In this document: in pieces, positions 1 through 39,671 of the stretch | How the letters are laid out: the number at the start of each line of letters is the position of its first letter | Position numbering within the stretch: position 1 is the first letter of the stretch | Assembly: GCA_937885075.1 (NCBI GenBank) | Contig: CAKZYZ010000061.1 | Coordinates: 1-39,671 of the forward strand | Direction of reading: 5' to 3' | DNA length: 39,671 nt | Origin: an uncultured bacterium | Lineage (GTDB): Bacteria > Auribacterota > Erginobacteria > Erginobacterales > Erginobacteraceae | Made by a program: the position numbers and the translations under genes | The notes under the pieces: generated by a model | Database searches by the model: none | The model's input: only the letters and a program-made list of their open reading frames with translations | What the model was told of the DNA's origin: nothing

Positions 1-12
1 CTCTTCCGATCT
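1..12. other. Illumina adapter remnant at contig start
   Basis: The first 12 bases, CTCTTCCGATCT, are the 3' end of the standard Illumina adapter. They are followed directly by rodA coding sequence. This is a library artefact, not genome. Confidence 0.93.
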
Positions 13-409
13 GATCGGATTTATACGAGAGGTAATGGGCCAGCATTAAGACCAAAGTTATCTTGGCAAACTCGGAAGGCTGAATGGTAAAACCTCCCAG
101 CTGAATCCAGCGGCGGGCACCGAACCTGGTCTCTCCCAGTGCCACAATAATCAGCAGTAAGAGCGTTGTAATTCCCCCCAGGAGGTAGGCATGCTCTACC
201 ACTCTGCGGTAATCCACCGCTGCCAGAATGAAGAAGGTAACTAGCCCCAGAGCCAGCCAGAATACCTGTCTCTTAAAAAAGAGGGTCCCGGTATCAGCGC
301 TTAACTGATAAGAAGCGCTATATACTGCCATCGTACCGATTGCCGAGAGCAGTAAGACTACAGTCAACAGATACCAGTCGATATATTTTAAGATTCTAAA
401 AAAATTCAT
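13..409 (-). CDS. rodA: RodA, rod-shape peptidoglycan glycosyltransferase (3' end missing)
   Basis: The ATG is at 409-407 and about 132 codons remain before the contig end. The protein starts MNFFRILKYIDWYLL and shows three hydrophobic segments at about residues 12-30, 48-65 and 75-92. They are followed by the SEDS-family signature GARRWIQLGGFTIQPSEFAK near residues 97-116. SEDS proteins polymerise lipid II glycan strands and RodA pairs with PBP2. The PBP2 gene lies directly upstream on the same strand, which separates this from FtsW. The gene is truncated by the adapter junction at base 12/13, so the C-terminal half is not in the window. A CGTTGAA-type repeat array begins about 30 bp upstream of the start and points away from the gene. 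No clear Shine-Dalgarno sequence was seen. Confidence 0.93.
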
Positions 410-717
410 AGTCTTCGCCCCGCCGATGGCGAGGCTCACGTTGAAGATAAAGAGCGTTAAAAATAAAGTACGTTAAAGATCGTTGAAACCCAGCCTGTTG
501 CCGGGGTGATTTTTTTAACTTGTTGCTTCGGAATTTCCCCGATATCCATCGGGATCCCGGTTTGTTTAATTGATAATATCGGGACAATAAATCTGCCACA
601 AAGGCACGAAGACACTAAGAAAACATCAAAAAATAAGAAGAGCCTCAGTTATTGAACCTTTAATTCTTTTCTTTGTGTCTTAGTGTCTTTGTGGCAAAAA
701 AGTTGCGAAGCTATGTT
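410..717. repeat. Repeat-filled gap between mrdA and rodA
   Basis: No gene. The gap holds a degenerate CGTTGAA/CGTTAAA array at 439-487, oriented away from rodA. At 522-591 is a GATATCCATCGGGATCCCGG-type element, also present inverted at 23600-23670. At 594-696 is a long imperfect inverted repeat whose arms read CACAAAGGCACGAAGACAC and GTGTCTTAGTGTCTTTGTGG. Confidence 0.8.
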
Positions 718-2469
718 CTATTCCCAGTATCGCCGGAAGAACTCCCCCGCTAATGGGGCGGCAACATGTCCGCCGGACTTGCCTCCTTCTAAAATAATTG
801 CCAGAACCACTTCCGGATTCTCGGCCGGCGCGATGGCCAGAAACCAGGCGTGCGTTGTATAGTCCGGAGCTCGGCCAACCTGTATTGTCCCGGTCTTTCC
901 CGCCACTGTAATCTCGGGATTAGCCGCCGCCGTTCCGGTGCCATGCTCAGCATTAACCACCCTGATCATCCCGCCCAGTATCTCCCGGTGGATCTCCTCC
1001 GGGAGATCGATCTGCTTCCAGACTACTGAATCAGATTCCTTAATTACCTCTCCTTCCGGTGAAGTTATTCTGTCTACAATCCTCGGTCGGTATAGAGTGC
1101 CCTTATTGGCGATGATAGCTCCCAGCCCCGCCATCTGAAGCGGTGTAACCAGCAGATACCCCTGCCCGATTGACATATTTACCGTATCACCCGGGTACCA
1201 GGACTCCTTGAAAACCTTCTTTTTCCAAACCCGATCGGGAACAAGACCGGCCCGTTCACCTCCAATCTCCAGCCCGGAGATGCTGCCGAACCCGATAGCC
1301 CGGGCAAACTTTGAGATCCGGTCAACTCCCAGCTCCAGACCCAGATTATAAAAATATATGTTACAGGAGTGCTGAATCGCCTGCTGGATGTTTACCGAGC
1401 CATGACCGGAGGGGCGCCAGCAGCGGAATGTACTCTGCCCCAGGTTGAAGAATCCACTGCAGTCATATGTTGTCTGGGGAGTGACAACCCGGGAACTCAG
1501 ACCAGCCATGCCCACTACCAGCTTAAAAGGAGACCCGGGCGGGTATTCCCCCGCCATTGCCCTATTTAGAATAGGAGCATCGGGATTAGAGAATACGATA
1601 TCCGCGTCCTCCTTCATAACCGGTCGGATCAGTCGGTTGGGATCAAAGGAGGGATGACTGACCATCGCCAGAAGATCCCCGTTGCGCGGATCCAGAGCCA
1701 CCGCCGCGCCGGTCCATCCTTCCATAAGTTCATCCAGAATCAGCTGAGCCCGGATATCCAGAACCAAATGGATATCATCTCCCGGCTGGGGTTCCTTTCT
1801 CCCCAACACTTTATCTCGATATCCCCTCGCGTTGACCTGCAGCTGCTCCACCCCGGCGACTCCCTTGAGATAATGATCATAAGCCTTCTCAACTCCCATC
1901 TTTCCGATATCATCCTGAGCCCGGTAACCGGTACCGGAAAGCCTTTTCAGTTCACGGGGATTGATCTGACCGACATATCCGACAACATGGACAAGAGCGG
2001 AACCATAGGGGTAATGCCTGATCGGATTGACCTGGACATCGATCCCGGGGAGCGCCGGACTCATCTCTTCCAGAATAGTGGCTGACTCCATTCCGATGTC
2101 GGCAGCCAATCGTACCGGCTCAAAGGGGCGTTCCCGGAATGTATCCATCCGCCGGGAGAGAATCTCGGGGCTGATATCCAGAATATCACCAAGGCTTCTT
2201 ATCAGCTTCTCCCGATCTTCAACTTCGGTCGGATTGACCATCACATCAAAACTGGGTCTATTATCGGCCAGCACCACGCCGTTTCGGTCAAAGATAGTCC
2301 CCCGGGGCGGAGAGATACGCACCAGGCGAATCCGGTTTCGGGCCGCCTTCCGGCTATACCCTTCCCCTTTTACCACCTGCATATACCAGAGAGAGACCAC
2401 AATAATCCCCCCCCAGGCAATCAAGATTATCGCCAATATCCGTAACCGTGAATCTATCGATTTATTCAT
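718..2469 (-). CDS. mrdA: Penicillin-binding protein 2 (class B, elongasome transpeptidase)
   Basis: A 583-residue class B PBP that cross-links peptidoglycan in the periplasm during side-wall growth. There is one N-terminal membrane anchor at about residues 11-31. The PBP dimerisation region with the PPRGTIFDRNG motif follows from about 54 to 225, then the transpeptidase domain. The three active-site motifs are visible: SPFK with nucleophile Ser313, SCN at 368-370 and KTGT at 525-528. The length is ordinary for PBP2. Its place between mreD and rodA assigns it to the elongasome rather than to division (FtsI). The Shine-Dalgarno sequence is not convincing. A perfect 8-bp hairpin (2476-2494) lies just upstream of the start, and 570 bp of repeats separate it from mreD. 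Confidence 0.96.
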   Translation of the reverse strand: MNKSIDSRLRILAIILIAWGGIIVVSLWYMQVVKGEGYSRKAARNRIRLVRISPPRGTIFDRNGVVLADNRPSFDVMVNPTEVEDREKLIRSLGDILDISPEILSRRMDTFRERPFEPVRLAADIGMESATILEEMSPALPGIDVQVNPIRHYPYGSALVHVVGYVGQINPRELKRLSGTGYRAQDDIGKMGVEKAYDHYLKGVAGVEQLQVNARGYRDKVLGRKEPQPGDDIHLVLDIRAQLILDELMEGWTGAAVALDPRNGDLLAMVSHPSFDPNRLIRPVMKEDADIVFSNPDAPILNRAMAGEYPPGSPFKLVVGMAGLSSRVVTPQTTYDCSGFFNLGQSTFRCWRPSGHGSVNIQQAIQHSCNIYFYNLGLELGVDRISKFARAIGFGSISGLEIGGERAGLVPDRVWKKKVFKESWYPGDTVNMSIGQGYLLVTPLQMAGLGAIIANKGTLYRPRIVDRITSPEGEVIKESDSVVWKQIDLPEEIHREILGGMIRVVNAEHGTGTAAANPEITVAGKTGTIQVGRAPDYTTHAWFLAIAPAENPEVVLAIILEGGKSGGHVAAPLAGEFFRRYWE

Positions 2470-2475
2470 ATAAAA

Positions 2476-2494
2476 TTAGCGGCTTCGCCGCTAA
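2476..2494. other. Hairpin upstream of mrdA
   Basis: A perfect stem TTAGCGGC / GCCGCTAA with a TTC loop lies 7 bases before the mrdA start codon. It could shape the 5' untranslated region, or be one of the many boundary palindromes of this genome. Confidence 0.6.
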
Positions 2495-2776
2495 CGTTAA
2501 AAAATAAGGCCGTTAAAAAATAAGGACGTTGAAGAAAAAAGACGTTAAAAAAACTTAGCCCTTCGATCTACCTTTATTTCTACATTTACTGAAATTCCGA
2601 AACAGGCCCTCAGCCCTCACTTCGTTCGGGAGGAGTTCTGAAGTGCCTTTGGGCAAGTGCCTAAAGTGCCTTAAGTGCCTAAAGTTGAAAGTTATTCGCT
2701 TTCACCTGGCTTTCCCGGCTTTCGTAAAATCCCGCTCGAGCCAGAGGATAATATCATTTTTCAACAGTCTTTAAGG

Positions 2777-2890
2777 GTAAGGTTTCATTGAACCCGTCCT
2801 CTCGTAGCGGCTGCCTTTAGGCTGCCACACGATGGCCCCGCCGGCGGGGCCTCTGCGAGCACCAGGCAACGAGGTTCACTGAAACCTTAC
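2777..2890 (+). repeat. Palindromic element, copy 1
   Basis: A 114-bp element. The left end is GTAAGGTTTCATTGAACCC and the right end GGTTCACTGAAACCTTAC, so the ends are inverted repeats. The core reads CTCTCGTAGCGGCTGCC on the plus strand, includes a GC-rich hairpin, and closes with a degenerate CTGCGAG. It is one of seven copies in the window. Confidence 0.85.
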
Positions 2891-2895
2891 CTTTA

Positions 2896-3064
2896 CGATC
2901 TTCAACGATCTTTAACGTTTTCTCTTTTTAACGTTTTTATTCTTTAACGTTTTTTCTTTTCAACGTCCCTTATCTTCAACGTTTTTATTCTTCAACGTCT
3001 TTATCCTTCAACGTCCCTTATCTTCAACGTTTTTTCTTTTCAACGTCCCTTATCTTTAACGTCC
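2896..3064 (-). repeat. CGTTGAA-type tandem array overlapping the mreD 3' end
   Basis: About 11 degenerate units on the minus strand, of the form ACGTTGAAGATAAGGG or ACGTTGAAAAGAAAAA. The last codons of mreD, including its TGA stop, are repeat units (GACGTTAAAGATAAGG, then GACGTTGA). The array reads away from the gene. Confidence 0.8.
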
Positions 3065-3594
3065 TTCCCTAACGCCAGATCAATCAGCCATAGCCAGAGA
3101 GGAGCAACCAGTATAGTCTGCCAGGCGGATGGGATGAGCACCGCCTTCCAGAGATAACTCCAGGATGGCGGCGGGGCAAAAATAAGGAGCAGTACGTAAT
3201 AAAAAATACTGTAACTAACCGATGATATCCCTACCATGACCACCCGAGTAGAGAGATGAGTCTGATAAAGAGGGTTGCTGAAAAATGCTACCAGCAGGCC
3301 TACTGTAGCCAATGCCAGGGTGTGAAGCCCCAGCATCCCGGAAGAGAAAAGGTCGATCATAAATCCACCCGCCATCCCGATGAACCAGCCGCCGGATGGG
3401 CCATTCTTCAATGCCCAATAAACTACAATAATCAATACCAGATCGGGACGAAAAGAAAAGAAAACCACCGAGCCCGCGGCACCCTGGATAATGACTGATG
3501 CCAGGAGAAGCAAAAACAATATAAACCTGAGTCGCCATTTTCTCCCCCGGATAGGGGTAAAATGATGAACCGGTCGACGAACTGTAATGCTCAT
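3040..3594 (-). CDS. mreD: MreD, rod-shape-determining membrane protein
   Basis: A 184-residue integral membrane protein with about five to six hydrophobic segments after a basic N-terminus. It carries the family-like stretch RPDLVLIIVVYWAL, then GGFMIDLFSSGMLGLHTL, where MreD proteins typically have a D-L-x-S-x-x-x-L-G motif. It bridges MreC and PBP2/RodA in the elongasome. Family assignment rests on the hydrophobic pattern plus position between mreC and mrdA. The last five or so residues (DVKDKGR and stop) are encoded by the adjoining CGTTGAA repeat array, so the native C-terminus has probably been replaced or extended by repeat DNA. Upstream is a 285-bp gap of AAGTGCC-type and CTTCGTG-type repeats. 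Confidence 0.9.
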   Translation of the reverse strand: MSITVRRPVHHFTPIRGRKWRLRFILFLLLLASVIIQGAAGSVVFFSFRPDLVLIIVVYWALKNGPSGGWFIGMAGGFMIDLFSSGMLGLHTLALATVGLLVAFFSNPLYQTHLSTRVVMVGISSVSYSIFYYVLLLIFAPPPSWSYLWKAVLIPSAWQTILVAPLWLWLIDLALGKDVKDKGR

Positions 3595-3879
3595 AATATT
3601 TAGAACCCTCGCTTTCAGCTCGGGTAAAGTTAAAAGTGCCTTAAGTGCCTAAAGTTGAAAGTTGTTCGCCTTCACCTGGCTCTTTCGGAATTAAGCGCCG
3701 ACGCCTAAGGAATTTAAAAAAACCAGGAATAATTCCATAGTTTTATTTGTTTTTCTTCGTGTTCTTCGTGACCTTCGTGGTGAATATTTAGTTTTTTGAG
3801 CACAAAAAGTTTAAAATACTGTCCTATCGAGTAAGCTCAGTGAGGCGACAACTTTCAACTTTAGGCACTTAAGGCACTT
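3595..3879. repeat. Repeats between mreC and mreD
   Basis: No gene. An AAGTGCCTTAAGTGCC repeat pointing away from the mreD start (3630-3663) and its inverted copy leaving the mreC stop (3849-3885) bracket a CTTCGTGTTCTTCGTG tract near 3750-3782. Confidence 0.75.
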
Positions 3880-4665
3880 TTAACTTCCTTCCAAAACCAT
3901 CACCAGTTCCAGTTGGTTAAATTGGGCCGCCGGAATCAGTTCGGCGGATTTATATAGACCAAACTCCTCTTCATAGACAATGCTGACAGTGCCGATGAGA
4001 AGACCGGGCGGATATACCTGTCCCAGGCCGGAAGTGATGACAACCTCACCGGGAGAGACGGGGATTCGGCGGGGAAGATACTTGATAACACAACCTCCTC
4101 CGGTTGTCCCCTCCACAATCCCGGTCTGGCGGGACCCCTGAATTATCCCCCCTACCCCACTGGTCCGGTCTATAATCAGAAGTACCCGGCTCAAATGCGG
4201 AGCTACCTCGATTATTTTACCTACCACTCCCTGGGCTGAGATTACAGCCGCCTCTTTAACCACTCCGTCCGCGCCGCCTTTATTGATCAGGATACTCTGA
4301 TTCCAGTGAGAAAGATCGCGCCCGATGACCCGGGCAACAATCCCGCTACAGCTTTCTTCCCGTTCATATTTTAACAGAGATCTCAGCGCCTGATTTTCTT
4401 TCCCCACTTCTCTCAATCTGACAACTTCCCTGCCCAGGGAAACCGCCCGCTCTTCCAGTATGGGGTTATCTCCGGCGGCCTGGATTATCCGACCAATATT
4501 ATTTACCAGAGACCCTAGGGGCAGAAAGACTCTGTGAACAATGCCCTGGAGAGGAGAGATGAGTTCTACAATGGAGATCTTAAGCGATGAGGATACGGAA
4601 GCGGAGAGACTGAGAATAGCAATTAAAGAGAGAGCCACCACCGCCACAATGACAATCCGCCTCAT
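3880..4665 (-). CDS. mreC: MreC, elongasome scaffold protein
   Basis: A 261-residue bitopic periplasmic scaffold that organises MreB, PBP2 and RodA. There is an N-terminal membrane segment at about residues 4-26 and a coiled-coil-forming stretch near 68-100 (EERAVSLGREVVRLREVGKE). A beta-rich domain runs from about 108 to 255 and includes NKGGADGVVKEAAVISAQG, VLLIIDRTSGVGGII and VITSGLGQVYPPGLLIG, which are typical of MreC. The gene starts 15 bp after mreB with a CAGGGG ribosome-binding site, so the two are surely co-transcribed. The TAA stop lies inside the first unit of an AGTTAAAAGTGCC repeat. Confidence 0.95.
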   Translation of the reverse strand: MRRIVIVAVVALSLIAILSLSASVSSSLKISIVELISPLQGIVHRVFLPLGSLVNNIGRIIQAAGDNPILEERAVSLGREVVRLREVGKENQALRSLLKYEREESCSGIVARVIGRDLSHWNQSILINKGGADGVVKEAAVISAQGVVGKIIEVAPHLSRVLLIIDRTSGVGGIIQGSRQTGIVEGTTGGGCVIKYLPRRIPVSPGEVVITSGLGQVYPPGLLIGTVSIVYEEEFGLYKSAELIPAAQFNQLELVMVLEGS

Positions 4666-4680
4666 GGTACTTTACCCCTG

Positions 4681-5721
4681 CTACAACGTGGATTTTTCGT
4701 CCACCTCGATTCTCTTCAAGAATCGAAGTTCCTGCAACACCTTTCCGGTACCCAGAACGACTGACTCGATCGGCTCATCGGCAATATTAACCGGGAGCCC
4801 GGTCTCTTCGCTCAATAGCTTATCCAGTCCCCGGAGCATCGCGCCGCCGCCGGCCAGGACCATCCCCCGATCAACCAGATCGGCGGAGAGTTCGGGAGGA
4901 CATCTCTCCAGACTGATTCTGACCGCTTCAATCACCGTGGAGATAGGTTCCGCCATCGCTTCCCGGATCTCCTCGGAGTTGACAGTCATGGTCTTGGGAA
5001 GCCCGGCGACCAGATCCCGGCCCTTAACTTCCATAGTTAATTCTTCTTCCAGGGGATAGGTCGAACCGATATTAATCTTGATCATCTCAGCCATCCGGGG
5101 GCCGATTAAAAGATTATAGGTTCGTTTTAAATACTGGATTATTGCTTCATCAAGCTCATCACCACCCACCCGGACCGAGCGGCTGAATACAATCCCGGCC
5201 AATGATATGATCGCCACCTCGGAAGTTCCTCCCCCGATATCGACTATCATATTCCCGGCAGCTTCCTGAACCGGAAGCCCGACCCCGATAGCCGCGGCCA
5301 TCGGTTCTTCAATCAGATATACTTCCCGGGCTCCGGCATGCTCGGCGGAATCTTTTACGGCCCGTTTCTCGACCTCGGTGATTCCGGAGGGAATCGCCAC
5401 CACGATCCGGGGACGGATTAGAGCCTTCCGGTTATGGACCTTCCGGATAAAGTATCGGAGCATACTTTCAGTAATCTCAAAATCAGCGATCACTCCGTCT
5501 TTCAGAGGACGAATAGCAACAATACTCCCGGGGGTTCTCCCCAGCATATTTTTTGCCTCTTCGCCAACCGCCAGAACACGGTTAGTCCCTTTCTGAATAG
5601 CTACCACGGATGGTTCATTGAGTACGATCCCGCGCCCCTTGACAAAGACCAAAGTCGACGCGGTACCAAGATCTATCCCCATATCCGACGAGAACATCCC
5701 CAGAATACGATCAAATATCAT
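4681..5721 (-). CDS. mreB: MreB, bacterial actin homologue
   Basis: A 346-residue actin-fold ATPase that forms membrane-bound filaments directing side-wall synthesis. The nucleotide-binding motifs are present: phosphate-1 [16 protein letters not shown] at about 14-29, phosphate-2 [15 protein letters not shown] at about 160, and the adenosine motif [12 protein letters not shown] near 292. The length is normal for MreB. The start codon is preceded by a full AAGGAGG Shine-Dalgarno sequence 5 bases upstream, the strongest in the operon. A perfect palindrome (5732-5758) overlaps the upstream edge of that site. It is the first gene of the operon, and a promoter-like sequence sits about 95-120 bp upstream. 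Confidence 0.97.
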
Positions 5722-5731
5722 TACAACCTCC

Positions 5732-5758
5732 TTAAAATTTTCCTGCGGAAAATTTTAA
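5732..5758 (-). promoter_or_regulatory. Palindrome at the mreB ribosome-binding site
   Basis: Perfect 12-bp arms TTAAAATTTTCC and GGAAAATTTTAA with a 3-base loop. On the mRNA its base overlaps the start of TTAAGGAGG. A stem here could modulate mreB translation, but the function is inferred only from position. Confidence 0.45.
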
Positions 5759-5811
5759 TTTCCTTACGGAATATCTATATCATTTCAATTATTTATAATA
5801 ATCTAATTTAT

Positions 5812-5839
5812 ATAATAGATAATTTCTAAATTTAGGCAA
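5812..5839 (-). promoter_or_regulatory. Possible sigma-70 promoter for the mre operon
   Basis: On the minus strand TTGCCT and TATTAT are separated by 16 bases in an AT-rich stretch about 95 bp upstream of mreB. This is the only good -35/-10 pair I see in the gap, and it is unverified. Confidence 0.35.
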
Positions 5840-5891
5840 GAGTAAATACAAAAGTAAATAACTTACACCTGCCCATCCCCTCTGCCAAAGA

Positions 5892-6007
5892 TAAGGTTTC
5901 AGTGAACCACATTCTCTCGGAGAGGCTGCCTTTAGGCTGCCACACGATCTCCCCGCCTCGGCGGGACCGCTACGAGCAAGAAGCACCAGGGTTCACTAAA
6001 ACCTTAC
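5892..6007 (+). repeat. Palindromic element, copy 2
   Basis: The left end TAAGGTTTCAGTGAACC and right end GTTCACTAAAACCTTA are inverted. The core CTCTCGGAGAGGCTGCC closes with GCTACGAGC and has diverged from the other copies. Confidence 0.8.
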
Positions 6008-6189
6008 TGCCAATGCCTTGTTGAAAGTTGAGGCTTTGAAAGTTGAGCAGCCTGCCCGCCGTAGCTTTAGCGAAGGCTGGTTGAACGTTGAGCGTTGAAC
6101 GTTGAGCACCCGGGCCGGTAGCGTTCGACGTTCGGAGTTGAAAGTTCGATGTTCGACGTTCAGTCTTTAAGCCTCCCTGCTAATCCTTC

Positions 6190-7494
6190 CTAATCCCTGC
6201 TCATCCTTCCTTCTTCTCCCTCCAGAAGAAACTTCCGAGCATCCCCCAATAACCGCTCTTCGGTCAAAACCTCCACATAAATATCATTCTGATGGTAATC
6301 GATCCTGACAACCTGTCCATCCTTATAGAGCCGGGATATCAGATCATGGCGACTCTGCGGAATCAATAATCTATAATTTCGGCGGGGACCATCCAGCTGC
6401 TCGTCGATGGCCTGAAGAAGATCATCCAATCCGGTCCGCTTCAGAGCTGAGATCGCGACCCCTCCATCGAGGCGGGATCTGGCTTCAGCCAGGAGAAATT
6501 CATCTTGAACCAGATCCATCTTATTCAGCGCTACTATCATCGGCTTCTCATCGGCTTTCAGTTCTTTCAATACCTCTTCCACCGCCTTTTTCTGTTTCCA
6601 AACCATCCGGTGAGAGAGATCCAGAACTTCAATAAGAAGATCCGCTTCCCGGACCTCTTCCAGTGTCGCCCGAAAGGCATTAATAAGATTATGGGGAAGA
6701 TTCCGGATAAACCCGACCGTATCACTGAAGAGAACAGTCCGGCCGGACGGGAGCGTGGCCTTTCGGGTAATCGGGTCGAGCGTGGCAAAGAGTTTATCTT
6801 CCGCCGGGACCAAGGCATCGGTCAGGGAGTTTAACAGGGTGGATTTGCCGGAATTGGTGTACCCGATTATTGAGACAACCGGAATCCTGGTCCGATTACG
6901 GCGCTTTCTCTGTGCCTCCCGCTGCCGCTGGACCACATCTACCTCTTTTTCTAACTGGTGGATCCTGGTCCGGATAATCCTCCGATCCATCTCCACCTGC
7001 TTTTCTCCCGCGTCCCTGGTTCCTTTCATCCCCCCTTTCTGACGGGAGAGATGCGTCCAGGCCCCGGCTACCCGGGGGAGCTGAAAATGAAGCTGGGCCA
7101 GCTCAATCTGGAGACAGCCCTCCCTGGTCCGGGCCCGTTGCGCGAATATCTTCAGAATCAGCTCGGTCCGATCCATCACCATCACGCCGGTCGCGTCCTG
7201 GAGATTGCGGAGCTGGGCCGGGGAGAGGTCCCCGTTAAAGAGGATAATCGCCACATCATCATCCCGACAGAGCTGACCGATCTCTTCCGCCTTCCCGGTC
7301 CCGATATAGGTGGACGGATGAGGCTTCAACCGGCGTGAGACATTGCTCCCCACCACCGCCATTCCGGCGGTCCGGGCCAGCTGTGAAAGTTCGGCCAGCA
7401 GATCATCGATATCCCATCGATTATCCCGCAAAAGCTCCAGCCCCACCAGAAGCGCCCTCTCTCTCTTCCCCGTTTCTTCTCCAACCTCAATCAT
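6190..7494 (-). CDS. hflX: HflX, ribosome-associated GTPase
   Basis: HflX is a translational GTPase that splits or rescues stalled ribosomes. I start it at the ATG at 7494 (434 residues, MIEVGEETGKRERAL). That ATG is preceded by GAAGGA and overlaps the miaA stop by 8 bp; a longer frame from 7569 would run 80 bp into miaA. The order is an N-terminal HflX domain with HPSTYIGTGKAEEI, a glycine-rich linker (SRQKGGMKGTRDAGEKQ), then the G domain. The G domain shows G1 GYTNSGKST at about 211-219, G3 DTVGF and G4 NKMD. The last codons (RMSRD and stop) are part of a GGATGAGCAGGGATTAG tandem repeat that continues beyond the gene. Translational coupling to miaA is likely. Confidence 0.95.
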   Translation of the reverse strand: MIEVGEETGKRERALLVGLELLRDNRWDIDDLLAELSQLARTAGMAVVGSNVSRRLKPHPSTYIGTGKAEEIGQLCRDDDVAIILFNGDLSPAQLRNLQDATGVMVMDRTELILKIFAQRARTREGCLQIELAQLHFQLPRVAGAWTHLSRQKGGMKGTRDAGEKQVEMDRRIIRTRIHQLEKEVDVVQRQREAQRKRRNRTRIPVVSIIGYTNSGKSTLLNSLTDALVPAEDKLFATLDPITRKATLPSGRTVLFSDTVGFIRNLPHNLINAFRATLEEVREADLLIEVLDLSHRMVWKQKKAVEEVLKELKADEKPMIVALNKMDLVQDEFLLAEARSRLDGGVAISALKRTGLDDLLQAIDEQLDGPRRNYRLLIPQSRHDLISRLYKDGQVVRIDYHQNDIYVEVLTEERLLGDARKFLLEGEEGRMSRD

Positions 7495-8545
7495 TATTTT
7501 TTCCTTCGGGAAAAATATTGGTAATTTTTTCCACAATATCCTCTGCTTGGGCAATCTGGTCAAGATCAACCCATCGTATCCGCTCGTCTCTTCGCCACCA
7601 GGTGAGCTGTCGTTTCGCGAAATGGCGGGTCTTGGTGGATAAGCGCTTTATAGCTTCATCCCGTCCATACTCCCCGTCCAGATATCCCCGGACTTCCATG
7701 TACCCCAACGCCTGGCAAGCAACCCGGTTCTCCAGAAGTCCCTTCTTCAGCAGTTCCCGCGTCTCATCCACCAGACCAAGATCAAACATCTCCAGAACCC
7801 TCCGGTTAATCCGGTTGTACAGGTCTTTCCGGTCTCTGCGAAGACCGATCAGGAGGTAGGGAGTGGGGAGTGGGGAGGAGATAGTTGACCCCGATAAATC
7901 GGGGGGGGCCAGTTGACAGTTGACAGTTGACGGAGGGCTAGGCTCGGCGTCGTTGAACGTTGAACGTTGAACGTTGAACGTTGAACGTTCAGTTTTTTTA
8001 TCCCATTGCTTCTGCCACCGTGAAATAGGAACTCCGGTCAACTTCAGCACTTCCAGTGCCCGGATCACCCTCTTAACATTATTGGGATGAATTCGTTCGG
8101 AGCTGGAAGGATCTTCTCGCGCAAGCAGGTTATGCAGATAACCCGGTCCTTTCGCGGCTTCTTCTTTCCAGAGATAATCCCGGTATCCCTGATCCGCCGG
8201 GGGAGATTCAAAGAGACCATCTACCAGAGCCTTAATATAGAGTCCGGATCCTCCTACCACCATTGGTATCGACCCCCTCCTCCGGATATCTTCTATCGCG
8301 GAGAGAGCCAGTGAACGAAAGCGGGACGCGCTGTATTTCTCATTGATTTCAAGAATATCAATCAGATGATGAGGAATCCGGGAGAGTTCAGCCGGACCGG
8401 GTTTGGCGGTGCCGATATCCATCCCCCGATAAACCTGAAAAGCATCCGCCGATACAATCTCCCCCCCCATCCGCTCCGCCAGCAGCAGAGAAACCTCCGT
8501 CTTCCCCACCGCCGTAGCCCCCAGAATAATAAGTGTCTTATCCAA
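7487..8545 (-). CDS. miaA: MiaA, tRNA dimethylallyltransferase with a repeat-derived insertion
   Basis: MiaA transfers dimethylallyl to A37 of tRNAs that read UNN codons. The 352-residue frame starts with TTG (8545). It has P-loop GATAVGKT at 9-16, SADAFQVYRGMDIGTAKP at 32-49, GGSGLYIKALVDG at about 98-110, and the C-terminal CQALGYMEV and TRHFAKRQLTWWR motifs, all ordinary for MiaA. Between WQKQWDKK (about 177-184) and YLLIGLRRDR (from 230) lie about 45 extra residues: STFNVQRSTFN followed by a Pro/Ser-rich stretch. They are encoded by the same repeats found in intergenic DNA (five CGTTGAA units, three AGTTGAC units, a CCCCGATAAATCGGGG palindrome). The insertion keeps the frame, so the enzyme may still work. 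It overlaps hflX by 8 bp. Confidence 0.94.
   Translation of the reverse strand: MDKTLIILGATAVGKTEVSLLLAERMGGEIVSADAFQVYRGMDIGTAKPGPAELSRIPHHLIDILEINEKYSASRFRSLALSAIEDIRRRGSIPMVVGGSGLYIKALVDGLFESPPADQGYRDYLWKEEAAKGPGYLHNLLAREDPSSSERIHPNNVKRVIRALEVLKLTGVPISRWQKQWDKKTERSTFNVQRSTFNDAEPSPPSTVNCQLAPPDLSGSTISSPLPTPYLLIGLRRDRKDLYNRINRRVLEMFDLGLVDETRELLKKGLLENRVACQALGYMEVRGYLDGEYGRDEAIKRLSTKTRHFAKRQLTWWRRDERIRWVDLDQIAQAEDIVEKITNIFPEGKNND
7862..7993 (-). repeat. Intergenic-type repeats inserted in frame inside miaA
   Basis: About 132 bp made of GTGGGGAGTGGGGAG, a CCCCGATAAATCGGGG palindrome (7889-7904), three AGTTGAC units and five TTGAACG units. The same modules occur in non-coding gaps, for example near 8553, 6080 and 22205. 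There is no stop in the miaA frame. Confidence 0.85.
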
Positions 8546-9000
8546 AATATTATGTCGTTGAACGTTGAGAGTTGAATGTTGAATAGCCTGCCCGCCATAG
8601 CTTTAGCGACGGCTGGTTCAGTCTTTCTCTGTTTCCCCAACCTCTCCCCCTTTTTTGTCCACGGATTACACAGATTACTCTGATTATTTCGCCTCAGCTT
8701 GGCGGCTTTACAGTCCACTAATTACACTAATTTACACTAATTGTTTCCCCCTGCCTCACCCCCATAACTAATATCCAATGGCCAACTCCCAATTTCCAAT
8801 TTCCAAATTCAACCTCGACGTTGGTCATTCGCATTTGGAGATTGGAAATTGGGAGTTGGATATTGGACATTCCGCTTCTCTCGCCTCCTCCCTGCTTTTC
8901 CCTATGTTTTAGTCCTTTCGAGAAGTACCACCAAAAGAGAGCATAACGTGGCGAAGCGACAACTTTCAACTTTAGGCACTTAAGGCACTTTCAACTTCTT
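8546..9000. repeat. Repeat-filled gap between mutL and miaA
   Basis: No gene in 455 bp. From miaA outward it has a short CGTTGAACG array with a CCTGCCCGCCATAGCTTTAG module (8553-8618), the sense-oriented upstream repeat (8634-8763), and a long inverted repeat of CCAATTTCCAATT type (8768-8872). An AAGTGCCTTAAGTGCC repeat leaves the mutL stop (8959-9000). Confidence 0.8.
8634..8763 (-). repeat. Sense-oriented upstream repeat, copy 1 (before miaA)
   Basis: On the minus strand it reads ATTAGTGTAATTAGTGGAC, then AATCTGTGTAATCCGTGGAC, then AAAAAAGGGGGAGAGG. The G-rich tail points toward miaA, about 90 bp from its start. Confidence 0.8.
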
Positions 9001-10743
9001 CTACCTTCTTCCAAACCGTTTCTCCAACTCTCCCCAGGAATCAACAATCATCGTCGGACGCCCATGCGGACAATGATCCGGATCTTCACAGGCAAATAGC
9101 TCTTCCACCAATCGAGCCAATTCAACCGGAGCCAGGCTTGCCCTGGCCTTAACCGCCGCCAGACAGGACATCCGGATTATGATCTCCTCCCGGGGATCAT
9201 CCGGCTTCTTCCCCTCATCGGCCAGACCATCTATAACTTTCAGCACCAGCTCCTCCCGGTTCCAGCCGGATAGAATCGCCGGGAGCGCGGTAATGATAAA
9301 TGAATCGTCTCCAAACGGTTCAATCTCGATACCGATTTCTCTGAAAATTGGAATCTTTTCTAAGAGCAGGGCCGCGTCACGAGGATCCAGATCCAGATTG
9401 ATCGGCGCCAGCAGCGTCTGCAATTCCATCTTCTCATTGAGCAGATCCCGCCGAAAGCGTTCATAGATAATCCGTTCATGAGCGGCGTGCTGGTCGATTA
9501 TAAGCAGACCGTCCGAAGATTCAACCAGCAGATACCTCTTAGCCGCCTGCCCTAAAATTCGGTATGGCGAGGGAAATAAAGGCTCCGATTCGGTTTTTTC
9601 CGCCACCGGCGAAGAGGAGTAATCCTGAGAAAAATGTGGAAAAACCGGTGCGCTCTCCGCCGCCGGGGGAGTGAGATATGGATCCATCCCCCCGGACTCC
9701 CCTACTCCGCCAACCGGACCGGAGGCACGGATTGGATAAGCGATCCGAGCCGATGAAGCGATCTTTAACGCCTCCCGAACCGCCCGGACAACCAACCCCC
9801 GGATCAGGGGGGGGTTAGAAAACTTCACCTCCCGTTTGGCTGGATGAATATTCACATCCACCGCCCGGCCGGATATTTCAACGAAAATTACCCCGGTCGC
9901 GTAGCGCCGTCCCGCCAGCAGCGGTCCGCATCCTTCCATCACCGCGCCGAAGAGCATCCGGTCCTGAACCGGACGGCGGTTTATAAAGAGAGAGACCCCT
10001 TTCCGGACAGTCAGGGATAGATCAGGAGGCATAATAAACCCGCTCACGGAGACCCCATCCCCGGATGCCTCAAGCTGAACCAGAGAACCTGCTGTCTCCC
10101 CCCCCCATAGATCACCCAATCGTTCCTTGAGGGAAGAGCAAGCCGGGAGATCCAGAATTACCTCATTATCTCTCTCATAATAAAAAGCGACCTCCGGATT
10201 TGCCAGCCCATGATCGATAACCCGGGCAGTGATATGGGCCATCTCGGTCCGGTCGGTCTTTAAGAACTTCCGGCGCGCCGGGGTATTGAAGAAGAGCCTC
10301 TTCACCTCCACCACTGTTCCAACCGGCGCGCCAACCTCAGTAAGATCCTTGATCGTACCACCAAAGATATGGAGCCGGGCCGCGGCTGGAGAATCAGCCG
10401 TCCGGGAAGTCATCAGGAGGTCCGAGACCCCGGCGATACTGGGGAGAGCTTCTCCCCGGAATCCCAGAGTTGAGATCTCTTCCAGATCCGGAAAATCTCT
10501 CAGTTTACTGGTAGAATGCCTCTCAAACGCCAGCAAGAGATCGTCCCGCTCCATCCCACATCCATCATCCTCCACCCGGATCTCTCTCCGCCCGCTCCCC
10601 CTCACCATCACCCGGATGGATTTCGCCCCCGAGTCCAAAGAGTTCTCCACCAACTCCTTAACCACCGAAGCCGGCCGCTCCACCACCTCACCAGCGGCAA
10701 TCTTGTTAACCACCGCTTCCGGCAGCAATCTTATCCTACTCAT
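9001..10743 (-). CDS. mutL: MutL, mismatch-repair ATPase/endonuclease
   Basis: A 580-residue MutL that couples MutS mismatch recognition to strand nicking or excision. The N-terminal GHKL ATPase motifs are intact: ELVENSLDSGA (30-40), DDGCGM (59-64), TLGFRGEAL (92-100) and GTVVEVKRLFFNTPAR. A Pro/Ser-rich linker spans about 335-390. The C-terminal domain has the metal-binding endonuclease motif DQHAAHERIIYE (417-428) plus SCLAAVKA and CPHGRP. This is therefore the nicking type of MutL found in bacteria without MutH, unlike the E. coli protein. It is the first gene of mutL-miaA-hflX. The stop is followed within 6 bases by an AAGTTGAAAGTGCC repeat. No strong Shine-Dalgarno sequence was seen. 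Confidence 0.97.
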   Translation of the reverse strand: MSRIRLLPEAVVNKIAAGEVVERPASVVKELVENSLDSGAKSIRVMVRGSGRREIRVEDDGCGMERDDLLLAFERHSTSKLRDFPDLEEISTLGFRGEALPSIAGVSDLLMTSRTADSPAAARLHIFGGTIKDLTEVGAPVGTVVEVKRLFFNTPARRKFLKTDRTEMAHITARVIDHGLANPEVAFYYERDNEVILDLPACSSLKERLGDLWGGETAGSLVQLEASGDGVSVSGFIMPPDLSLTVRKGVSLFINRRPVQDRMLFGAVMEGCGPLLAGRRYATGVIFVEISGRAVDVNIHPAKREVKFSNPPLIRGLVVRAVREALKIASSARIAYPIRASGPVGGVGESGGMDPYLTPPAAESAPVFPHFSQDYSSSPVAEKTESEPLFPSPYRILGQAAKRYLLVESSDGLLIIDQHAAHERIIYERFRRDLLNEKMELQTLLAPINLDLDPRDAALLLEKIPIFREIGIEIEPFGDDSFIITALPAILSGWNREELVLKVIDGLADEGKKPDDPREEIIIRMSCLAAVKARASLAPVELARLVEELFACEDPDHCPHGRPTMIVDSWGELEKRFGRR

Positions 10744-10763
10744 AATTTTTACTTCGCAAAATT
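10744..10763 (-). other. AT-rich palindrome abutting the mutL start
   Basis: Arms AATTTT and AAAATT with an 8-base loop (TACTTCGC) directly precede the mutL ATG. It is one of several boundary palindromes. Confidence 0.4.
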
Positions 10764-10765
10764 TA

Positions 10766-10874
10766 AAACATTCGGCAAACCCATTCTCTCGTAGCAGCTG
10801 CCTTCAGGCTGCCACACTATGGCGACCTAAAGGTCTTCGCTACGAGCACGTGGCACCGGGTTTGCCAAATGTTT
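10766..10874 (+). repeat. Palindromic element, copy 3, with different end repeats
   Basis: The core CTCTCGTAGCAGCTGCC to GCTACGAGCACG matches the family. The terminal inverted repeats are instead AAACATTCGGCAAACCC and GGGTTTGCCAAATGTTT. Ends and core therefore behave as separable modules. Confidence 0.8.
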
Positions 10875-10939
10875 ACATAAATATAATCCTGAAATACTTT
10901 TTATCTCCAAACATATCCATACACTCAGAACAAGAATCA

Positions 10940-11515
10940 CTATTGTTTTAAAAGTTTCTCCTTTAAAACAATAGCCCAGATATGCCGGCAGGCAAATCCA
11001 AACTTTCTCCCCCGGTAGGTATAATCAGGACAAGAGCATGACGCCCCCTGAAGAGGCCCCTCCTCAACCAGAGTAACCGTATTCCCCCCGACCTCGTACT
11101 GGTTCTCAGCAATCTTCTTAACTTTATCCTCGTCTATCCTCCCTTTATCATACCGGTTCCCTTCCCGGGTCATATCCCGTTTAATCTCAATATACCCATC
11201 CGGTAACTTAAAGATCCTCCGTCCAATCTCATCGGCTTCTTTCCGGCACTGCTCAATCTTGGCGTTAATGGAATCCGCCTGCCAATCCGGATATTGCCGG
11301 ACGATCTCCGCGTAAACTTCACCAGCCTTAATAAAATCATCATACGCCGCCCGCTCCTCCTTCTGATAGAGAGCCTTACGAGCCTGGCGAACCAGAAAAT
11401 AAGCCTCCTTATTCAACTCCTGCGGCGTCCTCCCTCCTTCCACGGACAGAACAAGAACTGGAAAGACAAAACTAACACCCATAACAAGAGCTAAAAATAA
11501 TTCTATCTTCTTCAT
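10940..11515 (-). CDS. Exported protein with C-terminal SWIM-type zinc finger
   Basis: 191 residues. A signal peptide-like N-terminus (MKKIELFLALVMGVSFVFPV) is followed by a charged helical region of about 30-110 that could be TPR-like (LNKEAYFLVRQARKAL, AYDDFIKAGEVYAEIV). The C-terminus carries C-S-C-P-D, then C-R-H (about 159-180), matching the CxC(x)nCxH SWIM zinc-binding pattern. SWIM domains are normally found in cytoplasmic DNA- or protein-binding proteins, so pairing with a signal peptide is odd. The hydrophobic N-terminus may instead be a membrane anchor. The last codons form one arm of a perfect 12-bp palindrome (10941-10973) that ends on the stop codon. The function is not recognised. 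Confidence 0.75.
   Translation of the reverse strand: MKKIELFLALVMGVSFVFPVLVLSVEGGRTPQELNKEAYFLVRQARKALYQKEERAAYDDFIKAGEVYAEIVRQYPDWQADSINAKIEQCRKEADEIGRRIFKLPDGYIEIKRDMTREGNRYDKGRIDEDKVKKIAENQYEVGGNTVTLVEEGPLQGASCSCPDYTYRGRKFGFACRHIWAIVLKEKLLKQ
10941..10973 (-). terminator. Palindrome formed by the end of the SWIM gene
   Basis: Perfect 12-bp arms TATTGTTTTAAA and TTTAAAACAATA enclose the codons for KEK. The hairpin ends at the TAG stop. It may act as a terminator or mRNA-end structure, but no U-run follows. Confidence 0.45.
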
Positions 11516-11593
11516 TGGATATTGGATATTCAGTTGTCGGCTTGATTCTTAGGAGCGTCCCAAATTCTTGAGGTACTCACTAATACTCTAATT

Positions 11594-11672
11594 GTCATTG
11601 CGAGGAACGAAGTGACGAAGCAATCTCAACTCGTTGTGCATCAAGAGATTGCTTCGCTTCGCTCGCAATGAC
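11594..11672. repeat. GTCATTGCGAG inverted repeat
   Basis: The outer arms GTCATTGCGAG and CTCGCAATGAC and inner arms GAAGCAATCTC and GAGATTGCTTC make an imperfect hairpin of about 79 bases. I recall similar elements in many bacterial genomes, but no search was done. Confidence 0.75.
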
Positions 11673-11677
11673 ACTGA

Positions 11678-11750
11678 TAAGGTTTCAGTGAACCCTGTTC
11701 TCTCGTAGCGGCTGCCTTTAGGCTGCCACACGATGGCCCCGCCAGCGGGA
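11678..11750 (+). repeat. Palindromic element, copy 4, right half missing
   Basis: It begins TAAGGTTTCAGTGAACCC, continues through the core CTCTCGTAGCGGCTGCC, and stops after GCCCCGCCAGCGGGA. The closing arm and right terminal repeat are absent. Confidence 0.8.
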
Positions 11751-11835
11751 ATATCAAGACGAAATACATATAATCATCAGCACTATTTTACCCCCCCCGC
11801 ATCAATGAAATAATCTCCGTCATGTTTCAAAACAT

Positions 11836-11874
11836 AAATAATCTACCCCCAGCTTTATCGGGGGGAGATTATTT
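11836..11874 (-). terminator. Hairpin at the comM stop codon
   Basis: Two 15-base arms with one mismatch (AAATAATCTCCCCCC against GGGGGTAGATTATTT on the minus strand) have a 9-base loop. The 5' arm includes two bases of the comM TAA stop. The GC-rich stem and U-containing 3' side suit a transcription terminator. Confidence 0.55.
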
Positions 11875-13405
11875 ATAGCCACAGTTTACGGTCTAATATC
11901 CGATACTGAATCGCCTCCGAGACATGCGAAGAAAGAATATCCTCCTCCCCTTCCAGATCGGCAATAGTCCGACCAACCTTAAGGATCCTATCATAAGCCC
12001 GGGCCGATAAACCCATATCATTCATCGCCAGCTCCAGCACCCCCAGCGCCTCTCCGGAGAGGCGGCAGGAACTCCTCAGCTGACGGGCCCCCATATCCGC
12101 GTTACAGTATATCCCATACTCCCGGTATCTCTCCTGCTGGATGGCGCGGGCCCTGCCCACCCGATCGCGGATTGACTTCGAAGACTCACCATCCACCCCC
12201 CTTGACATCTCCCGGTAATCAACCGACCCCACCTCGATGTGGATATCGATCCGGTCCAGGAGTGGACCGGAGATCTTGGCCATATATTTCCGGATCTGTC
12301 CCGGCAGGCACCGGCACTCCCGTTTGGGATCGGTATAAAACCCGCAGGGGCACGGGTTCATAGCCGCCACCAGCATAAAACGGGAAGGGAAAGTTAACGA
12401 TCCGCTGGCCCGCGATATTGTCACCTCACCATCCTCCAATGGCTGCCGGAGGACTTCGAGGACATTCCGATGAAACTCGGGGAGTTCATCCAGAAAGAGA
12501 ACCCCGTTATGGGCCAGACTGACCTCCCCCGGACTGATCTTCGCCCCGCCGCCGATCAGAGCGATATCGGAGATAGTATGGTGCGGAGACCGAACCGGGC
12601 GGGTGGCTATCAAGGCGTCCCCCTTAGAAAGCAATCCCACACTGCTGTGAATCCGGGTGGTCTCCAGCGCTTCTTCCAGCGACATCACGGGAAGGATGGT
12701 GGGGATCCGCTTGGCCAGCATCGATTTCCCCGCCCCGGGCGGACCAATCATGATCAGGTTATGGCCGCCCGCGACCGCTACTTCGATCGCGCGTTTGACA
12801 TCCTGCTGGCCTTTCACATCGGCAAAGTCCAGATCGTAACTGCTGGAATCCGAGAAAATCTCTTCCAGATCCAGCCGGACCGGCTCTATATCTATCTCGC
12901 CATTTAAATACTTGACCGCTTCGGCCAGATTCTTAACCGCCCGAACCTCGATATCCCGGACAATCGCCGCCTCCCGAGCATTATCGACCGGAACCAGCAG
13001 CGACTTCACCCCCCACTTCCGGGCCGCCAGGGCGATCGAGAGCACGCCCTTAACCGGCCGGATATGGCCGTTCAGCGCCAGCTCCCCGATAATAATATGC
13101 GGCTCAAAACTCCCCGGGGAGATCTCTTCACTGGCCGCCAGTACCCCCAGAGCGATCGGGAGATCAAAACTGGGCCCCTCTTTCTTGATATCGGCCGGGG
13201 CCAGATTGATGGTGATCTTGTCATTGGGATACTTAAACCCGGAGTTATTGATCGCCGCGTGGACCCGGTCCTTGCTCTCCTTAACCGCCGCGTCGGGAAG
13301 CCCCACCACCACCTCCTTGGGAAGCCCGCTGCTAACATCCACCTCAATCTCAATCGGATAAGCGTCAATCCCCATCAAACCAGCGGAAAATACCTTTGCC
13401 AGCAT
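11873..13405 (-). CDS. comM: ComM/YifB-type Mg-chelatase-like AAA+ ATPase
   Basis: A 510-residue protein of the YifB/ComM family. In naturally transformable bacteria ComM is a hexameric helicase that extends recombination joints. The N-terminal Lon-like fold includes LPDAAVKESKDRVHAAI and ITINLAPADIKKEGPSFDLPIALG. Walker A is GPPGAGKS at 221-228 and Walker B is GVLFLDELPEF. A C-terminal Mg-chelatase lid domain follows (ARAYDRILKVGRTIADL). The cysteine cluster in PCPCGFYTDPKRECRC is typical of the family. The start codon is preceded by TGAGGAG held in the loop of a small palindrome (13408-13429). It stands alone between repeat-filled gaps. Confidence 0.95.
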   Translation of the reverse strand: MLAKVFSAGLMGIDAYPIEIEVDVSSGLPKEVVVGLPDAAVKESKDRVHAAINNSGFKYPNDKITINLAPADIKKEGPSFDLPIALGVLAASEEISPGSFEPHIIIGELALNGHIRPVKGVLSIALAARKWGVKSLLVPVDNAREAAIVRDIEVRAVKNLAEAVKYLNGEIDIEPVRLDLEEIFSDSSSYDLDFADVKGQQDVKRAIEVAVAGGHNLIMIGPPGAGKSMLAKRIPTILPVMSLEEALETTRIHSSVGLLSKGDALIATRPVRSPHHTISDIALIGGGAKISPGEVSLAHNGVLFLDELPEFHRNVLEVLRQPLEDGEVTISRASGSLTFPSRFMLVAAMNPCPCGFYTDPKRECRCLPGQIRKYMAKISGPLLDRIDIHIEVGSVDYREMSRGVDGESSKSIRDRVGRARAIQQERYREYGIYCNADMGARQLRSSCRLSGEALGVLELAMNDMGLSARAYDRILKVGRTIADLEGEEDILSSHVSEAIQYRILDRKLWL

Positions 13406-13407
13406 CT

Positions 13408-13429
13408 AAATATTCTCCTCAAAATATTT
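13408..13429 (-). promoter_or_regulatory. Palindrome presenting the comM Shine-Dalgarno in its loop
   Basis: The arms AAATATT and AATATTT enclose TTGAGGAG on the mRNA strand, a few bases before the comM ATG. Position suggests a role in translation initiation, but the stem is short and AU-rich. Confidence 0.4.
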
Positions 13430-13622
13430 TTTTTCCATAATTCTCACTCCAAAAAGTTATTATTTTGAATCATCATTATGAACAGGTGTATGCAGGGGCA
13501 GAATGAACGCTCCGCATCAAGACTTCATTTCGGCATTATCAGGCGATTGGCTATCTTTGAGTTCAAATCTCAAGCTCGCGACACAATGTCGCCAGTGCTG
13601 TCGCAAGCAGTATCCCGATAGG

Positions 13623-13803
13623 GTAAGGTTTCAGTGAACCCCGTTGTCTTAATATTTCCTCACAATTTACCCGAATCGCTTTACACCTGTAGCCGCCGGT
13701 CGGTGACCGCGGATCCGATGGCTGTCGGCGATGCCGCGGTCACCGACCGCGGCTACAGCACCAAGCCATGATCACGAGTTGACGGAGTTTACTGAAAGCT
13801 TAC
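13623..13803 (+). repeat. Palindromic element, copy 5, with a swapped core
   Basis: The left end GTAAGGTTTCAGTGAACC and right end GTTTACTGAAAGCTTAC match the family. The core is different: a near-perfect hairpin of about 25-bp arms, starting TGTAGCCGCCGGTCGGTGAC at 13688 and closing at 13757. Confidence 0.75.
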
Positions 13804-13821
13804 GTTAGGTATTGCCCACTT

Positions 13822-13844
13822 TTATTTTTTCTACGAAAAAATAA
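13822..13844 (-). terminator. Hairpin after the RHH antitoxin gene
   Basis: Perfect arms TTATTTTTTC and GAAAAAATAA with loop TAC lie 3 bases beyond the stop codon. Nearly the same palindrome sits just before the tRNA-Leu at 29491-29517. Confidence 0.45.
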
Positions 13845-13847
13845 CTT

Positions 13848-14084
13848 CTATAGCCTGTCATATTCTTCCGGTTCAATATCCGGTATTTGAGATAGAGCTT
13901 CTTCAAACTTCTTTTTATCTGCTCTTTTCGCGCGCATCTCCAAATAATCAACTGTCGCGAAAGCAGACATCTTCTCTGAAGCGGCACTTGCGATAAATTG
14001 ATTAATTGATATACCTTCTTCTCTGGAAAACTCTTTTATCTTATTATGAAGAGAATCAGGCAACCTTAAACTTAAAGTACTCAT
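13848..14084 (-). CDS. Ribbon-helix-helix antitoxin (partner of the PIN toxin)
   Basis: 78 residues. The N-terminus MSTLSLRLPDSLHNKIKEFSREEGISINQFIASAASEKM has the beta strand plus two helices of CopG/Arc-type RHH DNA-binding proteins. The rest is a charged tail that would wrap the toxin. It begins 2 bp after the PIN gene stop, and its GGAG ribosome-binding site lies within the last codons of that gene, so the two are translationally coupled. By analogy with such pairs it should bind and neutralise the PIN nuclease and repress the operon. The order is toxin first, as is common for PIN proteins of this kind. Confidence 0.82.
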   Translation of the reverse strand: MSTLSLRLPDSLHNKIKEFSREEGISINQFIASAASEKMSAFATVDYLEMRAKRADKKKFEEALSQIPDIEPEEYDRL

Positions 14085-14085
14085 T

Positions 14086-14517
14086 TTATAGTTCTCCTAT
14101 CAATTTTAAAAACTCTTTCGGTGTAGCAACTTTAATCCCAAATTTATCAACTCCCTTAAAATCTTTCACATTGTAAGTTATTATAACCTCACTCTGTGAT
14201 TCAATTGCCAGTTCTAAGATAAAATCATCTTTTGGGTCTTTTAAAAATGGTCGCCAGAGATAAAATATCCGGCATTTATTTGACCACTTGCAAATCATGT
14301 TTAAAATGGAATCAATCTCGTAATCAGTCAATGCTAACTTTGTAGATCTCCTCTTTGCTATACTCTCATATTCAAATATAAGGGCTGGAGAAATATTCTG
14401 CACATATCGTTTCCGAGAAACTTCAAATAAGAGCTTAAAGGATGCCCCCCTATTTGACTTTAATGAGCTTATAAATACATTTGTATCAATTACAACTTTT
14501 ATCTCATTCACTCTCAT
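14086..14517 (-). CDS. PIN-domain toxin (putative ribonuclease)
   Basis: 143 residues. It opens with VVIDTNVFISSL (conserved first Asp at residue 10), then an acidic position in SPALIFEYESIA, and KDPKDDFILELAIES with the clustered Asp/Glu of PIN domains. A final strand VIITYNVKDF follows. This layout matches the PIN_3-type toxins that cleave RNA with Mg2+. It is followed 2 bp later by an RHH antitoxin. AT content is visibly higher than in neighbouring housekeeping genes, consistent with horizontal acquisition. The substrate RNA cannot be inferred. Confidence 0.85.
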   Translation of the reverse strand: MRVNEIKVVIDTNVFISSLKSNRGASFKLLFEVSRKRYVQNISPALIFEYESIAKRRSTKLALTDYEIDSILNMICKWSNKCRIFYLWRPFLKDPKDDFILELAIESQSEVIITYNVKDFKGVDKFGIKVATPKEFLKLIGEL

Positions 14518-14559
14518 AGTGGTATTATATGCGATACCGAATAAAATACAAACATTTTT

Positions 14560-15015
14560 TTAGTAAAAAGATGCCTCATATTTTCCCCAACTTTCCATCT
14601 CCTCCAGTTTACAAGCCAGATCATCATAAGAAATAAGCATCTTCCACATCCGTACAAACACTTCAATGATCTGAATACTGGTAGTAATCGCCTGTTGACT
14701 TCTCAGAATATTTGCCGACATAAGGGCTCCGTGTTCTGTGAAAACATATGGTAGTTATTTCACATGCTGACCACGCTTTAAGGTCACATTTTGTGATCTT
14801 AAAGAGAATATTTCCCTGGCTTCATTTTTCGTAAGCTTAAACATAAATGAAGCTGGGAAACGGTTGATATTCCTTTTTGCAGCTTCATTCAATACTTTTG
14901 TCGAAACCCCATAAAGGTCAGCCAAATCAGTATCTATGATAACTCTCCTCCCCCGTATATTAAAAATCAGGTTAATAATTCGTTCCGCTAAAATCATGGG
15001 TTCCTTTTTAGTCAT
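14560..15015 (-). pseudogene. ORF6N-domain gene interrupted by an in-frame stop
   Basis: The start is ATG at 15015 after a strong GGGGAGG site, not the longer open frame to 15234, whose extra part is repeat-like. The N-terminal part MILAERIINLIFNIRGRRV, then DTDLADLYGVSTKVLNEA, matches ORF6N, a phage-related DNA-binding domain. After RGQHVK comes TAA (14757-14755). The same frame then continues as LPYVFTEHGALMSANILRS to another TAA at 14560, with no frameshift. In relatives this point reads K-Y-L-P-Y-x-F-T-E, so one base change of a Tyr codon to TAA explains it. Either a pseudogene or a shortened protein of about 86 residues. Confidence 0.8.
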
Positions 15016-15529
15016 GATTTTACCTCCCCTAATTTGATTGTTTTCTATTTTGTTATTCATATACAACAGTCGGAGAAGTCGGCATTTTATTCCGGAAAAA
15101 TGAAAAAAATCACAGCTTTTTTTCCCCTCTCCCCCGGGGAGCGGGATTAGAGCCTGCCCCGGACTTGATCCGGGGGGTGAGGGGTACAAATAAACAATCC
15201 CGGCAGGCGGAATGGTGGGTTCTGGCAGGATCAATAGAGGGTTTCAACGGACAGTACAGTATCGGAACCTGATCAGCAAAACCATAACCGTTGATTAATC
15301 TCCCTTAGAAGGTCAATTTTGGGGATAAAACTGACGCCCTAAGATCCATATCGAGGGGTGTATTATATATAATCTTCTGAGAATCAAAGACTTGGCCAGG
15401 TCCGACCCCAGGCATAACAATGATTTATATTTTTTGGGTAACGGAATAAATCATTGCAATCCTGACCATTAACGGATACGATAATATTGATCTGACAATA
15501 CATCCGACTATTAACTCTAAGTAATAATC
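15016..15529. other. Intergenic region between ORF6N and the septoil-like gene
   Basis: No gene in 514 bp. A repeat-like stretch at about 15120-15185 contains CCCCTCTCCCCCGGGGAGCG and CCTGCCCCGGACTTGATCCG. Perfect 11-bp arms CAATGATTTAT and ATAAATCATTG (15418-15456) form a hairpin. The rest is unassigned. Confidence 0.55.
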
Positions 15530-15841
15530 ATGCCAAAGCCGACTATGCCCATTTTAGTATTGGTATTATTCATATCCCTGACTGGATTGGTCTGGGGCAA
15601 ACCCCTCCCCGGCAAGTGTACTCTCTACGGAAGAATCCAGTTCGTCCAGGCTTTCCCCGATGTAAAAGTACAGGTAGTTAACACCTTCCCCGATATCAAG
15701 GTCCAGAAAGTTACTGCTTTTCCTGATAAACCGGGAAAGTGGCAGATAGTTGACTCTTTTCCCGACTGGAAGGTTCAAATAGTCGATTCCTTTCCCGATT
15801 ATAAGATTCAGTGGGTTGATGCTTTTCCGGGGTGCAAATAA
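15530..15841 (+). CDS. Small secreted FPD-repeat protein, septoil-knot-like
   Basis: 103 residues. A signal peptide at about 1-23 (PILVLVLFISLTGLVWG) is followed by six units of 10-13 residues of the pattern KVQ-x-V-x-x-FPD: RIQFVQAFPD, VKVQVVNTFPD, IKVQKVTAFPD, KPGKWQIVDSFPD, WKVQIVDSFPD, YKIQWVDAFPG. Single cysteines flank the repeat domain (C30 and C102) and could close it as a disulfide after export. From memory, this pattern belongs to small proteins labelled 7(1) septoil knot domain in databases, noted for a very complex backbone knot. That link is recall, not a search. The biological role is unknown. No good ribosome-binding site; flanked by degraded genes. Confidence 0.75.
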   Translation: MPKPTMPILVLVLFISLTGLVWGKPLPGKCTLYGRIQFVQAFPDVKVQVVNTFPDIKVQKVTAFPDKPGKWQIVDSFPDWKVQIVDSFPDYKIQWVDAFPGCK

Positions 15842-15885
15842 ATAGTCCATAGGCTGATTACTTAGCCAACGAGCGAAACGGGAAG

Positions 15886-16134
15886 ATGATGATTTGGTAC
15901 AACAACGGGGAAATCGGAGGAAGAGCGAATACCATAACGGCGAGTTGTCAGCCACATCTAGCCTATGTCAAGAGTGATGATCAGAATATTGATCTTGAAT
16001 ATTCCACCATAGCATCCGCTGTCTATTCGTCAAATATTGAAGGTAATACTGTTGATCTGAATTCTTTTATGAATTATCATCTTTCTAAGAAAATATTCAA
16101 ACCTACTAACGAAATCAAAGAGACCCCATTCTAA
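15886..16134 (+). pseudogene. 5' fragment of a Fic-family gene
   Basis: 82 residues. The segment IASAVYSSNIEGNTVDLNSF, then MNYHLSKKIFKPTNEIKE, matches the N-terminal region of Fic/AMPylase-like proteins, including the inhibitory-helix pattern (S/T)xxxE(G/N) in SSNIEG. The frame breaks after EIKE (TPF, stop), where the 3' end of the opposite-strand deacetylase begins. The catalytic HPFxxGNGR part is nowhere in the window. The remnant has kept the self-inhibitory element and lost the enzyme. A pseudogene is the simplest reading; a short antitoxin-like peptide is possible but unsupported. Confidence 0.65.
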
Positions 16135-17089
16135 GCAGCCGGGCGGCAAAGAGGGGGAGAGATGGTTCGCTGGTCCAGGTTCTCTTTAAGGCGTACCGGT
16201 CCGCGGCCGGGCCGTTGGTGCCCTCCATAGTCGTACAACTGTATTGATACCCGGCATGCTGTACCATTGACTTTATCACGTCATTAAAATCATCCTTCCC
16301 GCCATTTGGATAGCAGAAGCCCTTCACTTCCTCTCCGATTATGGCCTCCAGAGTTTGTTTTGACCCCCTGATCTCTTCCTGGGCCCGGCCCGGAGGAATT
16401 CTGGTCAGGATCGGATGATGGACCGTGTGAGCGCCGAAAGAGATCCCCGCTTCCGCCATCTCCTTGATATGCGAACCGGCTAAAATCCGGACCGGATTGC
16501 TCTGTGGAACCGCCAGTTGCTCCTTGATCCGCTCGAAGAGATCCACCCGTTCCGGTTCATAGAGCGCCTTCAGTCGATTCTTCACCTCCCGGAATACACC
16601 AAGCCGAGCCGCCTCGTCCGGGAAGCTGAACCGCTCTCTGCTCCCCCCGATCTCAATCTCCAGGCCGGTCGAGGCCGTCTCCTTAAAGAGAAAGCCCAGT
16701 TCATCGGTCCAGGGGAGTCGATCACTGTCAATAAACCCGGTCGAAACAAAGACCGTCGCCGGGAGATCATACTTCTTCAATACCGGAAAGACATTCCGAT
16801 AGAGATCCTCATAACCATCATCAAACGTTATCGCCACCGAACGGGCCGGAATCTCCTCGCCGCGCCCGACCATCTCCACCAGTTCATCCAGACCCTGAAC
16901 CCGATACTCTCTCTTCAGATACTCCATCTGCTCCCCGAAAACCCGGGCGGTAACATGCGGAAGAAAGATCTCATCCCGTTCGGTCACATGATGATACATC
17001 AAAATATGAAACGCCCCACTCCCCCGACCCCGCAGCAATATTTTGAAGACCCCCGAGTAAAACCCCGCCTTTATAAACCACTTTTTCAT
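16115..17089 (-). CDS. Polysaccharide deacetylase (NodB-type)
   Basis: About 324 residues from the ATG at 17089 (MKKWFIKAGFYSG). A longer frame from 17119 would begin inside a hairpin. The domain starts at about residue 30 with ILMYHHVTERDE. It continues with the metal-binding VAITFDDGYEDLYRNVFPVL, then FGAHTVHHPILTRI, the second metal motif (H-T-V-H-H-P), and FCYPNGGKDD toward the C-terminus. Family members remove N-acetyl groups from cell-surface polysaccharides such as exopolysaccharide or peptidoglycan. The substrate here is unknown. The N-terminus may associate with the membrane. It converges on the Fic fragment, with the last bases overlapping. Confidence 0.88.
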   Translation of the reverse strand: MKKWFIKAGFYSGVFKILLRGRGSGAFHILMYHHVTERDEIFLPHVTARVFGEQMEYLKREYRVQGLDELVEMVGRGEEIPARSVAITFDDGYEDLYRNVFPVLKKYDLPATVFVSTGFIDSDRLPWTDELGFLFKETASTGLEIEIGGSRERFSFPDEAARLGVFREVKNRLKALYEPERVDLFERIKEQLAVPQSNPVRILAGSHIKEMAEAGISFGAHTVHHPILTRIPPGRAQEEIRGSKQTLEAIIGEEVKGFCYPNGGKDDFNDVIKSMVQHAGYQYSCTTMEGTNGPAADRYALKRTWTSEPSLPLFAARLLRMGSL

Positions 17090-17102
17090 ACTCCATACAT
17101 TC

Positions 17103-17143
17103 CTTATTTGACAGAACACGCTTGACGTGTTTTGTCAAATAAG
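17103..17143 (-). repeat. REP-like hairpin downstream of the transposase gene
   Basis: The arms CTTATTTGACA and TGTCAAATAAG enclose GAACACGCTTGACGTGTTT. It is the inverted counterpart of the hairpin at 18100-18150: both share TGACAAAACACGTCAAGCGT in opposite orientations. Confidence 0.8.
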
Positions 17144-17148
17144 AGATT

Positions 17149-18090
17149 TTAATCTTTCGATTTTTGCGTTTCTTTTTCTTTTGCGAACACTGTGTATACG
17201 GTCTGGTAAGAGATATCGAGGTAGTCCGCGATCTCACGGGCAGAGAAGCCTCTCGATTTTAGTTGCAGGACAGCATACGCCCTAGCTTTGATATCTCCCG
17301 GTTCCGATAATCTCCTCTTCCCTGCCAATCGCTCAATGGCTTCGTCCAGAGCTTTATCGGAGGTATACCCTTCGGCTAATATTGCCTCAGCCTCAACCGC
17401 CTGCTTATTCTCAAATACCCCGGGATGATTCTTATGGAGCCATCTGCTTAATTTACCGATTACTTTCCTATCTTCCGTCACCTCTCCAGCTTTGAAACCT
17501 CCGGACTTATCTAAAAGATCGATATATCTTTTCTTGGCCGGGGAGATATCTTCGTTGATCATCCGCAAGACAAAGTGGGAATCCACAAAGCTTTTTGGAT
17601 TCCCAGGTTGACAGTATAACTGCCATGATGACCATCGATATTTGGAGTAATGATCGACAATCCCGGCCCGGACAGGGTTCATATGAATATAGATCGATGC
17701 CGCCAGCAGATAATAATCGTCAAAACAGGCGGCCTGACGAAACGGTCCACAGAAAAGGTGACCAATCCTATTATACTTATTATTGAAATAAATGGCATAC
17801 CGCGTGAAGAGATCATGCATTGAATCCGAGAGATTTTTCTGGTGTTGCTTGATCAGAATGTGGAGATGATTTGAGAGGAGGCAAAGTGCTAAAAACTTGA
17901 GGTCGCATTCTTCTTTCAGTTCCTTGAGAAGTTTAAGCATATAGAGATAATCCGCGTCTTCCACAAAGAGCAAATCCTTGCCAACCGCCCGCTGAGTGAT
18001 ATGAGATATCAACCCTTCAAAATCAAGCTTCTGGCGAGCCCGAAAGTACCGCTTGATCTTCCCCTGACGTATTAGTTCCAAAGCATCCAT
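17149..18090 (-). CDS. REP-associated tyrosine transposase (Y1/HUH family)
   Basis: 313 residues. The Y1 transposase fold is marked by the HUH motif in SNHLHILIK (H75, H77) and by YIHMNPVRAGIV at 134-145, carrying the presumptive nucleophile Tyr. GHLFCGPFRQ and YRWSSW are typical of the RAYT branch. The C-terminal part ends in a helix-turn-helix (GFSAREIADYLDISYQTVYT, about 281-300). HUH enzymes cut single-stranded DNA at hairpins. Here the gene is bracketed by an inverted pair of related hairpins (17103-17143 and 18100-18150), the arrangement expected of REP/RAYT units. Domesticated members are thought to spread REP palindromes. Whether it acts on the other palindromic elements in the window is untested. 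Confidence 0.9.
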   Translation of the reverse strand: MDALELIRQGKIKRYFRARQKLDFEGLISHITQRAVGKDLLFVEDADYLYMLKLLKELKEECDLKFLALCLLSNHLHILIKQHQKNLSDSMHDLFTRYAIYFNNKYNRIGHLFCGPFRQAACFDDYYLLAASIYIHMNPVRAGIVDHYSKYRWSSWQLYCQPGNPKSFVDSHFVLRMINEDISPAKKRYIDLLDKSGGFKAGEVTEDRKVIGKLSRWLHKNHPGVFENKQAVEAEAILAEGYTSDKALDEAIERLAGKRRLSEPGDIKARAYAVLQLKSRGFSAREIADYLDISYQTVYTVFAKEKETQKSKD

Positions 18091-18099
18091 GCTCTAACA

Positions 18100-18150
18100 A
18101 TATCCTTATCTGACAAAACACGTCAAGCGTATTCTGTCAGATAAGGATAT
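18100..18150 (+). repeat. REP-like hairpin upstream of the transposase gene
   Basis: Perfect 16-bp arms ATATCCTTATCTGACA and TGTCAGATAAGGATAT enclose AAACACGTCAAGCGTATTC. It starts 10 bp before the transposase start codon and mirrors the hairpin on the other side of the gene. Confidence 0.85.
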
Positions 18151-18204
18151 TTATTGTTTGAAATATATTCTGTATTTTTCGTTTTTTGGCTTGGGAATCG
18201 GGGT

Positions 18205-18322
18205 GTAAGCTTTCAGTAAACCCCGTCCTCTCGTAGTGGCTGGCTTTAGGCTGCCACACGATGGCCCCGCCGTTGGCGGGGCCGCTACGAGCACGGGGCG
18301 ACGGGGTTCACTGAAAGCTTAC
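18205..18322 (+). repeat. Palindromic element, copy 6
   Basis: The ends GTAAGCTTTCAGTAAACC and GGTTCACTGAAAGCTTAC are inverted with one mismatch. The core CTCTCGTAGTGGCTGGC closes with GCTACGAGC. The best-preserved terminal repeats of the family, 54 bp from the transposase hairpin. Confidence 0.85.
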
Positions 18323-18435
18323 GTCGGGGTAGCGACTGAGGTAGGCACTTATTCATCCGCCATAGTGCTTTCACGACGGAGGAATTACATTTTAGGCACT
18401 TCAGAACATTGCCCGATTAAAGAGAGGGAAATGTT

Positions 18436-19185
18436 CTATTCCGGATCAATTACGGTTTTATTGATTACGTCATATTCCAGACGGAGGAAAGAATCTTTTA
18501 ACTCTTCGCATCTGGTGAGCCGGAGTGCTTTGATACCGGTGAGTTCGGATTCAGTCCGGAAGGAAAGGCCGTCTATCAGAGTGGGGGTAGTTTTGCCTCC
18601 CACCAATAAGGGCGCCACGATGATGAGAAGATGGTCGATCAGGGAGGCCCGGAGAAGAACCGCGTTTAGTATTCCCCCCGATTGAATGGTGATACGCTCA
18701 GCACCGTACTCCCGGCGCATTCTCTGGAATAAATCAGAAAAATCGATCTCTTCCCGGTAGGAGATTACCGTTAAATTATCTACCTCAGCCTCTAATTTAT
18801 GGGCCGGATGGGAGGGATTGTTGGTAACCAGATAGAGGTTCTTCAGTCCATCTGCTACCGACCGTATTCCATGAGCATTCAGCCAGGGCTTCCGGTCAAT
18901 GACAATAAAATTCATAAAGGAGGAACTCTTCGGTTTCTCCTCCGGGATTTCCCGCTCATTTACGCCGAGTTTGGCCAGTATCTTCCCGGTAATCAATGAA
19001 TGAAGATCGGTTGTCTGCTCAATCTGATAATACTGGGGGAGACCCTCTTTTACTCCATGAATCCTCTTCCAATCCCGGGCAGGATCGCGGGCATCCCCTT
19101 CCCCGCTGGAAATCTTCCCATCAACCGATATGCCGAGAAAAAGCGTTGTCTCCGAACGAGGTTGTATTTCGTCTTCCGTATTCAT
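18436..19185 (-). CDS. RibD C-terminal / dihydrofolate-reductase-fold reductase
   Basis: 249 residues. It begins TLFLGISVDGKISSGEGDARD, the substrate/NADPH-binding start of the RibD-C fold. It later shows ITIQSGGILNAVLLRASLID and LLIIVAPLLVGGKTTPTLID, the glycine-rich and product-side motifs of this family. Relatives include riboflavin pyrimidine reductase and other NADPH-dependent reductases. No deaminase domain or other rib gene is nearby, so a riboflavin role is only one option. A middle region (about 45-95, YYQIEQTTDLHSLITGKI) is longer than in many short RibD-C proteins. It lies in the accessory zone next to a toxin-antitoxin pair. Confidence 0.82.
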   Translation of the reverse strand: MNTEDEIQPRSETTLFLGISVDGKISSGEGDARDPARDWKRIHGVKEGLPQYYQIEQTTDLHSLITGKILAKLGVNEREIPEEKPKSSSFMNFIVIDRKPWLNAHGIRSVADGLKNLYLVTNNPSHPAHKLEAEVDNLTVISYREEIDFSDLFQRMRREYGAERITIQSGGILNAVLLRASLIDHLLIIVAPLLVGGKTTPTLIDGLSFRTESELTGIKALRLTRCEELKDSFLRLEYDVINKTVIDPE

Positions 19186-19233
19186 TTGAAAAGTGTTGTC
19201 TGCTATTTTGTCACTTTCTTTGAAACTTCATAC

Positions 19234-19545
19234 TTATAGGCTGAGGGCGAAAGCTATCGCTTTCCTCACCTTTCTCATTTTCTCCGGCGAAAGCGCGGAG
19301 ATCAGAGTTCCGATCTTGCCTCTTGCGACGGTCTGGATATGATCACAATTGACGGCACACTCCCGTGGCATGCCATCGTGCCGGGAAAGGAACACTTCAC
19401 TGGGAATATTGCGGACGGTGGAAGTGATGGGAGCGATAGTAACTTCGCCAAGATATTCCAGGATTGAATCTCGGGTAAGAATTAAAATTGGGCGTTTCTT
19501 ATCGGGGTGGGTGAATTTATACCAGCGGATTTCGCCTCTTTTCAT
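19234..19545 (-). CDS. MazF/PemK-type endoribonuclease toxin
   Basis: About 103 residues from the ATG at 19545 (MKRGEIRWYKF). The fold markers are GEIRWYKF at the N-terminus, KRPILILTRDSILEYLGEVTIAPITSTVRNIPSEV, and CDHIQTVARGKIG with a C-terminal helix. All match MazF/PemK toxins, which cleave mRNA. The ATG overlaps the antitoxin stop as ATGA, a typical coupled arrangement. A GGAGA site precedes it inside the antitoxin gene. A longer frame to 19557 adds four residues and is less likely. Confidence 0.88.
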   Translation of the reverse strand: MKRGEIRWYKFTHPDKKRPILILTRDSILEYLGEVTIAPITSTVRNIPSEVFLSRHDGMPRECAVNCDHIQTVARGKIGTLISALSPEKMRKVRKAIAFALSL

Positions 19546-19775
19546 TTGTCTCCCCAATCCTGCTCATCTTCCCACATACTGAATTCCAACTTCGATACCG
19601 GATGTATTTCATATCCTCGATGATGCTGCTGTTCCAGACGGGAAGAATGGAACTTCCCTATCGCTTCCCGTAGCGCATCGCGGGTAAAAGCGGATCTGGT
19701 AGTGTGGATTTTCTTGACTACTTTATCTACCGCTAAGACAAGATCTTCATCCAGGGTCATTTGAACTGTTTTCAT
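19542..19775 (-). CDS. Ribbon-helix-helix antitoxin (partner of MazF-like toxin)
   Basis: About 77 residues starting at the ATG at 19775 (MKTVQMTLDEDLVLAVDKVV), preceded by a GAGGTG site. The N-terminal 45 residues form an RHH DNA-binding domain (VKKIHTTRSAFTRDALREAI). The C-terminal tail, rich in Glu/Asp and aromatic residues (FSMWEDEQDWGDK), is what typically threads into MazF. The TTG four codons upstream would overlap the ribosome-binding site and was not used. It is first in the operon and expected to autorepress. Confidence 0.85.
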   Translation of the reverse strand: MKTVQMTLDEDLVLAVDKVVKKIHTTRSAFTRDALREAIGKFHSSRLEQQHHRGYEIHPVSKLEFSMWEDEQDWGDK

Positions 19776-19903
19776 GACACACCTCAATAGTTAGATATAG
19801 ATGGATAATCGTAGCTATAATACTGGGGGTACTGTCTGTAGTCAATGAAATCCTGAACTTATTTTTAGGGGCAACGTAGAGCTAATCTGCCCCGAAAGCT
19901 TTT

Positions 19904-20029
19904 TCAAGAAACCTCTTTTTCTGAGTTTTTACTTGCATCCAGATCGTCCTCTTCTATTTCACTTACATCGTCCCCACAGTCCGGGCATAGCACGATATCG
20001 CTATTTTCGTTTGTTTCTTTCGTCTCCAT
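19904..20029 (-). CDS. Possible tiny acidic protein with a CPDC knuckle
   Basis: A 41-codon frame reads METKETNENSDIVL, CPDCGDD, then an acidic tail (VSEIEEDDLDASK) and stop at 19904. The CxxC knuckle followed by acidic residues looks like half of a zinc ribbon. There is no clear Shine-Dalgarno sequence, and the frame stays open upstream to a TGA without another start. It lies alone between the MazF-like operon and oppA. It may be a relic of a larger gene. Confidence 0.3.
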   Translation of the reverse strand: METKETNENSDIVLCPDCGDDVSEIEEDDLDASKNSEKEVS

Positions 20030-20176
20030 GGAATCGTCAATTTCGGTTGTACGTGAATTTATCTCAATAGACAGATTTGGTCTGCTTAGATATGATGGTA
20101 CTATATTGTCTGCTGGATAGAAGTATATCCGGTCCTGTCAAATCCACAACGATAATCACGAATAAATAGATATTTA

Positions 20177-21955
20177 ATGAAGATCTGGCTGATATTAGGG
20201 GTTCTCGCTATCTTACTGCTGGCGGCGTTTCTCTCCGTCCCTTTTTATTATCAGGGAGGTTCGGGCGGCGGGGAGGGGGGAGTGATGGTCCGCCGGGCGG
20301 CGCTGGGGGCCAAGATCCGGGGACTGGATCCGCAGGATATGGGCGACACCACCAGTTCCTCGGTAGGGGCCAAGATCTTCGAGACTCTCTATACCTATGC
20401 CTATCTCGAGCGCCCCTATAAGGTGATCCCCATGCTGGCCGATGGCATGCCCGAGATCAGTGAGGGGGGGAAGAAGCAGACGATCAGAATAAAGCGGGGG
20501 ATATATTTTGCCGACGACCCGGCGTTCCCGGAGGGGAAGGGGAGGGAACTGACGGCGGATGACTTTATCTACGCCTGGAAACGGATGGCTGACCTGAACA
20601 ACCGATCCACTAACTACTCCTCAATTTTTCAGGGATATGTGGAGGGGCTGGACGGGTTCCGGGACTACACCGCTACCACCAGAGATGTTGACTATTCCCG
20701 GCCGGTTGAGGGTCTCAATGCACCCGACCCATATACCCTGGAAATAACGCTGACCAAACCCCACAACTTCCTTCTCTACTGGCTGGCTCATCTCCCCACC
20801 GCGCCGGTTGCCCGGGAGGTGGCGGAGAGATACGGGAAAGATATGGTCAATCACCCGGTTGGGACCGGGCCTTTCATACTGGAGGGCGATTATCGCTCCA
20901 ACCGCTTCTCGATGGTCCGGAATAAAAACTACCGGGAGGTCAAATATCCCGACCGGGCATCCCCGGAACTTGAGGCAATGGGATTGCTGAAAGACGCCGG
21001 GCAGCGGCTGCCGTTTATCGACCGGATCGAGTGGTCGATTATCGAAGAATCCCAGCCGCACTGGCTGGCCTTCATGGCGGGAGAGTTCGACTCCGCCGGT
21101 ATCCCCAAGGATAATTTCGACCAGGTAATTACCAGCAAGAAAGGCTTGACCGCGGAGATGAAGGCGAAAGGGATCAGCCTGATCAAGGTGGAGGATCCGT
21201 CTATCTTCTATTATGGATTCAATATGAACGACCCGGTAGTGGGGAAGAACAAGGAACTCCGGCAGGCGATGAGTATGGCCTTTGATCGGGAGACATACAT
21301 AGACACCTTTCTCAACGGGCGGGGCAGTATTCCGGTGGGACCGATCCCGCCGATGATTCCGGGCTATCGGCCGGATAAGGATAACCCCTATACCCGCTAT
21401 GACCTGGACGCGGCCCGGAAATTATTGGCTGGGGCGGTGAAGATTAACGGGGGGCCGATCCCCACCCTGAAGCTCGCCCTGCCGGGGAATGACACCACGT
21501 CCCGGCAGATGGGGGAGTTCTTCCGGATTCAGATGCAGAGGTTGGGACTGGAGGTTGAGGTCGATTATATGACCTGGCCTAAATTTCAGGACGCGACCAA
21601 GACCCGCAGCCACCAGTTATTCGCCCTGGGATGGGTGGCGGACTATCCCGACGCCCAGAACTTTCTGCTCCTTTTCTATGGTCCCAACCGGGCGCCGGGT
21701 CCCAACTCCTGCAATTACAGCAACCCCGAGTTCGACGCGCTCTATGAGAAGGCGGTGGCTCTCCCCGATCTGGATGATCGGCTGCCGCTATATCACCGGA
21801 TGGAGGATATAGTAATCGAGGACTGCCCCTGGCTGCTCAGCACCTATCGGGTAGTTTACGCGCTCTACTACGATTGGCTGGAAAACTATTATCCCAATGA
21901 TTTCATCTATGGGACGATGCGGTTTCAAAAAGTGGAAGAAGATAAAAGACGTTGA
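20177..21955 (+). CDS. oppA: Oligopeptide ABC transporter substrate-binding protein
   Basis: 592 residues of the family 5 extracellular binding proteins (OppA/DppA type). There is one N-terminal hydrophobic segment (about 3-25) with no lipobox cysteine, so the protein may be membrane-anchored or cleaved. Typical stretches are LGAKIRGLDPQDMGDTTSS, VIPMLADGMPEISEGG, LTADDFIYAWKRM, HPVGTGPFILE and RQAMSMAFDRETYI. It would deliver peptides to the two permeases and two ATPases that follow. The last codons, KRR and the TGA stop, are the first unit of a CGTTGAA repeat array that fills the gap to oppB. The symbol is by family; the substrate could also be dipeptides or other small molecules. Confidence 0.9.
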   Translation: MKIWLILGVLAILLLAAFLSVPFYYQGGSGGGEGGVMVRRAALGAKIRGLDPQDMGDTTSSSVGAKIFETLYTYAYLERPYKVIPMLADGMPEISEGGKKQTIRIKRGIYFADDPAFPEGKGRELTADDFIYAWKRMADLNNRSTNYSSIFQGYVEGLDGFRDYTATTRDVDYSRPVEGLNAPDPYTLEITLTKPHNFLLYWLAHLPTAPVAREVAERYGKDMVNHPVGTGPFILEGDYRSNRFSMVRNKNYREVKYPDRASPELEAMGLLKDAGQRLPFIDRIEWSIIEESQPHWLAFMAGEFDSAGIPKDNFDQVITSKKGLTAEMKAKGISLIKVEDPSIFYYGFNMNDPVVGKNKELRQAMSMAFDRETYIDTFLNGRGSIPVGPIPPMIPGYRPDKDNPYTRYDLDAARKLLAGAVKINGGPIPTLKLALPGNDTTSRQMGEFFRIQMQRLGLEVEVDYMTWPKFQDATKTRSHQLFALGWVADYPDAQNFLLLFYGPNRAPGPNSCNYSNPEFDALYEKAVALPDLDDRLPLYHRMEDIVIEDCPWLLSTYRVVYALYYDWLENYYPNDFIYGTMRFQKVEEDKRR

Positions 21956-22064
21956 AAACAAAGAACGTTGAAGATAAAGGACGTTGAATTTAAAAGACGT
22001 TGAAGAATAAGGACGTTGAAAACAAAGAACGTTGAAGAATAAGGACGTTGAAGGTCGTTGAAGT
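21948..22064 (+). repeat. CGTTGAA-type array supplying the oppA stop
   Basis: About nine units of GACGTTGAAGAATAAG-like sequence at 13-17 bp spacing. The first unit contains the oppA TGA. The array reads outward from the gene. Confidence 0.85.
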
Positions 22065-22399
22065 CCACTAAAGACATCTGAAGATATCTATTGATATTAG
22101 CCTCAAGTTTCCAATTTTAAGCCAGTGATCTATCAGTTTTTAAATTCGTGTAATTCGCGAAATTCGTAGTTCATTAAAGGGGGCGAGGTAGGGGGGAAAG
22201 AAAGTTAACGGTTGTCAGTTGTCAGTTGACGGGAAAAAACCAAACAAAGTTAGTATTAGGATCCCCCAGTTTTAAATTAGTGTAATTCGTGTAATTAGTG
22301 GACTGCAACGCCGACGATCCAAGGCGAAACAATCAGAGTAATCTGCGTAATCCGTGGACAAAAAAGGGGGAGAGGTAGGGGGAGCTAGAAAGATATTTT
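21956..22399. repeat. Repeat-filled gap between oppA and oppB
   Basis: No gene in 444 bp. In order: the CGTTGAA array, an AATTCGTGTAATTCGCGAAAT tract ending in a G-rich tail (about 22144-22197), TTGTCAGTTGTCAGTTGAC (22205-22230), and the sense-oriented upstream repeat (22270-22383). Confidence 0.8.
22270..22383 (+). repeat. Sense-oriented upstream repeat, copy 2 (before oppB)
   Basis: It reads AATTAGTGTAATTCGTGTAA, then AATCTGCGTAATCCGTGGAC, then AAAAAAGGGGGAGAGG and TAGGGGGAGC. The G-rich tail ends 16 bp before the GTG start. Confidence 0.85.
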
Positions 22400-23398
22400 G
22401 TGGATTTAATTGTGAAGGCATACTTTATCAGAAAAATAATCTACCTGATTCCTATTGTGATCGGGATATCTCTGATTACCTTCCTCCTCTTCCGGGTGGT
22501 GGGAGGGGATCCGATTGATCGGGTGGCGGGGAAGTATGCCACTGCCGCTCAGAAGGAAGAACTGCGGCACCAGCTTGGCTTCGATAAACCGCTCTGGCCT
22601 CCGGTCGGAAAGCTCTTCGCGGGGGACCTGAAGGGTTTTGCCGACAATCAGCTTTTTACCCATTTTGTCGACACGTTCACCTTAAACTTCGGCCGGTCCG
22701 AGCAGTATAAACGGAAGATCAGCGATATGATCAAATCCGGCGCGATCCCCTCTCTCTCCCTGACTGTCCCGGCATTTATCATCGGGATATGGATCCAGAT
22801 CACGATCGCGATGCTATGCGCCTTCAAGCAGGACGGGAGGTTCGACCGGATAGTGGTGATTCTCTCCGTGATCGGGATGAGTATCCCCTATCTGGCCCTG
22901 ATCATCTTCGGCCAGGTTTTTTTGGCCGGTAAGCTGAGATGGTTCCCGATCTATGGATATCCGGGGAAGTTTGGGTTATCGGTGATCCAGTTTGTGGCCC
23001 TCCCGGTCCTGCTGGGTGTGGCGGCGGGGCTGGGCGCCGGGGTGAGGTTCTATCGGACTGTGATCCTGGATGAGACCCGGGCGGACTATATCCGGACGGC
23101 GCGGGCTAAAGGGGTGGGGGAGGGGCGGGTGATGTTCAAGCATCTCCTGAAGAACGCCATGATACCGATTATCACCCAGGTGGTGGTGGTAATCCCGTTT
23201 CTCTTTCTCGGATCGCTTCTTCTGGAACGGTTTTTTTCGATCCCCGGACTCGGCTACATGCTGATCGACGCGGTCAACAGCTCCGACTGGCCGGTGATCA
23301 ACGCCCTGACATTCGTGGGGGCGATCATATATCTGGGGGCGCTGCTGTTAACTGATCTCTGTTACGCGCTGGTCGATCCGCGGGTTTCTTTGAAGTAG
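22400..23398 (+). CDS. oppB: Oligopeptide ABC transporter permease (OppB/DppB type)
   Basis: 332 residues starting at GTG 22400; a second GTG at 22412 is equally possible. The N-terminal signature is FIRKIIYLIPIVIGISLITF, and five to six membrane segments follow. The EAA loop that contacts the ATPase is DETRADYIRTARAKGVGEGR near residues 226-245. This is the larger-loop partner of the permease pair. The stop codon is followed at once by a CGTTGAA-type array (23399-23482). The ribosome-binding site is probably the G-rich end of the upstream repeat or the weak GAAAG beyond it. Confidence 0.92.
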   Translation: MDLIVKAYFIRKIIYLIPIVIGISLITFLLFRVVGGDPIDRVAGKYATAAQKEELRHQLGFDKPLWPPVGKLFAGDLKGFADNQLFTHFVDTFTLNFGRSEQYKRKISDMIKSGAIPSLSLTVPAFIIGIWIQITIAMLCAFKQDGRFDRIVVILSVIGMSIPYLALIIFGQVFLAGKLRWFPIYGYPGKFGLSVIQFVALPVLLGVAAGLGAGVRFYRTVILDETRADYIRTARAKGVGEGRVMFKHLLKNAMIPIITQVVVVIPFLFLGSLLLERFFSIPGLGYMLIDAVNSSDWPVINALTFVGAIIYLGALLLTDLCYALVDPRVSLK

Positions 23399-23860
23399 TT
23401 GAAAAAAGAAAGGACGTTAAAAAATAAGGACGTTGAAGAAAAAAGACGTTGAAGAATAAGGACGTTGAAAAGAAAGAACGCAGCTTCGCAACTAATTAAA
23501 CCGCGAATCTTCACGAATTAAAAGAAATAATTAACTACGAATTTCGCGAATTACACGAATTATACTGATTAGGAGAAAGACAAACCGCTTAATCCACGGT
23601 TTATTGTCCCGGTAATATCAATTAAGACAACCGGGATCCCGATGGATATCGGGGGAATTCCGAAGCAGGGACTTAGCTTTATGGTTTAAAAGAAGGGGGC
23701 GAGGGAGGGGGAAACAATTAGTGTAAATTAGTGTAATTAGTGGACAGCAAAGCCGCTAATCCGAGGTGAAATATCAGAGTAATCTGTGTAATCCGTGGAC
23801 AAAAAAGGGGGAGAGGTAGGGGGATAACTTTATGAATTTTGCGTTTTTTTGTGGCTGAAA
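23399..23860. repeat. Repeat-filled gap between oppB and oppC
   Basis: No gene in about 460 bp. It contains a CGTTGAA array (23399-23482), an ACGAATTTCGCGAATTACAC tract (about 23533-23570), and an inverted copy of the GATATCCATCGGGATCCCGG element (23600-23670). The sense-oriented upstream repeat follows (23715-23825). Confidence 0.8.
23715..23825 (+). repeat. Sense-oriented upstream repeat, copy 3 (before oppC)
   Basis: It reads ATTAGTGTAATTAGTGGAC, then AATCTGTGTAATCCGTGGAC, then AAAAAAGGGGGAGAGG, ending 35 bp before the chosen oppC start. Confidence 0.85.
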
Positions 23861-24775
23861 ATGAAAATAAATCAAAACAGCGGTTACTGGATCACGGCCT
23901 GGCGAGAGGTTCTTCGTCGCCCCCGGGGGGTGATAACTCTGTCGGTTCTCCTCCTTTATCTGGCGGTCGCGGTCTGGGGATATACGGGCTTAGGCACCCC
24001 GGACTGGAAGACGGAAGATTTCCAGCGGGCGTATCAATCGCCTTCCTGGCAGCACTGGTTCGGGACCGATATCTATGGCCGGGATGTCTTCGCCAAGACC
24101 ATTTACGGCACCCGGGTCGCGATTACAGTGGCGCTGATCGCCGCGGTTCTGGCTGGTATCATCGGACTGGTGCTGGGTCTGCTCGCCGGATATTTCGGCG
24201 GCTGGGTCGATGATATTATAACCTGGCTCTACAGCACCCTCCAGTCGATTCCCTATATTCTCCTGATCCTGGCCTTTGCCTTTGTCCTGCAGGATAAAGA
24301 GTTTTCTCTCTTCGGATTCGAGTTCCGGATTCGAGGGATCAGGGCGGTCTATCTGGCCCTGGGATTGACCGGCTGGGTGGGACTCTGCCGGCTGATCCGC
24401 GGGGAGGTGATTAAACACCGGGACCGGGATTATGTGGTCTCTTCCCTTTCCCAGGGTGCCGGCGGCCTCCGGATTATCTTCCGGCATATCCTTCCCAATA
24501 TCTTCCATCTGGTAATTATCACCTTCTCCCTCAGTTTTATCGGATATATTCACGCCGAGGTAATTCTCAGTTTTCTGGGGCTGGGGGTGAAGAACGTGCC
24601 GAGCTGGGGGGTGATGATCGATGACGCCAAACTGGAACTCTTCCGGGGGGTATGGTGGCAACTGGCGGCGGCGACGGCCGCGATCTTTTTCATCAGCTTG
24701 ACATTACATATATTTGGCGATACTTTACGGGACGCATTGGATCCGCGTTTGCGGGGGAGGAAAGGACAACGGTAG
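23861..24775 (+). CDS. oppC: Oligopeptide ABC transporter permease (OppC/DppC type)
   Basis: About 304 residues from the ATG at 23861 (MKINQNSGYWITAWREVLRR). A TTG four codons upstream is the alternative. Markers are HWFGTDIYGRDVFAKTIYGTRVAI, the OppC-type periplasmic entry, and the EAA loop EVIKHRDRDYVVSSLSQGAG. VILSFLGLGVKNVPSWGVMI precedes the final membrane segment. It is the second permease of the importer. No good Shine-Dalgarno sequence lies right before the ATG. The stop is followed by a CACGAAGGACACGAAG inverted repeat. Confidence 0.92.
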   Translation: MKINQNSGYWITAWREVLRRPRGVITLSVLLLYLAVAVWGYTGLGTPDWKTEDFQRAYQSPSWQHWFGTDIYGRDVFAKTIYGTRVAITVALIAAVLAGIIGLVLGLLAGYFGGWVDDIITWLYSTLQSIPYILLILAFAFVLQDKEFSLFGFEFRIRGIRAVYLALGLTGWVGLCRLIRGEVIKHRDRDYVVSSLSQGAGGLRIIFRHILPNIFHLVIITFSLSFIGYIHAEVILSFLGLGVKNVPSWGVMIDDAKLELFRGVWWQLAAATAAIFFISLTLHIFGDTLRDALDPRLRGRKGQR

Positions 24776-24789
24776 GTACAGGTTACTAT

Positions 24790-24922
24790 TTACCACGAAG
24801 GACACGAAGAACACGAAGGAATTTGAATTAGTCAGAAATAATCTTGAGGTTTTTTTTGTGTTATTCTTCGTGGTCTTCGCACCCCTCAAGGGGGTATTGA
24901 AAAGAATGTCCTTCGTGGTAAA
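24790..24922. repeat. CACGAAG inverted repeat with a nested insertion, between oppC and oppD
   Basis: The left arm CCACGAAGGACACGAAG (24792-24808) should pair with a CTTCGTG-type right arm. The right arm is split: TTCTTCGTGGTCTTCG, then about 30 bp containing the small palindrome ACCCCTCAAGGGGGT, then TCCTTCGTGGT. Confidence 0.7.
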
Positions 24923-24938
24923 AATAAAAACTCCGAAT

Positions 24939-25922
24939 ATGACGACAATATTAAAACTCGATGATCTCCATACCTACTTTCACGTAAATGGTGAAGACCT
25001 GAAAGCCGTCCGGGGGGTGAGCTTTATGATCGGACGGGGTGAGACACTGGGGTTGGTTGGCGAGTCGGGGTGCGGGAAGACCGTGACGGCTCTCTCCCTG
25101 ATGAAGCTGGTTCCCCCGCCCGGAAGGGTGGAGGAGGGAGAGGTCTTGCTTCAGAATCGGGATGCAGGTGAGAGGAATCTCCTCTTGCTTTCCGAGAAAG
25201 AGATGCGGGCGGTCCGGGGCAAGGAGATGGCGATGATATTCCAGGAACCCATGACCTCTCTCAACCCGGTCTTTACGGTCGGCGATCAGGTTATGGAGGC
25301 CATCCTGGTCCATGAGCCGGTGGGAAAGAGAGAAGCCCGCTCCCGGACGATCGAACTCCTCCGGGCGGTAAATATCCCCGACCCGGAGACCCGGATTAAG
25401 GACTACCCTCATCAGCTCTCCGGCGGTCAGCGACAGCGGGTAATGATCGCGATGGCTCTCTCCTGCCGGCCCGAGGTATTGATCGCCGATGAGCCGACCA
25501 CCGCTCTTGATGTAACCGTCCAGGCCCGGATCCTGCGGCTGATCGCCCGGCTCCGGGATGAGAATGAGATGGCCGTCCTCCTGGTCACGCATGATCTGGG
25601 AGTGGTCGCTCAAGAGACCGACCGGGTGGCCGTGATGTATCTGGGCAGGATAGTGGAGACCGCCTCGACCGAAGAACTCTTTGCCCGTCCGCTCCATCCC
25701 TATACCCGGGCCTTGCTGGAGTCGGTTCCCCGTCTGGGCGAAGATAAAGAACGTCTCAAGACCATCCGGGGAAATGTGCCGGGTTTGAGCCATATCCCCT
25801 CCGGCTGCTCATTTCATCCTCGCTGCCCGATCGCCGAGGAGATCTGCCAGAGAGAGGAACCTCTGTCGAGGGAGGTTAGTTCAGGGCACTGGGTGGAGTG
25901 CCATCTGTGTAAGAATGATTAA
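24939..25922 (+). CDS. oppD: Oligopeptide ABC transporter ATP-binding protein (OppD type)
   Basis: 327 residues from the ATG at 24939 ([20 protein letters not shown]). The longer open frame to 24714 runs back through the intergenic repeats and into oppC and is not native. Walker A is GESGCGKT, the Q loop is [17 protein letters not shown], the signature is LSGGQRQRV, Walker B is [12 protein letters not shown], and the switch His lies in VTHDLG. The C-terminal oligopeptide-specific region has the cysteine cluster [15 protein letters not shown], found in Opp/Dpp ATPases. It pairs with the OppF ATPase. An AACATCGAACGTCGAACC repeat starts at the stop codon. Confidence 0.94.
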
Positions 25923-26078
25923 CATCGAACGTCGAACCAGCCGTCGCTAAAGCTATGGCGGGCAAAGCGCTCAACTTCGAACGTCGAACGACACGTCGCC
26001 CAGGTGAAAAGAATGAATATCCAACGCTCAACAAAAAAATGTCCAATATCCAATGACCAATAGCCAAAGCAAAAAGAA

Positions 26079-26164
26079 ATTTCGACAGGACGATTACAGA
26101 CAGGACGATTAACGACAAAAAGGAATTTCGACAGGACGATTACAGACAGGACGATTAACGGAAA
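26079..26164 (+). repeat. Tandem duplication, CAGGACGATTA type
   Basis: Two copies of about 44 bp, each with TTCGACAGGACGATTACAGA followed by CAGGACGATTAACG. They are nearly identical, so the duplication is recent. Confidence 0.85.
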
Positions 26165-26188
26165 AGAAATAAAGGCCGAGGCGAGGGA

Positions 26189-26359
26189 ACAATTAGTGTG
26201 AATTCGTGTAATTAGTGGATTGCAATGCCGCCGAGCCAAGGCGAAATAATCAGAGTAATCTGTGTAATCCGTGGACAAAAAAGGGGGCGAGGTAGGGGGA
26301 AACAATTAGTGTAAATTCGTGTAATTAGTGGACTGCAAAAGGGGCCGAGGTAGGGGGAT
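26189..26359 (+). repeat. Sense-oriented upstream repeat, copy 4 (before oppF)
   Basis: A full unit is followed by a second partial one. Each ends in a G-rich tail (GGGGGCGAGGTAGGGGGA, then GGGGCCGAGGTAGGGGGA). The second tail ends 17 bp before the oppF ATG. Confidence 0.85.
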
Positions 26360-26376
26360 AGCATGTATTAAAAGTC

Positions 26377-27348
26377 ATGAGTGATATTCTGATAGAAGCT
26401 AAAGACCTGAAGAAATATTTTCCCATAAAGAGGGGAGTTCTGCGTCGGACGGTCGGGTATATCAAGGCGGTCGATGGGGTGAGCCTCCGGATTGAAAGGG
26501 GGAAGACACTGGGGGTGGTGGGCGAGACAGGGTCGGGGAAGACCACCCTGGGGAGGATGATCCTCCGCCTTCTCCCCGCGGATGGGGGAGAGGTCAGCTT
26601 TATGGGGCGGGACCTTTTTCGTCTGGGGCGTTCCGAGATGAAGAGCCTCCGCAAGGAGATGCAGATTATCTTCCAGGACCCCTATGGTTCACTCAACCCC
26701 CGGATGAGGGTGAGCGAGATTATCGCCGAGGGGATGAATAATTTTCGGGTCGGGACCAGAAAGGAGATCGCGGATCGGGTGGCGGAACTCCTGGAGATTG
26801 TCGGCCTTCCTCCCGAGTCCGGCCGGTCCTACCCGCATGAATTTTCCGGCGGCCAGCGCCAGCGAATCGGGATCGCCCGGGCGATCGCCCTCAATCCCGG
26901 GTTTATCCTCTGTGATGAACCGGTCTCATCCCTGGATGTCTCCATCCAGGCTCAGATCCTCAACCTGCTGATGGACCTCCAGGATCGATTAGGGATGGCC
27001 TATCTGCTGATCGCTCATGACCTGAGCGTGGTGGAGCATATCTCGGACCGGGTGGCGGTGATGTATCTGGGGAGGATCGTGGAGGAGGCCTCCAGTCCCG
27101 ATCTCTACCGGAATCCCGTTCATCCCTATACCCGGGCACTGATGGATTCAATCCCGATACCCGATCCGGCGGCGCCGCCGCCCGGAATCGGACTGGAGAT
27201 AGATGATCCGACCGGTCCGGCGATTGAATCCGGTTGTCTCTTCTATCCCCGCTGTCCCCGGAGGACTGATCAATGCCGGGAGACCGTCCCCGAGTTGCGG
27301 GAGATTTCTCCCGGGCATCGTGTGGCTTGTTTGAATCTTACGGAGTAG
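26377..27348 (+). CDS. oppF: Oligopeptide ABC transporter ATP-binding protein (OppF type)
   Basis: 323 residues. It starts MSDILIEAKDLKKYFPIKRG, the usual OppF opening (L-x-K-x-F-P). Walker A is GETGSGKT, the Q loop is IIFQDPYGSLNPRMRV, the signature is FSGGQRQRI, Walker B is FILCDEPVSSLD, and the switch His is in IAHDLSVVEH. The C-terminal cysteine region is CLFYPRCPRRTDQC. It completes the oppABCDF set. The best ribosome-binding candidate is the GAGGTAGGGGGA tail of the preceding repeat. A CACGAAGGACACGAAG inverted repeat (27370-27466) follows. Confidence 0.94.
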   Translation: MSDILIEAKDLKKYFPIKRGVLRRTVGYIKAVDGVSLRIERGKTLGVVGETGSGKTTLGRMILRLLPADGGEVSFMGRDLFRLGRSEMKSLRKEMQIIFQDPYGSLNPRMRVSEIIAEGMNNFRVGTRKEIADRVAELLEIVGLPPESGRSYPHEFSGGQRQRIGIARAIALNPGFILCDEPVSSLDVSIQAQILNLLMDLQDRLGMAYLLIAHDLSVVEHISDRVAVMYLGRIVEEASSPDLYRNPVHPYTRALMDSIPIPDPAAPPPGIGLEIDDPTGPAIESGCLFYPRCPRRTDQCRETVPELREISPGHRVACLNLTE

Positions 27349-27369
27349 AACTTTTAACGGTTATTGAAA

Positions 27370-27466
27370 CCACGAAGGACACGAAGAGCACGAAGGTTTT
27401 TAAAAAATAGCTAAAAGCTAATTATTTATATACTATTCTTCGTGAACTTCGTGTTCTTCGTGGTTA
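27370..27466. repeat. CACGAAG inverted repeat after oppF
   Basis: The left arm CCACGAAGGACACGAAGAGC and right arm TTCGTGTTCTTCGTGG are separated by about 45 bp. It could form a long imperfect hairpin between oppF and the next gene. Confidence 0.75.
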
Positions 27467-27515
27467 AAAAAGCTTTTCGATTATGGTCTAAATAGAATAA
27501 CTGAGAATTAATAAA

Positions 27516-29327
27516 ATGAAAAAATGGCTCCTTTTTATCCTCATCGCCCTCGTGGTTATAATCGCGCTGGTATTAATTTTCCTCCCCACCGGACGTGAAC
27601 ATATCTTCAGAACCGGTCAGGCGGTAGTTGAGGTTGTCTCCATCCAGACCGGGGGGGAGCGCTCTCTGGCCGGGATGGTGCCGGAGAGTGCCGGCATCTT
27701 TATTCGGTTCCACGGAATAAGTGAGGCCTGGGATGATCTGGTCGAGAGCGAGTTCTTTGAGGAGTTGAAGAGATCGAAGCTCTGGAAAGACGAGAAGGTT
27801 GAGGAGAGAGTTCAGGTATTCCAGGAAGAATTTTCCGAACGGAATGGCTTTGAGATCAATCGTTCGAGGCTGATGGAGCTGGCGGGAGAGGATGTCGCGC
27901 TGGCGGTTCTTCCCGCCGGGAAGGGATCTCCGGAAGCGCTTATGGTTATCTCCCGGGTTGGCTTGAAGGCCAGATTGGTAGAGATTATGGTCAGGTGGGG
28001 TGATGGTCTTCGGGATGGAGACAAGAGGGTTCTTCGCGAAGAAGAATACCGGGGCGAGAAGATAAATCTTTTCAGTCCAACCGGATCATTCCCATTTTTT
28101 GGGGCCTATACTTTTATTGAAAATTATCTGGTAGTCTCTATCTCCCAGGACCCGGTCAGGTCGGTTATCGAAGATATAATAGATCTATCCCGGGATGGGA
28201 CCGGGAGAGACTCCCTGAAAGCTTCATCCGATTTCATCGACGCCCGCCGGGAAGTTTCATTCCTCTCAGAGTCATTTCTGGAGTGGTATCTCAAGCCCGG
28301 GATCTTTAACATTGTCCCGGCCGGTGAGATTATCTCTTCCGGGGGAATTCCGGCGATAGAGTGGGGGAGAGAGATAGTAAAAAATTTCTCAGGGGTTAAG
28401 ACCGTCGCGGGACGGGTCGGATATGACCGGGGAATACGCTTCCGGATGGCTCTGGGATTGGAGGAAGATATAGTTGATGGTTCGGGATCATCGCCTGACC
28501 ATCTCCAGAGTTATATCCCCTCCGCCGCGCTTATATTCGCGGAGTCGGAGATTGATCCCGCGATAATCTGGGAGGGGATCGCGGCCTATATAATGGAGTT
28601 TGCCCGGCAGGGATATGGAGCTCCATTACTGAGCTTGCGGAACTGGGAGAGGGAGACGGGGGTGAATATCACCGATGAGATACTCCCGATTCTGGGGGAT
28701 AAATGGGCTCTCTTAGTTTTAGGGATTACCGGCAATGAATTCCTGCCGATCACACCTGCCGCTGTAATCATTAAGGTTACCGACCGGGAGAAGGCGGAAC
28801 GGATTATGGGAAGAATATCCGTCTGGGCGGCTAACTCTTATAACTGGGGATTGGCCCGGGAGGAATTCGGAGACGCCGTGATTATATCGGCGGGGGAGGA
28901 GAGTGAGGGGAGGCTTAATATACTGAGGATGTTATTTCCCCGGCCGGGGTATGCCTTCTTCGGGTCGGAGCTGATTATCAGCAGTTCCACGGAACTCTTA
29001 AAAGATATTATCAATACCCGCAACGGTGTAAACACCGGGGTGGAGACAGTACCTGGTTTCCGGGAGGTAGTCGGAGTAATCGGACCGGTCGAAGGAAATT
29101 TTATCTATCTTAACGGGGAGGAGGTTATCGGTTCTCTTCTGAATATGGGGGAGTGGTACCTCCCGATTCAGAGACTGAGTAAGGAGGAACCCTGGCTCCC
29201 GGAAGATATCTTCCGGGGGAAGATAGTCCCGATCCTGAATCTCTGTCGAATCTTTAAGTCGGTCGGTATCTCAATAAATTATGAGAAGAGACTTGTCAGA
29301 GGAGACTGTTTTTTATATATAGAATAA
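27516..29327 (+). CDS. Membrane-anchored extracytoplasmic protein of unknown function
   Basis: 603 residues. There is one N-terminal membrane segment (about 4-24, WLLFILIALVVIIALVLIFL), and the rest is soluble and probably periplasmic. Recognisable stretches are MVPESAGIFIRFHGISEAWDD, DVALAVLPAGKG, YLVVSISQDPVRSVIEDI and PAVEWGREIVKNFSG-like sequence. The layout recalls DUF3352-type proteins, with two similar halves that each contain a D-K-x-x-x-x-x-x-G sort of turn. This resemblance is weak and unchecked. No catalytic motif was recognised. The start is MKKWLLF at 27516 with no strong Shine-Dalgarno sequence. A hairpin (29327-29349) begins on the stop codon. Confidence 0.72.
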   Translation: MKKWLLFILIALVVIIALVLIFLPTGREHIFRTGQAVVEVVSIQTGGERSLAGMVPESAGIFIRFHGISEAWDDLVESEFFEELKRSKLWKDEKVEERVQVFQEEFSERNGFEINRSRLMELAGEDVALAVLPAGKGSPEALMVISRVGLKARLVEIMVRWGDGLRDGDKRVLREEEYRGEKINLFSPTGSFPFFGAYTFIENYLVVSISQDPVRSVIEDIIDLSRDGTGRDSLKASSDFIDARREVSFLSESFLEWYLKPGIFNIVPAGEIISSGGIPAIEWGREIVKNFSGVKTVAGRVGYDRGIRFRMALGLEEDIVDGSGSSPDHLQSYIPSAALIFAESEIDPAIIWEGIAAYIMEFARQGYGAPLLSLRNWERETGVNITDEILPILGDKWALLVLGITGNEFLPITPAAVIIKVTDREKAERIMGRISVWAANSYNWGLAREEFGDAVIISAGEESEGRLNILRMLFPRPGYAFFGSELIISSSTELLKDIINTRNGVNTGVETVPGFREVVGVIGPVEGNFIYLNGEEVIGSLLNMGEWYLPIQRLSKEEPWLPEDIFRGKIVPILNLCRIFKSVGISINYEKRLVRGDCFLYIE

Positions 29328-29349
29328 TATTTTCCCTTGCGTGAAAATA
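29327..29349 (+). terminator. Hairpin on the stop codon of the preceding gene
   Basis: The arms ATATTTTC and GAAAATAT have a 7-base loop (CCTTGCG). The first base is the last base of the TAA stop. There is no U-run after it, so terminator function is uncertain. Confidence 0.4.
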
Positions 29350-29490
29350 TCATTGTGGAAATTTGTTCGATGTTATACGTTATGTTTTAATTAGTTCGGG
29401 GTCTCCCGAAGTTGAGAGGCTGATCTTCTTTGATTCTAAGGGACAGGTACATTAGATAATTTCCCTGGAATATCGGATAATTTACAAATC

Positions 29491-29517
29491 TCTTATTTTT
29501 TCAAAGAAAAAATAAGA
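29491..29517 (+). other. Perfect AT-rich palindrome just before the tRNA
   Basis: The arms TCTTATTTTTTC and GAAAAAATAAGA with loop AAA end 2 bp before the tRNA-Leu. It may form a leader hairpin in the tRNA precursor. The same palindrome type follows the RHH gene at 13822-13844. Confidence 0.6.
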
Positions 29518-29519
29518 TT

Positions 29520-29601
29520 GCCGAAGTGGTGGAATTGGCAGACACGCGTGGTTAAGGGCCACGTGGAGCAATCCGTGGGGGTTCGAGTCCCCCCTTCGGC
29601 A
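29520..29601 (+). tRNA. tRNA-Leu, anticodon AAG
   Basis: A complete class II cloverleaf can be drawn by hand. The acceptor GCCGAAG pairs with CTTCGGC (29594-29600) with discriminator A. The D stem is GTG/CAC with loop GAATTGGCAGA. The anticodon stem is CGTGG/CCACG with loop TTAAGGG, so the anticodon is AAG at 29554-29556. The variable arm is GGA-GCAA-TCC, and the T stem is GGGGG/CCCCC with loop TTCGAGT. CCA is not encoded. Anticodon AAG reads CUU and is uncommon in bacteria, where GAG is usual. Two broken copies follow directly. Confidence 0.93.
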
Positions 29602-29759
29602 TAGGGTGGAATTGGCAGACACCCCGAAAGCAAGCTTTCGGGGCGGGGCGCCTGCCCCGATGAAATCGGGGTGGTTAAGGGCCACGTGGAGCGATCCGTG
29701 GAAAAAGGGTTCTGCGCCAGAGGCGCATCAGCCTCTGGCTGAGAGTCCCCCCTTCGGCA
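29602..29759 (+). pseudogene. tRNA-Leu pseudogene with two hairpin insertions (copy 2)
   Basis: It retains TGGAATTGGCAGACAC, GTGGTTAAGGGCCACGTGGA and the 3' end TCCCCCCTTCGGCA, but lacks the 5' acceptor strand. A 48-bp insertion (29623-29670) made of hairpins CCCGAAAG-CAAG-CTTTCGGG and CCCCGAT-GAA-ATCGGGG splits the D arm from the anticodon stem. About 30 bp (29713-29742) with a perfect 9-bp hairpin GCCAGAGGC/GCCTCTGGC sits inside the T loop, and AAAAA precedes the T stem. Confidence 0.85.
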
Positions 29760-29854
29760 TTTGGTGAAATTAAGGGCCACGTGGAGCAATCCGTGGAAAA
29801 AGGGTTCTGCGCCAGAGGCGCATCAGCCTCTGGCTGAGAGTCCCCCCTTCGGCA
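29760..29854 (+). pseudogene. tRNA-Leu pseudogene with the T-loop hairpin (copy 3)
   Basis: It retains AATTAAGGGCCACGTGGAGC and the 3' end, but lacks the acceptor 5' strand and D arm. It carries the same AAAAA and the same T-loop hairpin (29811-29834) as copy 2. Copies 2 and 3 therefore arose by tandem duplication after the insertion, or from a common template. Confidence 0.85.
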
Positions 29855-30072
29855 CTAATTTAGTTTTGAAAAAAGACGATCATTTAATGATAGAGGCAAT
29901 GTCGGGAGATATTCCGGAAATATTATTGAATTATTGTTGTTAATGGACAGATCGGGATTCTGGAAAAAGGAAAAATATTTCTTGCCGTTTTAGGCTGCTA
30001 ACTATATAGTGGTTATATTCTGCAAAATAATAGTTCCTATCCGGGAACGATTAAAGAGAAGGAGTTGAGAAT

Positions 30073-30732
30073 ATGATGAAAAAAGTGGTGTCGGTTCTGT
30101 TGGGTGTATGTATGGTTGTCGGTATCGGGAACATTGCCCTGGGACAGGTTTATCTGGATAAATCCCTGGGCGATACCGGTCGGGTCGATAAGTGGGAGCC
30201 GATTGAAGTTGGCCCCCAATTAATCAGCGTACCCGGAAGACTGGGTGTCGGTGCCCGGGTGGCCTACTTTTTTCCTTATTCCAACGATGGAGTGGATAGC
30301 ACGATAGCCGGGGAAGGGATTGTCTCCTACATGGTAAATAGTATATTTGCCACCGCCCTCTCCGTTGGCTATACCCGCCCTCAGTGGGATGAACCGGTGG
30401 ATGGACACTCCGAATTGACTTACATGAACCTTACTTTTGAACTGAGAGGAAATCCTGAGCCGAATTTCGGTCTCTATCTTGGTTTCGGCCCCAGCCTGAT
30501 CTTCACTAATTTTGACTCCGCTACCAGTGATAATGTTAAAGCGAAAGATAGTTTCGGGATGCATGTCGCGATAGGGTTCGATTACTGTATCACCCAGAAT
30601 ATTGTTTTTAATATTGATGTTAAGCACCTCTGGTTCCTGGATGATTATAAGGTCAAGGTCAATGACGGTGACTGGGAGAAAGAGAAGCTCAATAGCGTGA
30701 TAATGGGCGCGGGACTAAAGTACTTCTTTTAA
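30073..30732 (+). CDS. Small outer-membrane beta-barrel protein (OmpW/porin-like)
   Basis: 219 residues with a signal peptide (KKVVSVLLGVCMVVGIGNIALGQ, cleavage near residue 24-25). The mature part shows alternating strands such as GRLGVGARVAYFFPY, FATALSVGYTRP, YMNLTFELRG and FGLYLGFGPSLIF. It ends in LKYFF; the final Phe is the usual signal for BAM insertion. The start has a good AAGGAG site; ATG at 30073 or 30076 is possible. It is followed by a strong intrinsic terminator (30811-30846), so it is a monocistronic unit. The OmpW-like label is by shape; the ligand is unknown. Confidence 0.82.
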   Translation: MMKKVVSVLLGVCMVVGIGNIALGQVYLDKSLGDTGRVDKWEPIEVGPQLISVPGRLGVGARVAYFFPYSNDGVDSTIAGEGIVSYMVNSIFATALSVGYTRPQWDEPVDGHSELTYMNLTFELRGNPEPNFGLYLGFGPSLIFTNFDSATSDNVKAKDSFGMHVAIGFDYCITQNIVFNIDVKHLWFLDDYKVKVNDGDWEKEKLNSVIMGAGLKYFF

Positions 30733-30810
30733 TGGCAAGAATTCTCCGGTTTCGGTCTGAACGATGGGTGACGCTATAGCGGGGGCGGCAGTAGATAGAT
30801 ATATTTAGCG

Positions 30811-30846
30811 ACGGGGCTCACGTTCCATGTGAGCCCCGTTCTTTTT
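30811..30846 (+). terminator. Rho-independent terminator after the barrel gene
   Basis: A perfect 11-bp stem ACGGGGCTCAC/GTGAGCCCCGT with a 7-base loop is followed by TCTTTTT. It is the clearest terminator in the window. Confidence 0.92.
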
Positions 30847-30906
30847 AATTTAGCAGATGCGGGGCTAAATTAATTTTGAGGAAAGACTGACATTATTATA
30901 TTTTGC

Positions 30907-31024
30907 GTAAGGTTTCAGTGAACCCCGTCCTCTCGTAGCGGCTGCCTTTAGGCTGCCACACGATGGCCCCGCCGTCGGCGGGGCCTCTACGAGCACGGGG
31001 CAACGTGGTTCACTGAAAGCTTAC
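30907..31024 (+). repeat. Palindromic element, copy 7
   Basis: The left end GTAAGGTTTCAGTGAACC and right end GGTTCACTGAAAGCTTAC are inverted. The core CTCTCGTAGCGGCTGCC contains the 9-bp hairpin GGCCCCGCC-GTC-GGCGGGGCC and closes with CTCTACGAG. It is the most complete consensus copy. Confidence 0.88.
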
Positions 31025-31090
31025 TATTTTGCCGATATTTTATAAAACAATTAACAGTTTGAATAATGAATTTAAGGAGGGGAAGTAAGT

Positions 31091-33583
31091 ATGAAGCATT
31101 TTGAAATTATTAAGACTAAATTATGCATGGCGGGACTGACCGTTCTGGCGGGGCTTTTTCCGTTGGCGTCTTCCGTTTTTGCCGCGGATGGATCCGGTTC
31201 TTCGGTCACTCCCTTTGTCTGGTGGCTGGCCCCAATTGCTTCAGCGCTGGCTCTTATCTTCGCGATCTTCTTTTATCGGAAGATGATGGAGAGTCCCGAA
31301 GGGAACGATAAGATGAAAGAGATCGCCCAGCATGTCCGGGAAGGGGCTTTAGCCTATCTGAAGAGGCAGTATCGGGTGGTATCGCTTGTCTTTCTAGTTC
31401 TATTTGTTGTATTCGTGGTTATGGCGTTTCTGGGGATCCAGAATCCATTTGTTCCGATAGCATTCCTGACCGGAGGGTTCTTCTCCGGGCTCTGCGGGTT
31501 TCTGGGTATGAAGACCGCTACCAATGCCTCGGCCCGTACCGCTGAAGGCTGCCAGACCTCCCTCAACCGGGGACTTCAGGTTGCTTTTCGCTCCGGCGCC
31601 GTGATGGGTCTGGTGGTGGTAGGATTCGGATTACTCGATATCTCACTCTGGTATTGGGCTTTGAACTGGATATATTCGAATAATATATTCGGGTTGAGCG
31701 TGCTCCTGGCTCAGAAAGTAGGGATCAGCGGCGCCGGAAGCGGTGTCTGGGATCCAGCCTGGCTCCTGGATTCGTCCTATATGCATGGCCGCCTCGTGGA
31801 GATAACCACCACCATGATAACTTTCGGTATGGGAGCTTCGACCCAGGCCCTCTTTGCCCGTGTCGGCGGGGGTATCTATACTAAAGCGGCTGATGTCGGC
31901 GCCGATCTGGTCGGAAAAGTGGAAGCCGGTATCCCGGAAGACGATCCCAGAAATCCGGCTACGATAGCTGATAACGTTGGAGATAATGTCGGTGATGTAG
32001 CCGGGATGGGTGCCGACCTCTACGAATCATACTGCGGTTCCATTCTTGCCACCGCCGCGCTGGGAGCGGCTCTGCCGGTTATTAGTTCCAGCGCGTTTGG
32101 AGGAATCAGGGCGGTTATCGCCCCCATGATTGTAGCGGGACTTGGTATTCTCTGTTCCATCGCCGGGATGTTTATGGTCCGGACCAAGGAGGATGCTACC
32201 CAGAAGAATCTTCTCCGGGCGCTTCTGACCGGAACATTAGGGAGTTCGGTAATTATCCTGATCGCGATAGGTATTATGGCCGCGGTCGGTTATATCCCCT
32301 GGGGAATTTTTGGCGCGGTGGTAGCCGGACTTATGGCCGGGGTGATCATCGGACAGGCCACCGAGCATTATACCAGTGATGAGTATGGACCGACCAAGGG
32401 GATCGCCGAACAGGCCAAGATGGGCGCCGCTACTACCATCATTGACGGAATGGCGGTCGGGATGTTCTCCACCGGTATTCCGGTGATCACCATCGTCCTG
32501 GGTATTCTCTGCGCCTATGGTTTCGCGGGCGGGTTCTCGAATATGGCAATGGGTCTTTACGGGATCGGATTTGCCGCGGTCGGGATGCTCTCCACACTGG
32601 GAATAACCCTCGCCACCGACGCTTACGGCCCGATCGCCGATAACGCGGGCGGGAATGCCGAGATGTCCGGACTTCCTGCCGAGGTCCGGGAGAGGACCGA
32701 CGCTCTCGATTCTCTGGGTAATACCACAGCCGCGACCGGCAAGGGGTTCGCGATCGGTTCCGCCGCGCTGACCGCGCTGGCTCTGATGGCCGCCTATATC
32801 GAAGAGATAAAGATCTGGGTGGCGAAGTTAGCCGGTCCGGAAGGCTTCTTCTCCGTGGGACATATTGCTTTCGTGAGTAATGAAGCCGCGAAGATAAAGA
32901 ACGCCGCGTTAATTGGTACGGGCGGAATTGAGAAGATAATAGTGGCTTCAAAAGCGGAGATATTCCACTTCGTCGAAGCCTACGATATAACGCTGATGAA
33001 CCCGCTGGTTCTCTGCGGTATTTTTATCGGAGCGATGATGTCGTTTGTCTTCTGCGCCATGACCATGAAAGCGGTTGGCCGGGCCGCCGGCGCGATGGTT
33101 GAGGAGGTCCGCCGCCAGTTCCGGGAGATACCGGGAATTCTGGATGGAACCGGAACTCCGGATTACGCGCGCTGCGTTGACATCTCGACATCCGGCGCTC
33201 AGAGAGAGATGGTGATCCCATCGCTCCTGGCAATTTTTGTTCCGGTAGTCACCGGACTGGTTCTTGGTGTGGCTGGAGTAATGGGCTTGCTGGTCGGGGG
33301 ATTGACCACGGGCTTTGTTCTGGCCTGTATGCTGAATAATGCCGGGGGCGCCTGGGATAATGCCAAGAAATACATAGAGAAGGGACACCTGGGAGGGAAG
33401 GGATCAGAGCCTCATAAAGCGGCTGTGGTCGGTGATACGGTGGGAGATCCATTTAAAGACACCTCCGGTCCATCTCTCAATATTCTCATCAAACTGATGA
33501 GCATGGTCAGTGTTGTCTTTGCCGGTCTGGTGGTTAAATTATCTCCATATATCGCGGGCGGTATCTTCGGAATCCAGCAGTAG
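31091..33583 (+). CDS. hppA: Membrane-bound ion-translocating pyrophosphatase
   Basis: An 830-residue integral membrane enzyme that couples pyrophosphate hydrolysis to H+ or Na+ export. Diagnostic motifs are [20 protein letters not shown], with the Dx7KxE substrate site, then [20 protein letters not shown] and [20 protein letters not shown]. The C-terminal motif is [19 protein letters not shown]. In [16 protein letters not shown] the residue after NTTA is Ala where K+-independent enzymes have Lys. By established family rules this predicts the K+-stimulated class. The pumped ion cannot be settled by eye. The N-terminus has an extra signal-like hydrophobic segment ([20 protein letters not shown]). 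The start follows AAGGAGGGG. A GGGAATGG-type repeat starts just after the stop. Confidence 0.95.
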
Positions 33584-33637
33584 TTGGGGAATGGAGAATT
33601 GGGAATGGGGATTGGAGAAGTCAATTAAAAACATAAA

Positions 33638-33678
33638 GCGGCGCTAATTTAAATGCACTTTCATTAAGTTAGCGCCGC
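33638..33678 (+). terminator. Hairpin downstream of hppA
   Basis: Perfect 10-bp arms GCGGCGCTAA and TTAGCGCCGC have a 21-base loop. It lies 13 bp before the next start codon. There is no U-run, so it could be a terminator remnant or a leader structure. Confidence 0.4.
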
Positions 33679-33690
33679 AGGCGATAACTT

Positions 33691-34098
33691 ATGGATGATC
33701 ACGCAATAATTGGCTGGGGATATAAATTCCTCAAGATCCTACTGGTTATTCTGATTATCGCCGGGATAATCTTTCTGGTTAAGATTCTCCTGGATAGGAT
33801 ACCCCCTGACCTGGAGATTCATCGAGATCAGCTGGAACTTCTTGATTCGGTCTATAATATTCGCCAGGATCGACTGCAAGAGGTAGCGGATGAAAAAGTG
33901 AAGTTAGCTCCCAACGAGGTCCTGGCGATCAAGTATCAGCAGGATCTAAACCTGGATCTCTCCGAAGCGGAGCAGCTTTATTTCGCTGATAGAGAGAATA
34001 TTATTAACTCAAATTATCAGGTTCTGGAAGATCACTGGCAGATAGAGTTAGAAGAGGTTAGACGTTCTTCTGGAGAAGATGATACAGATTCCCCATAA
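33691..34098 (+). CDS. Small single-pass membrane protein, function unknown
   Basis: 135 residues. There is one hydrophobic segment at about 13-33 (FLKILLVILIIAGIIFLVKI). A charged, probably helical domain rich in Glu/Asp/Gln follows (QLELLDSVYNIRQDRLQEVADE, DLNLDLSEAEQLYFADRE). The family is not recognised. Its 3' end overlaps the start of the HEAT lipoprotein gene by 20 bp, so the two are translated as a pair and probably act together at the envelope. Confidence 0.7.
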   Translation: MDDHAIIGWGYKFLKILLVILIIAGIIFLVKILLDRIPPDLEIHRDQLELLDSVYNIRQDRLQEVADEKVKLAPNEVLAIKYQQDLNLDLSEAEQLYFADRENIINSNYQVLEDHWQIELEEVRRSSGEDDTDSP

Positions 34099-34819
34099 AT
34101 TCTTCGGCATTTCAGTATTAATTCTGATTATGGGGTGTGCCTCCACCACGTCTCAGAAGCCGCGAATTTCATCCTACGAAGATGCCATAGAGGCGCTGGA
34201 AGATTCCGATGTGGATCTCCGTCTCGAGGCGGTAAGATATTTTGGCGATAGCCGAAACATTCTTGCCATCCCTCTGATCGGTGAGCGACTGAAGGATGAA
34301 TCGGTCATGGTCAGGATTGAAGCCACCCTGGCGCTGAATAACTACAATGACCCCAGAACCATAGTATATCTCCGGGAAGCCCTTGCCGATGAAGACGCGG
34401 CGGTCCGTTTCTCGGCTGCTTCTTCTCTTTATGAACTCGGAGATTATTCAGGGAAAGAGGCGCTGGTTGAGGGACTGAGCAGTGATCACGAAGATTTTCG
34501 TCTTCAGGCGCTATTATTTCTGGGGAAGATGCGTTCCCGGGAGGCAATTCCGGATATGATAAAACTGCTGAAAGATCCCCAGCCCCGCATCCGGTCCACT
34601 TCAGCGTACATACTCGGTCTATTGAATGATCGAACCGCGCTCGGCCCCCTGATTGAGGCCATGAACGATCCCCAGGTCAATGTTCGAGAAGACTGCTGGA
34701 AGGCACTTAAGGCAATATCAGGGGAAGAACTCCCGTTTCAATATGACAACGACCCCCTGATCCGGGCGAGAGAACAGCGGGCCTGGAAGGAATGGATGAA
34801 TGGGGATGGTGAGCAGTAA
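34079..34819 (+). CDS. HEAT-repeat lipoprotein
   Basis: 246 residues. A lipoprotein signal peptide has the lipobox LIMGC (Cys at about 20). HEAT-type helical repeats follow from about 38 to 215: LRLEAVRYFGDSRNILAIPL, VRIEATLALNNYNDPRTIVYL, VRFSAASSLYELGD, FRLQALLFLGKMRSREAIPDM, IRSTSAYILGLLNDRTALGPL, VREDCWKALKAISG. This is a protein-protein scaffold held in the inner or outer membrane. The last codons GDGEQ and the TAA stop come from a GTGAGCAGTAAGCGG repeat, so the original C-terminus has been altered by the repeat array. It overlaps the upstream small membrane protein gene. Confidence 0.85.
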   Translation: MIQIPHKFFGISVLILIMGCASTTSQKPRISSYEDAIEALEDSDVDLRLEAVRYFGDSRNILAIPLIGERLKDESVMVRIEATLALNNYNDPRTIVYLREALADEDAAVRFSAASSLYELGDYSGKEALVEGLSSDHEDFRLQALLFLGKMRSREAIPDMIKLLKDPQPRIRSTSAYILGLLNDRTALGPLIEAMNDPQVNVREDCWKALKAISGEELPFQYDNDPLIRAREQRAWKEWMNGDGEQ

Positions 34820-34945
34820 GCGGTAAGCAGTGAGCGGTAAGCGGTGAGCAGTGAGCGGTAAGCAGTGAGCGGTAAGCACCTGGTCCGGCACTCATGCGTT
34901 GTTTTTTTACTGCTAACTGCTAACCGCTAACCGCTTACTGTCTTT
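34811..34945 (+). repeat. Heptad-unit hairpin array after the HEAT gene
   Basis: A run of 7-bp units (GTAAGCA, GTGAGCG, GTAAGCG, GTGAGCA), a short spacer, then the complementary run CTGCTAACTGCTAACCGC. It forms a long imperfect hairpin whose first unit holds the stop codon. Similar arrays follow the next gene. Confidence 0.85.
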
Positions 34946-34950
34946 CAAGG

Positions 34951-35068
34951 CCGAGGTAGGGGGGACAATTAGTGTAAATAGTGGACAGCAACGCCGCCGC
35001 GTCAAGGCGAAACAATCAGAGTAATCTGTGTAATCCGTGGACAAAAAAAGGGGGGGAGGTTGGGGGAA
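34951..35068 (+). repeat. Sense-oriented upstream repeat, copy 5 (before the TPR lipoprotein)
   Basis: It reads GTGGACAGCAACGCCGCCGC, then AATCTGTGTAATCCGTGGAC, then AAAAAAAGGGGGGGAGGTTG. It ends 14 bp before the preferred TTG start. It is open in one frame and so falsely extends the downstream ORF. Confidence 0.85.
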
Positions 35069-35082
35069 TTGAGGAACAAATC

Positions 35083-37242
35083 TTGAAAATTGTCGGATAT
35101 ACTCTATGGAATAAGTCCCACTGCCTCCGGATGGGAGCGTATTCCCTTTCTCTGTTTCTTCTTCTTTTTGCGATCAGCGGATGCGGGGATCGGGCGGAAC
35201 GGACTTATAAGCGTGGTCTAAAACTGGCCCGCCAGAAGAAATATGATCAGGCGGAGGTTGAGATCAGACGTCTTATCCGGATGGACCCCGATAACGCGAA
35301 AGCTCATAACGCCCTCGGTCAGATCTATCGGGCCCAGAATCTTTATACCAAGGCGATAGAAGAGCTGACTCTCTCGGTGGAGATGAGCAGTACCGACCCC
35401 GAACTTCCTTATAATCTGGGCTGTCTCTATCGTGATCTGGAGAATCTCCCGAAGGCCGCTGAGTATTATCACCAGGCGATAGAAATTGATCCCGGATTCT
35501 CTCCCGCGCTCTACCGACTCGGAGCACTATACTCCGATAGGGGGGAGTCGGTAAAAGCGGAGAAGTACTTCCGGGAATTTCTGGCCGGTGATCCTGAGCG
35601 GCCCGCGCCGGGGCATAATAACCTGGGGGTGCTCTTCTGGAAGGCCGGGCGGAGAGATGAGGCCCGGGAGGAATTTAAAGAAGCTCTGGAGAGCGAAGCG
35701 GATCTCTCCGCCGCTCTCTATAACTTTGGAATCTCCTCTCTCTCCCTCAATAAAAAAGACAAGGCGGGGATCAAAGCCCTGCTGGCTTATTTGAAAGCCT
35801 GTCCTTACTCCCTGGAGGGTCCGGAACTTAAACAATTTCTCCTTCGGGCCGGCGCGGTCTCATCCTCCGATGCCGGTATCTTCTCCCGGGATGATTATAT
35901 CGCCCGCGGCGGGGAGTTTGAAGATGCCGGCCAGTACCGGCCCGCGCTGAAGGAGTATCATCGCGCGCTTCGCCTGGACCCGGACTCAAGCGAGGCCCAT
36001 TACCGGCTGGGGGTAATCTACGATCGATACCTGGAAGATAAAGCTAACGCCATCCATCATTACGAGATCTTCCTCTCCGGCAATCGCCGGTCCTCACATG
36101 CTCCGGAAGTTATCTCCCGGTTGAAAGAGTTGCGGATAAAGATAGGGGTTGAGGCGCTTGAGGGGAAAGGGCTGATCCATACTCCATCTCCTCCCGCTGC
36201 TCCGACCCCGGTTCCCGCGGCCGTCTCCGTGACCCCGGTCTATACTGCCGCGGATTATCTCCGGGTAGGGAAAGAGTGGACGAAAAAAGGTGATCCGTCC
36301 CGGGCTATTGCCGCCTATCAACAGGCCCTCAAGCTATCTCCCGACAATCCTCGGGCCTATCTTGGGATCGGGACCGCTTCTCTGGCCCGGGGGGAATATT
36401 CTGCCGCCGTCTCCGCCCTGTTGAAAACACGCTCTATAGACCGGACTCTGCCGGTCAATAAATTATTGATCCGGTCCTACCTCCGTCTCGGCGCCGGGGC
36501 GCTCTCGGCCAAACATTTTAAAGAGTCGATTGAATATTATAAAAAGGCCCGGGCGGAAGGGGATGTAGACCAGGCAGAGGAAGGGCTATGGAAGGCGTAT
36601 CATGCCTCTTTCCGGGAGAGGTATCAGGATGAAGACTATAAGGCCGCGGCCGCGTATCTGCGCTCCTGTCTGAAGCTTAAACCGGATGTGGCTGATGATT
36701 ATCTGGCCCTCGGTGATCTATATACCGAGAAAATGGGAGAAAAGAAGCAGGGGAGGCGATATTACGCTAAATATCTGGAGCTATCTCCCCGGGGAAAGGA
36801 AGCGGAACGGGTGGGAAAGTTACTCGGTCCTGCCCGTTCGGCCCCGCCGCCGGATCGAGGAAAACCGGTTCCTGCCCAATCGGTTAAATATTCAGCGGTT
36901 CAATATTACAACCGGGGAACCGCCTATCAGCGGTCGGGAGAGTATGAGTCCGCCCGGAAAGAATATCAGAGGGCGATCAACCTCAAACCGAATTTTTACC
37001 AGGCGTATTACAACCTGGGTGTTTTATATAACAAAGAAGGTAAGACCGACAAAGCCCTGGCCGCCTATAAGAAAGCGGCCCGGCTGAATCCGAAATTTGC
37101 CCGGGCACAGCTGGCGATCTTCAATCTCTATTACCATCATTATAAGATGAAGAATCTGGCGCGTCCCTTTGCGGAGAGATACGTCAAACTGGCCCCCGGG
37201 ACCAAGCAGGCCGGGGAGTTGTCGAAATGGCTGAGAAAATAG
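35083..37242 (+). CDS. TPR-repeat lipoprotein
   Basis: About 719 residues from a TTG at 35083, which has GAGGA 7 bases upstream. An ATG at 35131 is the alternative. The ORF to 34981 only reads through the upstream repeat. The signal peptide has lipobox AISGC. Two blocks of tetratricopeptide repeats follow: the first starts at TYKRGLKLARQKKYDQAEVE and includes PELPYNLGCLYRDLENLPKA and PALYRLGALYSDRGESVKA. The second begins at YLRVGKEWTKKGDPSRAIAA. A Pro/Ala/Ser linker (TPSPPAAPTPVPAAVS) separates the blocks, and the last repeats read YYNLGVLYNKEGKTDKALAA. TPR proteins assemble complexes; the partner is unknown. A heptad hairpin array follows the stop. Confidence 0.88.
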   Translation: MKIVGYTLWNKSHCLRMGAYSLSLFLLLFAISGCGDRAERTYKRGLKLARQKKYDQAEVEIRRLIRMDPDNAKAHNALGQIYRAQNLYTKAIEELTLSVEMSSTDPELPYNLGCLYRDLENLPKAAEYYHQAIEIDPGFSPALYRLGALYSDRGESVKAEKYFREFLAGDPERPAPGHNNLGVLFWKAGRRDEAREEFKEALESEADLSAALYNFGISSLSLNKKDKAGIKALLAYLKACPYSLEGPELKQFLLRAGAVSSSDAGIFSRDDYIARGGEFEDAGQYRPALKEYHRALRLDPDSSEAHYRLGVIYDRYLEDKANAIHHYEIFLSGNRRSSHAPEVISRLKELRIKIGVEALEGKGLIHTPSPPAAPTPVPAAVSVTPVYTAADYLRVGKEWTKKGDPSRAIAAYQQALKLSPDNPRAYLGIGTASLARGEYSAAVSALLKTRSIDRTLPVNKLLIRSYLRLGAGALSAKHFKESIEYYKKARAEGDVDQAEEGLWKAYHASFRERYQDEDYKAAAAYLRSCLKLKPDVADDYLALGDLYTEKMGEKKQGRRYYAKYLELSPRGKEAERVGKLLGPARSAPPPDRGKPVPAQSVKYSAVQYYNRGTAYQRSGEYESARKEYQRAINLKPNFYQAYYNLGVLYNKEGKTDKALAAYKKAARLNPKFARAQLAIFNLYYHHYKMKNLARPFAERYVKLAPGTKQAGELSKWLRK

Positions 37243-37255
37243 AGTGGGGAGTGGG

Positions 37256-37373
37256 AATGGTAAGCAGTAAGCGGTAAGCAGTGAGCGGTAAGCAGTGAGC
37301 GGTAAGCAGTTGGCCCGGCTCTCATGCGCTGCTTTTACCGCTAACTGCTAACCGCTTACTGCTTACTGTCTTT
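37256..37373 (+). repeat. Heptad-unit hairpin array after the TPR gene
   Basis: Units GTAAGCAGTAAGCGG and GTAAGCAGTGAGCGG, a TTGGCCCGGCTCTCATGCGC spacer, then CCGCTAACTGCTAACCGC. The same design as 34811-34945, with a similar spacer. Confidence 0.85.
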
Positions 37374-37403
37374 CGAGCGTCGAACGAAAAGAACACACAA
37401 ATA

Positions 37404-37455
37404 AATCTGGGTAATCCGTGTAATCTGTGGACAAAAAGGGGCCGAGGTAGAGGGA
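37404..37455 (+). repeat. Sense-oriented upstream repeat, copy 6 (before the LysM gene)
   Basis: A partial copy: ATCTGGGTAATCCGTGTAAT, GTGGACAAAAAGGGGCCGAG, then a GTAGAGGGA tail 8 bp before the ATG. Confidence 0.8.
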
Positions 37456-37463
37456 TAAAATTC

Positions 37464-38183
37464 ATGAACAATAAATACCATATCAAGATTTTCCAGAATT
37501 GCCTGCTGATAGCTCTTCTCTCTCTCCTGATCTGTAGTTGCGGTCAGGAGGCAGGAGAAGAATCGGCTGACTCTCTGGTCCCCGACCATATCGCTAAAGC
37601 CCGGGTTTTTTACCAACAGGGGGATTATTCCTCGGCGGTAGAGATGTATCATAAGTCGCTGGAATTTGACCCGGACAACGCATCTACCTATCTGCAGCTG
37701 GGGATTATCTATGATGATAACCTTAAGGATGAAGAGCAGGCGGTCTATTATTATAATCAGTTTCTAATCCGAGAGCCTGATTCTGATAAGGCTAAACGGG
37801 TTCGGGGGTGGCTCACCAAGAGTGCGGAGATGATCGAAGATGGGAATGGGGTGGAAGGATCCGGGGTGGCTCTGCCCGGCACCAGCCCTCCATCGGCTAT
37901 TCGCCCATCCGCCGCCCTTCTGCCGACCCCGGCAGAGGTTATCCCATCAGTCTCTACTCAGGAGAATGTTCCTGAATCAGCTGAGGCGGCGGGAGTAAGC
38001 TATTACACGGTCAAACCGGGGGATACCTTGGCCGGAATTGCCGAGATGATTTATGGCAATCGGACTGCCTGGAAACGAATCTATCAGTCTAACCGTGATA
38101 AACTAGCTAACCCTAACGCGCTCCAGGTTGGTCAGAAATTAATCATCCCGGCCAAACGTGATCGGGCGGTTATTGGTATGTAG
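37464..38183 (+). CDS. TPR and LysM lipoprotein
   Basis: 239 residues. The signal peptide has lipobox LICSC (Cys at about 26). One to two TPR units follow (AKARVFYQQGDYSSAVEMYH, STYLQLGIIYDDNLKDEEQA). A Pro/Ser linker at about 125-175 leads to a C-terminal LysM domain (YYTVKPGDTLAGIAEMIYGN, then LANPNALQVGQKLIIP). LysM binds peptidoglycan glycan strands, so this protein would tie a TPR scaffold to the cell wall. It resembles the preceding TPR lipoprotein in its TPR wording (GIIYDDNLKDEEQAVYYYNQF against GVIYDRYLEDKANAIHHYEIF), suggesting paralogy. Its start is preceded by the G-rich tail of an upstream repeat. Confidence 0.9.
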   Translation: MNNKYHIKIFQNCLLIALLSLLICSCGQEAGEESADSLVPDHIAKARVFYQQGDYSSAVEMYHKSLEFDPDNASTYLQLGIIYDDNLKDEEQAVYYYNQFLIREPDSDKAKRVRGWLTKSAEMIEDGNGVEGSGVALPGTSPPSAIRPSAALLPTPAEVIPSVSTQENVPESAEAAGVSYYTVKPGDTLAGIAEMIYGNRTAWKRIYQSNRDKLANPNALQVGQKLIIPAKRDRAVIGM

Positions 38184-38239
38184 ATGGGCCGAATTTTAGA
38201 TTATAAGTAACAAATTTTAAATTTAGGAATGACGATTAG

Positions 38240-38335
38240 AGAATAAGGTAATCAGTAAAAGGTGATCAGTAATCAGTGCGCCTGGCCAGGCAGCTGAACC
38301 AACTGATCACCCGTTACTGATTACCGATAACCTGA
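38240..38335 (+). repeat. Hairpin array before secA
   Basis: The left arm GTAATCAGTAAAAGGTGATC and right arm GATCACCCGTTACTGATTAC enclose a GCGCCTGGCCAGGCAGC loop. It is a variant of the heptad hairpin arrays and ends just before the secA start. Confidence 0.8.
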
Positions 38336-38343
38336 GTATATAT

Positions 38344-39528
38344 ATGAGTCTCTTAAGAAAAGTTTTTGGTACCAAGTTTGATCGGGACCGCAAGAAACTC
38401 CAGCCGATAGTTGATGAGATCAATCGGCTGGAAGAAGAGTACCGGCAGCTCTCCGATCAAGGTGTTCGGAAGAAGAGCGATGAGTTCCGGTCTCGGTTCA
38501 GAGATCGGACCGAATCGTTTCGCCTTCGGCTGGAAGAGATAAAAAGCTCTCTCTCCGAAGATATCTCCCCCGAAGAAGAGGATGATCTGCGGACTGAAGA
38601 GAGACAGCTGATCGGGAAACTGAGAGAGGAGGAGAAGGTGGTCCTGGATGACCTCCTCCCTGAGGCCTTCGCGCTGGTAAAGAATGTCTGCCGGAGATTG
38701 ATGGGAAGGAGCATGGATGTCTGCGGCCAGGAAATTCTCTGGGAGATGATTCCTTTCGATGTGCAGTTGATCGGGGCGATAGTCCTTCACCAGGGAAAGA
38801 TTGCCGAGATGGCGACCGGGGAGGGGAAGACCCTGGTGGCGACCATGCCGCTCTATCTTAACTCGCTCTCCGGCAAGAGTGTCCATCTGATCACGGTCAA
38901 TGATTATCTGGCCCGCCGGGACCGGGAATGGATGGGGCCGGTCTATGACCTTCTGGGTGTCACGGTGGGCTGTCTCCAGGGGGGGATGTCTCCCCCCGAG
39001 AAACGCGAGGCCTACGGGGCCGATATCACTTACGGCACCAATAATGAATTCGGTTTTGATTATCTTCGCGACAATATGGCGGTCCACGCGGAGGGACAGG
39101 TCCAGCGGAAATATCATTACTATGATAAAGAAAAGGATGTCCTCCAGCGGGGGCATTATTACGCCATTATAGATGAGGTGGACAGTATCCTGATCGATGA
39201 AGCCCGGACCCCCCTGATCATCTCCGGACCGGTTACCGTCTCAACCCACAAGTTTAAAGAAGTCATGCCCCGGATGAAGGAACTGGCCCGGAAACAGACC
39301 ATGCTCTGCAACCGGTTATTCAAGGAAGGGAAGGAGCTTCTGGAACGGGGGGGAGAGGGAGACGAGGAAGAAGCTTATCGGAAGTTCTACCAGGTAAGAA
39401 AAGGCGCCCCCCTCCATAAACAGCTGATGAGTCTGATTGAAAAGCCGGAGATCAGGAAATTACTCCAGAAGAATGAGACCGAACTGGACTCAAAGTCCAG
39501 GCAATCTCCCCGGGTTGAGGAGGGGAGG
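38344..39528 (+). CDS. secA: SecA preprotein translocase ATPase (3' end missing)
   Basis: 395 genomic codons remain. SecA drives secreted proteins through SecYEG with ATP. The motifs are [32 protein letters not shown] (two joined motifs including Walker A GEGKT), [34 protein letters not shown], and Walker B with [20 protein letters not shown]. Relative to E. coli there is an extra acidic, probably coiled segment at about residues 50-100 and a longer preprotein cross-linking region. Such insertions occur in several deep-branching phyla. Coding sequence ends exactly where an Illumina adapter begins at 39529; the apparent C-terminus [14 protein letters not shown] is translated adapter. Confidence 0.96.
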
Positions 39529-39671
39529 AGATCGGAAGAGCGTCGTGTAGGGAAAGAGTGTAGATCTCGGTGGTCGCCGTATCAATAAAAAAAAAAAACA
39601 ACAAATATCACTGTAAATAAGAGCATGTAATCACACCATCCCACTCCACTCACACACAAATTGCATCCACC
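39529..39671. other. Illumina adapter read-through and junk tail
   Basis: AGATCGGAAGAGCGTCGTG begins at 39529 and the match continues to about 39584. It is followed by a poly-A run and about 70 bp of low-complexity sequence. None of this is genome. Confidence 0.93.

Follow-up and report, generated by a model that had tools for sequence, protein, structure and literature searches.

Repeat-derived in-frame insertion in a bacterial MiaA and recurrent occupation of the same loop by unrelated repeats

One loop of MiaA, the linker between the helix that follows RALEVLKLTG and the strand YLLIGL, holds unrelated repeats in the genome analysed here (G000), in G002 and G007, and in four Phycisphaerae. 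In the window, i.e., the whole analysed stretch of 39,671 nucleotides, the linker is encoded by a mosaic of heptamer arrays and a short inverted repeat. The best reading of these data is that MiaA repeatedly accepts selfish or slippage-prone DNA because its permissive, disordered loop meets repeats that happen to be open when read one way. The window belongs to a 4.4-Mb assembly of 434 contigs (87% complete) from a bacterium near Candidatus Erginobacter, phylum Candidatus Auribacterota. The miaA gene lies between hflX (6190-7494) and mutL (9001-10743), both Pfam-confirmed, and the following features were located in and beside it.

7487..8545, minus strand: miaA, tRNA dimethylallyltransferase, 352 aa, TTG start
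7859..7993, minus strand: repeat-encoded MiaA linker, residues T185-P229 (45 residues), from translation, relatives and predicted structure
7859..7877, plus strand: GGGAGTG heptamer array, 2.7 perfect copies (TRF)
7872..7933, plus strand: composite module GGGGAG..AGTTGAC-palindrome-AGTTGAC.., in the same order and 89% identical at contig C390, positions 9660-9722, outside predicted genes
7882-7888: single AGTTGAC abutting CCCCGATAAATCGGGG, read directly
7889..7904, no strand assigned: inverted repeat CCCCGATAAATCGGGG, 16 bp with 7-bp arms, 9 exact copies in G000
7910..7931, plus strand: AGTTGAC heptamer array, 3.1 perfect copies (TRF), minus-strand peptide STVNCQL, stop-free
7912..7997, plus strand: second composite, 86 bp, of an AGTTGAC-like array, a spacer and a CGTTGAA array, 80% identical at contig C305, positions 22516-22601
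7951..7989, plus strand: CGTTGAA heptamer array, 5.6 perfect copies (TRF), minus-strand peptide FNVQRST, stop-free
8554..8583, plus strand: degenerate CGTTGAA-type array in the repeat mosaic that occupies the mutL-miaA intergenic region, immediately upstream of miaA

The preliminary description of this DNA placed about 45 repeat-encoded residues between WQKQWDKK and YLLIGLRRDR of MiaA, which agrees with the 45 residues from T185 to P229. The units lie in the coding frame, as it also stated; the arrays and the palindrome were identified by direct reading and, for the arrays, by TRF, and the frame is open throughout between the two flanks. Within 7855-8000, a lag of 7 was the only one elevated (0.56 vs 0.19-0.34). 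For the CGTTGAA array, about 40 other partial copies were found in the 4.4-Mb assembly. The palindrome is preceded by AGTTGA(C) in three of its nine copies (miaA and contigs C196 and C390) and then followed by GGGG.CC.GTTGA-like sequence, and its remaining copies lie in another context ("..TAGACT.."). Two larger combinations recur in order. The 63-bp composite at C390 comprises a GTGGGGAG-like stretch, AGTTGAC, the palindrome and AGTTGAC again, and the copy of the 86-bp composite at C305 codes for what is predicted to be the N-terminal tail of a FecCD-type permease (permease identity by reading). The order of the pieces at these two loci indicates, therefore, that they moved as composites. The whole 132-bp mosaic has no second copy in G000.

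The heptamers are a genome-wide class of repeat. Statistics were obtained from a 0.6-Mb sample drawn by contig number, together with 0.3 Mb picked for repeat content, and genes were called with a home-made gene finder (613 genes), which misses some starts. The 0.6-Mb sample contained 44 perfect period-7 arrays, no other period in the range 2-13 exceeding 8, with periods 14 and 21 likewise raised; the period-7 arrays amount to 73 per Mb, compared with 0 in 5 runs of a first-order Markov control. At a looser cutoff, 89 of 102 arrays were intergenic, which, together with the scattered CGTTGAA copies and palindromes, bears out the earlier statement that the modules otherwise fill intergenic DNA. 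The coding-strand unit of the intragenic arrays (10) is stop-free in all except one 17-nt array, several of these units being stop-free on both strands, so that not every array is informative on orientation. Excess over other periods and over the control, mostly intergenic location and stop-free orientation in genes are the properties of LSSR/STRR-type heptanucleotide repeats. A similar heptamer excess, with other favoured units, was found in the sister lineages G001 and G002 (ACCAGTC is the commonest in G002). As a 7-base repeat runs through all three frames, only a unit without stops on the coding strand can be tolerated in a gene, which is the rule given by MacGregor for TAACTGA arrays (PMC4679880). 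It applies to both main arrays of miaA, where TTCAACG (FNVQRST) and TCAACTG (STVNCQL) are open on the coding strand and their complements contain TGA in each cycle, including every repeat of CGTTGAA on the opposite strand. The repeat stretch in miaA is not a product of chance.

Comparison with relatives shows what was gained. Measured from RALEVLKLTG to LRRDR, the MiaA linker has a median of 23 residues (n=95), 25 in G001/L107, 28 in G002 and G004, and 63 in G000, so that the net excess ranges from 35 residues (against G002) to 38 residues (against G001/L107). The gain is 35-38 rather than 45 residues because the relatives already have a linker of 25-28 residues. The match of G002 MiaA stops at query residue 186 and restarts at residue 222, and the G002 DNA has no gap there. 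The proposal that the stretch had been inserted is supported by these data, as the closest relatives are 35-38 residues shorter at the linker and the insert consists of the genome's own intergenic repeats; in the alignment, related MiaA proteins carry different repeats or none, and no conserved unrelated insertion. One relative is of particular relevance. The linker of G002, the sister of G000 in the MiaA tree (support 85), carries a CAGTCAC heptamer array, TCCAGTCACCAGTCACCAGTCACCAGTCAC, built of the commonest heptamer of that genome, and CAGTCAC arrays are absent from G000, G001, G003, G004 and G007. It is possible that a single ancestral heptamer array diverged in place in G000 and G002, in which case part of the G000 insert would be due to slippage and not to insertion. 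In its full form this idea assumes that nothing was inserted at all, and that a heptamer-like seed in the linker, perhaps present in the common ancestor of G000 and G002, grew and diversified by slippage only. The array at the same place in the sister lineage speaks for it, as does the dominance of heptamers in G000, since such units are slippage-prone according to what PMC4679880 reports from Mrazek et al. It overlaps in part with the explanation by a permissive loop. However, the non-tandem parts, i.e., the inverted repeat and spacers, follow an order that is repeated over stretches of 63 and 86 bp at distant loci, and the G000 arrays match families specific to G000; growth by slippage only is thus rather unlikely, even if it deserves consideration. 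The same observations bear on the suggestion that the several families had entered together. The recurrence of the 63-bp and 86-bp composites in order supports it up to a point, but a heptamer array of another kind is already present at the site in the sister lineage, and stepwise growth is for that reason as likely as a single event. Entry of the entire mosaic in one step is a possibility only, given that the mosaic has no second copy.

The enzyme itself looks intact, judging by its sequence and predicted structure. The TIGR00174 profile matches G000 MiaA with 285 bits (cutoff 149), which places it in the MiaA family. The statement that all other MiaA motifs are preserved was confirmed: the P-loop, DAFQVYRGMDIGTAKP, HHLID, GGSGLYI, HPNNVKRVIRALEV, QALGYME and KRQLTWWR are present, and columns invariant in 36 MiaA sequences are retained (G9, T11, G14, K15, D34, Q37, R40, G98, G99, R162, and Q313). 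The AlphaFold model computed with a 36-sequence alignment has a pLDDT of 82.9 and is confident outside residues 37-46, the insert at 190-223 (pLDDT < 50) and the C-terminal end. In this model the insert, predicted to be disordered, is located between helix 174-190 and strand 230-237, and Foldseek aligns the model with E. coli MiaA (2zm5/3foz) at a TM of 0.87 by target length, the insert notwithstanding. The protein is presumably made and active. If miaA were instead a pseudogene, inactivated and in frame by chance, its 352 open codons with every invariant motif would be hard to account for; moreover, no second miaA was found in the 87% complete bin (a single match was obtained), and the frame has been kept independently in several lineages, which makes inactivation very improbable.

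The same loop is occupied by quite different DNA in other bacteria. In G007, a member of the same phylum, a 59-residue insert in MiaA is a complete 168-bp element with sharp boundaries, terminated by the inverted repeats (T)TAGCCCG...CGGGCTA(A) and present in about 22 further copies with 79-96% identity. Its length is a whole number of codons. The element occurs in frame in two further coding sequences, where it splits an AprA-like methyltransferase domain (L268) and interrupts a 694-residue protein (L270) that has a weak, below-cutoff glycosyltransferase match. Across L260-L282 of G007, it has TA at both ends, and its copies are full or partial, most of them open in one frame. The sister Phycisphaerae L080 and L087 carry a 107-bp REPIN-like element at the linker in opposite orientations, clearly alignable only once one of the two is reverse-complemented; its exact end motifs occur 10 times in the L080 genome and 9 times in the L087 genome. 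The opposite orientation (L080, 10562-10753; L087, 10616-10792) would mean that the element flips in place or was inserted twice. L080 MiaA has, in addition, another rare insertion, located at residue 67 (GILPVRKAEEHGHDAHA). In L098 (Phycisphaerae HBSAPP03), a complete REP-RAYT-REP unit is located in frame inside MiaA (10502-11275), in the order GTAG-REP, tyrosine transposase and inverted REP, with MiaA motifs intact on either side. The unit has 27-bp perfect inverted ends, and 18 near-exact REPs were counted in that genome. Its transposase matches Pfam Y1_Tnp above the cutoff and NCBIfam REP_Tyr_transpos with E=2e-21 and 76.3 bits, just under the cutoff of 80, and the HVH motif is present (by reading). 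The L098 insert combines an inverted pair of GTAG-tagged REPs with a REP-associated tyrosine transposase between them, as is typical of a REP/RAYT unit. The fourth Phycisphaerae case, L082, has an imperfect GTGCCTC-type period-7 tract at the linker. Its heptamers were considered as a dispersed family and this was rejected, as only one other imperfect site exists in its genome; the case is for that reason counted as a local period-7 tract. The f9-family MiaA proteins (L017, L023, L027, and L028) were likewise not counted as repeat cases, their 33-36-residue linkers being natural and carrying conserved motifs.

In a MiaA tree built without the linker columns, the repeat label requires at least 5 gains or losses, at least 3 of which are forced by starred branches. 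A survey of 288 genomes with a short-linker MiaA query gave a match in 281, and a match split at the linker in G000 and G007 only; surveyed genomes with two or more MiaA matches mostly have paralogues or splits elsewhere. Long inserts are therefore rare overall and concentrated in repeat-rich lineages of the PVC group, the Phycisphaerae cases having come from a separate contig search and not from the survey. These other genomes also bear on the quality of the assembly. A misassembly or binning error driven by repeats could have put intergenic repeats into miaA, since the genome is a metagenome bin of 434 contigs with Illumina adapter sequence at contig ends, and arrays are prone to collapse or joining. 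Yet the length of the insert (about 135 bp) is close to that of ordinary short reads, the flanks on either side remain in frame, and the independent assemblies of G002, G007, L080, L087 and L098 have the same kind of insert in the same loop. An artefact is hardly credible. The array could also be regarded as a contingency switch that turns the tRNA i6A37 modification off and on, because one 7-bp unit gained or lost shifts the frame. Three perfect in-frame heptamer arrays in a single-copy gene are what such phase variation would use, and frame +2 of the insert runs into stops. But the inserts of G007, L080, L087 and L098 are not slippable arrays, and some array-bearing genes of G000 have the array in a tail, where switching would be pointless. 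We consider phase variation very unlikely.

In other genes of the bin, in-frame repeats like those of miaA were found in a polysaccharide export protein, in C25 peptidases and in N-terminal tails. The polysaccharide export protein (L198, 8221-10077) has repeats between TPRs, namely STVNS.. heptamers and palindrome-derived PPDLSGST; the gene finder truncated this protein and its insert was located by hand only. Two proteins with C25-peptidase domains (L148 and L124) also contain in-frame repeats. In these gingipain-like proteins (L148, 28-4731; L124, 4084-12639) several intergenic repeat types are in frame, including VIARSEATKQS and VIASEAKQSS. N-terminal tails with repeats were seen in RsmB (KTEHSTFNVQRSTF), RibBA and the FecCD-type permease (identity by reading); for such tails, the true start codon may lie further downstream. 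The notion that every gene has been invaded was rejected: with adapter-derived contig ends set aside, MiaA and the two C25 peptidases were the only proteins in which the scan detected internal repeats in frame.

The explanation that we regard as probable is that of a permissive acceptor loop, with the repeats as neutral passengers. It assumes that the MiaA linker is a disordered loop that tolerates changes in length, and that repeat DNA arriving there would be tolerated when the frame is kept and stops are avoided. In G000, the incoming DNA would be a mosaic of the genome's own heptamers and a short inverted repeat. It probably arrived in the form of intergenic composites by template switching or illegitimate recombination, after which the arrays may have been lengthened by replication slippage. 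A smaller heptamer array at the linker, common to G002 or paralleled there, was likely the starting point of the mosaic. Selection that screens random repeat activity in a disordered surface loop tolerant of length change would suffice to explain why many kinds of DNA occupy one loop with the frame kept. No targeting mechanism is needed, because heptamers, the TIR element and REPs would use different machinery. A far stronger proposal can be formulated, according to which selfish repeats of bacteria generally dock at the MiaA linker. Chemically unrelated elements would have used it independently no fewer than five times, in two phyla, and the inserts would modulate MiaA, e.g., through a heptamer frame switch or through coupling to a RAYT domain; we consider this proposal improbable. 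Neutral passengers are the most likely status of the repeats in MiaA.

Several known systems resemble these insertions. TAACTGA arrays of Beggiatoaceae and cyanobacteria are mostly intergenic 7-bp repeats with intragenic cases; one strand has stops in every frame, the other encodes an open 7-residue peptide, and copies within ORFs are in the readable orientation (MacGregor, 2015, PMC4679880). The G000 heptamers are similar to them and to STRR/LSSR heptamers in unit length, mainly intergenic location and stop-free copies within ORFs. In contrast to the TAACTGA copies, which occur within ORFs mostly at protein ends or in hypothetical proteins (PMC4679880), the G000 mosaic unites several families with a palindrome and lies within a core tRNA-modification enzyme, at a site that other repeats have also entered. 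Tandem heptamers between and within genes are known, too, from the GGGACCG heptanucleotide elements of Geobacter metallireducens (PMC2700814), where a uniform four-unit element is found, unlike the mixed families of G000. Rickettsia palindromic elements (RPE) occur as in-frame insertions in a large number of genes (see the review PMC10969869), and the preliminary description likened the miaA insert to them. The comparison holds for the effect, as short non-autonomous repeats lie in frame within enzymes predicted to be intact and are tolerated, and in-frame insertions with intact flanking domains affect several unrelated genes in G000 (MiaA, the polysaccharide export protein, and the C25 peptidases) as well as in G007, whose 168-bp TIR element occupies MiaA, the AprA-like methyltransferase and the glycosyltransferase-like protein. 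It does not hold for membership. The G000 insert is a heptamer mosaic of partial composites with a 16-bp palindrome, not one defined palindromic element of ~100-150 bp with many full-length copies; the G007 element has a structure of the latter kind. Intragenic GTAG/CGTC REPs are described in frame in DNA- and RNA-acting enzymes, PVC-group species included, with one case in which two Xanthomonas species carry different REPs at the same site of recB (Di Nocera, 2013, PMC3733652). GTAG-tagged REPs also flank the RAYT of L098; however, the passages of that paper considered here describe no whole RAYT unit inside an enzyme frame, and its main text does not mention miaA.

In-frame intragenic repeats are thus already known, and the recurrent MiaA acceptor loop appears to be the new part: our literature search, most subscription papers being outside its reach, found neither a description of repeats in MiaA nor a case in which unrelated repeat classes occupy one enzyme loop in different phyla. 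Earlier descriptions mostly treat such repeats as scattered accidents, whereas here one loop of a conserved enzyme has been struck repeatedly by heptamer arrays, a TIR element, a REPIN-like element either way round and a whole REP-RAYT-REP unit. The neutrality of such insertions, and what decides where they survive, becomes a testable question. For annotators and structural biologists, it follows that a low-complexity insertion in a PVC-group enzyme can represent mobile DNA and that a match to a transposase domain inside MiaA need not mean an assembly error.

Two further observations concern the contigs. The end of the window (39528-39671) is Illumina TruSeq adapter (AGATCGGAAGAGCGTCGTGTAGGGAAAGAGTGTAGATCTCGGTGGTCGCCGTATCA) followed by low-complexity bases, and the last ORF (38344-39588) ends in adapter-derived peptide. 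Adapter-derived peptides also occur at the contig ends L150, L159, L165, L171, L175 and L179, and terminal ORFs of the bin should therefore be distrusted. Longer tandem arrays of 16- and 32-bp units (GAAGAAAAAGGACGTT type) are located at 2911-3064, 21938-22053 and 23398-23477 of the window, in or beside intergenic gaps; they apparently constitute a second repeat system, based on an ACGTT core common to the CGTTGAA heptamers.

Follow-up and report, generated by a model that had tools for sequence, protein, structure and literature searches.

The window, by which we mean the whole 39,671-nucleotide stretch of DNA analysed here, contains a single tRNA gene, tRNA-Leu(AAG), directly followed by two broken copies of it, each with a palindrome in its T loop. 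The locus raises the question of how palindromes come to lie inside the loops of tRNA copies beside a tRNA gene that stays intact.

The tRNA-Leu locus of the window

The parent gene occupies positions 29520–29601 of the forward strand, on which all features of the locus lie (Rfam tRNA match; the ARAGORN call is 29519–29602). Its 3′ tail, nucleotides 57–73 (GAGTCCCCCCTTCGGCA, 29585–29601), is the stretch that is repeated downstream. Three bases separate the parent from copy 2 (29605–29759), which lacks the acceptor 5′ strand, and there is no integrase-bearing island between the tRNA and the fragment. Copy 3 (29766–29854) lacks the D arm. In both copies a 30-bp double-hairpin insert, TGCGCCAGAGGCGCATCAGCCTCTGGCTGA, splits the T loop (29713–29742 in copy 2 and 29808–29837 in copy 3) and is followed by the repeated 17-nt tRNA 3′ tail (29743–29759 and 29838–29854, respectively). 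Both inserts lie flush between GGTTC and GAGTCC, i.e., between T-loop nucleotides 56 and 57 (written 56/57 below; the slash marks the insertion point), and target-site duplications are absent.

The preliminary description of this DNA had placed two broken copies directly after an intact tRNA-Leu, with an insertion of about 30 bp exactly in the T loop of both. The mapped coordinates bear this out, and the anatomy of the two hairpin-split copies is confirmed as real. Some details needed adjustment. The perfect 9-bp stem ascribed to the insert exists, but two 15-bp hairpins, TGCGCC-AGA-GGCGCA and TCAGCC-TCT-GGCTGA, are an equally valid reading, and these two may fold together into a single long hairpin. 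The run AAAAA, said to precede the T stem, is present in both copies but interrupts the 5′ strand of that stem (29702–29706 and 29797–29801); the same run is found at the same T-stem place in a Leu-CAG copy on contig C172. Copy 2 does carry a further hairpin block between the D arm and the anticodon arm, of the GC-rich CCCCGA..TCGGGG type, but it spans 50 nt (29622–29671) rather than the 48 bp given for a double-hairpin insertion. Blocks related to it occupy D-loop or anticodon positions on contigs C172 and C122.

Distribution of inserts and split tRNA copies

A search of the whole assembly for the hairpin element and its sites, as the preliminary description had advised, retrieved 44 forward places of the 30-bp family. 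At nine of these places, a recurrence beyond chance, the hairpin lies within the T loop of a broken tRNA copy: two each of Leu-AAG (those of the window), Ser-CGA and Arg-TCT, and one each of Leu-CAG, Ile-GAT and Thr-TGT. The remaining places are mostly within a dispersed repeat, AAGTGCCTAAAGTT, which at loci L039–L083 flanks the 30-bp hairpin on both sides in direct orientation.

The 56/57 site of the T loop also accommodates a longer insert (52–68 nt), which is found in copies of Pro-TGG, Pro-GGG, Met-CAT, Gly-CCC, Ser-TGA and Leu-CAA. This longer insert has the two-hairpin frame of the 30-bp form with variable tips, and most of the inserts of this type from the phylum bear outer CGTC tags, which the 30-bp insert of the window lacks. 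In the 24 longer inserts available from all genomes, pair 5 is a T.C mismatch in hairpin 1 (16/24) and a G.A mismatch in hairpin 2 (19/24), i.e., mismatch polarity is inverted between the two hairpins. When 44 genomes of the window’s phylum were searched with a strict pattern for the long insert, all ten palindromic places were in T loops, and none was a dispersed copy; the remaining matches were confined to one strand and do not appear palindromic. Pairs 2 and 3, the outer pairs of the two-hairpin frame, were Watson–Crick in 240 of 244 cells among 61 distinct T-loop inserts, versus a mean of 147 and a maximum of 169 after shuffling, so the insert pairs covary.

A general pattern, consisting of the T-loop flanks and the two-hairpin frame, matched 5 of 44 genomes of the phylum (28 matches, 27 of them palindromic) and 8 of 39 genomes that were chosen because they carry the hairpin. 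In Bacteroidota 18 of 395 genomes were matched, eight with palindromic places and ten with one chance match each, and in Patescibacteria 4 of 379, three palindromic and one by chance. The built-in reversed-pattern control matched 1/44, 0/39, 2/395 and 0/379 genomes, respectively. Seventy-eight distinct places were examined as loci; 67 scored as palindromic, and removal of L547 as a chance match left 66. A same-strand tRNA is present in the locus at 60 of these, with the split copy downstream of the tRNA in 53 cases and upstream in 7. Five of the others lie at contig ends (L267, L276 twice, L286 and L586) and one is solitary (L292). None of the 11 clearly non-palindromic pattern matches had a tRNA in the locus. 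The insertion site in tRNA copies is predominantly 56/57 of the T loop; anticodon-arm and D-loop positions are also seen. Among viral carriers the strict 30-bp pattern gave no match, and the at least 120 stretches that matched a loose pattern were rejected as chance on a hand-worked expectation. A search for viral relatives of the GIY-YIG protein described below found none.

The tail equals that of the parent with at most one mismatch in 38 of the 53 downstream copies, and in 27 of these 38 identity stops 0–2 nt past the tRNA end. Inward of the insert, identity in the 38 copies extends over 6–15 nt (median 8), roughly the T stem, with five of the matching bases dictated by the search pattern. 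Similarity to the parent is lower in the remaining 15 downstream copies, as expected if copies decay. The seven upstream copies keep the 5′ part of the tRNA, and identity is lost 6–12 nt past the insert.

An integron-like transfer of tails between tRNA loci was considered and rejected, since 9 of 12 copies in the window’s genome are identical over the whole tail to the tRNA of the same locus, although two Leu copies among the nine are also identical to each other’s parent. Of the remaining three, two are upstream copies that no longer have a tail, and the third, of Leu-CAA, is equally similar to three tRNAs (15/18).

A further survey was unbiased in that it did not depend on the hairpin. The last 13 nt of each of 122 tRNAs (42 in G000, 37 in G009 and 43 in G018) were sought in the neighbourhoods of tRNAs, a procedure blind to copies upstream of the parent and to those whose end has changed, such as window copy 3. 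We found 26 distinct nearby tail copies (11, 6 and 9, respectively; two additional G018 matches, obtained with sister Ser tRNAs, duplicate a copy already counted), and all 26 are downstream of the parent and on its strand. The T loop is interrupted in 25 of them, mostly at 56/57 and in a few cases up to position 59 or 60; the exception is a Met copy of G009 whose T loop is unbroken. The insert families differ: some are of the TGTCCCGAGCG type, and the insert of a G018 Ser-GCT copy resembles that of E. coli rtT.

Some of the units have further features. At L531, L528, L534, L296 and L257 the parent tRNA is followed by a terminator-like hairpin with a T run, the split copy and a second terminator-like hairpin. 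At L081/L246 (C424) an inverted copy of the tRNA 5′ half precedes the split Thr copy. An inverted T stem (GAGAACC..GGTTC) occurs in several other units and also in E. coli rtT.

The preliminary description had further suggested that the palindromes enter loops because the element targets single-stranded loops of structured nucleic acid. Their recurrence at loops of tRNA copies stands; targeting of structured loops in general is not supported. The hairpin is widely dispersed outside tRNAs (at least 95 stretches were listed in a multi-genome scan, which is not a random sample), and dyad complementarity of the flanks of 95 listed copies from other genomes amounted to 297 matches, versus 300 ± 14 when flanks were swapped between loci. 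On this cross-locus shuffle, general targeting of palindrome centres was rejected. Dispersed copies do favour a TY/RA context (28/92 versus a background of 2.1%), and T55-C56/R57-A58 of the T loop fits this context too.

A GIY-YIG nuclease gene beside split tRNA copies

Several loci contain an ORF of about 80–90 codons that encodes a GIY-YIG protein (PF01541 match, E 1e-13 to 1e-20 for the three ORFs tested). Residues Y5, Y16, G18, R26, H30 and E62 are invariant in eight of these proteins, and the residues taken to be catalytic are intact. The protein consists of one small domain that resembles UPF0213 (1zg2, E 0.015).

A hidden Markov model built from six of the ORFs was used to search sets of loci that overlap in part. 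Matches came from 12 of the 79 T-loop loci (226 kb; 10 distinct places), from 3 of the 80 tRNA loci of the survey (150 kb), from 4 of 30 further tRNA loci and from 3 of 95 listed hairpin-scan loci (706 kb). No match was found at 83 dispersed-hairpin loci of the window’s genome, 18 Y1 transposase loci and 80 viral loci. Fifteen loci have a tRNA as well as the ORF; the two share a strand in every case, and in 11 of the 15 the ORF lies between two pieces of the same tRNA. As a within-genome control, 40 stretches (784 kb) of the carrier genomes G254, G160 and G137 were searched and yielded two GIY-YIG genes, both adjoining a tRNA on its strand; one of them is that of L558, already among the loci above, and one of the 40 stretches was included in order to complete the other gene.

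At L558 the ORF begins right after the tRNA end, and at L558, L543 and L544 its stop codon lies inside the T-loop hairpin. L543 holds an array in which two GIY-YIG genes and one decayed remnant each precede a split T arm with its tail. At L290 the ORF is flanked by an intact tRNA-Ala and by a 5′ fragment of tRNA-Ala whose cut end is at the anticodon loop, so this loop is used too. L469 also has the gene, and its nearest tRNA copy is split in the anticodon arm. The three genes of the 95 listed hairpin-scan loci are 84, 92 and 269 bp from a double hairpin; two of them, at L130 and L170 (84 and 269 bp), have no tRNA in the stretch.

At L130 the gene lies between 14-bp inverted repeats, ACCCCGTTAGAGAC and GTCTCTAACGGGGT. 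A general terminal inverted repeat shared by the GIY-YIG elements was sought and rejected: the best flank match averaged 8.9, versus 7.7 for mismatched pairs, and the excess of matches of at least 13 (3 of 19 flank pairs versus 2 of 56 mismatched pairs) is weak.

No GIY-YIG gene lies near most of the T-loop places, and the window is one of these. Among the examined loci of the window’s genome, the one gene of this kind seen is on contig C12 (L242), where it adjoins an Asp copy with other hairpins.

We propose that the window’s units, which have no ORF, are relics of a GIY-YIG element of the homing type that invades tRNA loops but spares one working tRNA, and we give this account an even chance of being right. 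A full unit would consist of the nuclease gene, a host-tRNA fragment with the palindromic double hairpin at 56/57 of its T loop, and the tRNA 3′ tail. The element would probably move as a homing endonuclease gene does: the nuclease would cut an unsplit tRNA loop, the break would be repaired by copying the element in, and the duplicated part of the tRNA would leave one intact gene. Subsequent loss of the nuclease gene would leave the hairpin-split copy and its tail, and slippage between repeated tails could add or remove tandem units, of which the window has two. Homing offers the simplest account of the nuclease gene, the split target copy and the intact target lying side by side. We infer that the nuclease drives insertion and that the window’s units once had its gene. 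The palindrome may be the end of the element, a later REP-type insertion at a TY/RA site, or a mark that blocks re-cutting.

GIY-YIG homing endonuclease genes (PMC1564403, of which an excerpt served for comparison) likewise pair a small GIY-YIG protein with an interrupted target copy, as do the ten distinct T-loop places noted above. The units described here differ in having no intron or intein, in their single small UPF0213-like domain and in a putative target that is a tRNA loop.

Alternative origins and known relatives

The alternative that survives best is that palindromes of the REP/BIME kind insert at short TY/RA sites, that T-loop insertions are tolerated only beside a tandem tRNA duplication that keeps an intact gene, and that the GIY-YIG gene is a passenger. 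Such an origin fits the TY/RA preference of the dispersed copies. It also fits the long insert, whose outer CGTC tags, opposed hairpins and inverted pair-5 mismatches recall the head-to-head order of CGTC-tagged REP dimers (BIME/REPIN) in an excerpt of PMC3733652. The short inner identity of downstream and upstream copies could be accommodated as well, because recombination across inner homology would destroy the good copy. However, TYRA alone is far too common to place 9 of 44 copies in T loops, an intact tandem duplicate was found for none of 42 distinct tRNAs, and the long form is seen in T loops only. Moreover, the association with the GIY-YIG gene is left unexplained. We regard this origin as unlikely. 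Compared with CGTC REPs themselves, the 30-bp form has no CGTC tag and the long form is not dispersed.

The closest anatomical relatives of the window’s units are the repeats of the E. coli tyrT/tyrV region, four of which are present in the finished K-12 genome. Egan and Landy and also Bosl and Kersten reportedly described these repeats; the latter work is cited in PMC4986893 and PMC2965389. The repeats too are tandem units downstream of a tRNA: an rtT unit consists of a T stem (AAGGTTCG), a 68-nt hairpin-rich insert and a tail with CCA (AATCCTTCCCCCACCACCA), so that the tRNA 3′ tail is repeated beside the tRNA and a palindromic insert sits in the T loop of the repeated part, as in the loci studied here. 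The E. coli insert differs in sequence and lies at 57/58, whereas the inserts here are of 30 or 52–68 nt and lie at 56/57; the E. coli region has no annotated GIY-YIG gene. In an excerpt of PMC2965389, a BIME cluster is reported to resemble rtT.

This likeness suggests another reading, namely that the units are small RNAs of the rtT type, released from the tRNA transcript and kept by selection, with the T-loop insert preventing action as a tRNA. The shared anatomy, the presence of RtT in 4680 of 5426 E. coli genomes and the covariation of insert pairs favour it, as do Northern signals for RtT relatives beside Asn and Lys tRNA genes (PMC4986893, in excerpt). Copy 3 and a 145-nt part comprising most of copy 2 also fold better than shuffled sequences (z −3.3 and −4.5, respectively). 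On the other hand, the Rfam RtT model (RF00391), applied to these loci at E up to 1, matched only the four E. coli units, and at the gathering threshold Rfam gave no family for the window. Within one genus, G001 has no pattern match and G002 has five (both assemblies are incomplete), T-stem pairing is lost at L252, L266, L281 and L293, and one E. coli strain has tandem tRNA-Tyr genes with repeats neither between nor after them. An origin as selected RNAs is in our judgement decidedly improbable.

Partial tRNA copies are familiar from tDNA islands (Islander, PMC4383910; PMC9897764; both in excerpt), where an intact tRNA is accompanied by a partial copy starting at a loop. The split copies might accordingly be displaced tDNA fragments (attR/attL) of tyrosine-integrase islands with a crossover in the T loop or anticodon loop, later reduced to a few dozen bases. 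The crossover sites are in the same loops, and 3′ fragments dominate among islands (3760 versus 159 in the excerpt of PMC4383910), as downstream copies do here (53 versus 7). But no island lies between tRNA and copy, the spacers, mostly of 14–70 nt, are too short for any gene, and a palindrome splitting the loop at the crossover position, as in 25 of 26 survey copies, is not predicted. We consider an origin from islands highly improbable.

The preliminary description had instead considered an HUH-type mechanism, in which a Y1 (RAYT-type) transposase would insert the double hairpin into the T loop as single-stranded DNA. The window’s genome has 18 Y1 genes, one of them in the window, and flush insertion without target duplication would suit such an enzyme. 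None of the 18 genes, however, adjoins a double hairpin of this type; their loci hold one single 15-mer hairpin. In addition, CGTC REPs are described without a dedicated transposase, as far as the excerpt of PMC3733652 goes. HUH/RAYT as the mobiliser was thus rejected, and we find this mechanism hardly credible; the GIY-YIG nuclease is the better-supported enzyme. The Y1 gene of the window (PF01797, 17149–18090, reverse strand) has palindromes of its own at 17103–17143 and 18099–18151, unrelated to the T-loop hairpin. Finally, although the window’s assembly is fragmented (434 contigs), an assembly artefact is very unlikely, because the anatomy recurs in many independent assemblies, where contigs reach 1.4 Mb, as well as in the finished genome of E. 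coli K-12.

All ingredients of the homing account have precedents, namely REP dimers, GIY-YIG homing genes, rtT repeats and displaced tRNA fragments. Short palindromes in structural-RNA genes, some without flanking duplication, are also found among mitochondrial repetitive hairpin elements (PMC2800124, in excerpt), although these organelle elements lack the tRNA-copy anatomy. In the open-access literature searched, we found neither hairpin-split T-loop copies nor GIY-YIG genes adjoining tRNA copies described, nor the combination of these ingredients. We tentatively suggest, as a possibility that falls short of an even chance, that GIY-YIG cassettes form a new class of mobile element which invades the tRNA T loop (and the anticodon loop), rebuilds the tRNA from a duplicated part, stacks in tandem and decays to palindrome-split tails; its relics would then include the tyrT/rtT repeats of E. 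coli and some of the short palindromes of bacterial genomes. For the tRNA-tail repeats after E. coli tyrT, long known without an origin, the findings give a shared anatomy and a candidate enzyme; they also offer a possible origin of short bacterial palindromes. The predicted nuclease would act on the motif that is most conserved in tRNA genes, yet leave the host with a functional tRNA. Annotators should note that a partial tRNA copy need not be an integrase scar.

AT-rich hairpins of the form TTATTTTT..AAAAATAA were also observed directly before and after tRNA genes, in the window at 29491–29517 and elsewhere at L237, L105 and L239. They are often edged by TTCAAAACTA or TAGTTTTGAA and possibly represent another palindrome family at tRNA borders.
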